Origin: Kofleriaceae bacterium
GTDB lineage: Bacteria; Myxococcota_A; Polyangia; Haliangiales; Haliangiaceae
Assembly (NCBI GenBank): GCA_022842285.1
Contig: JALHPV010000005.1
Coordinates: 1 to 64,000 of the forward strand
DNA: 64,000 nt
Reading direction: 5' to 3'
Numbering within the stretch: the stretch's first letter is position 1; every line of letters starts with the position of its first letter. The notes below the pieces were generated by a model. The model was given only the letters and a program-made list of their open reading frames with translations, ran no database searches and was not told the origin of the DNA. The translations under genes were made by a program, and so were the position numbers. Below are positions 1 to 64,000 of this stretch, in pieces.

Positions 1-2
1 CG

Positions 3-2582
<2,580 letters not shown>

Positions 2583-2584
2583 CC

Positions 2585-3337
2585 ATGCGTGCCTCGGCGG
2601 CCCTGGTCGTCGCCGTGGCCGCTTGCGGCCGCATCGGCTTCGACGGCAACCCCGTCGACGATGCGGTGCCGACCGACGTCGCCGTCTCTGACGCCACCCC
2701 CTCCGACGCCGCGCTCGCCGATGCCCTCGACGCTCCGCCCGCTGACGAGTCCCTCGCCCTCTACATGCCGTTCGAGGGGGATAAGACGTTCCTCTCCGCA
2801 AGCGAGTACCCCACCGTCTGCAGCGGGGCCTGCCCCACGCCGGTGGGTGGTCGCATCGGGCAGCAAGCCGCATCCTTCAACAGCAACGAGTGCGTGCTCA
2901 TCGGCGCCAACAACCTGCGCCCCACTCAGTTCACCTTCGCGGTGTGGGTTCGCGCTCCCATCGCGCAAACCGCCACCATCTTCGCGCGGCCGTTCCGAGG
3001 CGACATCGCGTCGACGAACACGCTCGAGCTCTACGTCGAGAACGGCACCGACTGGCGTGTCCTGGTGAGCGACCAGGCGACCGGCACGAGCGCCCCGCTC
3101 GCTGAATGGCATCATGTCGCTGCTACCTACGATGGCAACCTCCTGACGATGTACCTGGACGGCGCTCCCGAGACGACGCGCATGGTCGGAGGCATCTCGT
3201 ACTCCGTCGAAGATCTCCGAGTCGGCTGTGATCTGAACACGGGCGTCGAAGATGACTTCTTCAACGGTCTGGTCGACGATCTCCGCGTCTACACGCGCGT
3301 CCTGACCAACGACGAGATCGCCGCGCTCGCGAACTAG
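2585..3337 (+). CDS. LamG-like (concanavalin fold) lipoprotein
   Basis: 250 residues. The N-terminus ([19 protein letters not shown]) is a short lipoprotein signal with lipobox VAAC. An Asp/Pro/Ala-rich linker follows to about residue 58. The rest reads as one LamG/concanavalin jelly-roll: a 'LALYMPFEG' first strand, '[10 protein letters not shown]', '[10 protein letters not shown]', 'MYLDGA' and terminal '[23 protein letters not shown]' style strand-helix. These domains usually bind glycans or mediate surface contacts. It starts 2 bp after the TPR gene, so it is likely in the same transcript, and converges with another LamG-type lipoprotein gene on the opposite strand. Confidence 0.88.
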
Positions 3338-3370
3338 GACTTGTCGCGCTACGGCTTCGCGCGCCGCTCA

Positions 3371-3397
3371 CCCGGACCGAACTTCTACCGGTTCGGG
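3371..3397. terminator. Possible shared hairpin terminator between convergent genes
   Basis: CCGAAC (3377-3382) and GTTCGG (3391-3396) form a 6-bp inverted repeat with an 8-nt loop, spanning the stop of the minus-strand lipoprotein gene and lying 35 bp after the plus-strand stop. There is no clear T-tract, so this is a weak call. Confidence 0.3.
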
Positions 3398-4527
3398 TTG
3401 GGCTCTTCGGCGCCATAGGTCAGAACCGTGTCCGCAGTCGACTTGTAGTGCGCGCGGATGTAGTCGGCCGTGCGGGCGTTGCGCGAGATGCGGAGCTCAT
3501 CGATCTGACCGTCGAAGAAGCCGGTCGCGTCGGGACGCGCGCCGATCTTGGCGCTGAAGATCGTATCGACTGGAGGATCGGTGGAGTCGAAGAACCCCGA
3601 CGGGCTGCCGTTGACCCAGGTGCGGAGGCCGTTCGCGTCGCGGCGTGCCACGACGTGGGACCAGACACCGGTGGCGGCATCGTCGAAGGGCGCGTGAAAC
3701 GTGCCATCCCCGGAGTCCGGGCCGTTGAAGGCGACCGTGCGGCAGAACACGACGTTGTCGCAGGCCCAGAGGAGCATGTAGTTCGGGAAGCGCGAGAGAA
3801 TGGCGCGCGCGCCGGTGGGCGTCGGATTGGTATCGGGCTTGATCCAGGCCTCGATCGTGAAGTTGGTGAGGTGCTCGGTGTTGAGAGTGTCGATGTACTG
3901 ATTCGCGCCAGAGAAGTCAGCCGCGCGACCGACCCGCCCCTCGACGGTGGTGGAGCCCATGTTGGTGGATTGGTTGCGGCCGGTGGCGTCGGTAGCGCCG
4001 TCGAGGTGCCAGACGCCGACGTAGTTGGAGTCGGACCAGACGGTGCCGCGGTCCTGCGCGTCCAGGGCGTTGGGGTTGCCGTAGTAGACGTAGACCTCGG
4101 TCACGGTTCCAGCCGCGATGGTGGGGACGCGGACCCACGCCAGAGAGGAACCGTTGGTGGTCCAACGTTCGAGCTCGTAGGGATAGAACTGGCCGTCGGC
4201 GCTACCGAAGCGGAGGTCGGCGCCCGAGGCCTGCGCGTTGCCGTAGGAGAAGCGCCCCGGGTCCAGGTGAACGGCGAGGACGAAGTTCGTGAAGGCCCCC
4301 TGGCCGGCGTTGTCGATGTCGAGCCGCCGACGGTAGGCCCACGCGGGTCCCGGCACCGCACCATCGATGACGAGCGACCCGTCGATGACGAGCGACCCGT
4401 CGATGACGGCATCGACGAGCGACCCGTCGACAAGGGGATCCGGACGATCCGCGTCCCCCGGGGCGCTCGCCCCGCTGAATCCACACGCGGAGAGCAGCGC
4501 GAACCCACCGAGCACGCCCAGACGCAT
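3385..4527 (-). CDS. DUF2341 + LamG lipoprotein
   Basis: 380 residues. Signal MRLGVLGGFALLSAC gives lipobox LSAC. Residues about 28-58 are a low-complexity linker with the unit 'VIDGSL' repeated, encoded by a short DNA repeat. Residues 65-170 match DUF2341 (WAYRRRLDIDN..., 'VYVYYGNP'), and 170-375 match LamG ('VGVWHLDGATDATG', 'FTIEAWIKPD', 'FFDGQIDELRISRNARTADYI'). This pairing is typical of outer-membrane or secreted glycan-binding lipoproteins in myxobacteria. Start ATG at 4527 is preceded by TAGTAT and GGGGG. It is convergent with the LamG lipoprotein gene at 2585, and the two proteins may have related roles. Confidence 0.88.
   Translation of the reverse strand: MRLGVLGGFALLSACGFSGASAPGDADRPDPLVDGSLVDAVIDGSLVIDGSLVIDGAVPGPAWAYRRRLDIDNAGQGAFTNFVLAVHLDPGRFSYGNAQASGADLRFGSADGQFYPYELERWTTNGSSLAWVRVPTIAAGTVTEVYVYYGNPNALDAQDRGTVWSDSNYVGVWHLDGATDATGRNQSTNMGSTTVEGRVGRAADFSGANQYIDTLNTEHLTNFTIEAWIKPDTNPTPTGARAILSRFPNYMLLWACDNVVFCRTVAFNGPDSGDGTFHAPFDDAATGVWSHVVARRDANGLRTWVNGSPSGFFDSTDPPVDTIFSAKIGARPDATGFFDGQIDELRISRNARTADYIRAHYKSTADTVLTYGAEEPNPNR
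4362..4430 (-). repeat. Short in-frame tandem repeat encoding VIDGSL units
   Basis: About three near-identical 18-bp units (gacgagcgacccgtcgat) lie in tandem with a diverged fourth after a 6-bp insertion. They encode the linker just after the lipobox of the DUF2341 lipoprotein. Such repeats change copy number by slippage, so linker length may vary between strains. Confidence 0.8.
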
Positions 4528-4536
4528 CCCCCGAGC

Positions 4537-4542
4537 ATACTA
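4537..4542 (-). promoter_or_regulatory. -10-like hexamer for the DUF2341 lipoprotein gene
   Basis: TAGTAT on the minus strand ends 9 nt before the ATG at 4527. With a transcription start about 7 nt after the hexamer, the leader would be only 2-3 nt. No convincing -35 is seen. Confidence 0.45.
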
Positions 4543-4662
4543 AAGGGCGACCAGCTTGATGGCGCCGATTGCAGAGGGCACGGCGGCGGCAAGTGAGCGA
4601 AAGACCACGAGTCCAAGATTCCCGATGCTGCGATCGCGGCAGAAACCCTGCAGGATGCGCAG

Positions 4663-5445
4663 ATGAGCGAAGCGGTTCGATACACGCGAGCGGGCGCGAT
4701 CGGCATCATCACGCTGGACCGGCCGGATAACCGGAACAGCATGACGCCCGAGTTGCTGGATGCGTTCAGCGTGGCGAGCAAGCAGGCCCGGGAGGATCAC
4801 GACGTGCGATGCGTCGTGATCACCGGCACGGGGTCGTCGTTTTCGGCGGGCGCGGACTTCAAGTCGCAGCTGCAGCGCGCGAATCCCGATCACGCGCCGA
4901 GCGAGCGCTCGTTCGCGATGTACGAGCCGTTCCTGTCGGTGCTCGATATCCCGGTGCCGGTCATCGGCGCGCTGAACGGGCACGCCGTCGGCGGCGGCTT
5001 CGGGCTCGCGCTCGTGTGCGATCTGCGCGTGGGCTCGACGGAGGCCAAGTACGGCGCGAACTTCGTGCGCCTCGGTCTCGCGCCCGGGATGGCCATCAGC
5101 TACTTGCTGCCGCGGCTCGTCGGCGTGGCACGCGCTTCCGAGATGCTCTACACGGGCCAGCTGATCACGGGCGCGGAGGCGCTGGCGCTGGGCTTTCTGA
5201 ATCGCGCCGTCGAGCCGCTGGCCGTGATGTCGGTGGCGCTGGTGCTCGCCGAGTCGATCGCCGAGGGCGCGCCGCTCGCGATCCGTGCGACCAAGGCGGC
5301 GATTCGCCGCGGGCTCGATCTGCACGTGAAGGAAGCAGCCCGCGCCGAGGCCTATGCGCAGGCGGAGACCGTGGGGACAGCCGATGCGCAAGAAGGCATC
5401 GCCGCGCTCCTCGAGAAGCGGTCGCCGAGCTTCAAGGGACGGTGA
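4663..5445 (+). CDS. Enoyl-CoA hydratase/isomerase (crotonase) superfamily protein lacking the usual catalytic Glu pair
   Basis: 260 residues, the usual family length. Crotonase landmarks are clear: 'GIITLDRPDNRNSM' near residue 14, the CoA-pocket 'SAGADF' near 65, and the oxyanion-hole segment 'GHAVGGGFGLALVCD' near 108. In enoyl-CoA hydratase two glutamates do catalysis; here the first falls in GGGFGLA (Gly) and the second in NFVRLGLAPG (no Glu), so simple hydratase chemistry is doubtful. Isomerase-, hydrolase- or lyase-type crotonase activity is possible. Its 3' end overlaps the convergent lipoprotein gene by 14 bp. Confidence 0.85.
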   Translation: MSEAVRYTRAGAIGIITLDRPDNRNSMTPELLDAFSVASKQAREDHDVRCVVITGTGSSFSAGADFKSQLQRANPDHAPSERSFAMYEPFLSVLDIPVPVIGALNGHAVGGGFGLALVCDLRVGSTEAKYGANFVRLGLAPGMAISYLLPRLVGVARASEMLYTGQLITGAEALALGFLNRAVEPLAVMSVALVLAESIAEGAPLAIRATKAAIRRGLDLHVKEAARAEAYAQAETVGTADAQEGIAALLEKRSPSFKGR

Positions 5446-6508
5446 GCTTCGTCGGCGGCACGGTGTTCGGCGGAGCGCACGCGACGAGCTCGATCGCCGA
5501 GGGTCCCTGCACGCCGAACGTGATCGGCCCCCACGGCGTGTCGAGCGCCAGCGACCACCAGCCCGGAACGGAGGAAGCGACGAGCTCGCCCCCCACGTCG
5601 CCGACGACGTACCCGACCTGATCACTCTCGATCTGCGAGTGCAGGCACGTGCCACTGGGAATCGTCTCGTTGGGGGTGACGAGAGGAGGCGGCGGATCCG
5701 CTTCCCGTTCGACCACGACCGAAGCGGGCGGCGACGTCCGCGACCAGAAGCCGTGCACCTCGATGTCACCGTCGAGATACTCGACCTCCCACCAGCCGTC
5801 CTTGCGGTCCTTCACGAGATCGACGAGGTAGCCACTCGCGACCACCGCGACCGGCGTCGATGCCCACATCGTGTCGGCGCGGACCACCGCTCCCGGCGCC
5901 ACGTGCTGCGCGCGGTGGCCCCGCGAGATGCGCCCCGTCGCGCGGCGAGCGGTGACCGCGAGTCCGAGCGCCGACTCCGGCACCCAGCCCTCGATCTGCA
6001 TCGCACCGACGTAACGCACCTTCGTGTAGTCACCGCGCCGCGCGAGCCGACGCACCCGTGCGCCCTCATGCAGCGTCGCCGACGCGAGCGCACCCGTCGG
6101 GCCTGTCGCGTCGAACTGCACGCTCTGCTCGTTCTGGAGCACCGAATAGAACTGATTGGCGGTGGTCCACACGCTGAAGCGGGCCGTCGGCAGATCGACC
6201 GCGGCGCGCACGTGATCGCCCTGGCGGCCGATCACCATCACGCGCAGGGGCTTCGTCCCGCCCGGCGACTCGATCATCGAGCCCCCGATCTCGAGCTGCA
6301 CGCGCCCGAGATTCATGAACGACATCGTCGCGGAGTCGTCGGCCACGAGCGCCGCGACCGGGTCTGGCACGGTGAAGTCGTGGTTGGCCTGGAGCACCCG
6401 CTTGGCGGTCTCCGCCTTCACCGCGGCGCTCCCGGCCTCCGTGGACCCGACAGGCGCCGGCACGGTGCTCCCGCAACCTGCAAGACAGAGGAGGACGGCG
6501 GTCCGCAC
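5432..6508 (-). CDS. SH3-like domain lipoprotein of unknown function
   Basis: 358 residues. GTG start; MRTAVLLCLAGCGS gives lipobox LAGC. There is a beta-rich region, then a bacterial SH3-like segment around residues 145-185 ('ATLHEGARVRRLARRGDYTKVRYVG..GWVPESALG') and a second similar one around 215-265 ('GYLVDLVKDRKDGWWEVEYLDG'). Such domains often bind peptidoglycan or protein peptides at the envelope. No enzyme motif is visible. The promoter region contains an inverted repeat (6520-6540) directly over the presumed -10. Confidence 0.75.
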   Translation of the reverse strand: MRTAVLLCLAGCGSTVPAPVGSTEAGSAAVKAETAKRVLQANHDFTVPDPVAALVADDSATMSFMNLGRVQLEIGGSMIESPGGTKPLRVMVIGRQGDHVRAAVDLPTARFSVWTTANQFYSVLQNEQSVQFDATGPTGALASATLHEGARVRRLARRGDYTKVRYVGAMQIEGWVPESALGLAVTARRATGRISRGHRAQHVAPGAVVRADTMWASTPVAVVASGYLVDLVKDRKDGWWEVEYLDGDIEVHGFWSRTSPPASVVVEREADPPPPLVTPNETIPSGTCLHSQIESDQVGYVVGDVGGELVASSVPGWWSLALDTPWGPITFGVQGPSAIELVACAPPNTVPPTKLTVP

Positions 6509-6516
6509 CGGGCTCG

Positions 6517-6540
6517 ATTATTACGCACCGACCGCGTAAT
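6517..6540 (-). promoter_or_regulatory. -10 element overlapped by a perfect inverted repeat (possible operator)
   Basis: ATTACGC (6520-6526), a 7-nt spacer, then GCGTAAT (6534-6540) form a perfect dyad. On the minus strand the left arm merges into TAATAAT ending 8 nt before the GTG at 6508, so a protein bound here would cover the -10 of the SH3 lipoprotein gene. The opposite gene (DAGK-like) starts 102 bp away. Confidence 0.5.
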
Positions 6541-6641
6541 CGCCTACGCGCCCCGCCCTCGTAGGTGACGGTTTGGCAACGGAATCTCCACAGGTTACGA
6601 CGCATCGCGTCTCGCCCATCTCTTGCAACTCCGGTGGGTAC

Positions 6642-7694
6642 ATGGAGATCGGCGTTATTACGAACCCGAATAGCCGGAAGAACCGCAACCGTCCCGACCG
6701 GGCGGAGCGGCTTCAGCGCATCGTCGGTTCGCTCGGCGAGGTCCACAAGACCGAGTCGATCCAGTCGATCAAGCCCGTCCTCCGCGAGTTCCTCCGCAAG
6801 CGCGCCCGGTACTGGGTCGCCGACGGCGGGGACGGCGCGCTCCACTGGATGCTCCGCATGGGCATGGAGGTCCTCCAGGAGGACGAGTTCGTCGGTCAGG
6901 CCATCACCCTGCCGATGGCGCTCCCCACCAAGGGCGGCACCATCGACTTCGTGGCGACCAACGTCGGCATCCAGGGCGACGCCGAGGGCATCCTCTCCAC
7001 GCTCCGCCACTCGCTCGAGGGCGGCAAGGCGATCGTGGACACGGAGGTCGACTCGATGGTCATCGACGGCGTGCAGGTCGTCGACGGCGCCGAGGTTCCG
7101 TTCCGCACGTACGGCTTTGCCGTCGCGGCCGGTGGCATCGGTCAGCGCTTCTTCGAGAAGTACTACGACGACGCCGATCCGAACCCGCGCACGATCGTGA
7201 AGGTCGTCGCGAACACCGTCGCGTCGGCGCCGATCGCGCTCTCCCCGCTGTCGCGTCTCCCGCTCGGCCGCATGACGAGCTACGCGAAGGAGATGTTCGA
7301 GCCGACGCGCTGCACGATCCAGCTCGACGGCATGAAGCTCCCCGGCGACCAGTTCACCGGCGTCCACGTCGCGTCGATGTCGATCAACCTCGGCAACGTG
7401 CTCCGCTTCTTCGGCAAGGCCGACAGCCCTGGACTCATGAACGCCATCGTCGGCTCGCCCAGCCCGTGGGGCATCATCCGCAACCTCGCGCGCATGGCGC
7501 GGGGCGAAGAGATGCGCGGTCGCAACATCCTCGATCGCCCGTGCCGCGAGATGATCATCGAGGCGGGCGGTGATTCGCTGATGGCGCCGATCATCGACGG
7601 CGAGCTCTATCGCAACGTGAAGAAGCTCGAGTTCCGCATCGGCCCGCGCGTTCACATCCCGAAGGTGATCGCGACGAAGCAGGCCGCCGCGTAG
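6642..7694 (+). CDS. Diacylglycerol-kinase-family (lipid kinase-like) protein
   Basis: 350 residues from ATG 6642; an in-frame TTG upstream would add 23 atypical residues and the 'MEIGVITNPNSRKN' beginning is the natural N-terminus of the family. The NAD/DAGK nucleotide-binding landmark is 'WVADGGDGALHWML' near residue 63 (family GGDGT, with Ala here for Thr). A second Gly-rich segment reads 'PTKGGTIDFVATN' in place of the usual P.GT.NDFA. These enzymes phosphorylate diacylglycerol, sphingoid bases or related lipids on the cytoplasmic face. The substituted motif leaves activity uncertain. It abuts a convergent small lipoprotein gene. Confidence 0.82.
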   Translation: MEIGVITNPNSRKNRNRPDRAERLQRIVGSLGEVHKTESIQSIKPVLREFLRKRARYWVADGGDGALHWMLRMGMEVLQEDEFVGQAITLPMALPTKGGTIDFVATNVGIQGDAEGILSTLRHSLEGGKAIVDTEVDSMVIDGVQVVDGAEVPFRTYGFAVAAGGIGQRFFEKYYDDADPNPRTIVKVVANTVASAPIALSPLSRLPLGRMTSYAKEMFEPTRCTIQLDGMKLPGDQFTGVHVASMSINLGNVLRFFGKADSPGLMNAIVGSPSPWGIIRNLARMARGEEMRGRNILDRPCREMIIEAGGDSLMAPIIDGELYRNVKKLEFRIGPRVHIPKVIATKQAAA

Positions 7695-8027
7695 CTACTT
7701 GCAGGCGAGCATGATGGGCCCGCCCCCGACGTCCTGACAGGTGGTGCCCTGCTTACAGGCGAGCTTCGCGCACGCCTTCTTCTTCGACTTGAAGCACTTG
7801 TTGTCGGCGAGGTAGACGCAGTTCTGGCGGTCGCCCTCGTACCGCCACTTGCGCCACTTCTTGTCGCCGTCGTCGACTTCCCCGTCGCGCTGCGCTTCCA
7901 GCAGCTGCTTCTCGCGGGCCGTGGTCGGCTCCTTGCCCTGCTTGTTCCGCACTTCCTTTGTCGGGGGCGGCGGGGCACAGCCCACGCCCAGGACGACACA
8001 TGCAACGAGCAGGTCCCGCAGCGCCAT
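7695..8027 (-). CDS. Small Cys-rich lipoprotein
   Basis: 110 residues. MALRDLLVACVVLGVGCAPPPP is a lipoprotein signal (lipobox GVGC). The mature part has a charged stretch (TTAREKQLLEAQ...WRKWRYEGDRQ), then a Cys-rich tail with six cysteines between residues 70 and 109 (NCVYLADNKCF, ACAKLACKQGTTC, LAC), which suggests disulfide-bonded structure in the periplasm or outside. No known family is recognised. The ATG at 8027 was chosen because it begins the signal; a longer frame upstream has no sensible N-terminus. It is divergent from the coiled-coil membrane protein gene at 8056. Confidence 0.75.
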   Translation of the reverse strand: MALRDLLVACVVLGVGCAPPPPTKEVRNKQGKEPTTAREKQLLEAQRDGEVDDGDKKWRKWRYEGDRQNCVYLADNKCFKSKKKACAKLACKQGTTCQDVGGGPIMLACK

Positions 8028-8042
8028 GTCGGGGAAGCATGC

Positions 8043-8048
8043 CATAGT
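8043..8048 (+). promoter_or_regulatory. -10-like hexamer, leaderless start of the gene at 8056
   Basis: CATAGT is followed by exactly 7 nt and then GTG 8056. No Shine-Dalgarno sequence is present. Its complement (ACTATGGC) may also serve the divergent lipoprotein gene, whose ATG lies 13 nt beyond TATGGC on the other strand. Confidence 0.45.
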
Positions 8049-8055
8049 CCGAGGC

Positions 8056-8685
8056 GTGTCCGACGACGACCGCGCCCTGATGGAGCGGCTGGCGGCGCTC
8101 GAAGCGGAGGTCAAGGCCGACGCCGGTGCGCAGCGAGCCCGCGAAGCGGCCGCGGCCGCAAAGGTGAAGGCAGCCCGGGAGCAGATGGAGGCCGAACGGC
8201 GCGCCGAGGCGGCGGCGGCTCGCCCTGCCCCGGCGCCCAAGCCGACGGCCAGACCGGTCGGCAAGGCCAAGCAGCCCGTCGTCGAAGAGGACGATGACGA
8301 CGAGGGCAGCATCGGCGGCGCCCTCGAGCTCGCGAAGAAGGCCCACGGTGTCAAGAAGGAGATGACCCGCGCGCCCAAGGCGGGCGAGAAGTCGTGGGTC
8401 AAGTCGGGTGTCGCGTCGATGCTCCTCGGCCCCCTCGGCTGGCTCTACGCCGGCTCGTTCCGGGAAGCGATTCCAGCCTCCGCGGCCTGGCTCGCGCTGG
8501 CGGCCATCGCCAGCAAGATCCTGCCCGCGTTCCTCCTGATGCCGGTCCTCATGGTCGTGATGCCCCTCTCGGGCATCGCCGGGATCGTCTACGCGCTCCA
8601 GTACAATCGCAAAGGCGGTCGCCAGCGGTTGTTCAACAAGGAGGACAAGCAGCTACCTCCACCGAAGAAGCAGCTGCGCCCCTAA
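8056..8685 (+). CDS. Coiled-coil membrane protein of unknown function
   Basis: 209 residues. Residues about 3-55 are an Ala/Glu/Lys-rich coiled coil (LMERLAALEAEVKAD..., 'REQMEAERRAEAAAARP'). A Pro/Ala linker and an acidic patch 'VVEEDDDDEGS' follow. The C-terminal third carries about two to three hydrophobic segments ('VASMLLGPLGWLYAGSF', 'AAWLALAAIASKILPAFLL', 'VLMVVMPLSGIAGIVYALQ') before a basic tail. GTG 8056 is preferred because of the -10-like hexamer 7 nt upstream; ATG 8026 in frame would overlap the divergent gene. No family is recognised. Confidence 0.7.
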   Translation: MSDDDRALMERLAALEAEVKADAGAQRAREAAAAAKVKAAREQMEAERRAEAAAARPAPAPKPTARPVGKAKQPVVEEDDDDEGSIGGALELAKKAHGVKKEMTRAPKAGEKSWVKSGVASMLLGPLGWLYAGSFREAIPASAAWLALAAIASKILPAFLLMPVLMVVMPLSGIAGIVYALQYNRKGGRQRLFNKEDKQLPPPKKQLRP

Positions 8686-8719
8686 CGCTGGGCTCATGCT
8701 CACCTGCTTCGTCGGCGCG

Positions 8720-8725
8720 TACGAT
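8720..8725 (+). promoter_or_regulatory. -10-like hexamer for the gene at 8733
   Basis: TACGAT, then 7 nt, then GTG 8733. An ATG overlaps the hexamer itself (8724), so if this is the promoter the GTG must be the start. Confidence 0.45.
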
Positions 8726-8732
8726 GATCAGA

Positions 8733-9599
8733 GTGAGAGCCATCATCCTCACCGCGTCGCTGATCGCGAGTATCCCTGCGACCACCCGTGCGGATGCGCC
8801 CCGTGCCGGTTCCGCGGGTGCCAGGCTCAAAGTCGCGGTCGTCCCCGCGCTCGTGGTGAACCTCGAGCCTGCCCGCGTCGATGCCCTCGCGCAAACCCTC
8901 GCCGAGTCCCTCGTCGCGGTCCTCGACATCGAGGCGACCGGCGGCCTCGACGTGCGTCGCACGCTTCCGCCCGACGGGCTGCCCGAGGATTGCCTCGAGC
9001 AACCCTCGTGCGTGGCTGATGTCGGCAAGCGCCTCGGCGCGCAGCAGCTCCTCTTTGTCGTGATGGTCGACAGCGGTGGCGATGGCGGCGTGCAGATCGA
9101 TACGACCTGGGTCGACGTCGCGACGAATCAGCAGGTCACGCGCCCGGCGATCGACATCACCTCCAACTCCGAGGCGCAGACGCGCTTCCAGGCCTCCGCG
9201 ACGCTCCTCCTGCCGGATGCGCCCGCGCGCCCGAAGCCGACGGGCACGGTGGGCATTGACGGTCAGATGGCGCCGGCCGTGCCGCGTCACTTCACGACGC
9301 CGTCGTACATCACCGCGGGCGCGGCCATCGTGGGCCTCGGTGTCGGCGTGGGCTTCGGGCTCAAGGCCCGCGGTTCGTACAACGAGTGCGATTCCGACCC
9401 GCGCGCATGTGTGGATGACTTCGGTGACCGCAAGGACACGATCCGGCGCGACGCGCTCATCGCGGACATCGGCTACCTCGTCGCGATCGGGGGCGCCGTG
9501 GCCACGGCCGTCTTGTTCGCGACGTCGAGCCGCGAGTCGTATCTCATCGTCGCGCCCTCGAACGAAGGCGCCATGATCGGTGCTGGCGGGAGGTTCTAG
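8733..9599 (+). CDS. Secreted protein with a central transmembrane segment, kinase-operon partner
   Basis: 288 residues from GTG 8733 (291 from ATG 8724). The N-terminus (VRAIILTASLIASIPATTRADA) is a Sec signal. Residues 35-150 form a beta-alpha domain ('LKVAVVPALVVNLEPARVDALAQTLAESLVAVLDIEATGG', 'QQLLFVVMVD') resembling the nucleotide-free, TolB-N-like domains often found in myxobacterial secreted proteins. Hydrophobic segments follow near 190 ('YITAGAAIVGLGVGVGFGL') and 240 ('LIADIGYLVAIGGAVATAVLF'). Its stop codon is directly followed by the ATG of the Ser/Thr kinase, so the pair is one transcription unit and may sense and signal together. Confidence 0.7.
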   Translation: MRAIILTASLIASIPATTRADAPRAGSAGARLKVAVVPALVVNLEPARVDALAQTLAESLVAVLDIEATGGLDVRRTLPPDGLPEDCLEQPSCVADVGKRLGAQQLLFVVMVDSGGDGGVQIDTTWVDVATNQQVTRPAIDITSNSEAQTRFQASATLLLPDAPARPKPTGTVGIDGQMAPAVPRHFTTPSYITAGAAIVGLGVGVGFGLKARGSYNECDSDPRACVDDFGDRKDTIRRDALIADIGYLVAIGGAVATAVLFATSSRESYLIVAPSNEGAMIGAGGRF

Positions 9600-11306
9600 A
9601 TGGAGCCGGCCGAAGCGGACGGCGATGACAAGCTCATCGGCGAGGTCCTGGCCAGTCGCTACCAGATCGAGACGCGCCTCGGCGAAGGCGCGATGGGCGC
9701 GGTGTACAAGGCTCGCCACGTCAAGGTAGGCCGGCCGTTCGCCGTCAAGATCCTCCACCGGAAGCTCCTCGTGGACGCGAAGGTCGCGCTGCGCTTCGAG
9801 CGCGAGGCCGAGCTCGCCGGTCGCCTGCGGCATCCGAATGTCATCGGCGTCGTCGACGTCGGCGAGACTCCGAACGGCACCCGCTACATGGTCATGGACT
9901 TCGCCGAGGGCGATGACCTCGCGACGCTCCTGGCCGACGCCCCCATGCCGGCCGAGCGCGTGATCCAGCTCTCGCGCCAGATCCTCGATGGGCTCTATCA
10001 CGCGCACGAGAACGGACTCATCCACCGCGACCTCAAGCCCGAGAACATCATCGTCGAGCGTGACGACCACGGCAACGAGGTCCCGCGCCTGGTCGACTTC
10101 GGCATCGCGATCCTCCGAGACGGCGGTGACAACACAGGCGCCGATGGTCGGTTGACCACCAACGGTCTCGTCCTCGGTACGCCGCACTACATGGCGCCCG
10201 AGCAGGCCGTGGCGGATCCGATCGATCACCGCATCGACCTGTTTGCCCTCGGTATCGTCGTGTACGAGATGCTGTGCGGCAAGCTGCCGTTCGACGGTAG
10301 CGGTGCCGAGGTCGCGCGCGCGAACCTCCTCCTGGACCCGCCCCCGATCGCGCAGCGCGTTCCATACCTCGAGGTCGACCCCTTGCTCGAGGCGTTCGCG
10401 CGCCTCCTGATGGCGAAGAAGCGCGAGCAACGTCCCGAGACGGCGAAGGCCGCGCGCGATCTCCTCGACCTGATCGCGAGCGACCGCCCCGCCGCAAGCC
10501 AACGCCTCGGCGTCCCCGCCACGAAGGTACGCATCAACACGCCCACTGCCCCGCGGCAGCCGCTGCACGTGCCGCCCGTCGTCGAGGACACGCCCTCGAA
10601 CGAGCTCGCCGTGCTGCAGGCCTCGACCACCGTCCCACCCGCGCCCCCGACGATCGAGCGCGTGGCGCAGCACGGCATCCCCACGGACGTGACGAAGCCG
10701 CTCCGGTCTGTAGATGAGGCGCCGCCGCAGCAGAACCGGCGCGGGCTCATCATCGCGATCGCGGGCGCAGTCGCAGCGGTGGCCATCGTGCTCGCACTCA
10801 CGATGGGCGGCAACAAGGTCCCCGCCCCGATCGCGACCACGGAGCCGCCCGTCGTGATGACGCCCACGCCGCCCCCGCCCCCGGCTCCCGATCCGCCCCC
10901 CATCGCACAGCCCGCGCTCGTGGAGACCGGCAGTGGCTCGGGCGAGGAGCGCGTCACTCTGCCCGATCCGGTCGACGTCGCGACGACGCCCGGCAAGAAG
11001 CCCGTGACGGGCAAGAAGCCGAGGGCGAGCTCCGGTGCGATCACCGCGCAGCCCGCCGGGCCCCCGCCCCAGGAGACGCCCGAAGCCAGCCCGCCGACGA
11101 AGGCGAGCATCACCGCCCGCTACAGCCGCGTCGGCACGCAGTTGAGCCAGCTCGAGGAGACTGAGGGTGTCGCGGCGATGTCGGCACTACGCGTGAAGTT
11201 CCGCCGCATCGATCTGCAGACGTGGAAGAAGTCCCCGGAGCTCTTGCGGGAAGCCGACCGCATCCTCGACGAGCTCGAGGCTGCGATCACCAAACGCGCG
11301 AAGTAG
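9600..11306 (+). CDS. Hanks-type serine/threonine protein kinase with C-terminal membrane anchor
   Basis: 568 residues. The kinase domain spans about residues 20-285: Gly loop 'LGEGAMGAVYKA', invariant Lys in 'FAVKIL', catalytic loop 'HRDLKPEN', 'DFG' and 'APE' in 'PHYMAPEQ', all intact. A Pro-rich juxtamembrane region precedes one membrane span near 380-400 ('GLIIAIAGAVAAVAIVLAL'), then a Pro/Thr linker and a short charged helical tail outside. The layout (cytoplasmic kinase, outside C-terminus) is typical of receptor-like kinases; PASTA domains are absent. ATG abuts the stop of the upstream secreted protein gene, indicating translational coupling. Confidence 0.95.
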   Translation: MEPAEADGDDKLIGEVLASRYQIETRLGEGAMGAVYKARHVKVGRPFAVKILHRKLLVDAKVALRFEREAELAGRLRHPNVIGVVDVGETPNGTRYMVMDFAEGDDLATLLADAPMPAERVIQLSRQILDGLYHAHENGLIHRDLKPENIIVERDDHGNEVPRLVDFGIAILRDGGDNTGADGRLTTNGLVLGTPHYMAPEQAVADPIDHRIDLFALGIVVYEMLCGKLPFDGSGAEVARANLLLDPPPIAQRVPYLEVDPLLEAFARLLMAKKREQRPETAKAARDLLDLIASDRPAASQRLGVPATKVRINTPTAPRQPLHVPPVVEDTPSNELAVLQASTTVPPAPPTIERVAQHGIPTDVTKPLRSVDEAPPQQNRRGLIIAIAGAVAAVAIVLALTMGGNKVPAPIATTEPPVVMTPTPPPPPAPDPPPIAQPALVETGSGSGEERVTLPDPVDVATTPGKKPVTGKKPRASSGAITAQPAGPPPQETPEASPPTKASITARYSRVGTQLSQLEETEGVAAMSALRVKFRRIDLQTWKKSPELLREADRILDELEAAITKRAK

Positions 11307-12875
11307 TCATTCGCCCGCGATCCGCGCGAAGCCGAGGCAGTTCCGGCCCGGCCGCGACCCGGCCGCCGCTCCCTCGACGAGCACGCAGATCTGCGTGTAG
11401 CCGATGTCAAAGACGTCAGGGTCGATCATGGTCGAGGAGTCGGTCAGCGTCTTGGTCCCGAGGATGTCCGACGTGGTACCGGCGTGAATCGTCACGAACG
11501 AGACCGAGCTGCCATCCTCCCCGGCGACCCGCAGCGACGGCGTCTGGACGCCGAAGATGCGCGTGTCGTCGAGCGACGAGATCTGCGGGCCGCGCACGGC
11601 GGACGGATTGCCCGCCCGGGCCACCGCCATCCCGAGAGGAGCGTCATAGCGAATGCGCCCCACCCCGCCTCTACCACCGGGATTGTCGGGCGAAGGGCCA
11701 GCAGCCCCACCACTCACGTCGACCACGGGAGCGGTGAGCATCGCGCCGGAGCGCACGAGCACGACGCCGCCCGAGCCACCGCCACCCGCGCCAACCGTAC
11801 CTGTTCCGAGCGCCCCGTCGGTCGCCTGTTGCCCGGGCCCCCCCTTCGCTTCCAACGTGCCGAGCACCACCGTGCCACCGGCCGTGATCTCGATGGTGCC
11901 GCCGCCGCCGCCACCCGCTCCCGCTGTGCCGCCCAGGCCGGGCGCGATGCTCCCTCCGCCACCGCCTGCGGACACGTTGCCGTCGACCGTGCCGAAGGCC
12001 GCAAGCTGCGGGTCCCCATGTGTAGCCCCGCCACTGCCGGGGTTCATCCCGCCCGCCACGCCTGCGGTGCCGAGGCCACCACCGCCACCACCGGTCCCCT
12101 CCGAACCATTGGTGCCCGCGCCCTCGCAGTTGCCCGGCTGACCGATCATCCCGCCGGCGCAGCCCCCGGGACCGGGAGCCGTGAAGTCCGAGGTCGTATC
12201 GTTCGCCCGCGGCGCGTTGGCGCGGAGAGTGCTGCTGAACGTGATGTCCGCGACCGCGTTGATCGAGATCGCGGCGCCACCGATGAAGTCCACGTTCTCG
12301 GTGACGACGATGCGCGAGTACAGCGGCGCCAGGTCCGCCTGTGCGACCGGCGAGGTCACGTCCGCGTCGGTGAGCTCGGGCAGCGGCCTCAATTCCCACG
12401 GAATTTCGGCGACGGTCTCGACGCCGTTGGCGTTCTGCGTGACGCGGACCGTGAGCGGGATGCGCATCGCGGGATCGTCGAAGAGCTCCATCACTTTGCA
12501 CGTGATCAACGCCGCCGCCGAGTTCCCGTCGATGCCCACGCGCGTCGGCCCGACAGTGAGCGCCACTTCATCGGCGAGCGCGGGATCCGTCGGGGTCACC
12601 GAGATCGTTGCACCTGCAACCATGTGCATGCCGTTGACGAAGACGATGCCCTTCGGACTCCCACCATCACCTTCGCCCTCGAGGAGCTCGGCAGGCTCGA
12701 CACTCGAGAGCGCGAGCAGCGTCGGATCGGCGTCCCGGATCTCCGCGTCCGGCATGGCATCGAGGCGACTGGGCGCGTCGACGGGCCCCGCCTCGTCGAG
12801 GTTGTTCGGGTTGTAGATGAGCGAGCAACCCGAGAGCACTGTCAGCGAGACGAGGTTTGCCAGCAGCCGCGGCAC
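11307..12875 (-). CDS. Gly-rich surface lipoprotein (PE-PGRS-like composition)
   Basis: 522 residues. GTG 12875 opens 'VPRLLANLVSLTVLSGCSLIYNPNN', a lipoprotein signal with lipobox LSGC. After an Ig-like region (about 45-150) comes a beta-helix-like stretch, then a very Gly/Ala-rich block (about 230-380, GGGGG and GxGG runs) similar to the 'Gly-rich autotransporter-like' lipoproteins common in myxobacteria. There is no catalytic motif. CATAGT lies 6 nt before the GTG on the minus strand, giving a leaderless-type promoter, and the gene ends 1 bp from the kinase stop (convergent). Confidence 0.8.
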   Translation of the reverse strand: MPRLLANLVSLTVLSGCSLIYNPNNLDEAGPVDAPSRLDAMPDAEIRDADPTLLALSSVEPAELLEGEGDGGSPKGIVFVNGMHMVAGATISVTPTDPALADEVALTVGPTRVGIDGNSAAALITCKVMELFDDPAMRIPLTVRVTQNANGVETVAEIPWELRPLPELTDADVTSPVAQADLAPLYSRIVVTENVDFIGGAAISINAVADITFSSTLRANAPRANDTTSDFTAPGPGGCAGGMIGQPGNCEGAGTNGSEGTGGGGGGLGTAGVAGGMNPGSGGATHGDPQLAAFGTVDGNVSAGGGGGSIAPGLGGTAGAGGGGGGTIEITAGGTVVLGTLEAKGGPGQQATDGALGTGTVGAGGGGSGGVVLVRSGAMLTAPVVDVSGGAAGPSPDNPGGRGGVGRIRYDAPLGMAVARAGNPSAVRGPQISSLDDTRIFGVQTPSLRVAGEDGSSVSFVTIHAGTTSDILGTKTLTDSSTMIDPDVFDIGYTQICVLVEGAAAGSRPGRNCLGFARIAGE

Positions 12876-12881
12876 CCACAG

Positions 12882-12887
12882 ACTATG
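12882..12887 (-). promoter_or_regulatory. -10-like hexamer for the Gly-rich lipoprotein gene
   Basis: CATAGT on the minus strand, then 6 nt (ctgtgg), then GTG at 12875. There is no Shine-Dalgarno sequence. Confidence 0.45.
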
Positions 12888-12910
12888 CCCACTGGCGGCT
12901 GTAGGCCTGT

Positions 12911-13317
12911 GAGCGGGAACGCACGCCATCACCTGGACCTAACGGGACGTTCGAGAACGGCACGCTCGCCCTCGGCATCGATGGTGGTCTCATCGTCGGT
13001 GCACTGATCGCGCCACGCCTCGGCTGGTCGCCACGTCGATCGCGCATCGTGTTCGCCGCGACCGCGATGGGTGTGCTCGCCGGCGGCATGATCGTCGGCC
13101 TCGTGACCGGCAAGGACGAGAATGATGACTACAACGGTGACTTCGTAGCTGGCTGCGGGTGGCTACGGTCTGGGCGTCCTCATGACCTGCGACTCGTTGC
13201 CCGATCCGACATTCGGGCGTGCGCCTACGCCCGGTACCACCGTCGCCACCGACGAGCTTTCCGCCATTCATCGGTGGCCAACGTCAGCTCGGTCTCATGG
13301 TCGGCGGCGCCTCGTAG
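12911..13317 (+). pseudogene. Frameshifted remnant of a Gly-rich membrane protein gene
   Basis: Three coherent peptide pieces lie in order but in different frames. The first, to about 13160, reads 'TFENGTLALGIDGGLIVG...' and 'MGVLAGGMIVGLVTGKDEND'. The second, about 13155-13250, reads 'GYGLGVLMTCDSLPDP' and 'PTPGTTVAT'. The third, ending at the TAG 13315-13317, reads 'FPPFIGGQRQLGLMVGGAS'. Joined, they look like the C-terminal half of a myxobacterial membrane protein ending in a beta-strand. No start codon or 5' half is present. The 508-bp space between the Gly-rich lipoprotein and the FHA gene contains nothing else obvious. Confidence 0.6.
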
Positions 13318-13382
13318 CACTCGTACGCAAGGGCCGCGGCCACTTGCGAGACGTCCCTAACTAGGTGATCGTCTAGCCAGCC

Positions 13383-14198
13383 ATGGCCGCTTGCTTGCTT
13401 TGCTCGTCGCCTCGCTCCATCGGCGTGCTGTGCACGTCTCACGGTGTGGCGATCGCTTCGCCCGGCATCACGAGTGAGCAAATCTTCTCGCGCGTCCAGG
13501 GGCCTGCGGCGGCGCTGATCGACGCCTGGGGCGTGGCGCATGCCATCAGCAACGACACGAAGATCGGCCGTGACCCGCGGGTCGACCTCGCGATCTTGCA
13601 TGCGTCGGTCTCGAGCGAACATGCAGCGATGAAGCTCGACGGGAGCAACCAGCGCTGGACCATCGTCGACAACTCCAGCCGCAATGGCACGGAAGTCGAA
13701 GGCAACCGCATCGCCGAGCAGCAGCTCGCGAGCGGCGCGACGCTCCGGCTTGGCGACGTGAAGTTCTATTTCTGGCCCGAGGTGCTGCCAAAGGTCGAGC
13801 CGCCTCGCGGTAGCGGGCGCACGGCCCCGACGCGACGCGACGAGCTGGTCTTCTCGGCCAAGGTGACCACTCCGCGCGGCCAACTGCTCGATCTGCGCCA
13901 GCGCGTCGACGGCGGCGTGCTCCGGATCGGCGAGTCTTCGATCGAGCTCGCGGCCATGGAATTCGGCCTGCTGCAGCTCCTCGTCGAGCGCCGCCGCGGC
14001 GTGACCGATGCCGAGCTCGCTTACGTCGCGTGGCACGAGATCGCGGACGCCCTGTCGTTCCGGTCGGTGCAGGCCGACAGCGAGAACGTACGCGAGCTGG
14101 TCCACCGCGTGCGCCGCAAGCTCTCGAGCGTGGCCGCGGACGATTTGATCGAGAGCAAACGCGGTGTGGGCTATCGTCTCGCGGGCGAACCTGGCTAG
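13383..14198 (+). CDS. FHA domain + winged-helix (OmpR/PhoB-type C-terminal) protein
   Basis: 271 residues. The N-terminus carries a Cys cluster (C-x2-C...C-x2-H within the first 20 residues) that could bind metal. The FHA domain spans about 50-125: 'TKIGRDPRVDLAI', 'VSSEHAAMKLD', 'VDNSSRNGTEVEG', with Gly-Arg, Ser-x2-His and Asn-Gly phosphothreonine-binding residues intact. Residues 160-268 form a Trans_reg_C-like winged helix ('SIELAAMEFGLLQLLVERR', 'VRELVHRVRRKLSSVAADD', 'ESKRGVGYRLAG'). It would read a phosphorylated Thr, for instance from a Hanks kinase, and bind DNA. It is followed by the fusion enzyme gene 9 bp downstream. Confidence 0.85.
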   Translation: MAACLLCSSPRSIGVLCTSHGVAIASPGITSEQIFSRVQGPAAALIDAWGVAHAISNDTKIGRDPRVDLAILHASVSSEHAAMKLDGSNQRWTIVDNSSRNGTEVEGNRIAEQQLASGATLRLGDVKFYFWPEVLPKVEPPRGSGRTAPTRRDELVFSAKVTTPRGQLLDLRQRVDGGVLRIGESSIELAAMEFGLLQLLVERRRGVTDAELAYVAWHEIADALSFRSVQADSENVRELVHRVRRKLSSVAADDLIESKRGVGYRLAGEPG

Positions 14199-14201
14199 TC
14201 T
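14196..14201 (+). promoter_or_regulatory. -10-like hexamer overlapping the stop of the FHA gene
   Basis: TAGTCT, whose TAG is also the stop codon of the upstream gene, is followed by 6 nt and GTG 14208. This would give the fusion gene its own leaderless transcript besides read-through. Confidence 0.35.
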
Positions 14202-14207
14202 GCTGTC

Positions 14208-17171
14208 GTGACAAGCTGGGCGAGGCGGATCCGGCGGCTAGGGTTGGCGTGGGACAACGCGCTCGAGATCGCGCGCGCGGGACGTCTCACGGCGCCGTAT
14301 GGCGCGCCCTTCACGGTGCAGCACGAGGAGCGCGTGTACCGGCTTCGGCGGTACGAGCGCTCGCAGAACACCGTCGCCGCGCCGCTCCTCCTCGTCCCGC
14401 CGCTGATGGTCGCGTCCGAGGTCTATGACATCGCACCGGATGTAAGTGCGGTCGCGATGCTCTCGCGAGCAGGCGTGGACGTGTGGCTCGTCGACTTCGG
14501 CGCCCCCGAACGCGAAGAGGGCGGCATGAGCCGCACGCTCGACGATCACGTGCGCGCGGTCTCGGATGCGATCGCGCGCGTGCGCACCGCTACCGGCCAG
14601 GACGTTCACCTCGCCGGGTACTCGCAGGGTGGCATGTTCTGTTATCAGGCGGCCGCGTTCCGGAAGAGCGCGGGGCTCGCCTCGGTGATCACGATGGGTA
14701 GCCCCGTCGATCTACATCGCACGGTGAAGATCGGGGAGGAGACGACGGAGCGCATCGTCGCCGGCTTGCGCTCGGTGCTCGAGTGGCCCCTCGAGCAGAT
14801 CGAAGGCTTGCCGGGGTTCCTCACGTCGACGGGCTTCAAGGTGCTATCGGCGCGCAAGGAGGTGAAGCAGCTCTTCGACTTCGTGCGCAACCTGCACGAT
14901 CGCAACGCGCTGGAGAAGCGCGAGGCGAAGCGGTTGTTCCTCGCCGGTCAGGGTTTCGTGGCGTGGCCGGGCCCCGCGTTTCGCAAGTTCGTCGACGAGC
15001 TCATCGTCGGCAACCGCATGCAGTCGGGAGGCTTCGTCATCGACGGCCACAGCGTGACGCTCGCGGACCTCACGTGCCCCGTGCTGTACTTCTTCGGCAC
15101 GCGCGACGAGATGGGTCGCCCCGCCGCCGTGCGAGGCATCAAGCGGGCGGCGTCGCGCGTGAGCGTGATGCACGAGATCCCCGTCAAGGCGGGCCACTTC
15201 GGGCTCGTCGTGGGCTCGACGGCCTTGACGCTCACGTGGCCGAGCATCATCGAGTGGATGAAGTGGCGCGAGGGCACGGGCGGACCGCCCGAGGCTTCCG
15301 TCGACGTCCGTGCCGAGGCGAAGCGCCTCGAAGAGGAAGTGGAAGCGGAGCCGGCCGAAGATCTGCAGCTCGCGAAGGAGGTCGCGGGCAACACGCTGCG
15401 CGCCGCGATGGACCAGATCGCGATCTGGGCGGACGACCTCGGCGGCTACCTCGACAATGCGCGCTTCCAGGTCCCACGCCTCGATCGGCTGCGTCGACTG
15501 ACGGATGACTCGCGCATCTCGTTCGGCAAGACGCTCGCGGATCAGGCCGCCACGATCGGCGATCGCACGTTCTTCCTCTGGCGCGGGCGCGCGTTCACGT
15601 ACGCCGAGGCCAACCAACGCGTCGATGCCGTGGTGCGTGGCCTCATCGCGTGTGGGCTCAAGCCGGGCCAGAAGGTCGCGGTGATGATGAAGTCGCGGCC
15701 GAGCCATCTGGCCGTCGTCGCCGCGATCAATCGCCTCGGCGCGGTGTCGGTGTTGCTCTCGCCCGAGACCCCGGACACGGTGCTGCCGCGCGCTCTCGAG
15801 CTCGGCGAGGCCGACGTCATGGTCACGGATCCGGACTCGGCGGCCCGCGCGCGCGCCTGCGTGGCCGGCAAGGTGCTCGTGCTCGGTGGCGTCGGCGAGG
15901 TGCCGTACGCACCGGGTGCGCCGCGCGTGTTGCCCGCGGGTGTGATCGACATGGAGTCGATCGACCCGAAGGGCGTGACCCTGCCCGCCTGGTACAAGCC
16001 CGACGCGGGACGCGCTCGCGATCTGGCGATGGTGTTCATCTCGTCGGGCCGCCACGAGTCGCCGCGGGCCGCGCGCATCACGAATCGCCGCTGGGCCTTC
16101 TCCGCTCTCGGCGCCGCGGCAGCCGCCACCCTCACGTCGCGCGACACGGTCTATTGCTGTCTCCCGCTGCATCATCCGTCGGGAACCCTGGTCGCTACGG
16201 GCAGCGCGCTCGTCGGTGGCGCCCGGCTTGCCCTCGCGATGGGCGATGGCCCGCTCGTGCCCGCCACGTTCTGGGACGAAGTCCGCCGCTACGGGGTGTC
16301 GGTCGTTTACTACGCGGGTGAAGCGTGCCGCCGCCTCGTCGATGCCTCGCCGGTGCTCGGCGAGGCGAACAATCCGGTGCGCCTCTTCGCCGGCTCGGGT
16401 CTCCGCCGCGACGTGTGGAAGCGACTCGTCGAACGCTTCGGTCCCGTCGGCGTGCTCGAGCTCTACGCGTCGAGCGAGGCGAGCATCGTGCTCGCGAACG
16501 CGAGCGGCAAGCAGCAGGGCTCCGTCGGTCGTCCCCTGCCCGGTTCACCCGCCGTCGCGATCGCGGCGTGGGATCAGAGCAATGATGACTTCGTCCGCGA
16601 CGGCAAGGGTCACCTCGTCCACGCTGGCCTCGACGAGCCAGGCATGCTCGTGGCGCGCCTGGGCACCGGCAACACCTCGACGGCCGGCTCCGACGTCGCG
16701 CACATCGATCCGGCGCGCCTCCTGCGCGATGCCTTCGCGCCGGGGGATCTCTGGTTCGTGACCGGCGACTTCTTCTCCGTCGACGCCGTGGGTGACTACT
16801 GGCTGCTCGATCGCCACAAGCAGATGGTGCAGACCGAATACGGACTCGTCCCGTCGACGCGCATCGAGGACGCGCTCTACACCGTCCCCGCCGTGGCGCT
16901 GTGCATGGCCGGGGCCCTGGCCGACGGGGTCGTGCACGCGGCCGTCCAGCTCCATCCGCACCTCCCGCTCGATCTCGCCGCGCTATCGGCGGCGGTGGCG
17001 TCGCTGCCCGAATACGTGCGTCCCGCGAAGCTCGTGATCGTCGACTCGATCCCGCTCACGGATGGCTTTCGCCCCATCAAGTCGCTGCTGCCGACGCTGG
17101 CGCCTCGCACCGAGCTCGACGTGCTCGCGTGGGATCAACGCGCGCAGCGCTACGTCGTCGGAGCCTCGTGA
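14208..17171 (+). CDS. Fusion of a PhaC-like alpha/beta hydrolase and an AMP-binding (acyl-CoA synthetase-like) enzyme
   Basis: 987 residues. Residues 1-350 are an alpha/beta hydrolase resembling PHA synthase/acyltransferases: 'LLLVPPLMVASEVYDIAPD' start, nucleophile elbow 'LAGYSQGGMFCYQ' (Ser near 144), Asp in 'FFGTRDEMG' and His in 'KAGHFGLVVG'. A charged linker precedes an AMP-binding domain (about 450-985) with 'FTYAEANQRVDAVVRGL', 'PGQKVAVMMKSRP', an A-loop 'VFISSGRHESPRAARITNRR' in place of YTSGTTGxPKG, 'ELYASSEA', and 'WFVTGDFFSVDAVGDYWLLDRHKQM'. The altered A-loop leaves adenylation activity uncertain. It is coupled by GTGA overlap to the HemF-like gene. Probably lipid or fatty-acyl metabolism. 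Confidence 0.88.
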   Translation: MTSWARRIRRLGLAWDNALEIARAGRLTAPYGAPFTVQHEERVYRLRRYERSQNTVAAPLLLVPPLMVASEVYDIAPDVSAVAMLSRAGVDVWLVDFGAPEREEGGMSRTLDDHVRAVSDAIARVRTATGQDVHLAGYSQGGMFCYQAAAFRKSAGLASVITMGSPVDLHRTVKIGEETTERIVAGLRSVLEWPLEQIEGLPGFLTSTGFKVLSARKEVKQLFDFVRNLHDRNALEKREAKRLFLAGQGFVAWPGPAFRKFVDELIVGNRMQSGGFVIDGHSVTLADLTCPVLYFFGTRDEMGRPAAVRGIKRAASRVSVMHEIPVKAGHFGLVVGSTALTLTWPSIIEWMKWREGTGGPPEASVDVRAEAKRLEEEVEAEPAEDLQLAKEVAGNTLRAAMDQIAIWADDLGGYLDNARFQVPRLDRLRRLTDDSRISFGKTLADQAATIGDRTFFLWRGRAFTYAEANQRVDAVVRGLIACGLKPGQKVAVMMKSRPSHLAVVAAINRLGAVSVLLSPETPDTVLPRALELGEADVMVTDPDSAARARACVAGKVLVLGGVGEVPYAPGAPRVLPAGVIDMESIDPKGVTLPAWYKPDAGRARDLAMVFISSGRHESPRAARITNRRWAFSALGAAAAATLTSRDTVYCCLPLHHPSGTLVATGSALVGGARLALAMGDGPLVPATFWDEVRRYGVSVVYYAGEACRRLVDASPVLGEANNPVRLFAGSGLRRDVWKRLVERFGPVGVLELYASSEASIVLANASGKQQGSVGRPLPGSPAVAIAAWDQSNDDFVRDGKGHLVHAGLDEPGMLVARLGTGNTSTAGSDVAHIDPARLLRDAFAPGDLWFVTGDFFSVDAVGDYWLLDRHKQMVQTEYGLVPSTRIEDALYTVPAVALCMAGALADGVVHAAVQLHPHLPLDLAALSAAVASLPEYVRPAKLVIVDSIPLTDGFRPIKSLLPTLAPRTELDVLAWDQRAQRYVVGAS

Positions 17172-18202
17172 TCCTCGCGCGGTCGCCATCGGCGCAGCTC
17201 GCGCTGACCCTCGTGACGGAGCTGCAGCGACGCATGGTCCTCGCGCAGGAGGGCGTCGCGCACGACCGGGGCGACGCGGGCCGCTTCCTCGAGACCACCT
17301 GGCTCCGCGACGAGGGGCGCCACGGCGGTGGTACACGCTGGTCGGTCGCCGACACCGAGACGTTCGATCGCGCGAGCGTCAATGTCTCGCAGGTCCACTA
17401 CGACGACGAGCCGGCGAAGCGACTCGCCTCGGCGACCGCGCTCAGCACGATCATTCATCCGCGCCACCCCCAGGGGCCGTCCGTCCACATCCACGTGAGC
17501 TGGACCGAGATGCGCGACGGTAGCGGGTACTGGCGCATCATGGCCGACCTGAATCCGTCGCTCGTGGATAGCGCGGTTGCGCGGGCGGGCAAGCAGCGCT
17601 TCCTCGACGCGCTCCGGGGCGCCGCCCCCGATGCGTTCGAGGCGGCCGTCGCGCAGGGCGATCGCTACTTCTGGATCCCGGCGCTCTCGCGGCACCGCGG
17701 GGTCGCGCACTTCTACCTCGAGCAGTACGCGACGGCCGAGCCGGCCGCTGATCGGGCTCTCGCGCAACGCGTCGGCGAGATCGCCATCGACACCCACGCG
17801 GCCATCCTCGGTGAGGCCCTCCGCGACCGCGGACCGCCCACGGCGGAGGAGCGCGCGACGCAGCTCGCCTACCACACGCTCTACCTGTTCCAGGTCCTGA
17901 CGCTCGATCGCGGCACGACCTCGGGGCTGCTCGTGCACGACCAGAACGACGTGGGCATCCTCGGCTCCCTGCCCTCGCGCGTGAACCGCGAGCTCCTCGC
18001 CAGCTGGCGCGACCACGTCGCGGCGCCCGTCAACACCCTCGTCGATCGCATCCTCGCCGCCCTGCCCACCGACGCGGTCGATGACCCCGCGAAGCGCGCC
18101 CTCGCCGCGACCGTCCGCGAGTTCTACCGTGCCCACCCGGAGGCCCTCGATCTCCAGGCACGCGGTGACGTCGTCCCGCCCACCGTCGCGAATCATCGCT
18201 AG
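17168..18202 (+). CDS. Divergent coproporphyrinogen III oxidase (HemF)-like protein
   Basis: 344 residues from GTG 17168, whose GTGA overlaps the previous stop by 4 bp. HemF landmarks are recognisable but drifted: 'FDRASVNVSQVHYDD', 'TIIHPRHPQGPSVHIHVSW' (family HPRNPxxPTxHxNVR), 'YWRIMADLNPS' (family WWFGGGxDLTP), 'HRGVAHFYLE' (family RGIGGIFFD), and 'LDRGTTSGLLVHDQNDVGILGSLPSR' near the C-terminus (family YDRGTxFGLxTxGRxESILMSLPP). Oxygen-dependent HemF decarboxylates coproporphyrinogen III in the cytoplasm. Loss of several Gly/Arg positions and the pairing with a lipid-enzyme fusion suggest a paralogue that may have changed role. Confidence 0.65.
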   Translation: MILARSPSAQLALTLVTELQRRMVLAQEGVAHDRGDAGRFLETTWLRDEGRHGGGTRWSVADTETFDRASVNVSQVHYDDEPAKRLASATALSTIIHPRHPQGPSVHIHVSWTEMRDGSGYWRIMADLNPSLVDSAVARAGKQRFLDALRGAAPDAFEAAVAQGDRYFWIPALSRHRGVAHFYLEQYATAEPAADRALAQRVGEIAIDTHAAILGEALRDRGPPTAEERATQLAYHTLYLFQVLTLDRGTTSGLLVHDQNDVGILGSLPSRVNRELLASWRDHVAAPVNTLVDRILAALPTDAVDDPAKRALAATVREFYRAHPEALDLQARGDVVPPTVANHR

Positions 18203-18249
18203 TCCTCCGACCCGCGCTTGATGAGCTGGGCGGAGGCTGCGCGCTCTGC

Positions 18250-18783
18250 TCAGCGCGGCAGTTCGACCCAGGCCACGCCGCGGAGCTCGCCGAGGGCGTA
18301 GCCCGTCGCGCGATCATCGGGATAGCGCGACCGGAGCGCCGCCGCGGCCTCCGGTGCCGGATCACCGTGGCACCGCAGACAGACCTCACCGACGACGAGA
18401 GGCTCCGCGTAGGCGACTCGCCCCGAGGGGAGCACGCGCTCGAACGGGGTCACGGTGCCTTGATGGCCGAGACGCTCGAAGTGCGCGATCGCCTCGAGCT
18501 GCCAGCCGCTTGCCAGGTTCGTCGGGTTGCGGGGCCGGCGCGTCGCGCGTCCGATCGTCGCGCCGCTCGCCGCCACGCGCTCCGTGATGGCGGGAGCCAT
18601 CGCCTGGCACGCCTCGATCGCGGCCGGCACCCCCGCTTGCATCGCCTGCGTGACCGCGGCGAGGAGATCGCGCTTGAGCTCGCCGACCATTGCCGCCGCC
18701 CGGGCGCGCTCGTCGTCCCGCACGGCGGGCGCCTGCGAGCTGCAAGCGCTGAGCATGATGATCGTTGCGATTGGCAGTCTCAC
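18250..18783 (-). CDS. DUF3365 haem-binding (CxxCH) lipoprotein
   Basis: 177 residues. GTG start; the signal 'IATIIMLSACSS' gives lipobox LSAC. The mature part matches DUF3365: an N-terminal helix pair ('MVGELKRDLLAAVTQAMQ', 'AIEACQAMAPAITERVA') and a C-terminal c-type haem site 'VCLRCHGDP' near residue 137, with 'YPDDRATGYALGELRGVAWVELP' at the end. Such Tll0287-like domains bind one c-type haem and act as redox or gas sensors. Its start overlaps the stop of the sigma-54 activator by 4 bp (GTGA), so the two are translationally coupled. It might report envelope redox state to the activator (inference). Confidence 0.85.
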   Translation of the reverse strand: MRLPIATIIMLSACSSQAPAVRDDERARAAAMVGELKRDLLAAVTQAMQAGVPAAIEACQAMAPAITERVAASGATIGRATRRPRNPTNLASGWQLEAIAHFERLGHQGTVTPFERVLPSGRVAYAEPLVVGEVCLRCHGDPAPEAAAALRSRYPDDRATGYALGELRGVAWVELPR

Positions 18784-20120
18784 GGTTCTCCTCCTGCACT
18801 GTCATCGAGTCCGAGCGCCTTGATGCGGCGCCAGAGCGTGACGCGAGACATGCCCAGGATCTGCGCGGCGCGCTCGCGATTGCCGCCCGCATGCTCGAGA
18901 GCCAGCCGGATGCGCCGGGCATCATCGGACTCGTCCTCGCGGTCGGGCTCGGGCCGGCGCATGTTCAGCGCGGGGGTGTCCGGATCGAACGCGACGCCGC
19001 TCACCTCGGGGGGCAGCTCCACGTCGAGGAGCACGGGCCCATCGCCGACGACGTATGCGTACTGGAGGGCGTTGTGGAGCTCGCGGACGTTGCCGGGCCA
19101 GGCGTAGGCGCCGATCGCGTCGCGAGCACCACGCGACACCTGGCGGACCTGACGTGCGCCCTCCGTGTTGAGCTGCTCGACGAGCTTGTCGGTCAGGAGC
19201 TCGAGATCGCCGCGGCGCGCTGCCAGCGGCGGCAGGAAGATGGGGACCACCCGCAACCGGTACATGAGGTCGGCGCGGAAGCGCTTCTCCTCGACGGCTT
19301 TGCGCAAGGACTGATGCGTGGCGGCGACGATGCGCACGTCGACTTCGACCGAGTCCGTGCTGCCGATCGGGATCACGGTGCGGGTCTCGAGGACGCGCAG
19401 GAGCTTGGCCTGCAGATCGAGCGGCATCTCGGCGACCTCGTCGAGAAACAGGGTGCCGTGATGCGCCGCGCGGAAGATGCCCGGGCTGTCGCGCAGGGCG
19501 CCGGTGAACGCGCCGCGCACGTGCCCGAACAGCTCGCTCTCGAGCAGTGTCGGAGGCAGCGCCGCGCAGTTGATGGCGCGGAAGGGCCCCGCGTGGCGCG
19601 GCGAGAGGTCGTGGATCGCGCGCGCGATGAGCTCCTTGCCGCTGCCGGTCGGGCCGCGCACCAGCACCGAGACCTCGCGCCGAGCCGCCCGCTCGACGAT
19701 GTCGAACACGCGGCGCATGCCCGGGTCCCGCGTCCACATGCCGTGGAACCGGATCGGCGCATCGATATCCGTGCCGCGATCGGACGACCGCGCGAAGGTC
19801 ACGAGCCACCCAGCACGCTCTTCATCTCGGATGATCGGCGTCGCCCGGACCTCGAGCGCGCGCACGACGCCATCGGCCCCCGGTCGCACGATCGTGCCAC
19901 TCGCGGGCCGACCCGCGGCGAGGGCCTCGGCGATCGGTCGCTCGAGCGAGTCGCCGCACATGGCCTTGACGATCGACACGCCACGCACGAGCGCGCCCTC
20001 GGTGAGCGCATCGGCCGTCGGGGTCGCGGCGACAATGGCCAGCGCCGGATCGAGGATGGCGCACGCCACCCCGAGATCCTCGAGGGCGAGCGTGAGCAGG
20101 CGAAGCGTGGATTCGGACAT
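18780..20120 (-). CDS. Sigma-54-dependent transcriptional activator (PAS-like + AAA+ + FIS-type HTH)
   Basis: 446 residues from ATG 20120. The N-terminal domain (1-130) is PAS-like and has two cysteines (about C20 and C55). The AAA+ domain (about 140-370) carries Walker A 'GPTGSGKE', the sigma-54-contacting 'GAFTGA' loop, Walker B 'GTLFLDEV' and arginine finger region '[12 protein letters not shown]'. The C-terminal FIS-type HTH (about 405-440) reads '[25 protein letters not shown]'. Upstream frame to 20300 lacks a sensible start. It is the only such activator in the window, 0.65 kb before the sulfur island, so it is the leading candidate to drive the sigma-54 promoters there. Sulfide-sensing FisR-type activators are known to use cysteines (family knowledge; not shown here). 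Confidence 0.93.
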
Positions 20121-20196
20121 CGGGAAATCGCAGAGCGACCCGACGACGATACACCGTTCACCTTGAACCGGACGGTCGGCCGGCGCATGGTGAGGC

Positions 20197-20844
20197 GTGA
20201 CGTCAAGTGACGCGAGCGAGCCGGGCTGGTGGGACCGCCGGGTCGTGCCATGGATCGTCGAGAAGGCCTGCCGCAGCAGCGAGATCCTCGAGGAGCGCAA
20301 GCGCTGGGTGCCGCGCGCTCACGGCCGCGTGCTCGAGCTCGGCATTGGCTCGGGGCTGAACCTGGCGTTCTACGACGCCGCCCGCGTCACGCGCGTGACC
20401 GGCATCGATCCATCGGCGGCGTTGCTCGCCAAGGCGGCGATCCGGGCTGCGGACGCGAGCGTCCCCGTCGAGCTCGTATGCGCGCCGGCCGAGCGCCTGC
20501 CGTTCGCGGCCGCGTCCTTCGACAGCGCGCTCGTCACGTATTCGCTGTGCAGCGTCGACGACCCGCAGCGCGCCCTGGCGGAGCTGCGGCGCGTGCTCGT
20601 GCCCGGCGGTGAGCTCTTGCTCGTCGAGCACGGTCGCGCCCCCGATGCGGGTCCCCGACGGGTCCAGCGGTGGCTCACCCCGCTCTGGTCACGCGTCGGT
20701 GGCGGCTGCCAGCTCGACCGCGACGTGCCGGCGCTGCTCGAAGCAGCTGGGTTCACGACCGAGCTCGAGACCGCCTACAGCCGCGGGCCCCGCTGGCTCA
20801 GCTATACGTTCCAGGGCGTCGCCCGCTCGCCGATCGCGGGCTAG
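20197..20844 (+). CDS. Class I SAM-dependent methyltransferase (Methyltransf_11, UbiE/METTL7-like)
   Basis: 215 residues, GTG start. Motif I 'VLELGIGSGLNLAFYD' near residue 46, 'TGIDPSAALLAKA' near 70, motif 'LPFAAASFDSALVTYSLCSVDDP' near 103, and post-motif 'LRRVLVPGGELLLVEHGRAP' near 128. The N-terminus 'WWDRRVVPWIVEKACRSSEI' and C-terminal 'ALLEAAGFTTELETAYSRGPRWLSYTFQGVA' match small-molecule or lipid methyltransferases. It is divergent from the sigma-54 activator; the 76-bp space contains a TTCA-N3-TGAA dyad. Substrate not deducible. Confidence 0.87.
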   Translation: MTSSDASEPGWWDRRVVPWIVEKACRSSEILEERKRWVPRAHGRVLELGIGSGLNLAFYDAARVTRVTGIDPSAALLAKAAIRAADASVPVELVCAPAERLPFAAASFDSALVTYSLCSVDDPQRALAELRRVLVPGGELLLVEHGRAPDAGPRRVQRWLTPLWSRVGGGCQLDRDVPALLEAAGFTTELETAYSRGPRWLSYTFQGVARSPIAG

Positions 20845-20874
20845 GAGGGGCTACAGGCTCCTACAGGCTCCTAG
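20841..20874. terminator. Inverted and direct repeats between convergent genes (possible terminator)
   Basis: CTAGGAG (20841-20847) pairs with CTCCTAG (20868-20874); between them the decamer ctacaggctc is repeated exactly in tandem (20851-20860, 20861-20870). It sits between the convergent methyltransferase and peroxiredoxin stops. Confidence 0.4.
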
Positions 20875-21515
20875 AGACTGCGTTTCGCGAAGTACCAGTC
20901 CGTAACCTCGAGCTCCCGATCCTGGACGCGTTTGTCGGCATCCATGGTCGTGGCCGGCGCAGGGACGATCACCTTGTCGCCGGGTCGCCAGTCCGCCGGG
21001 CAAGCCACCCCGTGCCGGTCAGCCGTCTGCAGCGCATCCACCACGCGGAGGATCTCGTCGAAGTTGCGGCCGACGTTGAGCGGGTAGTAGATCATCGCGC
21101 GTAGCTTCCGCGTCGGATCGATGAAGAACACGGCGCGAACGGCGGCGGTGTCCGACGACGCCGCGTGAAGCATCCCGTATGCGTGCGCGACCTTCATATC
21201 GAGGTCCGCGATGATCGGAAACGCGATGTCGACGCCGAACTTCTCCTTGATGTTTCGCACCCAGGCGATGTGGCTGTAGACACTGTCGATCGAGTTGCCG
21301 AGCAGCGCGACCCCACGAGCGTCGAGAGCATCCTTCATCTTCGCGAAGGCCATGAACTCCGTCGTGCAGACGGGCGTGAAGTCAGCGGGATGGGAGAAGA
21401 GGATGACCCACTTGTCCTTCGCCCACGTCGACAGCTGAATCTCGCCGTGGGTGGACTTCGCCTTGAAGTCCGGGGCCGGGCCGTTGAGCTGGAGCGGTTG
21501 CGTGTTTTCGGTCAT
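20871..21515 (-). CDS. 1-Cys-type peroxiredoxin (Prx6 family)
   Basis: 214 residues. 'PAPDFKAKSTHGEIQLSTWAK' start, peroxidatic Cys in 'HPADFTPVCTTEF' near residue 49, Arg in the active-site set, 'NIKEKFGVDIAFPIIADLDM', then the long Prx6-type C-terminal arm with 'GVACPADWRPGDKVIVP'. It reduces H2O2, alkyl or possibly persulfide-type peroxides in the cytoplasm. It has a good Shine-Dalgarno (GAAAGGA) 7 nt before the ATG, a sigma-54 promoter (21551-21566) and a TGAAAC enhancer motif (21651-21667), tying it to the sulfur regulon. A single-gene unit. Confidence 0.95.
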   Translation of the reverse strand: MTENTQPLQLNGPAPDFKAKSTHGEIQLSTWAKDKWVILFSHPADFTPVCTTEFMAFAKMKDALDARGVALLGNSIDSVYSHIAWVRNIKEKFGVDIAFPIIADLDMKVAHAYGMLHAASSDTAAVRAVFFIDPTRKLRAMIYYPLNVGRNFDEILRVVDALQTADRHGVACPADWRPGDKVIVPAPATTMDADKRVQDRELEVTDWYFAKRSL

Positions 21516-21550
21516 TGCGCGTTCCTTTCGGGTTGGCTGCCCTGCGCTGT

Positions 21551-21566
21551 TGCATCGGACGTGCCC
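21551..21566 (-). promoter_or_regulatory. Sigma-54 promoter of the peroxiredoxin gene
   Basis: Minus-strand GGGCACG-tccg-ATGCA keeps the GG-N10-GC spacing (GG 21565-21564, GC 21553-21552) and the GGCACG core of the consensus TGGCACG-N4-TTGCA. Predicted start about 21540, leader about 25 nt. Confidence 0.65.
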
Positions 21567-21650
21567 GAACGTCGCATCCGGTAGTTCCCCCCCCCCAACG
21601 GCTCGCCAGGCGCACCGTGGGTCGTGCAGCGCTTTGCGCCGCGCGCGCGC

Positions 21651-21667
21651 CTGAAACGCGCTGAAAC
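21651..21667. promoter_or_regulatory. Upstream activator motif, tandem CTGAAAC at 10 bp
   Basis: CTGAAACGCGCTGAAAC: two copies exactly one helical turn apart, about 86-102 bp upstream of the -24 element of the peroxiredoxin promoter. The same arrangement recurs at 27579, 30157 and 32475. Confidence 0.6.
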
Positions 21668-21725
21668 ACGATCGTGCCCATCGTGCGAGACAGTCTCGAT
21701 CAAGAACGTTGGCCGGGAGCGCTGG

Positions 21726-22796
21726 TCAGGGCTCGACGGAGATCGTGAGCTGCACGGCATTGCCGTCGGTGAGCTCGAACGTCGGCCGATACAGGCCCGG
21801 ACGATCACCCGCGCGGAACTCGACGGGAAGGAGGCCCGGCACCGGCTGACCGCCACCATTGGGGAATCCCGGATCGCGCGCCACGTGGCCCGACAACAGC
21901 GGCTTCCCGTCGGGCCCGTTCGGGCTCGTCGCGGCCTGCCCCTTTGCCCCTTCGGGGGCCGCGCCGATGATGCCGCCGACGATCCGGTCGACGGCCGGAT
22001 CGAGCACGCCATCGCCCGTCGCGTCTTGCACGAGCAGCCCGCCGGTATAGCGAGGCTCGCGCGTCAGATCGCGCGGCGCGATGCCGACGCCGTCGAGCGG
22101 CGTGCCGCCCTCGCCCCACAGCAGGAGTCCGAGGTAACGGGGAGCCGTCGCCCCGGGCGTCACGCGCTGGAAGTTGGTGTTCGTTCCCGGTGGGACGTGG
22201 AAGTTCGTTGGAGCGATGCGCGCCGGCGGCGGCACAGCGCGGATCGCGATCGTCCCGCTCCAGATGCGCTGCTCCGCACCGCTCGCATCGCGCTGCTCGA
22301 CCGTGACGTCATAGGAGCCAGCGTCGGGATTCGTGAAGGTGCCACCCCGCACGTGGATCGCCTTGATGCCGGGCGCCGTCGGTCCGTCGCTGGTGATCGC
22401 GGCCAGTGCCGTCACCGTCAGCGCGTGCGCGGCCTCGTCGAAGCCGATGCGGTACTGGTCGCCGACCGGGATGGCACCTTGCGGCCAGCCCTTGGTGAGC
22501 ACGAGGTTGCGATCGCGGTCCGGCGTGATCTCGACATCGCCGGCGCGCACGAACCCGGCGGGCATCACCATGCGCAAGACCTCCCCCGCCGCGAGCGATA
22601 CGCCCGGCGTCGCCGGCGCGGCGTCGGGAACGAGGACGAAGACCAGGTCGGTCGGACGCCCCGCCGCGTCACCGTCGAACGAGACCGGCGCGGGCGCGAT
22701 GACGAGCGCGGCCGCCTCCACGTTGCGCGGCGTTTCAGGAGGCACGGGCGCGCTCGCGCACGCGACCAGGACAACGAGGCAACACGACGCCTTCAT
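21726..22796 (-). CDS. Beta-rich lipoprotein of unknown function
   Basis: 356 residues from ATG 22796; signal 'MKASCCLVVLVACASAP' with lipobox LVAC. The mature part is beta-rich with Ig-like segments ('VTLPA', 'VRGGTFTNPDAGSYDVTVEQRD', 'PGLYRPTFELTDGNAVQLTISVEP') and a fully readable Asp/Gly loop near 'DATGDGVLDPAVD'. In-frame ATGs at 22805 and 22814 are alternatives; 22796 is chosen because ATACAT lies 7 nt upstream of it. Its 5' coding region overlaps the likely activator site for the divergent DUF302 operon. No known family recognised. Confidence 0.7.
   Translation of the reverse strand: MKASCCLVVLVACASAPVPPETPRNVEAAALVIAPAPVSFDGDAAGRPTDLVFVLVPDAAPATPGVSLAAGEVLRMVMPAGFVRAGDVEITPDRDRNLVLTKGWPQGAIPVGDQYRIGFDEAAHALTVTALAAITSDGPTAPGIKAIHVRGGTFTNPDAGSYDVTVEQRDASGAEQRIWSGTIAIRAVPPPARIAPTNFHVPPGTNTNFQRVTPGATAPRYLGLLLWGEGGTPLDGVGIAPRDLTREPRYTGGLLVQDATGDGVLDPAVDRIVGGIIGAAPEGAKGQAATSPNGPDGKPLLSGHVARDPGFPNGGGQPVPGLLPVEFRAGDRPGLYRPTFELTDGNAVQLTISVEP
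22722..22738. promoter_or_regulatory. Degenerate upstream activator motif (GTTGCG...GTTTCAG)
   Basis: GTTGCG and GTTTCA are 10 bp apart, matching the inverted form of the TGAAAC tandem. It lies inside the 5' coding region of the divergent lipoprotein gene and about 96 bp upstream of the DUF302 sigma-54 promoter. One half-site is poor. Confidence 0.35.
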
Positions 22797-22831
22797 GGCC
22801 TTCATGTATCGCATCACGGAGATGGGCATGC

Positions 22832-22847
22832 TGGCACCGTGCATGCA
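22832..22847 (+). promoter_or_regulatory. Sigma-54 promoter of the DUF302 operon
   Basis: TGGCACC-gtgc-ATGCA, GG-N10-GC spacing exact (22833-22834, 22845-22846). Predicted start 22858, so the ATG at 22860 is at +3. Confidence 0.7.
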
Positions 22848-22859
22848 AACTCGTGGGGC

Positions 22860-23264
22860 ATGTTCGAGACCAGTCGCTACACCCTGACCCGCCGCGTGAC
22901 CGGCACGTTCGCCGACGCGGTGGCCGCCACGCGGTCCGCTCTCGCCGCGGAGGGCTTCGGCGTGCTCACCGAGATCGATATCCAGGCTACGCTGGCCAAG
23001 AAGTTGGGTGTCACGATGCGGCCGTACCTGATCCTTGGCGCTTGCAACCCCGGACTCGCGCATCGAGCGCTCCAGCTCGATCCAGCTGTCGGGGCCCTCT
23101 TGCCGTGCAACGTCGTCGTCGCGGAGGGAGAAGACGGGGCCATCGAAGTCGCCGCCATCGATCCGAAGGCCATGTTCGCCGTGGTCGATCGCTCCGACAT
23201 CGGCCCCGTCGTCGACGAGGTACGTGACCGGCTGAACCGCGCGCTCGCAGCGGTGGCGTCGTGA
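22860..23264 (+). CDS. DUF302 family protein
   Basis: 134 residues. Matches DUF302: 'FADAVAATRSALAAEGFGVLTEIDIQATLAKKLG' at 20-55, 'YLILGACNPGLAHRALQLDPAVGALLPCNVVV' at 58-90, and 'AIDPKAMFAVV' thereafter. DUF302 proteins are small, of unproven function, and often sit beside sulfide-oxidation or thiosulfate genes; they may bind metal or sulfur species. ATG 22860 lies at +3 of a strong sigma-54 promoter, so the start is well placed. The stop overlaps the next GTG (GTGA), so DUF302 and the small DUF6132-like protein are translationally coupled. Confidence 0.9.
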   Translation: MFETSRYTLTRRVTGTFADAVAATRSALAAEGFGVLTEIDIQATLAKKLGVTMRPYLILGACNPGLAHRALQLDPAVGALLPCNVVVAEGEDGAIEVAAIDPKAMFAVVDRSDIGPVVDEVRDRLNRALAAVAS

Positions 23265-23458
23265 GCGACACGCCAGTCCCTCGCCTGCGCCCACGCCGGC
23301 TGCTGCCGATCGTGGGTACGTTCGTCGGCGCCGCCGCCGGCTACGCGTATTACGTCTTCCTGGGCTGTGACAGTGGTTGAGCGATGCAATCGAACCCCGT
23401 GCTGACCATCGCGATGGGAGCAGCGCTGGGGCTCGTGGCGACCGTGAGTCGCCGATGA
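23261..23458 (+). CDS. DUF6132-like small membrane protein with in-frame TGA: candidate selenoprotein
   Basis: GTG 23261 opens a frame read as 39 residues to TGA 23378-23380, then 25 more to TGA 23456-23458. The first part has a basic start and 'VGTFVGAAAGYAYYVFLGCD' (one membrane span and a Cys). After 'GCDSG' comes TGA, and the same frame goes on 'AMQSNPVLTIAMGAALGLVA'. From memory, DUF6132 proteins read GC..G.C...SNP...G...G over about 65 residues, so TGA occupies the second Cys. The likely reading is Sec (U40), total 65 residues. GCGAT (23381-23385) and ATCGC (23408-23412) could make the base of a hairpin directly after the TGA. Alternatives: truncated 39-residue protein or sequencing error. 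Sec machinery is not in the window. Confidence 0.6.
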
Positions 23459-23486
23459 CCCGAGACACCGATCGAAAGAGGCACGG

Positions 23487-24086
23487 ATGAATCCTTCGTT
23501 CTGGGACGAACGTTACGGCACGGCTGACTATGCCTACGGCCGCGAGCCGAATGACTTCGTGCACGCGGAGGCGGAGCGCATCCCACCAGGGCCGGTCCTG
23601 TGCCTCGCGGAGGGCGAAGGCCGCAACGCGGTGTTCCTCGCCGTCCGTGGGCATGCGGTCACGGCCGTCGACTTCTCGCGGGAGGGTCTCCGCAAGGCCG
23701 AGGCGCTCGCCCGTGAACACGGCGTGACCATCGAGACCATCCACGCCGACCTCGCCCTGTTCGAGCCAACCGCGGGCGCGTACAGCGGGGTGATCGCGAT
23801 CTGGGCGCACCTACCGCGCGAGATCCGGCAGCGGGTCCACGGCTGGGTGGCGCGCTCGCTGCGCCCTGGCGGCGTGTTCCTCCTCGAGGCCTACACGCCC
23901 GACCAGATCGCGTTGGCGACCGGCGGCCCCAAGGATCCCTCGATGCTGATGACGCTCGAGGGTCTGCGCGAGGAGCTCGGCGGGCTCCACATCGAGATCG
24001 GCCGCGAGGTGCGGCGCGAGATCCACGAGGGACCCTTTCACGAGGGACCCAGCGCGACCGTGCAGCTCGCGGCGCGGCGGCTCTGA
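23487..24086 (+). CDS. Class I SAM-dependent methyltransferase (TehB/thiopurine-type)
   Basis: 199 residues; Shine-Dalgarno AAGAGG before ATG 23487. 'FWDERYGTADYAYGREPNDFV' is the typical start of the TehB/TPMT-like group. Motif I region 'GPVLCLAEGEGRNAVFLAVRG' near 35, 'AVDFSREGLRKAEALAREHG' near 60, 'YSGVIAIWAHLP' near 98. Members methylate tellurite, selenite, thiols or sulfide to volatile or less reactive forms; in this operon (DUF302, DUF6132-like) methylation of a sulfur or selenium species is a fair guess. The gap to the preceding gene is 28 bp, hence one operon. Confidence 0.88.
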   Translation: MNPSFWDERYGTADYAYGREPNDFVHAEAERIPPGPVLCLAEGEGRNAVFLAVRGHAVTAVDFSREGLRKAEALAREHGVTIETIHADLALFEPTAGAYSGVIAIWAHLPREIRQRVHGWVARSLRPGGVFLLEAYTPDQIALATGGPKDPSMLMTLEGLREELGGLHIEIGREVRREIHEGPFHEGPSATVQLAARRL

Positions 24087-24094
24087 GCTGCGGG

Positions 24095-24547
24095 TCAGGC
24101 GGTCACGAGGGCCACGTCGACGTCGATGCCGCGACGCACGCTCGCGGTCACCGTACAGAAGTCTTCGAACACCTCACGGCATCCGTCGACTGCCTCCGCA
24201 GGGACGCCCGGCGGGACGTGGAGCGTGACCTTCACGGGCCCGATGCGGAGCCGGCGCTCGGGAGTGCGCACGATCTGCATGTCGACGGTAGCCTCGATGC
24301 CGTGCTCGACCTTCACGCCCTTCTTGCCGAGGCAGAACACGAGGCTCGCCGCCAGGCAATTGCCGATGGCGCCCGCGAGGAGTCGCGCGGGATTGGGGCC
24401 GGCGTCCTTCCCGAGGGGCGGTGGCTCGTCGGCGACGATCGGCGCGTACGCCTTGTCGAAGCGGATCTGGAACCGATAAGCCTCCTCTTGCGCAATGCGG
24501 AGGGAGAGCTCGCTGACCTTGATGTCCTCTGTCACGTCACCCTTCAC
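24095..24547 (-). CDS. OsmC-family thiol peroxidase/redox protein
   Basis: 150 residues. OsmC landmarks: 'DEPPPLGKDAGPNPARLLAGAIGNCLAASLVFCLGK' with the first active Cys near residue 64, and a second Cys in 'REVFEDFCTVTASV' near 131. OsmC proteins form intertwined dimers that reduce organic or sulfur-based peroxides with the Cys pair. GTG 24547 is 31 bp after the DUF2892 stop, so this is the last gene of the ETHE1-to-OsmC operon. It is convergent with the methyltransferase gene. Confidence 0.9.
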   Translation of the reverse strand: MKGDVTEDIKVSELSLRIAQEEAYRFQIRFDKAYAPIVADEPPPLGKDAGPNPARLLAGAIGNCLAASLVFCLGKKGVKVEHGIEATVDMQIVRTPERRLRIGPVKVTLHVPPGVPAEAVDGCREVFEDFCTVTASVRRGIDVDVALVTA

Positions 24548-24578
24548 TAGCAGGATCGACGCCGTGATTCACGCTGCG

Positions 24579-24776
24579 TCAACGTCGCGCCGGGATCCGG
24601 CAGGTCGAGATGCCGAGGAGGCGATACAGTGGACAGAAGCCAACAGCGGCTGTCCCGAGTGGGATGAGGCCGAGCCAGCCGAGCGGCGTCTTGGGCCCCA
24701 CGAAGACGAGTGAGAGAAGCACCACGCCCAGAACGAAGCGAATTGCGCGGTCGGTAGTGTTTTCATTCGGAGTCAT
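24579..24776 (-). CDS. DUF2892 small membrane protein (YgaP transmembrane-like)
   Basis: 65 residues. 'TTDRAIRFVLGVVLLSLVFVG' and 'WLGLIPLGTAAVGFCPLYRLLGISTC' are the two membrane helices of DUF2892, with the conserved 'GFCPLY' and a second Cys ('STC') near the end. In E. coli YgaP this module anchors a rhodanese domain; here rhodanese is encoded separately three genes upstream. ATG overlaps the stop of uspA-like gene (ATGA). Confidence 0.9.
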   Translation of the reverse strand: MTPNENTTDRAIRFVLGVVLLSLVFVGPKTPLGWLGLIPLGTAAVGFCPLYRLLGISTCRIPARR

Positions 24777-25489
24777 GACGGAGTCCTTTCGGTGGAGCGC
24801 ACAGGGACGACGAGCACGGGCCGTCCGGCGTGGCGGAGGACGCGTTCGGTGCGAGAGCCGCGCATCACGTCGCCGACCCCATCGTGGCCGTGGGTCGTCA
24901 TCACGATGAGAGACGCCTCGATGCGCGCTGCCGCGTGGACGATGGCATCGGGGTCGGACGTCGGCAGGTGTACGACCTCGATGAAGGGCTCGACAGTCCC
25001 GGCGATGCCCGTGAGCACGCGCGCCGCGGCCACGCCCCGCTCGCCATCTTCGGGGGTCCCCGCGGGCACGATGATGCGCGGCAACTCGATCGCGCCGGTC
25101 TCGGGGTCGACGAATCCGCGCAAACCGTTCGGGACCATCAAGGTGGGCATGCAAACGTTGCGTGCGATCGCCTCGCCGACGCTCTCGTGAAACAGCGCCG
25201 AGATCCCGCGCCGCGCATGTGTGCCGAGCACGAGGACCGCGGGCGAGAGGCGGACGACCGCGTCGATGACCGTGTCTGCGGCTCCGTCGCAACACTGCAC
25301 GCAGCGAAACACCCGCTGGATCGGCTTCTGCCAGCGTCCGATCAGCGCAGCCGTCGGAGGGCGCTCGTCGGTCGGCGGCCCCGCATAGAGCGACACGAGC
25401 TGCCCCTGAGAAGCCATCGCCAACGCCGCGGCGTGGACGTGAGCCGCTTCGTCGTCGCCGGTCAGGTCTGTCGCATGCGCGATGATCAC
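24773..25489 (-). CDS. Universal stress protein (tandem USP-like)
   Basis: 238 residues with GTG start and a near-ideal AGGAGG seven nt upstream. First half: 'MIIAHATDLTGDDEAAHVHAAALAMASQGQLVSLYAG', 'VLVLGTHARRGISALFHESVGEAIARNVCMPTLMVP'. Second half: 'RIIVPAGTPEDGERGVAAA', 'SLIVMTTHGHDGVGDVMRGSRTERVLRHAGRPVLVVPV' with the ATP-binding G-x2-G-x9-G type pattern. A 'RCVQCCDG' Cys cluster near residue 65 is unusual for this family. UspA proteins are common in persulfide operons. Confidence 0.88.
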   Translation of the reverse strand: MIIAHATDLTGDDEAAHVHAAALAMASQGQLVSLYAGPPTDERPPTAALIGRWQKPIQRVFRCVQCCDGAADTVIDAVVRLSPAVLVLGTHARRGISALFHESVGEAIARNVCMPTLMVPNGLRGFVDPETGAIELPRIIVPAGTPEDGERGVAAARVLTGIAGTVEPFIEVVHLPTSDPDAIVHAAARIEASLIVMTTHGHDGVGDVMRGSRTERVLRHAGRPVLVVPVRSTERTPS

Positions 25490-25520
25490 GAGATCCCTCC
25501 TTACAAGCTCGGTGCCAGCT

Positions 25521-26420
25521 TCACGCCTTCGGCTTCGCGACGGGCTGCCCGAGCTCGTCGGCGGGGCGCAGCACGTTCAGCGGCACGACGAGGTAGCGAT
25601 GGCCGTTCGCGTGCGGGGCCGGCATCCGCCCCGCGTCGACATTGATCTGGACGCTCGGGAAGAGCAGGCGCGGCGCCGCGAGCGTCGCATCCCGAGCCGT
25701 GCGCATCGCGACGAAGCCCTCGCGTGTCGTCCGGGCATCGAGCTGGGGATTGCGGGCCTTGGAGGCGCGGATCGTCGTCTCCCACTTCACATCGCGACCG
25801 TTCGGCTGGTAGTCGTGACCGACGAAGACGCGCGTCGCATCGGGCAGCGCGTAGAGCTTCTGGATCGACTCGTACATCGCCTCCGCAGAGCCCCGCGGGA
25901 AGTCGCAGCGCCCGGTGCCGTAGTCGTCCATGAACAGGACGTCGCCGGTGAAGAGCGCGTCGTCGATCTGATACGTGACGCACGCCGGCGTATGGCCGGG
26001 CGTCGCGATCACGCGGATCGAGAGCGAGCCGGCGGTGATGACCTCGCCGTCGGCGACGAGGCGATCGAACTGGCTCCCGTCGGTGGCGAAGGCGGGCGGC
26101 AGATCGAAGATCTGCTTGAACGTCTCCTGGACGACGCGGATGCGCTCGCCGATCACGACCTTGGCGTCGAAGTGCCGACGCAGGATCTGCGATCCAGAGA
26201 GGTGGTCGGCGTGGGCATGGGTCTCCAGGATGAAGCGCAGCTTGAGCTGCTCGCGCCGCAGGTACTCCGCGACCTTGTCGACCGAGGTCGTCGACGTGAG
26301 CCCGGCGGCGGGGTCGTAGTCGAGGACGGGATCGATGACGACGGCATCCTTGGTGCTGGGATCCCAGACCACGTAGGTCAGGGTGAAGGTCGCCGGATCG
26401 AAGAACGGTTCGATTCTCAT
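25521..26420 (-). CDS. Metallo-beta-lactamase-fold sulfur dioxygenase-like protein (Blh type)
   Basis: 299 residues. '[24 protein letters not shown]' start; metal ligands in '[11 protein letters not shown]' (near 68), '[12 protein letters not shown]' (near 140), '[22 protein letters not shown]' and 'VFVGHDYQP'. The C-terminal extension '[37 protein letters not shown]' and 'LNVLRPA' is the Blh/BigR-associated persulfide hydrolase-dioxygenase form, longer than ETHE1 (229 aa here). It probably oxidises glutathione persulfide or related sulfane sulfur in the cytoplasm. The rhodanese gene lies 10 bp upstream and the USP gene 31 bp downstream in the operon. Confidence 0.9.
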
Positions 26421-26430
26421 GACATCCTCC

Positions 26431-26799
26431 TCAGGTGCGAGTGACGGGATAGCCGGCGGCGACGTAGGCCAACATGCCGCCGGCGAGATTCATGACGCGC
26501 TGGAAGCCAGCGGCGACGAGGGCCTCGGCGGCCTTGCCCGAGCGATTGCCCGAACGACACACGAGAACGATCTCGGTGCTCTTCGACCACGAGCGGGCCT
26601 GCTCGCCCACGGAGGCCAGGGGAACGGCCTCGATGCCCTCGATGTGACCGAGCTCGCCGACGAGCTCGTGCGGCTCTCGCACGTCGACCATGCGCACGTG
26701 GCCCAGCGCGGCGTGAAGTTGAGCGGCCGAGATATCGCGGTACCCGACAGGAGCCGGTGTGGCGGCCTGGAACAGGGCGGACGGAGTGGTGGGTTCCAT
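26431..26799 (-). CDS. Rhodanese-domain protein
   Basis: 122 residues from ATG 26799, with AAGGAGG 6 nt upstream; the longer upstream frame overlaps the ETHE1 gene and is not protein-like. Single rhodanese domain: '[41 protein letters not shown]' then the active-site loop '[17 protein letters not shown]' with the catalytic Cys near residue 79, and '[22 protein letters not shown]'. It transfers sulfane sulfur between persulfide carriers such as glutathione and the two neighbouring MBL enzymes. Confidence 0.93.
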
Positions 26800-26810
26800 G
26801 GGTGCCTCCT

Positions 26811-27500
26811 TCAGTGCGCCTGCGAGGTTCCGCAGGCGCGGTTGGCGGGGACGGCGGTGGCGAGCTTCTTCGGCGGCGGGAGATCGAGCGTCGACATCAG
26901 CGCGATGAACGCCTCGCGATCGCGATTGGCCAGCCGCGGGTTGAGGCGCTTCTCCTCGCCGATCGTCGAGCACGTGTGCCCGCGGTAGTCGTGGCCGGGA
27001 TACACGATCGTGGAATCGGCGAGCGTGAACAGCCGCCCGGTCACCGAGTCGTAGAGCTGACCGGCGTCGCCGTTCTGAAAGTCAGCGCGACCGCAGCCAC
27101 GCACGAGCAACGTGTCGCCGGTGAACACGGCGCCGGGGACGAGATACGAGAGACCGTCGTCCGTGTGGCCCGGGGTCGCGATCGCGGTGATGGCGATGTC
27201 GCCGACCTGCACGACGTCGCCATCGGCGAGCCCGACGTCGATGCACGGAGCTCCGAGGGGGCTGCCGTACGTGGTCGCGCCCGTGCGTTCCCGCAGCTTG
27301 CCGGCGGCGGTCACGTGGTCCGCGTGGACGTGCGTCTCGAGCACGGCCACGAGCCGCAGGCCGAGCTGCTCGAGGAGCGCCGCGTCGCGCTCGACCTGTT
27401 CGAGGACGGGGTCGACGAGCGCCGCGACACCTTTCGCCATGTCGGCGATCAGGTACGTGTACGTCGAGCTCTCGAGGTCGAATAGCTGCCGAACCATCAT
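26811..27500 (-). CDS. ETHE1-like persulfide dioxygenase
   Basis: 229 residues. Iron ligands: 'ETHVHADHVTAA' (near 56), 'ATPGHTDDGLSY' and 'VFTGDTLLVRGCGRADFQNGDAGQLYDSV', then 'IVYPGHDYRG', with ETHE1 signature 'STIGEEKRLNPRL' near 184. ETHE1 oxidises glutathione persulfide to sulfite and glutathione with O2. ATG 27500 (or the next ATG 27497) lies at +3 of a sigma-54 promoter (27512-27528). It heads the operon ETHE1, rhodanese, Blh-like, USP, DUF2892, OsmC; the next gene follows by 11 bp. Confidence 0.95.
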   Translation of the reverse strand: MMVRQLFDLESSTYTYLIADMAKGVAALVDPVLEQVERDAALLEQLGLRLVAVLETHVHADHVTAAGKLRERTGATTYGSPLGAPCIDVGLADGDVVQVGDIAITAIATPGHTDDGLSYLVPGAVFTGDTLLVRGCGRADFQNGDAGQLYDSVTGRLFTLADSTIVYPGHDYRGHTCSTIGEEKRLNPRLANRDREAFIALMSTLDLPPPKKLATAVPANRACGTSQAH

Positions 27501-27511
27501 GCCCCCTACCT

Positions 27512-27528
27512 TTGCAGCCGAGATGCCA
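27512..27528 (-). promoter_or_regulatory. Sigma-54 promoter of the ETHE1 operon
   Basis: Minus-strand TGGCAT-ctcggc-TGCAA; GG 27527-27526 and GC 27515-27514 are separated by exactly 10 nt. Predicted start 27502, so ATG 27500 is +3. Confidence 0.7.
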
Positions 27529-27578
27529 GGGTCACGGTCGGCGAATTCGCGAGGAACTGCGGGGGGTAGCGAGCCGAC

Positions 27579-27595
27579 CTGAAACGCCCTGAAAC
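27579..27595. promoter_or_regulatory. Upstream activator motif for the ETHE1 operon, tandem CTGAAAC at 10 bp
   Basis: CTGAAACGCCCTGAAAC lies 52-68 bp upstream of the ETHE1 promoter. It continues into CTGAA-ACG-TTCAG, a local dyad overlapping the SQR stop. Confidence 0.6.
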
Positions 27596-27597
27596 GT

Positions 27598-28788
27598 TCA
27601 GGCCCGCCCGCGCAGCATGCCGTTCCAGTACAGCTCCGGCAGCACGTACGCCTTCAGCGCCCACATGCTGTAGCGCTCCTGACTCTGGTCGAACGGGAAC
27701 GACTCGACGGGCGTCCCGTTGTAGTCGAACTCGGCGAGCACGAGCTTGCCGTATCCCGTCACGAGCGGACACGAGGCGTAGCCGTCGTAGCGAGCGGTGG
27801 CCGGCTGCCCGGCCCGATGCGCGAGCAGGTTCTCCACGAGCACCGGCGCCTGCTTGCGGATCGCGGCCCCGGTGCGCGACGTGGGAAGGCTCGAGCAATC
27901 TCCGAGCGACCAGACATCGGGGAACCGGGGGTGCTGGAGCGTGAACTTGTCGACCTCGACCCAGCCGCTGGCGTCGGCGAGCGCGCTCGAGCGGATCACG
28001 CCTGGGGCGCGCTGCGGCGGGACGACGTGAATCATCCCGTAGCGCAGGATCTTCTCGGAGCCGTCATCGAGGTTGCGGAACACCGCCTCGCGCGATTTCG
28101 GACGGACCGCGATGAGGTCGTGCCGGAACAGCGTCTCGATCTCCTTCTTCGCGAGGATCCCGCGCAGCGTCTTCGCGTAGTGCTCGACCCCGAAGATCGC
28201 CTTGCCCGCCGACGCGAAGGTCACCGGCACCCGCTTGCGCACGCCGCGTTTCCGCAGGTGCTCGTCGGCCAGGTACATGATCTTTTGCGGAGCGCCGGCG
28301 CACTTCACCGGAGTCGACGGGAACGTGAAGATCGCGTTGCCCTCCTCGATCGTCTGGAGGTTCTGCCACGTGCTGTCGACGGTCTCGTAGAGGTAGTTCG
28401 AGCAGATGCCGTCCTTCCCCAGGGCCCCGGGCAGGCCCTCGATGGCAGCCCAGTTGAGCTCGATGCCGAGAGCGACGACGAGCTGCTCGTACTCGATGCG
28501 CTGACCACCCGACGTCACCACCGCCTTGTGATCGGGTTCGAACGCGGCGACCGCTTCCCGGATCCACGTGACGCCAGCGGGGATGTAGTCGGCCTCCGCG
28601 CGCTCTGTGATCTCCTTGCGGAACACGCCGCCACCGACGAGCGTCCACAGAGGCTGGTAGTAGTGCTTGTCCGACGGCTCGATGAGCGCGACCGAACCGG
28701 CGGGCAGCTGAGTTGCGAGTCGAGCCGCGATGGAGATGCCGCCGGTGCCTCCACCAGCGATGACGACGGCGAAGCGGTGCGGGGTCAT
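27598..28788 (-). CDS. sqr: Sulfide:quinone oxidoreductase
   Basis: 396 residues. N-terminal FAD motif 'VVIAGGGTGGISIAARLA' near 10, second FAD/NAD-like segment in the middle, 'KCAGAPQKIMYLADEHLRK' near 158 with the conserved Cys that sits on the sulfide site, 'VWSLGDCSSLPTSRTGAAIRKQAP' near 290 (flavin-binding GD with the second Cys), and the membrane-association C-terminus. It looks like the type II (SQRDL-like) group: sulfide is oxidised to persulfide with quinone as acceptor at the inner membrane. Its ATG overlaps the DUF1641 stop by 4 bp (ATGA), so it is cotranscribed with DUF1641 and the TauE-family gene. Confidence 0.95.
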   Translation of the reverse strand: MTPHRFAVVIAGGGTGGISIAARLATQLPAGSVALIEPSDKHYYQPLWTLVGGGVFRKEITERAEADYIPAGVTWIREAVAAFEPDHKAVVTSGGQRIEYEQLVVALGIELNWAAIEGLPGALGKDGICSNYLYETVDSTWQNLQTIEEGNAIFTFPSTPVKCAGAPQKIMYLADEHLRKRGVRKRVPVTFASAGKAIFGVEHYAKTLRGILAKKEIETLFRHDLIAVRPKSREAVFRNLDDGSEKILRYGMIHVVPPQRAPGVIRSSALADASGWVEVDKFTLQHPRFPDVWSLGDCSSLPTSRTGAAIRKQAPVLVENLLAHRAGQPATARYDGYASCPLVTGYGKLVLAEFDYNGTPVESFPFDQSQERYSMWALKAYVLPELYWNGMLRGRA

Positions 28789-29327
28789 CGTGGTGCCTCC
28801 AGCGCGAGGGGTTGGTGTGATTCGAGTCGTTGTTCGCAGGCGGCGACATCGCCGGCCGCCAGGTTCTTGCCGAAGGCGCGGGCCACCGCGAGGATGAAGC
28901 CGAGCGCGCGCTGAACGTCATCATCGCGCAGGGCACGGAGCGCCCCCCACATCCCGACGGGCGGAGCCGCTCCCGGCTGGGCCAGCGCCGAAGCCAGCTG
29001 GCTCACGACGGCGAGCGAGGTCGGTTCGAGGAGCTTGGATTCGATGAGGGTGGCCAGGCCATTCACGGCCCGTGGCGTCGTGGCCACCTCGACGGCGCGG
29101 AGGGCGGCACCGACGCGACCATCCAGGTCGATGCCTGACTCCGTCGCCCGCATCGCGAGCCGATCGACGGTATCGGTCATCGCCGCAATACCGCCGGGCA
29201 GTGCTGTCACGACGTCAGTGAGGGGAGCCAGAGCGGTGGTGACGCGCTCCACGGATGCGAGGCGCTGCTCGATGCGTTCGAGCGCGGCCAGGATGGGATC
29301 GGGGTTTGATCGAGTGGACGCAACCAT
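28785..29327 (-). CDS. DUF1641 protein, SQR partner
   Basis: 180 residues; AAGGAGG 6 nt before ATG 29327. Mostly helical: 'ALERIEQRLASVERVTTALAPL', 'TLIESKLLEPTSLAVVSQLASAL', and 'PPVGMWGALRALRDDDVQRALGFILAVARAFGKNL' is the DUF1641 signature. Families of this type are encoded next to SQR or formate dehydrogenase and are thought to aid complex assembly or electron transfer. The ATGA overlap with sqr supports a joint role. The C-terminal tail contains one Cys. Confidence 0.88.
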   Translation of the reverse strand: MVASTRSNPDPILAALERIEQRLASVERVTTALAPLTDVVTALPGGIAAMTDTVDRLAMRATESGIDLDGRVGAALRAVEVATTPRAVNGLATLIESKLLEPTSLAVVSQLASALAQPGAAPPVGMWGALRALRDDDVQRALGFILAVARAFGKNLAAGDVAACEQRLESHQPLALEAPR

Positions 29328-29342
29328 GCAGCCTCCTTGGCC

Positions 29343-30092
29343 CTAGAACACGCCCAGCTGGGCAAGCACGATGATGGTGGCCATGACGAGGACGAACACC
29401 CCGAAGCCTCGTCGCAGCGCCTGAGGCGAGATCCGCGACGAGAACAGGCCACCCACGACGGTGCCGATGATCGCGACGCCCGTGATCCCGAGCGTCCGCG
29501 GCCAGTCGAGATCGACGTGTGACAGGTGGCCGATGAGTCCGCCCGTCGACTGGATCGAGATCACGGCGAGCGAGGTGCCGATGGCCATCGGCATCGGGAG
29601 CCGACCGAAGAGGACGAGCGCAGGGACGATCAGGAAGCCGCCGCCCGCGCCGACGAGCCCGGCGACCGTACCGACCGCCAGGCCGAGCACGAGCACCATC
29701 GGGACGGCGAGGTCGCCGGTCTGCACCTGCGCCGTCGCGCGCCGTCCGCGCAGCATGGCGATCGCGGTCGCGACCATCATGCCCGCGAAGGCCCAGAGGA
29801 GCGCGTCCGACGGTATGTAGCCGGCGATGCGACCACCGACGAACGCGCCCGTCATGGAGGCGAGTCCGAAGATGGCGCCGGTCTTCCACTGGATGCGGCC
29901 CGCCCGCGCATGCTGCAGGGCCCCGAACGCGCTCGTCACCGCGACGACGAACAGCGACGCGGCGATCGCCTGCTTCGTCTCCATGCCGGCCACGTACTTC
30001 AGGATCGGCACCGCGAGGATCGAGCCGCCGCCGCCGAGTAACCCCAGCGAGACGCCGATCAGGAGGGCGAGCCCTAGTGCGACCGCGAACAT
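29343..30092 (-). CDS. TauE/SafE-family (TSUP) membrane permease
   Basis: 249 residues from ATG 30092 (a GTG at 30101 is also in frame but would lie upstream of the predicted sigma-54 start). About eight hydrophobic segments, the typical duplicated four-helix pattern: 'LGLLGGGGSILAVPILKYVAGM' in the first half and 'VAGLVGAGGGFLIVPALVLFG' in the second, both with the GGGG/GAGGG signature. TSUP proteins export sulfite, sulfoacetate or related anions. Placed first in the operon with DUF1641 and SQR, it probably exports a product of sulfide oxidation. Confidence 0.92.
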   Translation of the reverse strand: MFAVALGLALLIGVSLGLLGGGGSILAVPILKYVAGMETKQAIAASLFVVAVTSAFGALQHARAGRIQWKTGAIFGLASMTGAFVGGRIAGYIPSDALLWAFAGMMVATAIAMLRGRRATAQVQTGDLAVPMVLVLGLAVGTVAGLVGAGGGFLIVPALVLFGRLPMPMAIGTSLAVISIQSTGGLIGHLSHVDLDWPRTLGITGVAIIGTVVGGLFSSRISPQALRRGFGVFVLVMATIIVLAQLGVF

Positions 30093-30105
30093 GCGAACCA
30101 CCTTC

Positions 30106-30120
30106 GCAAGCGCGATGCCA
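30106..30120 (-). promoter_or_regulatory. Sigma-54 promoter of the TauE-DUF1641-SQR operon
   Basis: Minus-strand TGGCATC-gcgc-TTGC, the closest to consensus in the window; GG 30119-30118, GC 30107-30106. Predicted start 30094 with ATG 30092 at +3. Confidence 0.75.
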
Positions 30121-30156
30121 CCTGCGCGGAAGGCCCGGTCGTGGAATTTCAGCGCC

Positions 30157-30200
30157 GGTGAAACGCCGCGAAACGCATCGGACCGGCCCGGCGTTTCACC
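30157..30200. promoter_or_regulatory. Double activator site between two divergent sigma-54 promoters
   Basis: GGTGAAACGCCG (30157-30168) and CGGCGTTTCACC (30189-30200) are a perfect 12-bp inverted repeat; the left copy is followed 10 bp later by CGAAAC (30169-30174). It lies 38-81 bp from the TauE -24 and 48-91 bp from the YeeE -24, so one site cluster could serve both promoters. The 181-bp intergenic space holds nothing else. Confidence 0.65.
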
Positions 30201-30246
30201 CAGCCCCTCCGTGCTCGCTGCGGTGCCATGCGAGCGCGGTCGACGT

Positions 30247-30262
30247 TGGCGCGACGACTGCT
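30247..30262 (+). promoter_or_regulatory. Sigma-54 promoter of the YeeE/YedE pair
   Basis: TGGCGCG-acga-CTGCT; GG 30248-30249 and GC 30260-30261 are 10 nt apart. Predicted start about 30273, i.e. one base before the GTG at 30274. Confidence 0.6.
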
Positions 30263-30273
30263 AAGCAACCCGC

Positions 30274-30684
30274 GTGATGCATAGCTGGCTCCTCGCTGCC
30301 GTCGGCGGCGTTCTCATCGGCGGATCGGCTGCCCTCCTGATGCTCACGCAGGGCCGGATCGCCGGCATCAGCGGGATTCTCGGCGGGATGCTGCCGCCGA
30401 TGGCGGTGGATCGCGACTGGCGCGCCGCGTTCCTCTTCGGCCTCCTCGGCGCCGGCATCGTGGCCGCCGTGGTCGCGCCGCAGGCGGTCGGGGCGTCGGT
30501 GCGCGGCACCCCCATGCTCGTCGTGGCCGGTCTCCTCGTCGGCATCGGCACGCGGCTGGGGAGCGGCTGCACGAGCGGACACGGCGTGTGCGGCCTCGCC
30601 CGCATGTCGCCGCGCTCGCTCGTGTCCGTCGTGACCTTCATGGCTACGGGCGCGCTGACCGCGATCATCGCCGGAGGCTTCTGA
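30274..30684 (+). CDS. YeeE/YedE-family sulfur-species transporter, N-terminal half protein
   Basis: 136 residues (start GTG 30274 or ATG 30277). About four membrane helices with signature '[17 protein letters not shown]' near 25 and '[32 protein letters not shown]' near 85-115; the paired Cys in '[11 protein letters not shown]' are the thiosulfate/sulfur path residues of YeeE (family knowledge). TGATG overlap with the next gene shows tight coupling. The full-length YeeE fold is here split over two genes. Confidence 0.92.
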
Positions 30685-31109
30685 TGCGCGAGCTCATGGC
30701 AGGCGTCGCCGGCTTCATCTTCGGGATCGGCCTCCTCGTCTCGGGAATGACACAACCGAGCAAGGTCATCGCGTTCCTCGACGTGACTCGCGGCTGGGAT
30801 CCGAGCCTCCTGTTCGTCATGGCGAGTGCGATGGGCGTGAATGCCCTCGTCTACTGGAAGCTCGTCCGCCGGCGGGCGGCCCCGATGTACGAGCCCACGT
30901 TTCACCTGCCCACGCGTCGGGACATCGACCTGCGGCTGGTGCTCGGCGCGGCGCTGTTCGGCATTGGCTGGGGCCTCGGCGGTCTCTGCCCCGGACCCGC
31001 GCTGGTCTCCGCATCGAGCGGCAGCCTGGGAGCCATCATCTTCGTCGCCGCGATGCTCGTGGGGATGCTGCTCCAGCACCGCCTCGCGCGCACTACAGCG
31101 CGACCGTGA
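30684..31109 (+). CDS. YeeE/YedE-family partner subunit (DUF6691-like)
   Basis: 141 residues. '[53 protein letters not shown]' and 'DIDLRLVLGAALFGIGWGLGGLCPGPALVSASSG' are the repeated YeeE signature, with one Cys in 'GGLCPGP'. About four helices. Together with the upstream protein it forms a two-subunit YeeE/YedE channel for thiosulfate, sulfide or polysulfide. ATG 30684 overlaps the TGA of its partner. Its last 17 bp overlap the convergent porin gene. Confidence 0.92.
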   Translation: MRELMAGVAGFIFGIGLLVSGMTQPSKVIAFLDVTRGWDPSLLFVMASAMGVNALVYWKLVRRRAAPMYEPTFHLPTRRDIDLRLVLGAALFGIGWGLGGLCPGPALVSASSGSLGAIIFVAAMLVGMLLQHRLARTTARP

Positions 31110-32400
31110 CCTGCGCGTAGCCGTAGGCCGCGGCCGCTTCCCGCGTCTGCGGGGCGAGCCGCGCAAACGTGCCGCGGTCGAGAATGGCGCCGCCAACATC
31201 GACGGTGAGGTGACGCGGCATGACCGACCACCTCACCTGGAGCTCGGTCACCGTGCCGACATACGAGCCGGCAGCGCCCGAGACATCGCGAATCCCGGCG
31301 GTCGTCCACGCGTCGGTTCCCGACTGGAGCCAGAACAGCCGGTGCATCGCGATCACGTCGAGGCCGGTCCGCGGCACGAGCGAGATCCGCAGCCCCGGCG
31401 AGATCACGTTCGAGCGAGCGAGGACTCCAAACAGCCCCGCGGGGCCGAGCTCGAAGCGTCGCGCGCCGAACAGCGGATCGAAGCGTTGCGAGTCCGCATC
31501 GCCGGCCTGGCGGTCGCCCGTCGCGTGGTCGTACAGGACGGCGATCCGCGGCTGCAGGGCAAGCGCGGGACTGCCTCCCACCTCGAGATGAGCGAACCAC
31601 GCGCGATGATCGAGGTCGGTCGTGTCGGTCGCGGCCGTGGTCTCGCGCACGGTGCCCCACTGGCCGATCAGCTCCACGTCGACATCGAGCGCTCCGCGCG
31701 CCGGCTTGCGGACCGCGCGCACCCCGACGCTGATCAGGCGCCGGTTGCGGGTCGGGACATCTCCGTCGCGCTCGTGAAGCCCGAGCGCATACGCCTCCCC
31801 GGTCACGCCGGCGGTCGTGGCCTGACCGTGGACCGCCGTCATGATCGTCGAGAAGGTCTCGCGGTCGAGGGCGAGCGCGTTCGCGGTGATCCCCGGCAGG
31901 TCGGACGGCGCGCGTTCCACCGGCACGGCGGTCACGAGGCGCAGCGTGCCCGCCCCGCGGTGCCACGACAGGTCGAGGCCCGTGAACGCGTTGATGGTGT
32001 TGCGAAACGCGTTGCGTGCGACGAGGCGTCGCGAGCCGAGGTCGATGGTCAGCCGTCCTGCGCGCAGCTCGAACGTGTCGGCGCGAAGACCGGCATAGGC
32101 CTGCAGGAGATCCAGAGGGTCGACGAACGTGGTGTTGAGCGGCGCTCCATCGGTCGCGTACACGCGCGCATCGATGAGCTCGAGGCCGCCGAACCAGCGG
32201 TCGCGATGCGCCTCCACCGACAGCAGGGTTCGAAGCGAGAGCGCCGCCGTCCCATCGACGCCCTCCGCCCGGTAGTCGTGATCCAGGTACTCGATGCGGG
32301 TGCGATGCTCGAGCCCGATCCGGAGCCCGGAATCGGCATCCGCGCGGGGCGCACAGGTCATCGCCACCGCCGCGACCACGCGTGCGACCGAGCAACGCAT
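31093..32400 (-). CDS. Outer-membrane beta-barrel porin (alginate-export domain-like)
   Basis: 435 residues from ATG 32400. N-terminus 'MRCSVARVVAAVAMTCAPRADADSG' is a Sec signal. The mature protein shows alternating strands throughout ('LRIGLEHRTRIEYLDHDYR', 'FELRAGRLTIDLGSRRLVARNAFRNTINAFTGLD', 'AAYGYAQVTVAL' ending in Leu), as in the alginate_exp (PF13372) family barrels. ATG 32400 is chosen because it lies at +3 of a sigma-54 promoter; a longer frame to 32436 adds 12 residues upstream of the predicted transcript. Regulation ties it to the sulfur island: probably passage of sulfide or polysulfide. Confidence 0.85.
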   Translation of the reverse strand: MRCSVARVVAAVAMTCAPRADADSGLRIGLEHRTRIEYLDHDYRAEGVDGTAALSLRTLLSVEAHRDRWFGGLELIDARVYATDGAPLNTTFVDPLDLLQAYAGLRADTFELRAGRLTIDLGSRRLVARNAFRNTINAFTGLDLSWHRGAGTLRLVTAVPVERAPSDLPGITANALALDRETFSTIMTAVHGQATTAGVTGEAYALGLHERDGDVPTRNRRLISVGVRAVRKPARGALDVDVELIGQWGTVRETTAATDTTDLDHRAWFAHLEVGGSPALALQPRIAVLYDHATGDRQAGDADSQRFDPLFGARRFELGPAGLFGVLARSNVISPGLRISLVPRTGLDVIAMHRLFWLQSGTDAWTTAGIRDVSGAAGSYVGTVTELQVRWSVMPRHLTVDVGGAILDRGTFARLAPQTREAAAAYGYAQVTVAL

Positions 32401-32412
32401 CGCGAACCGCGC

Positions 32413-32428
32413 TGCGAGCACCGTGCCG
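32413..32428 (-). promoter_or_regulatory. Sigma-54 promoter of the porin gene
   Basis: Minus-strand CGGCACG-gtgc-TCGCA; GG 32427-32426, GC 32415-32414. Predicted start 32402; ATG 32400 at +3. Confidence 0.65.
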
Positions 32429-32474
32429 TGACGCACCGCGCTCTGGGCCCAGGACAGACGGCCTCGCGTTGCGA

Positions 32475-32515
32475 GTGAAACCTACGGACCGAAGTCCGCG
32501 TTTCACGATGTTTCG
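32475..32515. promoter_or_regulatory. Activator site of the porin gene
   Basis: GTGAAAC (32475-32481) and GTTTCAC (32500-32506) form an inverted pair; GTTTCG (32510-32515) follows the second at 10 bp. It lies 48-88 bp upstream of the porin -24 element. Confidence 0.6.
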
Positions 32516-32524
32516 CCGCGCCCG

Positions 32525-33313
32525 CTACTGCGACGTCCAGCCGCCATCGATGGTCCAGGCCGCGCCCCGCATCTGGCTTGCGGCCTCGCTGCAGAGGAAG
32601 AGCACGGCGGCGCCGATCTGATCGGTGGTGATGAAGCTGGCCGACGGCTGCTTCTCGGCGAGCAAGGCTTCGCGGGCGTCGGCTTCGGCGAGGTTGTCGC
32701 GCGCGGCCCGCGACTCGACCTGCTGCTGCACGAGCGGCGTGAGCACCCAGCCCGGGCAGATCGCGTTGCAGGTGACGCCGAGCCGCGCGGTCTCGAGAGC
32801 GGTCACCTTCGTCAGGCCGAGCACGCCGTGCTTCGCCGCGACGTACGCCGCCTTGCCGACGGAGGCGACCTGGCCGTGCACGGATGCGATGTTGATGATG
32901 CGGCCCCAGTTGCGGACCTTCATGTGTGGGAGGGCGAGGCGTGTGGTGTGAAAGACGGCGGTCAGGTTGAGGGCGAGGATGGCGTCCCAGCGCTCGGGCG
33001 GGAACTCGTCGACCATGGCGACGTGCTGGATGCCCGCGTTGTTGACGAGGACGTCGACGCCGCCGAACTCGGCCTCGGCGTAGCGAAAGAGGTCGGTGAT
33101 GTCGCCGGACTTCGCGAGGTCCGCGCCATGGAAGCCGACGCGCACGCCTGTGGCGCCGATCGCATCGCGCGCGGGGGCGGTGTCGCCGAAGCCATTCAAG
33201 ATCACGTTTGCGCCCTGCTGCGCGAGCGCCCGGGCGATGCCTAGCCCGATGCCACTCGTCGAGCCCGTGACCAGCGCCGTCTTGCCGTGCAGCGATGGTT
33301 CGATTCCCATCAT
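32525..33313 (-). CDS. 3-hydroxybutyrate dehydrogenase (SDR family)
   Basis: 262 residues. 'KTALVTGSTSGIGLGIARAL' is the NAD-binding TGxxxGIG motif; 'NNAGIQHVAMVDEFPPERWDAILALNLTAVFHTTR' and 'NIASVHGQVASVGKAAYVAAKHG' contain Asn-Asn-Ala-Gly, catalytic Ser near 144 and Tyr-x3-Lys near 157-161. 'QHVAMVDEFP' and the C-terminal 'QPSASFITTDQIGAAVLFLCSEAASQMRG' are typical of D-3-hydroxybutyrate dehydrogenase. It oxidises 3-hydroxybutyrate to acetoacetate, downstream of PHB depolymerisation. ATG overlaps the depolymerase TGA (ATGA; two tandem ATGs). Confidence 0.9.
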   Translation of the reverse strand: MMGIEPSLHGKTALVTGSTSGIGLGIARALAQQGANVILNGFGDTAPARDAIGATGVRVGFHGADLAKSGDITDLFRYAEAEFGGVDVLVNNAGIQHVAMVDEFPPERWDAILALNLTAVFHTTRLALPHMKVRNWGRIINIASVHGQVASVGKAAYVAAKHGVLGLTKVTALETARLGVTCNAICPGWVLTPLVQQQVESRAARDNLAEADAREALLAEKQPSASFITTDQIGAAVLFLCSEAASQMRGAAWTIDGGWTSQ

Positions 33314-34461
33314 GCGTTTGCCTCGATGAAGTCCCGGAGCTCCGGGTAGATCTCGGTCCGCCAGCGGCGACCGGAGAAGATGCCGTAGTGACCGGCGCCG
33401 CGCGCCACGTGATGGCGATGCACGCCGATGTTCGGCGTGAGGGCGTGCGCTGCCTCGGTCTGACCGAGGCCGGAGATGTCGTCGAGCTCGCCCTCGATCG
33501 TGAACAGGGCCGTGTCGCGAATCGCCGCCGGATTCACGAGCTCGTCGCCCACGCGCCAGGTGCCACGGGCGAGCGCGAACTCCTGGAACACGATGCGCAC
33601 CGTGTCGAGGTAGTAGCGAGCGTCCATGTCGAGGACGGCGTTGTACTCGTCGTAGAAGGCCTCGTGCGACGCGATGGCCTCGGGCGCCGTTCCGGAGAGC
33701 TGCGCCAACCAGTAGTCCATGTGCGAGCGCGCGTGACGCTCCGGGTTCATCATCAGGAACGCCGTGAGTTGCAGGAAGCCCGGGTAGACCTTCCGTCCGA
33801 CGCCGCGATAGCCCGGGGGGACGCGATACGTCATCGCGGTCTCGAACCAGGCGAGCGAGTGATCGGTGGCGAGCTTGTTCACCTGCGTGGGCGCGATGCG
33901 CGCATCGATCGGGCCGCCGAGGAGCGTCATCGTCCGCGGCGTGGCCTGCCCGGCGGCCGCATCGAGGGCCACCGCCGCGAGCACCGGCACGGTCGGCTGA
34001 CACACCGCCACGACATGCGTCGTCGCCGCACCGAGGTGCTTCAGGAAGCTGCGCACCTCGGCGATGTAGTCATCGAGCGAGAACGTCCCGGCCGCGAGCG
34101 GCACGTCGCGCGCGTCTCGCCAGTCCGTGACGTAGACATCGTGGTCCGTCAGCAGCATGGCGATCGTCTCGCGCACGAGCGTCGCGTGATGCCCCGACAG
34201 CGGCGCCACGAGCAGGACCCGCGGCCCCTTCGCGCCCGCGACCGGCACGAACCGGCGCAGCTCCACGAACGGCCGCGAGAGCACGATCTCCTCGGTCGTC
34301 CCGGCGATGTCGAAGGGTCGCCGGGGGAATCGCTTGATGCTGCGATGCAATAGGGCGGCGTGGGCCCCGACGAACGGAATCCCCGACTGCGCGAGCGCCT
34401 CGACGCCCGGTGCAATCGCGTCAAAAGCCAGGCGCTGGAGCGAGTTGAGCAGGTACAGCAT
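33310..34461 (-). CDS. phaZ: Intracellular polyhydroxybutyrate depolymerase (PhaZ-like)
   Basis: 383 residues from ATG 34461, giving the family N-terminus 'MLYLLNSLQRLAFDAIAP'. The 'FVPVAGAKGPRVLLVAPLSGHHATLVRETIAMLL' and 'VYVTDWRDARDVPLAAGTFSLDDYIAEVRSFLKHLG' segments are strongly conserved in this family; the nucleophile elbow is 'VVAVCQPTVPVLAAV', i.e. Cys in place of Ser, as in intracellular PHB depolymerases. Asp and His ('ARGAGHYGIFSGRRWRTEIYPELRDFI') follow. A longer TTG 34503 start is possible. It forms an operon with the 3-hydroxybutyrate dehydrogenase gene for PHB mobilisation. Confidence 0.9.
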   Translation of the reverse strand: MLYLLNSLQRLAFDAIAPGVEALAQSGIPFVGAHAALLHRSIKRFPRRPFDIAGTTEEIVLSRPFVELRRFVPVAGAKGPRVLLVAPLSGHHATLVRETIAMLLTDHDVYVTDWRDARDVPLAAGTFSLDDYIAEVRSFLKHLGAATTHVVAVCQPTVPVLAAVALDAAAGQATPRTMTLLGGPIDARIAPTQVNKLATDHSLAWFETAMTYRVPPGYRGVGRKVYPGFLQLTAFLMMNPERHARSHMDYWLAQLSGTAPEAIASHEAFYDEYNAVLDMDARYYLDTVRIVFQEFALARGTWRVGDELVNPAAIRDTALFTIEGELDDISGLGQTEAAHALTPNIGVHRHHVARGAGHYGIFSGRRWRTEIYPELRDFIEANA

Positions 34462-34553
34462 CGCGATCTCGAGCACCTTGCCCGAATTCGCTGATTTGTG
34501 CAACGCAGCAATAGGATGCGGCGTAAGTGCCCGAAACTCGTGCTGCAGCGCAG

Positions 34554-34883
34554 CTAGTAGGCGATGTGGACATGCGTGCCGTGGCCGCCGATCGCACCGA
34601 TGTTCCGCCCATTCTTGATGCCACCCATCGGGTCGTAGAAGAGCTCGGTCGGGTTCGTGCCGGCCATCTCCCGGTAGAACTGCCTCATCGCACCGTGCGA
34701 GCCGGCCGCATCGAACGCGCGCCCCGAGTAGTGGTACGAGCCCGGTGCGTGCCGACCGCCCGTCGTCGACGTGATGCGAAGTCCGAGCTCCTGCGCGCGC
34801 GCCCGGGCATCACCGAGGCGGCTACCGCCGAAGCAGTCGACGAGATCGTTCGAATCGATGGTCTGGAACACGTCGTTGGTCAT
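34554..34883 (-). CDS. LAS-type (M15-like) zinc peptidase domain protein
   Basis: 109 residues from ATG 34883 (the frame runs open to 35018, where a longer, less convincing N-terminus is possible). It carries the LAS metallopeptidase pattern: 'GSYHYSGRAFDAAG' (SxHxxGxAxD, zinc His and Asp) near residue 52, and a terminal 'GGHGTHVHIAY' (HxH). The catalytic Glu that usually precedes HxH is not obvious; 'TELFYDPMGG' may supply one. No signal peptide is seen in this form. Such folds cleave D-amino-acid peptide cross-links; the target could be cell wall. Between PHB and lipoprotein genes. Confidence 0.6.
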   Translation of the reverse strand: MTNDVFQTIDSNDLVDCFGGSRLGDARARAQELGLRITSTTGGRHAPGSYHYSGRAFDAAGSHGAMRQFYREMAGTNPTELFYDPMGGIKNGRNIGAIGGHGTHVHIAY

Positions 34884-35086
34884 GCGAGGACCACATATCA
34901 ACTTCGGCGCCAACTCGATTTCGTGGGAATTGATCACCGCGGGAGACGATCTGTAACCCGCAGTCTCCGACGAGAAATCGCCCAAGCCCGTGACTCCTCG
35001 TCGGACGGTGAGCCGCACTACCGCTGCAACTCGCCCTCGCGTGGCGCCAACTCTTGCCGCCGTGGCTGATCGAGTTGGTGAGGGAG

Positions 35087-35092
35087 TATGGT
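35087..35092 (+). promoter_or_regulatory. -10-like hexamer for the DUF2785-like lipoprotein
   Basis: TATGGT then 6 nt then ATG 35099. The 215-bp space before it (34884-35098) shows nothing else except the possible longer N-terminus of the peptidase gene. Confidence 0.45.
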
Positions 35093-35098
35093 CCTGCC

Positions 35099-36034
35099 AT
35101 GCGCGCGCTCTCGTTGGTGATCGGCCTGGGACTCGTCGCCTGTCGCGCCGCCGCCCCCGCGCCGGCCTGCCCGCAGGTCGAGACCGTGGCGGCCCCCATG
35201 ATCCCGGCCGATGACGATCAGCTGCGTCGCTGGCAGGCGATCCGCGCCGCCCCCGAGATGACGCCTCCGGAGGGAACCACCACGACCTCTCTGGTGCCAG
35301 AGCTCGTCGAGTATCTCGGCTCGCTGGACCCGGTCCGTCGCGATGACATCGCCTACACGGTCCTCACGCAATGGATGCGCAGCGGCACGCTGCCGGACGA
35401 AGGCGTCCGCTCGCTGATGATCCAGCTCCTCGCGAACCTCGAGGGTGACCTCGCGGTGCCCGCGGGCGTCTTTCTCCGCTCGTTCTCGGTCCTCGTACTC
35501 GGCGAGGTCGTCCGCCGTCACACGAAGCAGCCCTTCCTGACGCAGGACGAGCTCGCGACGCTGGTCACCGCCACCGTGGCCTACGCCAACCGCGAGACGG
35601 ATCTGCGCGGCCACACGGGGCCTACGGGCTGGGCCCATGCGGCCGCGCACACGGGCGACCTCCTGTGGCGTCTCGGGCAGGTCCCCGCCGTGAATGCCAC
35701 CCAGCGCGCGCTCTTGCTCGGCGCCGCCTCCGCGGTCATGACGCGCCCGCACGGCCAGATCCTCGCTGCGGGCGAAGACGGCCGCCTCGCGGTCGGCGTG
35801 CTCGCGCTGGTTCACACCGACGTGACGACCGCCGCGATCGACGCCTGGCTCGCCGGGCTGGCGGCCCCCCTCCTCGCCGCCCCGGCGCCCACGTTCGACG
35901 CCAACCTGTTCGCGCAGCAGCGCAACGCGCGGAACCTCCTGTTCACGCTCTTCGTGCAGCTCACCGTCGCGCCCGAGAGAACCGCGACCGAGCAGCACCT
36001 CCTCGACGGCATCCGCGCTCTCATCGCCGGTTAG
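35099..36034 (+). CDS. DUF2785-like lipoprotein
   Basis: 311 residues from ATG 35099. 'MRALSLVIGLGLVACRAAAP' is a lipoprotein signal (LVAC). An all-helical domain follows; 'NRETDLRGHTGPTGWAHAAAHTGDLLWRLGQVP' near residue 170 is the DUF2785 signature (R-G-x-T-x2-x-G-W-A-H-A-x-A-H). DUF2785 function is unknown; the conserved His residues look metal-binding. The gene ends in a 4-bp convergent overlap with the arrestin-like gene. A leaderless-type TATGGT precedes the ATG. Confidence 0.75.
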   Translation: MRALSLVIGLGLVACRAAAPAPACPQVETVAAPMIPADDDQLRRWQAIRAAPEMTPPEGTTTTSLVPELVEYLGSLDPVRRDDIAYTVLTQWMRSGTLPDEGVRSLMIQLLANLEGDLAVPAGVFLRSFSVLVLGEVVRRHTKQPFLTQDELATLVTATVAYANRETDLRGHTGPTGWAHAAAHTGDLLWRLGQVPAVNATQRALLLGAASAVMTRPHGQILAAGEDGRLAVGVLALVHTDVTTAAIDAWLAGLAAPLLAAPAPTFDANLFAQQRNARNLLFTLFVQLTVAPERTATEQHLLDGIRALIAG

Positions 36035-37275
36035 CGGAACGGACTGTAAGCGGCGGCCGCGGGATCGGCGGCGATGCGCAGGCGATCGATCGTGCGCAGC
36101 GTCTGATCGAGCGTCGCGCGGAGGGTGTCGAGCGTGTGGTCGTCGAGCGTCGGCGCCGCCTGCTCGTACATGACGCGGCTGTCGGTCCACTCGAGGAGGC
36201 CGGCGAGCTGGACGCGCGAGATCGCGAGCGGCGGCACATCGATCGCGACGACGACGAACCGTCCGAGCTTGCCGCGATGGACCACGCCGACGAGGATCGA
36301 GTACGGACCGACCGTCCAGCGAGCGGCGACATCGCCGACGAAGTCCGAGCCGGGCGAGGTCACGATCTGCCAGCCGTGGCGCTGCGCGTAGGCGGCGAGG
36401 CGCGCCTGGTCACTGCTGTCGGTGAGCCCGGGCGCAGGCCCGGGGGGACCGAGCCGGGTACCGGCGGGCACGATCACGAGCCGTGTGTCGACGGCGAGCG
36501 CCTTCGTCGAGACGCGGAGCTTCCAGTCGAGCGAATGCGTGACGCCGCCGAGTGTGGGCGGCTGATTGGTGGGCAGATGGAACGAGAAGGGCGTGGCGGT
36601 GGCGCCAACCGGCAGGGCCACGCTCGTCGTGATCGGGCTGCCATCCATCGACCACGGATTCTTCCAGCCGCGCAGCTCGAACACCGGCGTGAAGGTGAGC
36701 TCGACATCGCGCGGGGAGCGGACATCGACGTTGAAGAGCGCGACCGTGCCGGTGATGTGCTCGCCGACGGCAAAGCACCTCGCCGGCAGCCCCAGCTCGA
36801 GCCGGGGTGCTTGCGGATCGCGGACGTCGGACGTGAGGGTGAGCGGCGAGCCCCGCGTTCCGGCCTGGGGCGTGGTCTTGACGTCGAGCTCGACGATCTT
36901 GAACTCGTGCTTCGCCTTGAACCACCCCTTGCGCGTCACCTTCACCATGCCCGCGTAGTCGGTGTAGACGGGCGACAGGCGATACGGCGCGGGCAGATCC
37001 GCACGCGCCGTGAAGTCCACGGGGAAGCGAGTCTCGCCCGCGACAAGCGTCATCGGCCCCGCGATCGTGTGCTCGTAGAGGCGCTCCTCGTGCCGCGCTC
37101 TCGGAGCATGCGAACCCGGCCCATGCCGCCACGCTTCGGTGCGAGCGACGTGCACGTAGATCGAGTCCACCTGCTCCGGCTTGCGCGTGCGCACGATCAC
37201 GGACCCGACGTACCGTTGACCCGCAACGATGACGCGCGGCTCGAAAGTGATGTCCACCGATGTCACGTGTATCAC
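36031..37275 (-). CDS. Arrestin-fold-like protein with unknown C-terminal domain
   Basis: 414 residues. GTG 37275 (or GTG 37266). Residues 1-270 read as two beta-sandwiches: 'VTSVDITFEPRVIVAGQRYVGSVIVRTRKPEQVDSIYVHVA', 'YEHTIAGPMTLVAGETRFPVDFTA', 'LGLPARCFAVGEHITGTVALFN', 'VVPFSFHLPTNQPP' style strands, much like bacterial arrestin/Spo0M proteins. The C-terminal part (about 285-414) is alpha-beta and unassigned. No signal or membrane helix. Function unknown; the fold call is moderate. Confidence 0.6.
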   Translation of the reverse strand: MIHVTSVDITFEPRVIVAGQRYVGSVIVRTRKPEQVDSIYVHVARTEAWRHGPGSHAPRARHEERLYEHTIAGPMTLVAGETRFPVDFTARADLPAPYRLSPVYTDYAGMVKVTRKGWFKAKHEFKIVELDVKTTPQAGTRGSPLTLTSDVRDPQAPRLELGLPARCFAVGEHITGTVALFNVDVRSPRDVELTFTPVFELRGWKNPWSMDGSPITTSVALPVGATATPFSFHLPTNQPPTLGGVTHSLDWKLRVSTKALAVDTRLVIVPAGTRLGPPGPAPGLTDSSDQARLAAYAQRHGWQIVTSPGSDFVGDVAARWTVGPYSILVGVVHRGKLGRFVVVAIDVPPLAISRVQLAGLLEWTDSRVMYEQAAPTLDDHTLDTLRATLDQTLRTIDRLRIAADPAAAAYSPFR

Positions 37276-37312
37276 CGCTGTAAGCGGGTTGCTCTCGCGG
37301 CGTTGTTCGCAC

Positions 37313-38401
37313 GTGCGAAACGCCTTGGTTGCGGTCTTCCTCCTCGGTTGCGGTGCCGGCTACAAGGCGTCGGCCGCCTCGCCCATGGCCCAGGCCAGCG
37401 GCAACGCCGGCCCCCCTGCGCCGCCCCTCCCGACGGCATCCGGCGGCAACGCGTCGCCGGTCATCCCCGAGGCGCTCGTCATCGAAGGCTCGGTCTTTCT
37501 CGAGGTCGGCGAGATCAAGGACATCGTCCCTGCCCTCCGCGCCCAGGTCGAGGGCGCCGGGGGCCGGATCATCGCGGAGAACGTCTCCGGCGGCGAGGAG
37601 TCGTGGAGCGCGACGCTGAAGCTCCGCCTCCCGCCCGACAAGGTCGAGCCGGTCATCACCTTCCTCGCCGCGCGCGGCGACATCACCTCGAAGGTCATCT
37701 CCGCCACGGATGTCTCGAAGCAGCTCTTCGACCAGGAGCTCGCGATCAAGAACCTGCGCACGACGTTCGATCGCCTCGCGAAGCTGATGGAGACCGGCGG
37801 CCTGCAAGTCGCCCAGATCCTCGAGATCGAGCGCGAGATGACCCGCATCCGCGGCCAGATCGACCAGCTCGAAGGCGACCAGCGTTACCTCAAGGATCGC
37901 GTCGCCCTCGCCACGCTCGATATTCACATCACGCGCCGCGACGGCGCCGTCGAGGTTGCGCAGGCGAAGGTCTACCCCGGGGCCCGCGCCGCGATGCTCA
38001 CGCTCTTCGACCCGGGCAACCGCGAGCGCACGCGCTTCGGCGCCGGCTTCGTGCTCCACACCCTCTTCCGCAACGCCTCGCTCGAGGTCGACATCTTCCA
38101 GAAGGAGCGCGACGAGGCCGGCACCGACTCGTCGAGCGCGCTCATCGCCACCTTCGGCGGGGCCGCGTACTCCGACTTCCTCGGCGGCGGCAAGCGCAAG
38201 TTCCTGAACCCGTACATCGGAGGCCGCCTCGGCTATGGCTACCTCGACTCGAGTCGCTTCGTCCTCCAGGGCGAGGCGGGCGTCGAGCTCTTCAAGTCGA
38301 CTTACGTCATCGTCGACGTGAGTGCCCGCGCCACTGGCTTCATCGGCAAGGCCACGGACCTCGGACTCGTCACCGCCGCCGGAGTCTCGATCGCCTTCTA
38401 G
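37313..38401 (+). CDS. DUF4349 domain lipoprotein with C-terminal beta region
   Basis: 362 residues from GTG 37313 ('VRNALVAVFLLGCGAGYKAS', lipobox LLGC). Residues 60-225 match DUF4349: 'SVFLEVGEIKDIVPALRAQVEGAGGRIIAENVSGG', 'ATLKLRLPPDKVEPVITFLAARGDITSKVISATDVSKQLFDQEL', 'RLAKLMETGGLQVAQILEIEREMTRIRGQIDQLEGDQRYLKDRV'. The coiled coil mediates oligomer packing. The C-terminal 130 residues are beta-rich ('AYSDFLGGGKRKFLNPYIGGRLGYGY...') and may be membrane-associated. Start upstream of 37313 has no signal. Confidence 0.8.
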   Translation: MRNALVAVFLLGCGAGYKASAASPMAQASGNAGPPAPPLPTASGGNASPVIPEALVIEGSVFLEVGEIKDIVPALRAQVEGAGGRIIAENVSGGEESWSATLKLRLPPDKVEPVITFLAARGDITSKVISATDVSKQLFDQELAIKNLRTTFDRLAKLMETGGLQVAQILEIEREMTRIRGQIDQLEGDQRYLKDRVALATLDIHITRRDGAVEVAQAKVYPGARAAMLTLFDPGNRERTRFGAGFVLHTLFRNASLEVDIFQKERDEAGTDSSSALIATFGGAAYSDFLGGGKRKFLNPYIGGRLGYGYLDSSRFVLQGEAGVELFKSTYVIVDVSARATGFIGKATDLGLVTAAGVSIAF

Positions 38402-39265
38402 CTACTTGAACATCTTCGCCTCGACCGAGCCGCAGTACTCCCTCTGCGTCGTGGTCACGAGCTCGTGCTGCTTGTCGAACTCGTACTTGCGGACGAACGT
38501 GCGCGCCTTGCCGTTGCCACACGTCTGCGCCTCGTTCGAGGCCGCACCGCTCACGTCGAACCAGTAGGTGGCCGCCGCGAGCTTCTTCGGATCCATCGAG
38601 GTGTCGCCACCGGCCAGCGTGTAGACGGCGGTGACGTTGTAGCCGAGCGCCATCGCGAGCTTGTCGGCCTTGAGGACGGCCTTGTACGGGGCCGCGCGCT
38701 GCTCGAGCACTTCCTCGGCGCGCTTCAGCGGGGCGTCGCAGAACTTGATGCGCAGCGACTCGATCGAGCCCTGCCACTGGGTGGGCTTGCCGTTCACGTA
38801 CACCTCGCGCGCCGGGACCTTCGTGGTGCCCGGGATGCCGGCGGCGATGACCTTGTCGTAGACCTCCTTGCAGCCCTGGTACACGGTGATCTGCGCGGTC
38901 GACTCGCCTTCGGCAGCGAGCTTCAGCCAGCGCTCGAGCTCGCGCACCTTGCCCTGGCGCTCGATGGCCGCGCAGGCCGTGCGCGCTTCGGCGAGGGTGT
39001 GGTCGCCGGCCTTCAGGGTCGGGATGTCGTTGTCGAGCGTGACCACCGACTTCGCGGACGCCTGCTGCAGGTCGGCCAGGAGCGTCGTGCAGGAGGCCGG
39101 CTCGAAGCCGTTCACGAAGCTCTCCGAGACGTTCCAGATGCCGGTCGACTCCTCGTACCAGGACTGCGAGAGGACCTGGCCCAGCTCGGCGAGCTTGGCA
39201 TCGGTGTCGGCCAGGGCGGGGGTGGTGAGGGCGGCCAGGATGGCGAAACTGGAGAACTTGGTCAT
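38402..39265 (-). CDS. Secreted protein of unknown function
   Basis: 287 residues. N-terminus 'MTKFSSFAILAALTTPALADTDA' is a Sec signal cleaved after ALA. The mature protein is helical with cysteines spaced as possible disulfide pairs (SCTTL, TACAAIE, YQGCKE, KFCDAP, TCGNG, EYCGS). No domain recognised. Its stop is adjacent to the stop of the DUF4349 gene (convergent). Confidence 0.75.
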   Translation of the reverse strand: MTKFSSFAILAALTTPALADTDAKLAELGQVLSQSWYEESTGIWNVSESFVNGFEPASCTTLLADLQQASAKSVVTLDNDIPTLKAGDHTLAEARTACAAIERQGKVRELERWLKLAAEGESTAQITVYQGCKEVYDKVIAAGIPGTTKVPAREVYVNGKPTQWQGSIESLRIKFCDAPLKRAEEVLEQRAAPYKAVLKADKLAMALGYNVTAVYTLAGGDTSMDPKKLAAATYWFDVSGAASNEAQTCGNGKARTFVRKYEFDKQHELVTTTQREYCGSVEAKMFK

Positions 39266-39342
39266 GAGGAGCCGTTCGGCCGGCCTCCGCCAGGGTTGCT
39301 ATGAAAGTTCGTGGCCTCCGCGGTCGCCCCCCACCAGCTCGG

Positions 39343-40968
39343 CTAGGACGTCGCCGCGCGCAACGCACCGACGAGCTTCGCGTCGGGATCGACGAACGCG
39401 AGGCCAAACCCGAGCTCCGTCTGGCGCACGACCGTCGCCTGCACCAGGTGCCGTTCCTGCGTGAGCGTCCCCGCCACCGGCACGTGCAAGGTCAACGCGA
39501 CGACCACGCCGATGTCGAGCTTGCGCTTCGTCGTGAGGAACGCCCCCGTGATGCTGACGTCGCGCAACACCGTCGAGAAGAACGAGCCATTCGGGAGCTC
39601 GACCATCACGTCCATCGGCACCACGGTGCGCGGCGCACGCGGCGGCCCCGTCACTTCGTGACGCATGGGAATCGGCGAGGAGTCGCGCCTGAGGGTCGTC
39701 GATCGCGGCGGCGGTGGCTTCAAGAGCGCGAGCCGGCTCGTCCGGGTGACGACATTGGCCGGCAGCGATCGCTTCACCGGCGCGTCGTCGGCATACACGG
39801 ACGGCTTCGCGGGGGGCGGCGACTCCCCCGTCGCTCTCGGTGGCGGCGGTGCCGCCGGCTCGACGGGTTCCGTCGTCATCCCGATCTCGTTCAGGAACGC
39901 GACCGCGAGCGGGTGGTCCGGTACGAAGTCGAGCAGCGTCGCAGCGTACGGCTGCGCGGCCAGCAGGTCGTTCGCATCGCGCCACGCGATGGTGAGCCCG
40001 AGCCCCGTCAGGTACAGCGCCTCGTGCTCGGGCAAGGGCGCCGCGAGGGCCTGCACGAGCAGCGGCATGAGCTCGTGCGTCGAATGCTGCGCCCGGGCAT
40101 GCGAGACGAGCAGCTCCCACGCCGCGACATGCGAGCTGATGTCGGGCAGCAGCGCGGTGTACGTGGTCTCGAGGGCGAGCCGCACCAGGCGCAGCCCCAA
40201 CCCGGGTTGCACCCCACGCTCGACGAGCACACTCCCCGCGGTCCGCATCCGCTCGACGGCCTCGACCCGCGTCGCCGCGCCCTCGAAGCGCTGCCGGTAG
40301 TGATCGAGCAGGTCCGCGGCATCGTTCCTCTCGAGCAGGTAGTCCTCGACGAGGATCTCGAGCTTCGGATCATCCGGGCAGGCCCGCGCCGCCGTGGCCA
40401 CGAGCAGCGGCAACTTCGCGGGGGCGCCCAGCCGCGCGAGCCGGATCGCGTGCGCATAGTGCGGAGCCGCCGCCGCTCCCCGCGTCACCAGGGCCGTCGC
40501 CAGCGTCGCTCCGATCGCCGCCTCGATGTCGAACGGCGCCTGCTCGGCCAGTGCGAGCAACGCCGTGGCCTCGGCCCGCTGCGCCGACGTGGCCGGCCCC
40601 AGCGCGTCGAGCGCCTTGCGGAGCGGCCCGACCGCGAGGTCGCGCATCCCCGCATCGAGGTACGCCGTGCCCGCCGTGACGAGGTCGCCCCGCGCCGCCG
40701 CGAGCTCGGCCCGGGTCATGTGCGCCCGGAGCGCCTCGGCGAGTCGCTCCGCATGCCCTCCGGCCTCGGGGTGCTGCGCGCGCCACGCATCGACGTACAA
40801 CGCGAGCGCGCGTCCACGATCCGGGTCGCACTGCTCGCTCGCCTGCGCCAGGTCGAACATCTTCTCGGCGCTCCTCCCCCGCCCGACCTCGGCCCGGAGG
40901 ACCGCTAGCTCGCCACTCCACTCCACCGCGCGACCGAGTCGCGTCTTGAGCCACCGCGCCAATCCCAC
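39343..40968 (-). CDS. TPR-like helical protein with C-terminal PilZ-like domain
   Basis: 541 residues from GTG 40968. Residues 1-385 are helical repeats ('AEKMFDLAQASEQCDPDRGRALALYVDAW', 'LALAEQAPFDIEAAIGATLATALVTRG', 'LLDHYRQRFEGAATRVEAVERM'). After a Pro-rich linker (385-440), residues 440-540 form a PilZ-like barrel: 'RAPRTVVPMDVMVELPNGSFFSTVLRDVSITGAFLTTKRKLDIGVVVALTLHVP' with D-x-S-x2-G-A. Early Arg residues of the c-di-GMP site are partly missing. The GTG is preceded by TACGCT at 6 nt. Probably a scaffold or envelope regulator. Confidence 0.75.
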   Translation of the reverse strand: MGLARWLKTRLGRAVEWSGELAVLRAEVGRGRSAEKMFDLAQASEQCDPDRGRALALYVDAWRAQHPEAGGHAERLAEALRAHMTRAELAAARGDLVTAGTAYLDAGMRDLAVGPLRKALDALGPATSAQRAEATALLALAEQAPFDIEAAIGATLATALVTRGAAAAPHYAHAIRLARLGAPAKLPLLVATAARACPDDPKLEILVEDYLLERNDAADLLDHYRQRFEGAATRVEAVERMRTAGSVLVERGVQPGLGLRLVRLALETTYTALLPDISSHVAAWELLVSHARAQHSTHELMPLLVQALAAPLPEHEALYLTGLGLTIAWRDANDLLAAQPYAATLLDFVPDHPLAVAFLNEIGMTTEPVEPAAPPPPRATGESPPPAKPSVYADDAPVKRSLPANVVTRTSRLALLKPPPPRSTTLRRDSSPIPMRHEVTGPPRAPRTVVPMDVMVELPNGSFFSTVLRDVSITGAFLTTKRKLDIGVVVALTLHVPVAGTLTQERHLVQATVVRQTELGFGLAFVDPDAKLVGALRAATS

Positions 40969-40974
40969 CTCCCC

Positions 40975-40980
40975 AGCGTA
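40975..40980 (-). promoter_or_regulatory. -10-like hexamer for the PilZ gene
   Basis: TACGCT on the minus strand, then 6 nt (ggggag), then GTG 40968. Confidence 0.4.
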
Positions 40981-41021
40981 TCCCGGCTCGTCGGCAGCTC
41001 GATACCGCCAATACCCGCGTG

Positions 41022-42056
41022 CTACCCGGCGGCGAGGATCTCGTGGACGCGAGGCTGCACGCGCGTTCCGATGAGCTCGATGCTTCGCATCAGCTGCGCG
41101 TGCGGCATCCGCCCGTTGCTGTACTTCAGATCGAAGCGCGTGAGCCCGAGCAGCTTCGCTGTCGCCGCGATCTTCGTCGCCACGGTCTCCGGCGCCCCGC
41201 AGTACACGGCCCCGACCGCACACTCCTGCTCGAACTGGGCTCGGTTGGGCGGCGGCCATCCGCGCTCCTTCCCGATGCGCGTCCGCTGCTCCAGGAAGTG
41301 GGGCCACAGCTCCTCGCGCGCCTGCTCGTCCGTCTCGGCGACATGCCCCGGCGAGTGCACGCCGATCGCCTCGACGCCCTTCCCGAGCTCCGTCATCGCC
41401 CGCCGGTACAGGTCCGCAAACGCCACGAACCGCTGCGCCGGTCCGCCGATGATGGCGAGCATGAGCGGAAACCCGTAGTGCGCCGCGCGCAGCACCGACT
41501 GCGGCGTCCCGCCCACACCGATCCAGGTGCGCAGCGTCCCCGTCTCGACGGGCGGATACACCGCCTCGACATCGAGCGGCGCCCGATGCCGCCCCCGCCA
41601 CCGCACCGGCGACGTCTGCGCCTGCACGGCCGCATACAGGTCCACCTTCTCCTCGAACAGCGGCTCGTACTCCGACGTGCTGTACCCGAACAGCGGGAAC
41701 GACTCGGTGAACGACCCGCGCCCGAGAATGACCTCCGCGCGCCCGTTGCTCACGGCATCGACGGTCGAGAAGCGCTGGAACACGCGAATCGGATCGTCCG
41801 TCGACAGCACCGTCACCGCCGACCCGAGCCGGATCTGCTTCGTCCGGGCCGCGATCGCCGCGAGCACGACCTCGGGGGCCGACACCGCGAAGTCATCCCG
41901 GTGGTGCTCACCGACGCCAATGAACGCGAGCCCGAGCTGATCCGCGAGGACGCCCTGCTCGACGACATGCCGGATCGCCTGCGCATGCGAGACGAGCCCC
42001 CCGCCGGCATCGAGGGTGCGATCACCGAACGTATCCAGTCCGATTTCGAGAGCCAT
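41022..42056 (-). CDS. LLM class (luciferase-like) flavin-dependent oxidoreductase
   Basis: 344 residues from ATG 42056; the upstream frame is not protein-like. Matches the luciferase-like monooxygenase fold: 'MALEIGLDTFGDR', 'GVGEHHRDDFAVSAPEVVLAAIAARTKQIRLGSAVTVLSTDDPIRVFQRFSTVDAVSNGRAEVILGRGSFTESFPLFGY' and 'IGVGGTPQSVLRAAHYGFPLMLAIIGG'. 'GVGEHHRDDF' is the catalytic His region. FMN- or F420-dependent; substrate not deducible. The 82-bp space to the divergent polysaccharide export gene holds both promoters (TAGGGT on minus strand, TACGGT on plus). Confidence 0.9.
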   Translation of the reverse strand: MALEIGLDTFGDRTLDAGGGLVSHAQAIRHVVEQGVLADQLGLAFIGVGEHHRDDFAVSAPEVVLAAIAARTKQIRLGSAVTVLSTDDPIRVFQRFSTVDAVSNGRAEVILGRGSFTESFPLFGYSTSEYEPLFEEKVDLYAAVQAQTSPVRWRGRHRAPLDVEAVYPPVETGTLRTWIGVGGTPQSVLRAAHYGFPLMLAIIGGPAQRFVAFADLYRRAMTELGKGVEAIGVHSPGHVAETDEQAREELWPHFLEQRTRIGKERGWPPPNRAQFEQECAVGAVYCGAPETVATKIAATAKLLGLTRFDLKYSNGRMPHAQLMRSIELIGTRVQPRVHEILAAG

Positions 42057-42138
42057 ACCTGCGTCCACCCTACCCCCCCTCATCCCGACCCGCGACAGTT
42101 TGATCTTCGCCCGGGGGTAGCCTACGGTCCGTCGAGCC

Positions 42139-43698
42139 ATGCGGTTTGCCATCTCGCTGCTCGTGCTCCTCCTCGTCGGAGGGACCGCTCGCGCGCAGCA
42201 GCTCCCGACCCTCCCCGGCGGCATGACCGATCCGCGGCGCGAGGGGGACGGCGGCGACAGCACACGGATCCCGGTCCGGACCTCGGACACGGAAGTCCTC
42301 GGCGAGACGAGCGGCTCGTCCCAGGGTGGAACCCGCGGCGACCGTCCGATCGAGGCCCCCGTCGATCCGAATCTCTACATCTGCGGCCCCGGCGATGTCT
42401 TCGAGCTCGACTTCTGGGGCCAGCAGAACTTCCAGCTCAAGATCTCCGTCGACCTCGAAGGGCGTGCCTTCATCCAGAAGGTCGGCTTCGTCAACGTGGC
42501 GGGCAAGACCCTTGCCGCCGTCCGCACCCAGGTAAAGAAGCTCGTACGGAGCACGTACCCGGGACTCAAGTTCGATCTCGTCCTCGCCAGCCCCCGTAGC
42601 TTCCTCGTCCACATCGTCGAGAACGTGAAGAAGCCGGGCACCTACGCCACGCAGCCCATGGAGCGGGTGTCGGCCGTCCTCGACCGCGCGGGCGGCATCA
42701 CGGGCTCCCGGCGCCGTATCGCGATCACGCATCGCGACGGCACCGCCACGACGGCGGACCTCGTTCGCTACGAGCTGACAGGCGACGTGACCGCCAACCC
42801 CTACCTCCTCGATGGTGACGTCGTCCGCGTCCAGGTGCCCGATGTCGCCGTCGAGATCACGGGACCGGTGTGGCGCCCGGGCCGCTACGAGCTCGTCGGC
42901 TCCAAGGACCTCGTCGAGCTCATGACGCTCGCCGGCGGCCTCAAGCCCGACGCGGCAACCTCGCTGCCGATCCGGGTCGTGCGTCGCAATGCCAAGTCGC
43001 AAGAGACGTACGAAGAGCACGCCTTCTCGTCGGGCGCCGCCCCTGCGATCGCACTCCGCGACGACGACAAGGTGTTCATTCGTAGCGTTGCGGAGTACCA
43101 GCGCTCCGTGATGCTGATCGGCGCCGTCGCCAACTCCGACAACGCCGACGCCGCCGCGCAGGTGGCCCGCCTCCCGTACATCGAGGGCGACTCGGTGTTG
43201 ACGTTGATCGAACGTGCCGGCGGAATCACGGCCTCCGGCGATCTACGCCGCGCATACATCAGCCACATCGACGACAAGGGCACCACGGTCACGACACCGA
43301 TCGACCTCGAAGCGCTCCTGGTCCGCCGCGACTTCAACGCCGATCGCAAGATCGCCATGGACGACACCATCGTCATCCCGCCCCTGCAGTACAGCGTCCG
43401 TGTCGAAGGGGCCGTCGCTCGCTCGGGCCTCTACCTCTTCAACCCCGACTTCGGCATCGCCGAATACATCGCCCACGCCGGCGGCCGCACGCGCACCGCG
43501 CAGGACCTCGACGACTCGGTCGTCATCGACACCGCCGGCAAGACGCGCGACTACGCGCCGGGGCTCAAGCTTCGACCGGGCGACGCGATCCTCGTCCCCG
43601 AGCGCAGCTTCAGCCGCCCCGAGATCGTGCAGATCGTCCTGGCAGGTGCCGGCATCATTCTGAGTGGCGTCGCGATCACCATCGCGGCAACGAGATGA
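42139..43698 (+). CDS. Outer-membrane polysaccharide export protein (Wza-like, SLBB domains)
   Basis: 519 residues. 'MRFAISLLVLLLVGGTARAQQ' is a Sec signal. The Poly_export domain is at about 75-160 ('NLYICGPGDVFELDFWGQQNFQLKISVDLEGRAFIQKVGFVNVAGKTLAAVRTQVKKLV'). Four SLBB-like repeats follow: 'FLVHIVENVKKPGTYATQPMERVSAVLDRAGGI', 'EITGPVWRPGRYELVGSKDLVELMTLAGGL', 'PYIEGDSVLTLIERAGGI', 'VEGAVARSGLYLFNPDFGIAEYIAHAGG'. A terminal hydrophobic helix 'IVQIVLAGAGIILSGVAITIAA' would form the outer-membrane or inner anchor. It starts the EPS cluster, and its stop overlaps the next gene by ATGA. Confidence 0.93.
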   Translation: MRFAISLLVLLLVGGTARAQQLPTLPGGMTDPRREGDGGDSTRIPVRTSDTEVLGETSGSSQGGTRGDRPIEAPVDPNLYICGPGDVFELDFWGQQNFQLKISVDLEGRAFIQKVGFVNVAGKTLAAVRTQVKKLVRSTYPGLKFDLVLASPRSFLVHIVENVKKPGTYATQPMERVSAVLDRAGGITGSRRRIAITHRDGTATTADLVRYELTGDVTANPYLLDGDVVRVQVPDVAVEITGPVWRPGRYELVGSKDLVELMTLAGGLKPDAATSLPIRVVRRNAKSQETYEEHAFSSGAAPAIALRDDDKVFIRSVAEYQRSVMLIGAVANSDNADAAAQVARLPYIEGDSVLTLIERAGGITASGDLRRAYISHIDDKGTTVTTPIDLEALLVRRDFNADRKIAMDDTIVIPPLQYSVRVEGAVARSGLYLFNPDFGIAEYIAHAGGRTRTAQDLDDSVVIDTAGKTRDYAPGLKLRPGDAILVPERSFSRPEIVQIVLAGAGIILSGVAITIAATR

Positions 43699-44489
43699 CC
43701 GCGGAGCGTCTTCGGTGGCCAGCACGACGCGATGTGCTCGGCACACCGGTTTCGATCACTGCGTTCGAGGATCTGATTCCACGGCTCGAGCAGCGGTACA
43801 GAGACCGGGCAGTAGTCGTCAATGTTTGCAACGTGCACTCCGTCATGTCAGCCCGCACTGACCAAGCTCTCGCTGCCGCTCTTCGTACGGCCGACGCCAA
43901 CACACCAGACGGGATGCCCCTCGCCTGGTACCTACGCAGCCTCGGAGAGCCCCAGCAACCTCGCGTCAATGGCTACGACCTCACCACTCGGACGATCGAG
44001 CACGGGCTCGTCAGGGGCTGGCGCCACTACTTCTATGGCGCGTCACCCGAGACACTCGCGCAGCTGCGCGTCGAGGTCCTCCGACGCTGGCCCAGCATTG
44101 AGATCGCCGGGATGCACGCGCCACCCTTTCGCTCTCTTTCTACGACCGAGCTCGAAGCGACCGGACAGGCGATTCGCGACACTACTCCAGACGTGGTCTG
44201 GGTCGGTCTCGGGATGCCCAAACAAGAAAAATGGATGGCCGACATGCGATGCCGCCTGCCCGGTACAGTCCTGATTGGCATCGGCGCCGTCTTCGACTTC
44301 CTCGCTGGAACCAAAGCGCACGCACCTGGATGGATGCAGCGAGCCGGGCTCGAGTGGCTCTTTCGTCTGGGCACCGAACCTCGCCGGCTCTGGCGGCGAT
44401 ACCTATGGAACAACCCCGCGTTCCTGTCGCTCTGGGCTCGAGACGTCGTGCGCTTCTACACAGTCGGTGAGCACACGCAGCAGCGCTGA
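43695..44489 (+). CDS. WecG/TagA/CpsF-family glycosyltransferase
   Basis: 264 residues; ATG 43695 overlaps the previous stop by 4 bp. Conserved: 'RDVLGTPVSITAFEDLIPRLE', 'NVCNVHSVMSARTDQALAAALRTADANTPDGMPLAWYLRSLG', 'GWRHYFYGASPETLAQLRVEVLRRWPSIEIAG', 'DVVWVGLGMPKQEKWM' and 'LIGIGAVFDFLAGTKAHAPGWMQRAGLEWLFRLGTEPRRLWRRY'. All are signature blocks. Members transfer ManNAc or ManNAcA to lipid-linked GlcNAc; WecB and WecC in the same cluster make the UDP-ManNAcA donor. GC visibly lower than the export gene. The 3' 87 bp overlap the convergent glycosyltransferase gene. Confidence 0.94.
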   Translation: MTAERLRWPARRDVLGTPVSITAFEDLIPRLEQRYRDRAVVVNVCNVHSVMSARTDQALAAALRTADANTPDGMPLAWYLRSLGEPQQPRVNGYDLTTRTIEHGLVRGWRHYFYGASPETLAQLRVEVLRRWPSIEIAGMHAPPFRSLSTTELEATGQAIRDTTPDVVWVGLGMPKQEKWMADMRCRLPGTVLIGIGAVFDFLAGTKAHAPGWMQRAGLEWLFRLGTEPRRLWRRYLWNNPAFLSLWARDVVRFYTVGEHTQQR

Positions 44490-45551
44490 CTCGAATCGTT
44501 GCAGAGTGTACTTATTCTCGTACGTCGCGCGCGCACGTTGCCCCATCGCGAGCCGCAACTCACGCTCCGTCAGAAGCGTTTCGAGCCGGTCCGCGAGCCC
44601 CTCGTGATCACGAGGCTCAACGACAAATCCGGTCTCTCCGTCCTCGACCATGTCGGCGATCGCACCCTGTCGCGTGGTAACGACCGGCAAGCCCCACTGA
44701 AACGCCTCTAGAACAACGAGTGGAAACGCTTCAACGGAATAGTACGTGGGAAACGCGAAGACGTCGTGCGCGGCGAACAAGCGGTGCTTGTCGGAGTCGT
44801 ACTGCGGACCCACGTACTGGACGCATCCGGCGAGGTCCAGCGACTTGATGCCGTTCAAGAGCTCCTCGAGGCAGCCGTCACCTGAGCGAGCCCCCGCGAA
44901 CGTCGCGTCGAACATGACCCCGCGGTCGCGTAGCACGGAGAGTGCGCGGAGGAGATCGAGCGCGCCCTTTTCGCGGATCATGTTCGATACGAACAAGACG
45001 CGCGGAACACCAACCCGACCGCTCGGGGTTGCGCCCCTGGCGTGGTCAGGAACTCCGTTCGCGACGAAATGTAGATGATCGGAGGGGACCAGCCCGGCGA
45101 GATCAGTGCCGAGCGCGGGTGACAGGTGAATCACGTGGGCACCCTCAAACGCCCACCGGTAGAGGCGGGTCCGCCACCCACTATCGAGGCGCGCCCTGAC
45201 TCCCTTCCCGTGGAGGTGATAGATGCGAGGTACCGACAAGAGCTTGAGCACTGCGACGTAGCCGCAGTCTCGGTAGAACGCAGCTCCCGCAGGGGAGAGC
45301 GTTACATACGCGGCGTCGGGGCGGTTCCGGACGATTCTTCGGCACAGGCTCACCGCGACTGCTGCTGCCTTCCAGAGCTTCGCGAATGAGCCACTGCCCA
45401 GATCTTCGAGGGACTCGGCGAACCGCAGTGGGACCACATCGAGCTCGAACGCAGCCCTGAGTGCCTTGCTCTCCACCACCGCCTTGTTCATGACGGAAGC
45501 GCCATGGAGAGGTGGGGGCAGCTGCAGCACGCACAGAAGCCGTCGCAGCAT
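44403..45551 (-). CDS. GT4-family glycosyltransferase
   Basis: 382 residues from ATG 45551 (ATG 45560 also possible). 'VLQLPPPLHGASVMNKAVVES' is an N-terminal GT-B start. 'PRIYHLHGKGVRARLDSGW', 'ANGVPDHARGATPSGRVGVPRVLFVSNMIREKGALDLLRAL' and 'DVFAFPTYYSVEAFPLVVLEAFQWGLPVVTTRQGAIADMV' give the GT4 nucleotide-sugar motifs (E-x7-E). TAGGAT lies 7 nt before ATG 45551. The last 29 codons run into the 3' end of the convergent WecG-like gene. Confidence 0.92.
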   Translation of the reverse strand: MLRRLLCVLQLPPPLHGASVMNKAVVESKALRAAFELDVVPLRFAESLEDLGSGSFAKLWKAAAVAVSLCRRIVRNRPDAAYVTLSPAGAAFYRDCGYVAVLKLLSVPRIYHLHGKGVRARLDSGWRTRLYRWAFEGAHVIHLSPALGTDLAGLVPSDHLHFVANGVPDHARGATPSGRVGVPRVLFVSNMIREKGALDLLRALSVLRDRGVMFDATFAGARSGDGCLEELLNGIKSLDLAGCVQYVGPQYDSDKHRLFAAHDVFAFPTYYSVEAFPLVVLEAFQWGLPVVTTRQGAIADMVEDGETGFVVEPRDHEGLADRLETLLTERELRLAMGQRARATYENKYTLQRFESALLRVLTDCVEAHDVSSPERQERGVVP

Positions 45552-45558
45552 GGCGCTC

Positions 45559-45564
45559 ATCCTA
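45559..45564 (-). promoter_or_regulatory. -10-like hexamer for the GT4 gene
   Basis: Minus-strand TAGGAT, then exactly 7 nt (gagcgcc), then ATG 45551. If this is the promoter, the ATG at 45560 (inside the spacer) cannot be used. Confidence 0.45.
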
Positions 45565-45581
45565 GCGCCGAAGGGACAGCG

Positions 45582-46724
45582 ATGCTTGAATGGGGCGAGA
45601 TGAGTGCACCGGCCGACCCCATCGCGATGCTACTGCGGCGCTGGCGGACCGTCCTTATCTGCGCTTTCCTCGGCGGGGCGGCGGGCACTGCTTACGCCCT
45701 GCTGTCGCCTCCTTGGTACGCGTCCTCGCTCGCGGTGATTCCTTCCCAGCGATCTCCGAACCCCAGTGCCGCAATGTTGTCGAACCTGCCGGCCATGGGC
45801 CTCCTTGGCTCCTCGATGTCCACTGACGTTCAGCGCATCCAGGCCGTACTCACGAGTACGTCGGTCGCTGATGAAGTGATCTCGAAGTTCAGCCTCAAAG
45901 AGCGCTACGGCATCGAACACATCGAGCTCGTGCGCGCCGAATTGGGAAAGCACTGTGGCACCAGCGTCGACCGTCGCTCGGGCGTCGTAACACTCACCTG
46001 CGAAGACAAAGAGCCCGAAGTCGCTATGCAGATGGCAGCCTACTACGGCGACGTCGGCAATCGGGTGTTCGGACGAATCTCGGCATCGTCGGCCCGCGAA
46101 GAGCGAACGTTCCTTGAGAGCCAGCTCGTCAAGGCACGCGCGCAGGTCGATGCGGCATCTCGAGCCCTGCGCGAGTTCCAGGAGACGCATCGGATCATCG
46201 ACCTGGGTGAACAGAGCAAGGCCGTCATCTCGGCCATGGCTTCGATTCAGGGGGAGCTGGTCACCAAGCAGTTGCAGCTCAACTACCTCCTGAGCTTCTC
46301 GTCCGCGACCGGATCGAACGTGTCGCAGCTCCAGCAGCAGATTCGAGTCATGCAGGCGAAGTTGAAGCAGCTCGAGACTGCCCAGCCGACAACAGGCACG
46401 AAGAGTGAAGACTCGAAGTTTTTTCCGGAGGCGATGCAGGTTCCAGAGCTCCGCTTCGAGCTTGAGCAGCTCTTTCGCGAGCAGAAGATCGCCGAGACCG
46501 TATTCTTGCTGATGACGCAGCGCTATGAGACGGCGAAAGTAGACGAGGCTCGCGATACGTCGACGTTCCAGATCCTCGATGCGCCAACGTTGCCTACCTA
46601 CAAATCTCGGCCGAAACGCGTCAAGGCTGTTGTCATGGGGCTGGGCGGAGGCGCAGGAATCGCGCTCGCGCTCGTTTTCATTCCGGCTTGGTGGCGCCGC
46701 CGTTCGACCATCGCGGTGACCTAG
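45582..46724 (+). CDS. Polysaccharide co-polymerase (Wzz-type chain-length determinant), copy 1
   Basis: 380 residues from ATG 45582 (AAGGGA 6 nt upstream); ATG 45600 is a possible second start. 'DPIAMLLRRWRTVLICAFLGGAAGTAYALLSPPWYASSLAVIPSQ' is the first membrane helix of the Wzz domain. A long coiled coil (about 180-300) follows, then 'TSTFQILDAPTLPTYKSRPKRVKAVVMGLGGGAGIALALVFIP' with the Pro-rich motif and second helix. There is no cytoplasmic kinase domain. It is paralogous to the gene at 54640: both share 'RYE.AKVDEARDTSTFQILD' and 'TSVDRR...CED'. Alone on the plus strand between minus-strand genes. Confidence 0.92.
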   Translation: MLEWGEMSAPADPIAMLLRRWRTVLICAFLGGAAGTAYALLSPPWYASSLAVIPSQRSPNPSAAMLSNLPAMGLLGSSMSTDVQRIQAVLTSTSVADEVISKFSLKERYGIEHIELVRAELGKHCGTSVDRRSGVVTLTCEDKEPEVAMQMAAYYGDVGNRVFGRISASSAREERTFLESQLVKARAQVDAASRALREFQETHRIIDLGEQSKAVISAMASIQGELVTKQLQLNYLLSFSSATGSNVSQLQQQIRVMQAKLKQLETAQPTTGTKSEDSKFFPEAMQVPELRFELEQLFREQKIAETVFLLMTQRYETAKVDEARDTSTFQILDAPTLPTYKSRPKRVKAVVMGLGGGAGIALALVFIPAWWRRRSTIAVT

Positions 46725-47554
46725 AAGGCGATGCCGATGCCAGCGCCGCGAAACCAGTGATTCTGCGGCTGCTCCTGAAAATACAGAAACCGCCGGCTGG
46801 TGCGTTCGGCGAACTCCGCCAGGCACGGAGTCACGTGCGCGTTGTCGCTGACGAGCACGGACTTCGGCGAGAGCTTGGGCGCTATCACCTCGTACTCCGC
46901 GGCTTCATGGCTGGCCGAGTGATCGCTGTCGCTGATGAACACGTCGATCAACGTCGTGATGTTCTTCAGCGACTCGATCGAATCGCCAACGATCATCCGC
47001 GCGAAGTTGGCGTAGGCACCGGTGATCAGGTAGCCCGCAGCAGGGTTGATATCGAGACACATACATTCGCCCGGAGCCCCCTCCCTGGCGTTCATCTCGA
47101 GCGCAGCTGCGATCACGCACGAGCCCAGCCCCTTGTCGACTCCTGTCTCGACAACCAGACGCGGCTTGCGCGCTCGCACGATCGCGTACCAGCCGAGGCG
47201 TCGGCCGTATCGTGCGACCTCGTCGGAGACAGCCCGAGCGGGTCCGTTCCGTACGGACTGCCGGATGTGCTCGGCGAGCCGGTGATCTTGCTCGACTTCG
47301 TCGAGGTAGCCTCTGACCTCCTCGACAGTGATGCCGAGACACGCTGACAAGAAGAACGCCAGGTACTCGCGATTCAACGCGTCGAGGTCGTAGGTGAGGT
47401 TTGTATGCTCGCGGGACGTTCGTAGCCACCGCAGAAGCCGCAGCAGATCCGGACCGGTCTGCGCAACGCCGAGACGCAACCGTAGCGGGAGCAACGCGAC
47501 ACGCCCTGCCGCCGAAGCGCGAACGAATTTCTTGAGTGAAGTCACGAGAGGCAT
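46721..47554 (-). CDS. Class I SAM-dependent methyltransferase (Methyltransf_24-like)
   Basis: 277 residues. 'RARKPRLVVETGVDKGLGSCVIAAALEMN' is motif I-like near residue 128 (E-T-G-V-x2-G), 'GECMCLDINPAAGYLI' and 'IDVFISDSDHSASHEAAEYEVIAPKLSPKSVLVSDNAHVTPCLAEFAE' follow; this pattern resembles cephalosporin hydroxylase-like or sugar/lipid methyltransferases. The N-terminal 100 residues are helical and amphipathic ('LLPLRLRLGVAQTGPDLLRLLRWL') and may touch membrane. It converges with the copy-1 Wzz gene by 4 bp. Probably decorates the polysaccharide repeat. Confidence 0.8.
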   Translation of the reverse strand: MPLVTSLKKFVRASAAGRVALLPLRLRLGVAQTGPDLLRLLRWLRTSREHTNLTYDLDALNREYLAFFLSACLGITVEEVRGYLDEVEQDHRLAEHIRQSVRNGPARAVSDEVARYGRRLGWYAIVRARKPRLVVETGVDKGLGSCVIAAALEMNAREGAPGECMCLDINPAAGYLITGAYANFARMIVGDSIESLKNITTLIDVFISDSDHSASHEAAEYEVIAPKLSPKSVLVSDNAHVTPCLAEFAERTSRRFLYFQEQPQNHWFRGAGIGIAF

Positions 47555-47559
47555 GGCGG

Positions 47560-48738
47560 CTACCGGTCGATGAACTCAACCAGCTCGGAGGTCGCACGCG
47601 TAGGCTCCATCGGCCCGACGATTAGAGCACGGGCGTTCCGAGACTGCCGAGCTCGCTGTGGTTCGTCATGTTGGTAGCGCTCGAGCCTGTCCGCGATCAC
47701 GCTCACGTCCAACGTGTCGATGGTCAAGCCAACGTCTTTGTTCGCAACGAACTCCATGTGCGTGCCGTACGGCGGACCATGGGCGAGAATCGGCAACTGG
47801 GCCTGAAGATACGTGAAGATCTTCGAAGGAAACGAGTACTCGGTGAGAGGGCGATGGCGCTCCGAGAACCCCATCGGGCAGAACAGCAGGTCGTGCTGCG
47901 ACAAGACTGACGCCACTTTATTCGATGGGACGAGGCCGCCGTATCGAACAGTGCGATAGCCGCGCATCCATCGCGGAAGCTTCTGCGAGTAGATGGTTAG
48001 CGACATCGAATCGCTTCGGTTGCGCTTGCGCTCGATGGCTTCGCAAACCGCCTGCACGGAATCGTCGCACCAGACGTTGCCGGCGTACGCCATCCGCCGA
48101 GCAATCGGCCGGATAATGGGAGGTGGGAGGAGAACACTCGCAGTTGTCCCGAACTGCACAGGGCGCGCGTCGAGCTCCACTCCGAATGTACGGTCGTATT
48201 GTCGCTTCATCGCCATGCTTGCTACGTCAGCAGTCGCGATCTGCTTGATGAGCTGCGCGAAGTAGGGGCGGACGACGTCGCCGATCTGCTTGTTATGCCC
48301 GCTTGGATCGTCTTGCAGCGACGCGTGCACCGGAAGCCCCAGCTCTCCGGCGAGCCACCGAGCCAGATAGATCGCCGCCCCCGCTGCATGCACCCACACC
48401 TTCGTGACTCCGTGACGACGGGCAAAGGCTAGTGCCTTCCCCTGGGAGCGTCGCGGGGATTCTACGAGCGTCTGCCGGAAGTAAGCGCTGCCGAGTGGAG
48501 TCCGCGCGACCGCGGCGCGCACGTAGCGATGAGACAGTCGCGACGTGATGACGAACCGAGGAAAACGTTGCATCCACGACGGCACCGAAGCATCGCTCGC
48601 CCCGCACGCGATCCAGACGAGATCGCGAGAGTCGATTCGTTCGAGCAGAGAGCGAAGAAGCACCGTTCCACCATCAACGCTCTGCATCGAATCGGGCGTC
48701 ACGAGGAGAAACTTGTGCCGGGTCCGCGCTTGCGTCAC
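47560..48738 (-). CDS. Glycosyltransferase (GT-B fold, unassigned family)
   Basis: 392 residues from GTG 48738, which overlaps the asparagine-synthase stop (GTGA). 'KFLLVTPDSMQSVDGGTVLLRSLLERI' start, 'VHASLQDDPSGHNKQIGD' in the middle and 'VLSQHDLLFCPMGFSERHRPLTEYSFPSKIFTYLQAQLPILAHGPPYGTHMEFV' near the C-terminus have the shape of GT-B nucleotide-binding domains (the Phe-Pro-Ser-Lys-x5-Y turn). Substrate unknown. A gap of 5 bp separates it from the methyltransferase gene downstream. Confidence 0.82.
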   Translation of the reverse strand: MTQARTRHKFLLVTPDSMQSVDGGTVLLRSLLERIDSRDLVWIACGASDASVPSWMQRFPRFVITSRLSHRYVRAAVARTPLGSAYFRQTLVESPRRSQGKALAFARRHGVTKVWVHAAGAAIYLARWLAGELGLPVHASLQDDPSGHNKQIGDVVRPYFAQLIKQIATADVASMAMKRQYDRTFGVELDARPVQFGTTASVLLPPPIIRPIARRMAYAGNVWCDDSVQAVCEAIERKRNRSDSMSLTIYSQKLPRWMRGYRTVRYGGLVPSNKVASVLSQHDLLFCPMGFSERHRPLTEYSFPSKIFTYLQAQLPILAHGPPYGTHMEFVANKDVGLTIDTLDVSVIADRLERYQHDEPQRARQSRNARALIVGPMEPTRATSELVEFIDR

Positions 48739-50651
48739 AGGGAGCCCCAGTGCTCGAGCCACATCTGAAGCACCAAGAGGATCCAGATCCGACGAGAGTG
48801 GTTGAAGCGACCTCCGTGCTGATGCTGGCCAAGCAGCGTCGATACGTAGTCGGCGTCGAACAGCCCCTGCCTACGCAACGCTGCCGGAGCTAGGTACTTG
48901 GAAACAAGCGGGCGGAGCTCGCTGCGCAACCATGCGTCGATCGGCACGACGTTGAATCCCTGCTTGGCTCGATTGGCAACCTCTGCGCCAACGGTCTCCG
49001 CCAGGGCTTTACGAAGCAGATATTTTCCGACGGTACCGCGTGTGCGCAAGTCTGCCGGCAGCTGCATCGCGAACGTCAGCAGCGTCGGATCCAAGAACGG
49101 CGCACGAGTCTCGACACCGTTAGCCATCGAGGCTCTGTCCATGCGTTGAAGGTTGTTGTCGGGCAGGTATGTATGGATGAGGGCAAGCGTCGTTGCGGCG
49201 ACAGCGTCATCCGCCGAGTCGACTCGGTCGAACCATGAATGAAACCCACCGGCCTTCCGTCGAGAGGGAGGCGGCCACGCTGGCCATAGTTCTTCGACCT
49301 CCTGGTGGGACCAGGCTCCATAGCCAAGGAGGTAGTACAGCGCTTCCGAGAGCGTCTTCTGCCGCGCAACGTTCACGGCTTTCGCCAGGCGGCTGTCGCC
49401 AGATGCGCGTGCCATCACGGCAAGCGACGGTACGCCGAGCCCTCGGAACCACGACGGAAGTTGATGCGCGTACCACATCTGCGCGGCCCATCGATGCAGC
49501 GGATAGCCAAAGAAGAGCTCGTCGCCACCGTCGCCGGACAGCATCACGGTCACGCCTCGCGCCTTTGCGGTCTCGGCGATCAAGTACACGCCAAGCTCGG
49601 CGGTATCGGCAACAGGATCGTCGTTGAGACCGGGCATGACGTGGAGCAGCCGCTCGAGATCGGAGAACTCGAACGTCAGTGCCGTGTGGTTGGTGCCGAG
49701 CTGCTTTGACATGGCCTGAGCCGCAGCGTTTTCTCCGTTTCCGGCGCCATCGCGATAGCCGATCGAGAACGTATTGACTTGCTGCCCCAAGAGACGAGCC
49801 ATCGAATTCACGACCAACGTTGAGTCCACTCCACCGCTCAGGAACGCCCCGATCGGAACGTCGCTGACCAAGCGCGAGCGTACGGACTCAGTGAATAGCC
49901 GCGACAGGTCATCCAGGCTGCGCCGCTCTTGAGGCTCGTCGCTGGACTTGCGCATCAGGGGCGCCTCCGCCGCCCAGTATCGCTCGGTCTCGAGGCGCCC
50001 CGTGTCGAGCTCGAATCGGAGGAAGTGCCCTGGCTGGAGCTTGAAGGTCTGCTTGTAAGGTGTGTGCGGCCCCAGGATGTACCCTAGCTCGAGGAATTGC
50101 CGCAGAGACTCCCAGTCAATGGTTCGCTCGAACAGCGGCGACTTCGCCAGGGCCTTCAGCTCCGATGCGAAGAGCAGCCCTCCACGAGCGTCACGATAGT
50201 AGTAGAGCGGTTTCTCGCCGAACCGATCGCGGGCGAGGACCAGCGTGCGCGTCTTCGCATCCCACACGGCGATCGCGAACATTCCCTGCAGACGCTCGAA
50301 CGCGGCGGTCCCGAGCTCTTCATACAAGTGAGCGATGACCTCAGTATCTGTGTGACTCGTGAAGACGTGTCCTCGGGCCTGCAGCTCGGAACGCAGCTCG
50401 CGAAAGTTGTAAATCTCGCCGTTTTGGATGACCGCGCACTGTCGCGTCTCGTCGAACAGCGGCATGCGTCCCGAGTCCGATACGTCGATGATGCTGAGCC
50501 GTCGACTCCCGAGACCAACCTCGGGCTGCCACAAATAGCCTTCTTGATCAGGGCCGCGGTGCGTCAGCGCCCGCGTCATCTGCATCAGCGATTCACGAGG
50601 GCACTCGAGCGACGACGTCCTCGCAAACGCGAATCCGGCTACCCCACACAT
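48735..50651 (-). CDS. asnB: Glutamine-hydrolysing asparagine synthase-family amidotransferase
   Basis: 638 residues. 'MCGVAGFAF' supplies the class II glutaminase Cys2 nucleophile; 'RALTHRGPDQEGYLWQPEVGLGSRRLSIIDVSDSGRMP', 'NGEIYNFRELRSEL' complete that domain. The synthetase domain has PP-loop 'GAFLSGGVDSTLVV' near residue 262 and 'VTVMLSGDGGDELFFGYPLHRW' near 370. In exopolysaccharide clusters such enzymes usually amidate hexuronic acids rather than make asparagine, here perhaps ManNAcA. Overlaps by GTGA with the glycosyltransferase gene. Confidence 0.93.
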   Translation of the reverse strand: MCGVAGFAFARTSSLECPRESLMQMTRALTHRGPDQEGYLWQPEVGLGSRRLSIIDVSDSGRMPLFDETRQCAVIQNGEIYNFRELRSELQARGHVFTSHTDTEVIAHLYEELGTAAFERLQGMFAIAVWDAKTRTLVLARDRFGEKPLYYYRDARGGLLFASELKALAKSPLFERTIDWESLRQFLELGYILGPHTPYKQTFKLQPGHFLRFELDTGRLETERYWAAEAPLMRKSSDEPQERRSLDDLSRLFTESVRSRLVSDVPIGAFLSGGVDSTLVVNSMARLLGQQVNTFSIGYRDGAGNGENAAAQAMSKQLGTNHTALTFEFSDLERLLHVMPGLNDDPVADTAELGVYLIAETAKARGVTVMLSGDGGDELFFGYPLHRWAAQMWYAHQLPSWFRGLGVPSLAVMARASGDSRLAKAVNVARQKTLSEALYYLLGYGAWSHQEVEELWPAWPPPSRRKAGGFHSWFDRVDSADDAVAATTLALIHTYLPDNNLQRMDRASMANGVETRAPFLDPTLLTFAMQLPADLRTRGTVGKYLLRKALAETVGAEVANRAKQGFNVVPIDAWLRSELRPLVSKYLAPAALRRQGLFDADYVSTLLGQHQHGGRFNHSRRIWILLVLQMWLEHWGSL

Positions 50652-50654
50652 GCT

Positions 50655-51386
50655 CTACGCTCGGGCCGGTCTCGTAAGGGTCAACGTGACGTTACGGCCT
50701 TCGATCCAGAAGACCTCGTACCCTCGTCGCAGCAACCGCCCCATGATGGAACGCGCGCGGCGAAGCTCGGCGACCCCCGCGCGTGCCAGCCCATCGAACT
50801 CGACCAACAAGATGTCGATTTCGACAGCGGACTTAAGAATACTGTCCAGCACGTTCGCCTCTGCGCCTTCGATATCGAGCTTGAGCAGGGACAACCGCGA
50901 ATGTGAATTCTCCTCGAGAGCGCCAGACAGCGTTACGACCGGCACCGTGATGTACGAGCTCGTAGACTGGAGATTCGTGATGCTGTGCGACACTTCCGCG
51001 GCGTTGCGAGGCTCGAAGAACTTGACGGTTCCATCGGTCGACCAGATGCCCACCGGCTTGAAGTGGTATTTCGCCTGGTGCCCTGCGACCCTGCGCACAT
51101 GATGAGCCGCTCGTGGCGTTGGGTCAAAAGCGAAGACCTCGCATCCGTAGCGCTCGATCAGGGCCAGATCGAACGTTATGTCCTCACCGCAGCCGACGCA
51201 GTAGCAGAGAGAAGACTGGGACAAAGCCCCCTCGGGGATCGTCCATCCGCCGTATTCCGAACCAAGGCGAAGCTTCCTGCGCGCGCTTGTCACCGACCGT
51301 AGATACGGCCAGAACACCCCCAGCTCAGCTGCGGTGAGAGAACTACGAGCAGCACTGCGGAGCTTGGTCAACGCGGCTGTGGACAT
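50655..51386 (-). CDS. FkbM-family methyltransferase
   Basis: 243 residues; ATG 51386 forms a TGATG overlap with the upstream stop. 'SSLCYCVGCGEDITFDLALIERYGCEVFAFDPTPRA' is motif I/II, 'FEPRNAAEVSHSITNLQSTSSYITVPVVTLSGAL' and 'LSLLKLDIEGAEANVLDSIL' hold the D-I-E-G-A-E signature of the FkbM family. Methylates a sugar hydroxyl or lipid carrier. Follows wecC in the same operon and precedes the asparagine-synthase gene by 3 bp. Confidence 0.92.
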   Translation of the reverse strand: MSTAALTKLRSAARSSLTAAELGVFWPYLRSVTSARRKLRLGSEYGGWTIPEGALSQSSLCYCVGCGEDITFDLALIERYGCEVFAFDPTPRAAHHVRRVAGHQAKYHFKPVGIWSTDGTVKFFEPRNAAEVSHSITNLQSTSSYITVPVVTLSGALEENSHSRLSLLKLDIEGAEANVLDSILKSAVEIDILLVEFDGLARAGVAELRRARSIMGRLLRRGYEVFWIEGRNVTLTLTRPARA

Positions 51387-52612
51387 CAAAAAGACAGCAG
51401 GATCGGAGATCGCAACGCGGAGAGGATTTCCGCGCGATGGTTCGCGAGCTCCTCGCGAGCCACGCGGTGGGGAACAAGAACGACGAGCGCATCCCGCCCG
51501 CGGGCCAGCTCGCGCAGTGTCTTATGGCTGCCAACGTTCGCGACCGGATCCGCGATCTCGAGCCGATAGCCATCCTGTTCAAGCAGATGCACGATCTCCC
51601 AAGCAGGGCTCTCGCGCACATCGTTTACGTCGGGCTTGTACGTTACCCCGAACACGCCGATCAGTGGATCGGGCAATTCGGCGACCGCGCGGCGGATGCG
51701 AGTCGCGATGACGTGCGGCATACGATCGTTGATGCGGCGGGCCGTGGTGATGAGCTCCGTTTCTTCGGGCGCAACCTCGGCGATAAACCAGGGGTCGATC
51801 GGAATGCAGTGGCCACCAACGCCGATGCCCGGGCGCAGCAACGAGACGCGAGGATGCTTGTTGGCCAGGTCGATGGCCGCCTCCACCGAAGTTCCAAGAC
51901 GCTCTGCCACCATCGCGAGCTCGTTAGCGAGCGCGATGTTGACGTCGCGATACGTATTCTCCATCAGTTTGCAGAACTCGGCCGTCACCATGTCTGTCTG
52001 CGACAAGTTGCCCTTCACGAACGCGGCGTAGATCTCGGATGACCGCTCGAAGGCGATCGAGTTGCACGCACCGATGATGCGGTCGTTGTGAACGATCTCG
52101 TGCGCCACGTTGCCCGGGTAGAGTCTCTCGGGACAGTGCGCAAGCAGAATGTCGTGTCCCACCGCGAGCCCCGAGGTCTCGAGTATGGGCTTCAGCGTCT
52201 CTTCACAACACATCGGAGGGATCGTGGACTCGACGATCACCAGCGCGTTCTTCCGTAGCGCGGGTACGATGCTCTTCGTAGCAGCGACCAGCGCGGATAG
52301 GTCGGACACCTTCTTGCGCGCGTGTAGCGGCGTAGGTACCGCGACGATGTAGGCGTCGGAAACAGGGACCTGGTTCGAGTAGCGCAGGTTCGCCTTGGTC
52401 GTCGCATGAGTGAAGACATCCGCGATCTCGGCCTCATCGATCGGGCACTCGCCGGCACGCAGCCGCGCCAGGAGTGTCTCGTCGATATCAACACCCACGA
52501 CGCGCTTGCCGTGCCGCGCAAGCATGAGCGCGACGGGGAGACCGACGAAGCCAAGACCGACAACCGCGACGTCGCAGCTGGCGTCGTCCACCTTCATGCT
52601 GGTCTCACCCAT
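51386..52612 (-). CDS. wecC: UDP-N-acetyl-D-mannosamine dehydrogenase
   Basis: 408 residues. NAD motif 'VAVVGLGFVGLPVALMLARHG' near 14, 'SDAYIVAVPTPLHARKKVSDLSAL' near 85, 'HCPERLYPGN' near 159, catalytic Cys in 'GVGGHCIPIDPWFI' near 267, and 'GVFGVTYKPDVNDVRESPAWEI' near 321. These blocks favour WecC (UDP-ManNAc to UDP-ManNAcA) over UDP-glucose dehydrogenase; WecB lies two genes upstream in the same operon. ATG 52612 overlaps the previous stop (TAATG). Confidence 0.92.
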   Translation of the reverse strand: MGETSMKVDDASCDVAVVGLGFVGLPVALMLARHGKRVVGVDIDETLLARLRAGECPIDEAEIADVFTHATTKANLRYSNQVPVSDAYIVAVPTPLHARKKVSDLSALVAATKSIVPALRKNALVIVESTIPPMCCEETLKPILETSGLAVGHDILLAHCPERLYPGNVAHEIVHNDRIIGACNSIAFERSSEIYAAFVKGNLSQTDMVTAEFCKLMENTYRDVNIALANELAMVAERLGTSVEAAIDLANKHPRVSLLRPGIGVGGHCIPIDPWFIAEVAPEETELITTARRINDRMPHVIATRIRRAVAELPDPLIGVFGVTYKPDVNDVRESPAWEIVHLLEQDGYRLEIADPVANVGSHKTLRELARGRDALVVLVPHRVAREELANHRAEILSALRSPILLSF

Positions 52613-53523
52613 TACAACCCGTAGATATCGCGTTGCCAGTTGACGGTCCGCCGAATGCCTTCCTCGAACGTCAATTCCTGAAGCGCCCCCAGCTCGCGAA
52701 GCATCCGCGAGTTGTCGACGATCTTGTCGATCGTCGTCATCGGCTCCGGCGGCGCATAGTCAACGATCTCGTCGCTCCGCTCCAGCACCTTCAGGATGGT
52801 GTCGGACACGGTCTTGATGTCGGTGCGATGCGAACCCGCAATGTTGAAGACCGAACCAGCGCGGAAGTTCGTCGCGATTCGGGAGATCCATTCCACTGCA
52901 TCGTCGATGTAGGTGTGAGTCCGCGTGTGACCGTTGTGCACGCGATACCGCTGGCCACGAAGGGCGGCGTGAACGAAACGGCAGATCACGGATCGCCACT
53001 CGGAGAAGTACTCTCCCGGACCGTACGTGTTGAAAATGCGAATCCGGACGACTTGCGAGTTCCACATCGCCTCGGCGTTGAGCACCTGCTGCTCGTTGAC
53101 CCACTTCGTCATCGCGTAGTCGTTGAGTTGCTTGATCTCGAACTTGTCCATGACGTCCTCGGACATCACGCCGGTGTGGTCGCCGTAGACTTCGGAGCTC
53201 GAGAAGTGAACGAGCCTGAAACCGTGCTCCTTCTGGAGCATCAAAACGTGCTTGGTGCCGACGACGTTCGTGCGCCACAGGCTCTCGTAGTACGCCTCGC
53301 CGTTCCAGCGACCGAACTCGGCCCCAGCGTGGAAGACCAGGTCTGGTTTGCACCGCTCCACCACATCCGCTACCTGACGAAACTCGCCGAGGTCGGCTCG
53401 AATGAACTGCGGATCGAAATGGTGACCGCGATCGGTCATCCAGACTTCGTTGCCTTTGGCGCGAAGGTTCGCGACGAGCTTCGCTCCCACGACTCCGGTG
53501 CCGCCTGTCACTAGGATCTTCAT
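52612..53523 (-). CDS. NAD-dependent sugar-nucleotide epimerase/dehydratase (SDR)
   Basis: 303 residues from ATG 53523. 'MKILVTGGTGVVGAKLVANLRAKGNEVWMTDRG' is the GxxGxxG NAD motif; 'VHFSSSEVYGDHTGVMSEDVMDKFEIKQLNDYAMTKWVNEQ' has the catalytic Ser and Tyr-x3-Lys; 'RIFNTYGPGEYFSEWRSVICRFVHAALRGQRYRVHNGHTRTHTYIDDAV' is the sugar-binding region. Resembles UDP-glucose or UDP-glucuronate epimerases. The sugar is not deducible. Between wecB and wecC, probably provides another repeat-unit precursor. Confidence 0.9.
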   Translation of the reverse strand: MKILVTGGTGVVGAKLVANLRAKGNEVWMTDRGHHFDPQFIRADLGEFRQVADVVERCKPDLVFHAGAEFGRWNGEAYYESLWRTNVVGTKHVLMLQKEHGFRLVHFSSSEVYGDHTGVMSEDVMDKFEIKQLNDYAMTKWVNEQQVLNAEAMWNSQVVRIRIFNTYGPGEYFSEWRSVICRFVHAALRGQRYRVHNGHTRTHTYIDDAVEWISRIATNFRAGSVFNIAGSHRTDIKTVSDTILKVLERSDEIVDYAPPEPMTTIDKIVDNSRMLRELGALQELTFEEGIRRTVNWQRDIYGL

Positions 53524-53560
53524 GAGCGCGCGGACTATGCACCAGCCGTGCGCGTGGTGG

Positions 53561-54637
53561 CTAGCATGCCCCATCCGCAATGGCGGCAGCGATCCGTTCC
53601 GCCGCGTGACCGTCACCGTACGGGTTGGGGGCCGGCAGACGGCCCGTGTAGGGAGGCTTGTTCCACGCATCACGTAGCGCGGTTCCGATGCGCGCACGGT
53701 CGCGCCCGACGAGCACGTTCTGGCCCGTCGCGACCGCCTCGGGGCGCTCGGTAGTGTCCCGCGCGATCAGTACCGTCTTGCCGAGCGACGGCGCCTCCTC
53801 CTGTACGCCGCCAGAGTCCGAGAGCACCACGCGCGCATCCGCAAGCTTCATAGCGAACTCGGTGTATCTGAGAGGCTCGCACAGCCGAACGCGGGGATGC
53901 GCACCGATCGTCTCCGCGGCGGCCGCCTGCACCTGAGGGTTAGGATGCACGGGCCACAGCACTTCGGCGTCACTCTCTTCCGCCAAGAAGTCCAGGAGAG
54001 CTCCCGCGATCTCGCGGAGTGGGCCGCCGAACGACTCACGACGATGCAACGTGACAAGCACGTACGGTCGGCCGGTCATACGCGGCCCAAGCCGCTCGAC
54101 CACACGCAAGAGCGTATCGATGCCGGTGTTGCCGGTGACAAGAATCCTGTCGGGTCGAACCCCTTCGGAAAGCAGGTTTCTTCGCGCCACATCGGTCGGA
54201 GCGAAGTTCCAGTGCGCGAGCCGTGCAATCACCTGGCGGTTCACCTCCTCGGGGAAGGGATTGTCGGGGTTGTACGTCCGAAGCCCCGCCTCTATATGCC
54301 CCACGAGGATTCGCTCGTAGTACGCCGCGAGCGCCCCTGCGAGAGCCGTCGTCGTGTCGCCTTGAACGAGTACCACATCCGGCGCCACCTGTTGAAGGAC
54401 CGACGGAAGCCTCTCGAGTACGTGGGAAGCGATCGCCGACAAGCTCTGATTCGGTTCCATGATCTTCAAATCGTGATCCGGTGTCATCTCGAGCGCAGCG
54501 AAGGCAGTGTCCAACAGATCTGAATGCTGCCCCGTCGAAATGATGATCGACTCCGTGCGTTGCGCGAGTAGAGCCCGATGGACCGAGCACATCTTGATCG
54601 CTTCGGGCCTCGTACCGATTATCAATGCAACGCGCAT
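53561..54637 (-). CDS. wecB: UDP-N-acetylglucosamine 2-epimerase (non-hydrolysing)
   Basis: 358 residues from ATG 54637 ('MRVALIIGTRPEAIKM'), 2 bp after the Wzz copy-2 stop. 'STGQHSDLLDTAF', 'DVVLVQGDTTTALAGALAAYYERILVGHIEAGLRTYNPDNPFPEEVNRQVIARLAHWNFAPT', 'GNTGIDTLLR', 'VTLHRRESFGGPL', 'WPVHPNP' and 'LSDSGGVQEEAPSLGKTVLIARDTTERPEA' are all WecB signature segments. It converts UDP-GlcNAc to UDP-ManNAc for WecC. Supplies ManNAcA to the repeat unit along with the WecG-like transferase. Confidence 0.95.
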   Translation of the reverse strand: MRVALIIGTRPEAIKMCSVHRALLAQRTESIIISTGQHSDLLDTAFAALEMTPDHDLKIMEPNQSLSAIASHVLERLPSVLQQVAPDVVLVQGDTTTALAGALAAYYERILVGHIEAGLRTYNPDNPFPEEVNRQVIARLAHWNFAPTDVARRNLLSEGVRPDRILVTGNTGIDTLLRVVERLGPRMTGRPYVLVTLHRRESFGGPLREIAGALLDFLAEESDAEVLWPVHPNPQVQAAAAETIGAHPRVRLCEPLRYTEFAMKLADARVVLSDSGGVQEEAPSLGKTVLIARDTTERPEAVATGQNVLVGRDRARIGTALRDAWNKPPYTGRLPAPNPYGDGHAAERIAAAIADGAC

Positions 54638-54639
54638 GG

Positions 54640-55779
54640 CTACGACACTCCGAGGGATGCGCGGGTCTGGGACCGGCGCTCGCAGAATATGACTGCGGCG
54701 CACGAAGCCACGAAGCCGAATAGTCCGGCGAGCATCACGATCCGGCGGCGCTGCGGACGCGAGCGGAGCGTCGGAGTGGTTGGCATGTCGAGGATCTGGA
54801 ACGTGGACGTGTCACGAGCTTCATCGACCTTGGCGAGCTCGTAGCGCTGCACGAGAGCAGTGTAGACGGCCTCCTTTAGAGCATGTTCGCGCACGAGCTG
54901 CTCGAGCTGAAATCGGAACGCAGGCACATCCAGTGCGTTCGGAAAGAACGTCCCGGCCTTGGCTGCACCGCTCGGCGCAGGAAGGGCCTCCAGTTCGCGT
55001 AGCTTGGACTCGAGGCCAGCGATCTGCTCCTCCAGCTGGAGGACCTTCGCCGCGTTGTCTGAGGAGAAGCCTCGATTGTAGGAGAGCTCTAGCTCCTTCG
55101 ACACGAGCAGCCCATTTATCTCTGACATCTCCGAGAGTGCGGCCCTGCTCTGGACCGGCAGGTCAACGATCGAGTTCGCCATCTGAAAGTCGCGGATCCT
55201 CACCGATAGGATCTCGACCTCTCGACGCGCGTTGTGAACTTGTGCCTCGAAGAACGTCCGTTCCTCGAGCGCTGACGACACCGACACTTGTTCGAAGACT
55301 TCGTTGCCCACTTCGCCGAAGTACCTCAGCATCATCGCGACGCGGTCCGGGTCCGTGTCCTCGCAAAGGACGCTGACCGTGGCGGCACGGCGATCTACGC
55401 TCGTGCGGCAGTGGTTCCAGAGCGATTCGCGCGCCTCCTCGAGCGAGCTCACCTCATAGACCTCGCGTAGTCCGAACTTCTCGATCACCGCGTCGGCAAC
55501 CGATCGACTTATCAAGACAGCTTCGATTCGTTGGGCCTCGCTCGCAAGGCGATCGAGGCCGAACGGCAACTTCATCGCGGCTCCGAGCGTGGAGATGTCG
55601 TTGGGTCGGTGCGCCGGTACAGCAACTAGCTGGGCCTGAAACCACTGCGTCGCAAGGAGTGCGTAAGCCACGGCTGCGCACACCGCGATCGTGCTGCCGA
55701 GGGCGACCCACTTCCACTTGCGGAGCAGGAGTTGAATCGCCTCGCGCCCGTCATGCGGAGCGGCTACTGCGCTACGCAT
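54640..55779 (-). CDS. Polysaccharide co-polymerase (Wzz-type), copy 2
   Basis: 379 residues. 'LLRKWKWVALGSTIAVCAAVAYALLATQWFQAQLVAVPAHR' is the first membrane helix and Wzz start. 'ERTFFEAQVHNARREVEILSVRIRDFQ' and 'LVSKELELSYNRGFSSDNAAKVLQLEEQIAGLESKLRELEAL' form the long coiled coil. 'TSTFQILDMPTTPTLRSRPQRRRIVMLAGLFGFVASCAAVIF' is the Pro-rich motif and second helix. There is no kinase domain, like copy 1 (45582), with which it shares many residues. Two paralogues may set chain length jointly or for different polymers. The 5' end overlaps the adjacent glycosyltransferase stop by 16 bp. Confidence 0.92.
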   Translation of the reverse strand: MRSAVAAPHDGREAIQLLLRKWKWVALGSTIAVCAAVAYALLATQWFQAQLVAVPAHRPNDISTLGAAMKLPFGLDRLASEAQRIEAVLISRSVADAVIEKFGLREVYEVSSLEEARESLWNHCRTSVDRRAATVSVLCEDTDPDRVAMMLRYFGEVGNEVFEQVSVSSALEERTFFEAQVHNARREVEILSVRIRDFQMANSIVDLPVQSRAALSEMSEINGLLVSKELELSYNRGFSSDNAAKVLQLEEQIAGLESKLRELEALPAPSGAAKAGTFFPNALDVPAFRFQLEQLVREHALKEAVYTALVQRYELAKVDEARDTSTFQILDMPTTPTLRSRPQRRRIVMLAGLFGFVASCAAVIFCERRSQTRASLGVS

Positions 55780-56894
55780 TGCTCGACGCCGGAGCTGAAC
55801 CGCTCCACCATATGATCTAGCGTGTAGCGCTTGGCGCTCGCGGCACAGCCAGTGACAAGCTGCGATCGCATGGTTGGGCTGGAAAGGTACTTTTCGATCG
55901 CAGCCGCGTACCTCGGGATCGAGTGTTCTGTCACGATCCCGTTCGCACCGGGCTCGAGATAGGCGATTTCCGGACCGTGTCCGACGACGTTCGTCGTGAA
56001 CAACGGAGTACCAGCAACAAAGCTGTCTACAACTACGAGTCCGACGTGCGCCGGCACAAGTAGAAGGTCGGAGATGGAGAAATAGGCTGCGCGCTCGGCT
56101 CCGAACGATGGACCTACGTAGTGGATCCAGGGGTGGAGCGCTGCGGCCGCCCTCACTTTCGAGCTGTCGGGGCCGTCACCCACGACCACCAGGTGGAAGT
56201 CGCGCACGTTGGAACGGACGACAGCACATGCCTCGAGGAGGAACTCGACCCGCTTCTCCGGGTAGATACCTCCGCAGTACAGCGCGATCGGCGCTCCGAC
56301 CGGAACTCCGAGTTTATCGCGAAGGAGGCCTCGCTCTGACGTCCCGAATCTCGCGATGGAGTTCTGAAACGTCGTGTCGTCGATGGTGTTGTCGAGCACA
56401 GTGATCTTGCTCCGCGGCACGCCGCTTCGGGCCATCACGCCTGCGCTGATCTCCGTGTAAGCGAACCACCAATCTGCAAGCATAGTCATCCTGCGCTTGA
56501 GAGCTTCCGTGGGAGACGACTCGCTCGCTCGGAAGTCACGTCCGTGGCCCCAAAGGCCAAGCCGCGCCGGCTTGCGAACCCACCGTGACAGACTCAAAGC
56601 GAAATTGAGGAGATTGCGGTTCGCTTGCTCGACGATCACGAGATCGAGGTCGGCGGCGTACTTCCAGCAAGGCTGCCAGACCAGCTGGCGATCGCCGATA
56701 CGGAAGTAGGCGTTGGAGACCTTGTGAGCCCACGGCGCCTTCAGATCGAAGGTCTCCGGAACGGTGCCCGGTGACTCGTCGCCGTACACGAGCTGAAGCT
56801 CGAACCCGCGCGCCGCGAGGGCCGTCCGAAGTGCGTGAAACAGCGCGTGCCGATAGTGCGGCAGCACGCGCTGGATGATGCCTACGGACTTCAT
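55764..56894 (-). CDS. GT4-family glycosyltransferase
   Basis: 376 residues from ATG 56894. 'MKSVGIIQRVLPHYRHALFHALRTALAARGFELQLVYGDES' start; 'RLGLWGHGRDFRASESSPTEALKRRM', 'GVPVGAPIALYCGGIYPEKRVEFLLEACAVVRSNVRDFHLVVVGDGPDS' and 'ISDLLLVPAHVGLVVVDSFVAGTPLFTTNVVGHGPEIAYL' give the GT-B donor-binding region with G-x-G-P and conserved Glu positions. ATG is preceded at 6 nt by TATCAT, part of a symmetric bidirectional promoter. It begins the long minus-strand EPS operon running to 46721. Confidence 0.9.
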   Translation of the reverse strand: MKSVGIIQRVLPHYRHALFHALRTALAARGFELQLVYGDESPGTVPETFDLKAPWAHKVSNAYFRIGDRQLVWQPCWKYAADLDLVIVEQANRNLLNFALSLSRWVRKPARLGLWGHGRDFRASESSPTEALKRRMTMLADWWFAYTEISAGVMARSGVPRSKITVLDNTIDDTTFQNSIARFGTSERGLLRDKLGVPVGAPIALYCGGIYPEKRVEFLLEACAVVRSNVRDFHLVVVGDGPDSSKVRAAAALHPWIHYVGPSFGAERAAYFSISDLLLVPAHVGLVVVDSFVAGTPLFTTNVVGHGPEIAYLEPGANGIVTEHSIPRYAAAIEKYLSSPTMRSQLVTGCAASAKRYTLDHMVERFSSGVEQCVAQ

Positions 56895-56899
56895 TGATC

Positions 56900-56906
56900 T
56901 ATGATA
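56900..56906. promoter_or_regulatory. Symmetric bidirectional -10 (TATGATA/TATCATA)
   Basis: Plus TATGAT (56900-56905) and minus TATCAT (56906-56901) overlap on opposite strands. The minus hexamer ends 6 nt before ATG 56894 of the GT4 gene; the plus hexamer ends 21 nt before GTG 56927 of the methyltransferase gene. One opened region could start transcription both ways. Confidence 0.45.
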
Positions 56907-56926
56907 CTTCTCGTCGGGACCTTGCC

Positions 56927-57682
56927 GTGCCAGTCGACGCCGTCCCCTCAGCCCACGACTACGACAAACAATACCGCGATGCACGAGCGGAGATGGTCCA
57001 ATGGTTCCGAGCGGGTGCGATCGAGAAGGTCCGTAGCGTAGCTCACCTGGTCCGCAATCGAAGCGTCGAGGACGTTCTCGAAATCGGTTGCGGGACGGGC
57101 GCAGTCCTCGAACGCCTCCACCAGCAGGGCATCGGGCGTCGTTACTCGGGCGTGGACGTGTCCCCGGAAGCCGTTGCGTTCACGAAGCAACTCGGGCTCC
57201 CGTACGAGCGCATCGAAGTTGGAGACGGACTCGAGGCAGCGCAGCTGATGGATCGCAAATTCGACCTGGTCGTGCTGTCACACATTCTGGAGCACGTGCC
57301 GGAACCGGAGGCGCTACTGCGCTCCGCGTTGCGAGCCGGGCGAGCCGTCTTTGTCGAGGTGCCGCTTGAGTCGACGGTGGGGCTCAACCTGAAGTGGCGA
57401 GTGCTCGAGGCGAGAGGCCGCGATCGCACCGACAATCTCGCGGGCCACATTCACTTCTTCTCGAAGAGCACGTTCCTCGATCTTGTGAACCGCTGCCATG
57501 CTCGGATCATCGGCACGCGTCAGTACGTGCCGGTCGACGACAAGCTGTTAGCGTTGAACAAGACGCCGTTCATCAAGCGCAAGCTGATGCGACTCGCCTA
57601 CCGCCTTCTAGGGACGAGAGGCTACGGCCGACTCTGGTACTCACACTTTGCCGTGCTGCTCGAGCCGGTCGCGACGACGTAA
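56927..57682 (+). CDS. Class I SAM-dependent methyltransferase
   Basis: 251 residues from GTG 56927 (a TTG at 56894 is in frame). 'VEDVLEIGCGTGAVLERLHQQGIGRRYSGVDVSPEAVAFTKQLG' is motif I, 'FDLVVLSHILEHVPEPEALLRSALRAGRAVFVEVPLE' motifs II/III, with the Met_11-like 'HILEHVP'. A C-terminal region 'NLAGHIHFFSKSTFLDLVNRCHARIIGT' completes the domain. The TAATG overlap at 57682 couples it to the flippase gene. Probably methylates a sugar or lipid-linked intermediate. Confidence 0.9.
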   Translation: MPVDAVPSAHDYDKQYRDARAEMVQWFRAGAIEKVRSVAHLVRNRSVEDVLEIGCGTGAVLERLHQQGIGRRYSGVDVSPEAVAFTKQLGLPYERIEVGDGLEAAQLMDRKFDLVVLSHILEHVPEPEALLRSALRAGRAVFVEVPLESTVGLNLKWRVLEARGRDRTDNLAGHIHFFSKSTFLDLVNRCHARIIGTRQYVPVDDKLLALNKTPFIKRKLMRLAYRLLGTRGYGRLWYSHFAVLLEPVATT

Positions 57683-59130
57683 TGCCGGCGCCCGCCCCGC
57701 GGTCCCGTTCGATCATCAAGATCGCGGCGCAGTATCTCCCGTCTGTCATCGTTCCTGCCGCAGCGAACATCTTGATCGTCGCCATCTTCGGCCGCCGGCT
57801 GGGGCCGTCCGAGATGGGGCAGTACTACCTCGCCCTATCGATCGTGGGCATCGGCAGCATCCTCGCGGGCGGCTGGCTTCAGCAGTCCATTCTTCGCTAC
57901 GAATCAGGTCGATCGCTGGAGGCGCATCAGCGCCTGCACTTGAAGTTCTTCGCTGGAGTTCCCGCGCTCGCGATGCTCTTCGCGACCGTCGTGTACGTAC
58001 TGAAGGCGATGGGTGTCACGGCCGTGCCGCTCACCTGGGTCATCGTGTTACTCGTGGTCAGCGAGGCTTGGTACCGGCTAGCTCTTGGCGTCCTTCAGTC
58101 TCAGTCGCGGTCACTGACCTATTCCACGACAACGTCACTGTTCTCCCTGTTACGGCTCGCCACCGCGATCGCGCTCTACGAAGCGGGGCACCACGACGTA
58201 CGGTGCTTGCTCTACGCGTGGCTCATCGTTCAGGGAACGACCTGCGTGACACTGTTCTTCGCTCTCGGATACCACCGATCGCTGGGATCTCGTGAGGTCG
58301 CTCGTCCAGAGAAAACCATTCGCGACTACGTCGCGTACGGTCTTCCGATGCTCGGGTTCATGCTGCTGACGGAGCTACGACCGTTCACGGATCGACTCGT
58401 GCTTCTGGAGCTTCTTGACTCGGCTTCCGTCGGAGTTCACGGGAGCAACTATGCGATCGGCACCAATTCAATTGGTCTGCTCGCGACGCCCTTGATGCTT
58501 GCCGTTCACCCGTATTTGATGGGCCTCGCGAACAGCGAGAACTTCGACGCCCGCGAGTTCCGCGAGCAAACGTCGAAGCTGTCGGATCTCTATCTGAAGC
58601 TCAGTACCGCCATTCTCGTCGCAGCGGTCCCGTCCAGTCACTTCGTGTCGTGGCTCGTGCTGGGGCCTTCCTTCGAGATCGGCTACCCCATCTTCGCACT
58701 GTCCTGCTTCGGTTCTGTGATCGGCGGCCTCGCTATCTATTTCGCAAAGGGGCTCGAAGCTCGAGACCGCAGCGGCAGCCTCCTCCGCTGTAACATCGCT
58801 GCGTACGTGATCGCCGCGGTCAGCGCATTGATCTGCGTGAAGCTCTTCGGCGTGGTGGGAGCGTCGCTTGGCTACGTCGCAGGATTCGTCGGCTACGCAG
58901 GCATCGCATGGGCCGTTACTGACAAAGAAGTACGTCCCTCCCTCCCGATAGGGCCGCTGTGTGCCCTTGCGTCGATGTTTGGAATCTCGTTGTTCGTCGC
59001 CACGCTGGTTGGGGCATCTCCGTTGGCGCTCGTGGCGTCTACTGTTGCTGCGCTGGCCTTCATGGCGGTTCTATTCGTCCGTGGTGACGTCGCCAGGCTG
59101 CGCAGTATCGCCGGAGCCCGCGCAGGATGA
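57682..59130 (+). CDS. wzx: Wzx-type polysaccharide flippase (MATE/MOP superfamily)
   Basis: 482 residues from ATG 57682 (TAATG with previous stop). About 12-14 hydrophobic segments; 'IFGRRLGPSEMGQYYLALSIVGIGSILAGGWLQQSILRYESG' is the family start ('LGxxxxGxYxL'). 'TIRDYVAYGLPMLGFMLLTELRPFTDRLVLLELLDSASVGVHGSNYAIGTNSIGLLATPLMLAVHPYLMG' is the helix 7-8 signature. It would move the lipid-linked repeat unit across the inner membrane. ATGA overlap with the polymerase gene at 59127. Confidence 0.92.
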   Translation: MPAPAPRSRSIIKIAAQYLPSVIVPAAANILIVAIFGRRLGPSEMGQYYLALSIVGIGSILAGGWLQQSILRYESGRSLEAHQRLHLKFFAGVPALAMLFATVVYVLKAMGVTAVPLTWVIVLLVVSEAWYRLALGVLQSQSRSLTYSTTTSLFSLLRLATAIALYEAGHHDVRCLLYAWLIVQGTTCVTLFFALGYHRSLGSREVARPEKTIRDYVAYGLPMLGFMLLTELRPFTDRLVLLELLDSASVGVHGSNYAIGTNSIGLLATPLMLAVHPYLMGLANSENFDAREFREQTSKLSDLYLKLSTAILVAAVPSSHFVSWLVLGPSFEIGYPIFALSCFGSVIGGLAIYFAKGLEARDRSGSLLRCNIAAYVIAAVSALICVKLFGVVGASLGYVAGFVGYAGIAWAVTDKEVRPSLPIGPLCALASMFGISLFVATLVGASPLALVASTVAALAFMAVLFVRGDVARLRSIAGARAG

Positions 59131-60482
59131 CGTCTCGAATCCTGACCCTGGCGCGCTACAGCTTCGTGCTGTTTCTCGTGCTGCTCTGGTACTTGCAGAG
59201 TGAGCTGGGACAGGACCCCGTCGTCGACGATTGGGTCTTGCTGGGGCTTGCGACCTCGACCGGACTTTTCGCCCTCTCCAACAAGACGTTTTTTCACGTC
59301 CTGTATTTCAACTACCTCGTCATCTGGTTCAGCGTCGGAACGATCAACTACGTCATCGTTCGGTTGATCTGGGATGGTTGGGACGCAGATATCATCACGT
59401 ACAACCGCCTCTACGCGTTGTTCCTCGTCGTCTACAGCGGCGCGACCAGCGTGTTCACGCGCCGTCTGGATGCCAGCCAGATCGCGCCTATCACGTACGT
59501 TGGAATGGACCTGCGGTTCGCAACGCGGGTCTGCATCGTCATGATCGTCGTCGCGGCGGCTCTGCTGCTACCGGCCGTCGGATGGACCGGCGTGTTCGGC
59601 GGAGAGATCACGAACGAAAACCGGTTCGACGTCCAAGTGAGTCCGCTCGTCCCTCGACTGATGCTCGCCTTTCCGCTACTTGCGTGCATTCTCGCGTACC
59701 GCTTCGCTCGCAGGGAAGTGGGAGGCGTGGCGGTTGCGGCGTTCGTTTTCGTCGCCTTCTATCTCATGACCGTCTTCGGAGTCCGCTTCGGGTTCTTTCA
59801 GACGGTCGTAACCGGGGTCGTATTCTTGGTCGCTTCGGCGCAAGTACGGCTGCTTCGCGCGTACCGTGCGACAATCGTCGCGCTGCTGTCCGCGATGTTC
59901 GTCTTGCAGCTAGTAGTTCCGATCCTGCGCAACGTTGACGATACAACTTCGTCGGAGGTCGAGCAGCTAACGACGCTGACGTCGTTTCTCCGCTCGTTCG
60001 CCGGCGAACATCGCGACGCAGCCGCCTCACTGGTCATTCTCTCGGAGTCGGAGAAGCGTGCGATCGCGGACAACTACGTCGCGAGCGTCGTTCTTCCGAT
60101 TGTCCCGTCGCCGGTACTCGCACCCTTTGGTATCGATAAGGCGCAGGCCATGGAAGGGGGGGCCGCGTACTTCATGCAGCGCGCCTACAACGTCGAGTAC
60201 GGGGCGATTCGGATCGGCGGGATCGCCGAAACGTATCTGTATCTTGGGTGCTTCGGTGTTGTCTTGGCTGCCCTGGTAAACGCGTACGCGGCATCAAGGA
60301 TCGATCGTGTGATCCACCAACGAGAGCCGAAGTCTTTTGCCGCTGTTGCGTTCGCCGCCTATGGCTCGGTCTGGGTGCTTTACTTCCCTGCATCGCAAAG
60401 CAACATGTTGCTTGGTGGCTTTGCGGGGTTCGTCGTCATGTACTACGCGTTGGTCGGCGTGCGTCGACTACTCCCTACGTGA
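59127..60482 (+). CDS. wzy: O-antigen/EPS polymerase-like membrane protein
   Basis: 451 residues. About 10-11 hydrophobic segments ('YSFVLFLVLLWYLQSELGQD', 'LVFLLVASAQVRL' and others), a long periplasmic-type loop near 300-360 ('SEKRAIADNYVASVVLPIVPSPVLAPFGIDKAQAMEGGAAYFMQ'), and a C-terminal 'YNVEYGAIRIGGIAETYLYLGCFGVVLAALVNAYAAS' that is similar to the Wzy/O-antigen-ligase-like group. Assignment rests on topology and position between wzx and galE rather than on a sequence motif. Confidence 0.8.
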   Translation: MTSRILTLARYSFVLFLVLLWYLQSELGQDPVVDDWVLLGLATSTGLFALSNKTFFHVLYFNYLVIWFSVGTINYVIVRLIWDGWDADIITYNRLYALFLVVYSGATSVFTRRLDASQIAPITYVGMDLRFATRVCIVMIVVAAALLLPAVGWTGVFGGEITNENRFDVQVSPLVPRLMLAFPLLACILAYRFARREVGGVAVAAFVFVAFYLMTVFGVRFGFFQTVVTGVVFLVASAQVRLLRAYRATIVALLSAMFVLQLVVPILRNVDDTTSSEVEQLTTLTSFLRSFAGEHRDAAASLVILSESEKRAIADNYVASVVLPIVPSPVLAPFGIDKAQAMEGGAAYFMQRAYNVEYGAIRIGGIAETYLYLGCFGVVLAALVNAYAASRIDRVIHQREPKSFAAVAFAAYGSVWVLYFPASQSNMLLGGFAGFVVMYYALVGVRRLLPT

Positions 60483-60491
60483 GAACACGAA

Positions 60492-61445
60492 GTGACGATC
60501 TTGGTCACCGGCGGCGCCGGATTCGTTGGCTCTCACTTCGTCAGGCACGCGATTGAAGCCGCTCGCTCAGTCGTCGTCCTGGACGACATGTCCAGCGGAC
60601 TCGTGGCAGCGCTCGGGCCAGTGACACTCGTGCGCGGCGACATTGGAGATGCGCAGCTCGTACGTCGCACGCTTGAGGAACATCGAGTGACTTCGGTCGT
60701 CCACTTCGCCGGCAAGATCTGTGTTGCGGAGTCCGTCAGGCGCCCGGACTACTACATCGAGCACAACGTGCGGCGCGCGAGCGTATTGCTCGACGAAGCC
60801 TTGGCCGCTGGCGTCCGATCGTTCGTGTTCTCATCGTCGGCGGCCGTCTACGGTGTTCCCTCCGGGAGTCCGATTTCCGAGACAGCGCGGACAGAACCGA
60901 TCAGTCCCTACGGCGAAACCAAGCTCGCTTTCGAGCGTTTGCTTGCCGAGAAGGAGGGGCTTCTGTGGGCGGCGTTGAGGTACTTCAACGCCGCCGGCGC
61001 CCACCCCGACGGTAGTCTGTCCGAGCGCCATGAGCCGGAGACGCACCTCCTTCCTCTGGCGATCGATGCGGCGCTTGGGCGACGACCCGCTCTGCAGATC
61101 TACGGGGACGACTATCCGACCCCGGACGGCACCTGCATCCGGGACTACGTGCACGTCATAGATCTCGCGGCCGCACATCTGAGTGCGCTCGATGCACTCT
61201 CTTCAGGGACGCAACTCGGCGCTGTCAATCTCGGTTCAGGTCGCGGTCATTCAGTACGTCAGGTCCTTGGTGCCGTCGAGGCCGCGCTGAACCGCCCCGT
61301 CCCGACTCTGGTTGTCGCGCGCCGGGAAGGCGATCCGCCGACTCTTGTCGCGGATATCGAGAGAGCGAGCGCACTCCTCCAATGGAGGTGCGACCGAAGT
61401 GATCTGGCGACGATCGTCCGAGATGCAGTTAGGTCTCGTCGTTAG
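60492..61445 (+). CDS. galE: UDP-glucose 4-epimerase
   Basis: 317 residues. '[23 protein letters not shown]' NAD motif, '[53 protein letters not shown]', catalytic Tyr-x3-Lys in '[16 protein letters not shown]', and '[36 protein letters not shown]' with '[29 protein letters not shown]' identify GalE. Interconverts UDP-glucose/GlcNAc and UDP-galactose/GalNAc for the repeat unit. 3' end overlaps the convergent DUF2279 gene by 4 bp. Confidence 0.95.
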   Translation: [317 protein letters not shown]

Positions 61446-62299
61446 CGCGACGTTTCGCCGACGCGTAGAGTCGTGTAAGGCACGGCAAGCAGATCGAACG
61501 CAGTCTCGCCCGCACCTCGCCCAGGTGTGTCGTCGAACACCGCGCGCAAGATGCCCTGGAAGTCGACGGCGAGACCGACGAAGAGCGACTGCTCTCGCTG
61601 GTCGGCCATGTCGCGAGGGGCAGGCTTGTAGTTGCGGGCCTGGAAGCCTACGACCAGATCGACGAAGCGCCTCGGTGACCAGGTTGGTTCGTTCGCGATG
61701 GTGGGCGCGCCGAGGTGTAGCGCGAGCAGGTACGACTGCCCGGTGTAGTCCTGCGCGAAGTCGAGGTCAGAGGCGGCGCGAAAGTCGCCGGAGGGGAAGT
61801 ACTCGAGGCGGAAGTCGAGCCACCGGTCGAGCGCAGGCACGTTCTCCATCGCGACGCCGAGGATGGCTCCAGTGACGTTCGCGATGACGTCGCCAAACTC
61901 GAACTGGTAGACGTACGAGTCCTCGATCTCGGAGAACGTCGAGAACGCGAGCTTCACGCCGGCCGCAACCAAGCTCGAGGGCCAGCGGCGCCATCCTCCG
62001 TAGACCAACGCTTTGGTCGTCAGCCGCGTGAGCGCGTACGAAGCCCATGCGTGGCCGAGCTTGTCGGCGCCGCCGGCATAGGTGTCCTTGCCGAAGCCCT
62101 CGAGGGTGTAGATCGGGTCGTTCAAGCGCGGCGTGTCGTAGAACCAGGCGAAGTACGCCCAGGTTCCGACGGCGAACCACGTGCCGCCGACGATGAGCGC
62201 GGCCGCTTCCTTGCTGTAGAGCGGCTCGGGCTGCGTCTCATCGGCCCGGGCGGGCGCCGCGAGCGCGAGGACGACACCGAGTGCCGCCCAGCGCTTCAC
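61442..62299 (-). CDS. DUF2279-family secreted or membrane protein
   Basis: 285 residues from GTG 62299, which overlaps the sugar-transferase stop by 4 bp (GTGA). '[23 protein letters not shown]' is a Sec signal. '[30 protein letters not shown]' and '[36 protein letters not shown]' are the DUF2279 core (D-K-x-G-H and E-x2-D-x7-F-E-F-G-D-x5-G). It may contain a membrane-embedded helix pair. DUF2279 is a poorly described lipid-related or outer-membrane biogenesis family. Location suggests export or assembly of the polymer. Confidence 0.8.
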
Positions 62300-63009
62300 C
62301 GGGCGCCGCGAGCCTGCAGGACGATGAACGGCGTCTTGGCGAGAATCGCGAGGTCCAACCAGACCGACCACGTCTTGGCATACTCGACATCGAGCTCGAT
62401 CCATCGCTCGAAGTCTTCGATGTCAGCGCGGCCGCTGACCTGCCACAGACCTGTCACACCGGGCATGACGGCGAGCCGCTGGGCCTGCTTCGCCGAGTAC
62501 TGCTCGACTTCATCGACGGTTGGCGGACGGGGGCCGACCAGGCTCATGTCCCCGCGCACCACGTTCCAGAGCTGCGGGAGCTCGTCGAGGCTGTACTTGC
62601 GGAGAAAGGCACCGACCGAGGTGACGCGTGGGTCCGCCGTGACCTTGAAGGCGGGGCCGACGATCACGTTCAGGTGCGCGAGCTCGGCTTTGCGCTCCTC
62701 TGCGTCCTCGACCATGGTGCGGAACTTATAGAACTTGAAGCGCTTGCCGCCGACGCCGACCCGGTCCTGGACGAAGAGCGCCGGCCCCTTCGATGTGGCT
62801 TTCACCGCGGCGTAGGTGGCCGCAAAGACAGGGGCGAGCATGACCATGCCGGCGGAGGCGCCGACCAGGTCGATGGCGCGCTTGAGCGCCCGAGAGACAC
62901 GGCCGCGGGGGACGATTGTGATCTCGCGCACGACGGCTTCGAGGGGGCGTCGCAGGGGGGCGGACCAGACGATCCGCGGGCCTTCAGGTCTGACGTCGCT
63001 CACTGCCAT
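62296..63009 (-). CDS. Bacterial sugar transferase (initiating phosphoglycosyl transferase, monotopic)
   Basis: 237 residues. '[60 protein letters not shown]' is the PGT reentrant helix and D/E catalytic region; '[33 protein letters not shown]' and '[50 protein letters not shown]' are standard. The size is the minimal form, without the N-terminal membrane domain of WcaJ/WbaP. It starts repeat-unit assembly by moving a sugar-1-phosphate to undecaprenyl phosphate. Confidence 0.94.
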
Positions 63010-63155
63010 GGCCGCTTCGCGCGCGTCTTCTTGGGTACGCGGAAATTGGACGGGATCGCAATCGCTGACGACGGGATTGTGGCGTTAAGAAGCTTGGAGC
63101 GAGTTACTCGCAACACGGTATTGCGAGGATGGCGGAGGTGGAGCCTGATGGGGGC

Positions 63156-64000
63156 ATGAGCATGCGCGCTTGCCTGTCTGCCTTGGCTCTGGTGTCGGCG
63201 GTGACGCCGGCCCTGGCCGACGAGACGACGTCCGTTACCGAGACGACGACCACGACGACCACCACGGAGAAGTACGGCACGGCGGGCGTCGAAGTTGGGC
63301 TCTTCGGCGGCGGGTTCATCTCGAGCGTCAACCACCAGTTCTACAACGAGGGCAACGTCGCGTCGCGCGATGAGCTCGATCGGGTGAGCTTCCAGGCGGG
63401 CCTGCGCGTGGCGAAGTTCTTCTCGCCGTACTTCGGGCTCGAGCTCGAGGGCGCGACGACGTTCGCGAACACCAAGAACACGGACGTGAGTCTGCGCATC
63501 TTGGGTGTTGGCGGACAGGCCATCTTGCAGTTCCCGGCGCGCATCACGCCGTTCGTGGGCATCGGAGCGGTGGCCGCGATCACGAACTCCGAGGTGCTGG
63601 GCACCGATATCGACGCGCTGCTGCACATCGGTGGTGGTGTGAAGCTGTGGCTGACGAAGAGCGTCGCGCTGCGGCTCGATGGCCGGTTCATGCGCGGACC
63701 GTCGTCGATGGATCCGTACACGCTCGATACGAGCCACGGCCAGTTCACGGTTGGTTTGGCGTTCGGTGCGAAGACGACGAAGGTCGAGAAGACGGTCGTC
63801 GTCGAGAACAAGGACCCGGATGGCGATGGGATCATCGCGCCGGCCGAGCAGTGCCCGAACGAGGCCGAGGACAAGGACGGCTTCCAGGACGAGGACGGTT
63901 GCCCGGATAACGACAACGATGCGGACGGGGTGGCCGATGCGGCGGACCGCTGCCCGCTCGATGCCGAGGACCTCGACGGGTTCGAGGACGACGATGGGTG
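63156..64000 (+). CDS. OmpA-like outer-membrane protein with thrombospondin type 3 repeats (3' truncated by window)
   Basis: At least 281 residues, open at the window end. ATG 63156 (63162 also possible) opens 'MSMRACLSALALVSAVTPALADE', a Sec signal. A Thr-rich linker is followed by a beta-barrel-like half ('GVEVGLFGGGFISSVNHQFYNEGNVASRDELDRVSFQAGLRVAKFFSPYFGLELEGATTFA', 'FVGIGAVAAITNSEVLGTDIDALLHIGGGVKLWLTKSVALRLDGRF'). From about residue 220, acidic TSP3-type calcium loops start ('DPDGDGIIAPAEQCPNEAEDKDGFQDEDGC'). OmpA-C would be expected downstream. No gene between 63010 and 63155; that 146 bp shows nothing clear. Confidence 0.88.
   Translation, partial: MSMRACLSALALVSAVTPALADETTSVTETTTTTTTTEKYGTAGVEVGLFGGGFISSVNHQFYNEGNVASRDELDRVSFQAGLRVAKFFSPYFGLELEGATTFANTKNTDVSLRILGVGGQAILQFPARITPFVGIGAVAAITNSEVLGTDIDALLHIGGGVKLWLTKSVALRLDGRFMRGPSSMDPYTLDTSHGQFTVGLAFGAKTTKVEKTVVVENKDPDGDGIIAPAEQCPNEAEDKDGFQDEDGCPDNDNDADGVADAADRCPLDAEDLDGFEDDDG

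Follow-up and report, generated by a model that had tools for sequence, protein, structure and literature searches.

The window, a stretch of 64,000 nucleotides of DNA from a Kofleriaceae bacterium, a soil-type myxobacterium (contig JALHPV010000005.1, positions 1 to 64,000), contains a short frame with a single internal TGA codon, located between a DUF302 gene and an island of sulfide/persulfide genes. The features of this region are as follows.

22860..23264, + strand: DUF302 gene (Pfam PF03625, E 1.4e-26), from ATG 22860 to TGA 23264
23261..23458, + strand: putative selenocysteine (Sec)-containing DUF6132-related gene, 65 aa, with Sec as residue 40 (C36-D-S-G-U40), a GTG start and a TGA terminal stop at 23456-23458
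23300..23365, + strand: predicted transmembrane helix 1, residues 14-35 (AlphaFold2 model, mean pLDDT 80.2)
23366..23368, + strand: partner cysteine Cys36 (TGT), invariant in all homologues
23378..23380, + strand: UGA codon, very probably read as selenocysteine (TGA in 20 genes from 18 genomes, TGC in paralogue L041, Cys in DUF6132 relatives)
23391..23435, + strand: bSECIS-like hairpin, with the apical loop CGCG at about 23410-23413, 29 nt after the UGA
23396..23446, + strand: predicted transmembrane helix 2, residues 46-62 (AlphaFold2 model)
23487..24086, + strand: SAM-dependent methyltransferase (TehB/TPMT-like; PF13649 E 1.2e-12, PF03848 E 8.3e-6), of uncertain membership in the unit
24095..31109, strand not assigned: sulfide/persulfide island (OsmC, YgaP-like TM protein, Usp, two metallo-beta-lactamases, rhodanese, SQR-like flavoprotein, DUF1641, TauE-like protein, YeeE/Sulf_transp)

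The two metallo-beta-lactamases of the island are presumably of the ETHE1/persulfide-dioxygenase type, and the TauE-like and SQR names are likewise assumed from our reading of the translations. No thioredoxin or DsbD/CcdA gene was found adjacent to the window gene. The GTG start codon of this gene overlaps the stop codon of the DUF302 gene (GTGA), which makes translational coupling of the two probable.

The frame 23261-23458 can be described as MSDTPVPRLRPRR-TM1-GCDSG-TGA-AMQSNP-TM2-SRR-stop. The part upstream of the internal TGA, from GTG 23261, is MSDTPVPRLRPRRLLPIVGTFVGAAAGYAYYVFLGCDSG, and the 25 codons following it are AMQSNPVLTIAMGAALGLVATVSRR. The original prediction, made from the letters of the window, had placed the start, the internal TGA, the 25 further codons and the terminal stop at exactly these positions, with no frameshift, and its proposal of coupling to DUF302 agrees with the overlap. 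AlphaFold2 modeled the readthrough product as a two-helix hairpin (mean pLDDT 80.2, pTM 0.56), with Cys36 and Sec40 predicted to lie in the short connecting loop. The termini are rich in arginine, with four positive charges before helix 1, two after helix 2 and none in the loop. By the positive-inside rule, this charge distribution suggests a topology with both termini in the cytoplasm and the C-x3-U loop facing the periplasm. A fold search of the PDB with the AlphaFold2 model yielded no meaningful match to a solved structure.

We searched 35 genomes of the order with translation continued through stop codons. TGA was present at exactly the window's internal codon in 20 genes from 18 genomes, and this codon was never TAA or TAG. 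Each of the 20 genes carries exactly one internal TGA, at the shared codon, and their protein identity to the window gene is about 34-77%, so they are not near copies of it, and the retention of this codon far exceeds chance expectation. Across these 20 genes, the flanking motif is GC[D/S/T/H][S/T]G-U-xxx-[S/A/E/G]-[N/S]-P, with a glycine-rich helix on either side. In an alignment of 23 TGA-form genes, the internal codon was TGA in all cases (23/23), and the terminal stops were TGA in 15, TAG in six and TAA in two. For the six closest genes, variability was highest at third codon positions, with values of 0.35 and 0.36 on the two sides of the TGA versus 0.11-0.18 at first and second positions, matching the expectation for sequence translated on both sides of the codon. 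Genome G008 contains both a Sec form (locus L081) and a Cys paralogue (locus L080), with thioredoxin genes near both; its second copy (L041) has TGC at the TGA codon (GCSSGCWYQSSP).

Nearly all the other homologues in the class and phylum carry Cys, typically in the context GCxSGxCPITSNP. Three more TGA forms were identified in other families of the phylum: GCHSS-U-GITANP (G089, locus L074), GCHST-U-GITSNP (G477, L172) and GCHGA-U-GLTGNP (G346, L175). This second Sec type, GCH(S/G)x-U-G(I/L)TxNP, indicates that Sec may have entered the DUF6132-related family more than once. In a tree of 37 short sequences, the 20 Sec genes grouped together with the G008 Cys paralogue (96/90), and the other Sec forms lay outside this main group, with weak support; more than one origin of Sec in DUF6132-related proteins is possible on this phylogeny. 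A sequence in G396 (L174, about 2563-2712, minus strand), GCRVGAS-TGA-FYLASP, has a longer spacing between the Cys and the TGA, and is a possible fourth extra Sec form.

A pattern scan of 84,980 named species, which was restricted to sequences with a GCDSG-like motif and would therefore overlook other variants, yielded 75 stretches, only about 15 loci of which, in myxobacterial records, were real homologues; these were found only in Kofleriaceae, Myxococcales and ‘Deltaproteobacteria’ metagenome-assembled genomes. The remaining stretches, largely from Sphingomonadales, were rejected as unrelated frames with no membrane helix around the motif. The GCDSG-TGA DNA pattern occurs in a similar context in many Sphingomonadales (for example, L095, L099, L104, L110 and L119), where it is probably another frame of a conserved gene. 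TGA matches in G322 and G331 were also rejected as Sec codons, as they correspond to the ends of Cys genes. A single-query scan of wider genome contigs gave no confirmed match.

The region downstream of the UGA was then considered as RNA. Folded alone, the window sequence is unexceptional (z about -1), and the evidence for a hairpin is therefore comparative. The 20 genes were aligned without gaps, and pairing was assessed between columns 13-33 and 39-59. Helix pairing was observed in 64.5% of cells, versus 34-46% when the register was slid by one to three columns, and the covariation score was 0.249, versus 0.07-0.16 for the slid registers, with none of 500 shuffles scoring as high. Pairs 15-57 (CG in nine genes, GC in eight) and 21-51 (GC in 11, CG in four) display swaps at third codon positions on both sides of the helix. 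To control for protein constraint, only synonymous codons were shuffled within columns: pairing was 0.645, versus 0.589 +/- 0.011 in the synonymous shuffles (0/1000 as high), and there were 343 double changes, versus 188 +/- 24 (maximum 269 in 500 shuffles). Mean minimum free energy was -26.8 kcal/mol, versus -19.5 +/- 0.84 kcal/mol with synonymous resampling (0/200), and averaged -15.0 for the Cys homologues. The register was picked from the data, which biases the slide control in its favor; the results of the synonymous shuffles and the folding energies rest on more than this choice. RNAalifold recovered only five pairs from the ungapped alignment; the helices slip between genes, and pairs were therefore counted in a fixed register. 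The apical loop begins 28-33 nt after the UGA in 19 of the 20 genes, and the minimum-energy fold of L023 lacks the shared hairpin. In bacterial SECIS elements, the loop lies about 16-37 nt after the UGA, with a G within its first two nucleotides. A G is present at these positions, in the minimum-energy fold, in the window (CGCG) and about half of the other genes. The hairpin anticipated downstream of the TGA thus exists as a comparative signal across the 20 genes, with covariation at synonymous sites; it matches the expectation for a bacterial SECIS except for the loop-G rule, and can be said to fit the textbook element loosely.

The assembly of the window's genome (7.9 Mb in 550 contigs, 96.7% complete, with 4% estimated contamination) contains all four components of the Sec machinery, selA, selB, selC and selD, as a selenoprotein at this locus had implied. 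The matches to selA (532.6 bits), selB (301.4 bits) and selD (317.5 bits) all exceeded the curated cut-offs; selB is a long gene, with a C-terminal region extending beyond the matched part. Two copies of tRNA-Sec (selC) were found, each scoring 74.8 bits, above the curated cut-off. These two equal-scoring genes (anticodon tca) lie 7 kb apart on contig C163 (L076), at 3030-3125 and 10027-10122, reflecting a duplication or an assembly effect. A second selB-like match (C223) was rejected, as it is EF-Tu rather than SelB. Sec formate dehydrogenase was searched for in the window's own genome and not found. Within the order, selA was present in 17 of the 18 genomes with the TGA form, the exception being G003, which is 73% complete. 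Three genomes without selA (G016, G021 and G026; at least 96% complete) also have no TGA gene, although G026 has a tRNA-Sec. This co-occurrence is consistent with Sec decoding, but weakly discriminating, selA being common to most genomes of the order. Outside the order, selA was also present in G089, G477, G346 and G396.

Profile-profile comparison (hhalign) of the Sec-only and Cys-only alignments gave a probability of 99.4% (E 4.7e-21). The alignment spans 55 columns, brings the two cysteine columns of the profiles into register and has a gap of one residue between these columns. The Cys relatives match PF19628 (DUF6132) with 26.8-37.1 bits (cut-off 23.2), whereas the readthrough product has no PF19628 match at E values up to 1, and Pfam and NCBIfam scans assigned it to no family. 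The window protein thus misses the Pfam model while the profiles align, and the gene is best placed, from these comparisons, in a putative Sec-containing sister lineage of DUF6132, rather than as a Pfam-certified member. It shares with DUF6132 the two-helix layout, the invariant GC, the S-G, the second Cys column, the [SA]NP motif and the glycine-rich second helix, but differs in having Sec in place of the second Cys, a C-x3-U rather than a C-x4-C spacing, and an N-terminal RLRPRR extension. The term “DUF6132-like”, as used in the original prediction, is accurate as to homology and too generous as to the Pfam model. The family features given there (two cysteines, an SNP motif and spacing to within one residue) are borne out by the Cys homologues, which have one more residue between the cysteines, and so is the placement of the TGA at the second Cys, since homologues extend past this position and have Cys there, as TGC in L041 and as the aligned column in DUF6132.

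A 2026 review of prokaryotic selenoproteins lists 119 families and subfamilies (PMC13188914), including a Sec YeeE transporter (GUxSG), a Sec type III SQR, MerT (mercuric transport), heavy-metal ATPases and several rhodaneses. This inventory has no DUF6132/PF19628 entry and does not mention Myxococcota. A search by term of a 2022 review (PMC9312934) and the deep-Sep paper (PMC12013277) gave no match for a DUF6132-type family or a Myxococcota lineage. The open-access literature, taken without supplementary tables, contains nothing linking a selenoprotein with DUF6132; an unpublished GenBank annotation is possible. The literature match for “DUF6132” alone was discarded, because it concerns EamA/DUF6 transporters. 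The window gene resembles the CxxU/UxxC selenoproteins (Table 1 of PMC13188914) in having Sec where homologues have Cys, an adjacent partner Cys, a downstream hairpin and the Sel machinery, but its product is a 65-aa membrane hairpin, not a thioredoxin fold. Like the Sec form of YeeE/YedE (PF04143, GUxSG), it appears to be a membrane protein involved in sulfur handling that contains a G-[CU]-x-S-G motif, and YeeE genes lie near several copies. Nevertheless, the two differ in size and family, there is no PF04143 match, and Sec replaces the first Cys of GCxSG in YeeE, as opposed to the later, second Cys here. These comparisons point to a new Sec-containing family built on the known Cys family DUF6132.

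The neighbors of the relatives provide information about possible function. A thioredoxin gene was present nearby in 21 of the 49 Cys-relative loci and a DsbD/CcdA-type gene in 14 of the 49, versus none of 64 background loci (497 kb). The control is a rough one, because the background was drawn from other taxa and a few loci were included twice at different lengths. Several Cys-relative loci (L070/L191, L177, L188, L196, L197, L198, L207, L210 and others) have the order trx, DUF6132, dsbD on one strand. We know of no description of this recurrent module. Only three of the 22 Sec loci have a thioredoxin or DsbD neighbor; the Sec genes of G007 and G008 have thioredoxin genes nearby, and the G007 locus also has a YgaP-like TM gene. 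In G005, a DUF302 gene (73% identical to that of the window), the Sec gene, a metallo-beta-lactamase/rhodanese fusion and two Sulf_transp genes lie in a row, and the G006 Sec locus contains a metallo-beta-lactamase/rhodanese fusion and a YeeE-type gene. In G032, the Sec gene lies directly downstream of genes for a CBS-domain PLP synthase and a Cys/Met-metabolism PLP enzyme. Both the Sec and the Cys forms repeatedly have DUF302, persulfide dioxygenase/rhodanese, YeeE or transsulfuration genes in their surroundings, and many Sec loci have no obvious sulfur neighbor. DUF302 genes lie near or adjoin DUF6132-type genes in the window and in five other genomes, G005 and four with Cys relatives (loci L090, L201, L203, L213 and L216), which suggests a functional link between these two uncharacterized families.

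These neighborhoods also bear on the alternative that survives best, in which the protein is a selenoprotein that uses its C-x3-U loop to bind soft metals (Hg, Cu, Cd), or that serves the YeeE sulfur/selenium transporter as an accessory, rather than acting as a redox relay. A gene that we take to encode a heavy-metal P-type ATPase lies near the G024 copy, and the copies in G005, G006 and the window have YeeE genes in their vicinity; moreover, Sec forms of MerT, heavy-metal ATPases and YeeE are recorded (PMC13188914). The Cys relatives, however, are most often found beside thioredoxin and DsbD/CcdA, metal genes are rare, and Pfam gives the protein no MerT or YeeE (PF04143 Sulf_transp) match. 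We consider this alternative unlikely but not negligible.

The other alternatives concern the UGA itself. If the internal TGA were a true stop, the product would be a 39-residue single-helix protein ending in ...GCDSG, with the downstream conservation a relic or another feature. TGA is indeed a normal stop in this genome, and also ends this gene; the truncated frame would give a plausible single-TM peptide, and there is no ORF of at least 50 aa in this frame here. Such termination is nonetheless very improbable, given the in-frame conservation of 25 codons after the TGA in 20 genes, the continuation of the Cys homologues through this position, the exclusive use of TGA as the internal codon and the conservation of the RNA hairpin at synonymous sites. 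A pseudogene, or a sequencing or assembly error in a Cys-encoding gene, might be envisaged in so fragmented an assembly with some contamination, but a slip from TGT or TGC is untenable when about 20 separately assembled genes have TGA there, with structure at synonymous sites. Finally, sequence alone does not prove which residue is inserted, but decoding of the UGA as another amino acid (Trp, for example) by a non-Sec mechanism is extremely improbable, given that homologues have Cys, and in no case Trp, at the equivalent position, that the full Sec machinery is present, that a hairpin with synonymous covariation follows, and that UGA is the terminal stop in most of these genes.

Selenocysteine at UGA 23378-23380 is, in our view, almost certain, given what can be read from sequence: the signature of recoding, the equivalence of Cys and Sec, the signal of structure in the RNA and the presence of the machinery. 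The selenoprotein reading as a whole, with the following mechanism as its most likely extension, is highly probable. SelB would read the UGA as selenocysteine, aided by the hairpin in the coding sequence just downstream, and the product would be a 65-residue two-helix membrane hairpin with a short loop carrying the redox pair C36-D-S-G-U40. Its most likely role is that of a thiol/selenol relay at the membrane surface. Such a relay would alternate between a selenenylsulfide and a state that is reduced or persulfidated, passing electrons or sulfane sulfur to and from partners of the thioredoxin type (Trx and, in relatives, DsbD/CcdA), and could act in the handling of sulfide, persulfide and thiosulfate, as suggested by DUF302, persulfide dioxygenase-rhodanese and YeeE genes in some loci. 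The chances of a membrane redox relay are about even; this role is transferred mostly from the Cys relatives, because the window has no Trx or DsbD neighbor and few Sec loci do. With DsbD/CcdA and its thioredoxin, the protein has in common a cysteine pair at the membrane, and in several genomes a Cys DUF6132 gene is flanked by trx and a dsbD/ccdA-like gene; unlike it, the protein is small (the DsbD_TM Pfam model has 219 positions), has no sequence match to it, and, in the window, has no such neighborhood. The original prediction had proposed a selenium-dependent step in sulfide or persulfide handling. The recurrence of sulfur genes around the gene supports this proposal only in part: thioredoxin and DsbD/CcdA are the partners seen most often with the Cys relatives, and a thiol relay of general function at the membrane is no less likely than an enzyme dedicated to persulfide. 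A persulfide/sulfide role in the window's organism is accordingly a possibility that we rate slightly below even.

The gene would add to the 2026 inventory of 119 families (PMC13188914) a selenoprotein family absent from it, in a Myxococcota lineage. Genes of this type, 65 residues long and split by a UGA, are easily overlooked by annotation. The Sec and Cys paralogues of G008 constitute a natural pair for asking what selenium adds at a membrane redox site. More speculatively, DUF6132-type proteins may be minimal membrane thiol carriers (C-x3/4-[C/U]) acting between thioredoxin and DsbD/CcdA or sulfur-transfer partners, which would have become selenium-dependent in Kofleriaceae-like myxobacteria and, separately, in other Myxococcota, where they would move electrons or sulfane sulfur in sulfide/persulfide metabolism. 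The linkage to thioredoxin, DsbD/CcdA and persulfide enzymes provides a first testable hypothesis for the uncharacterized family DUF6132.
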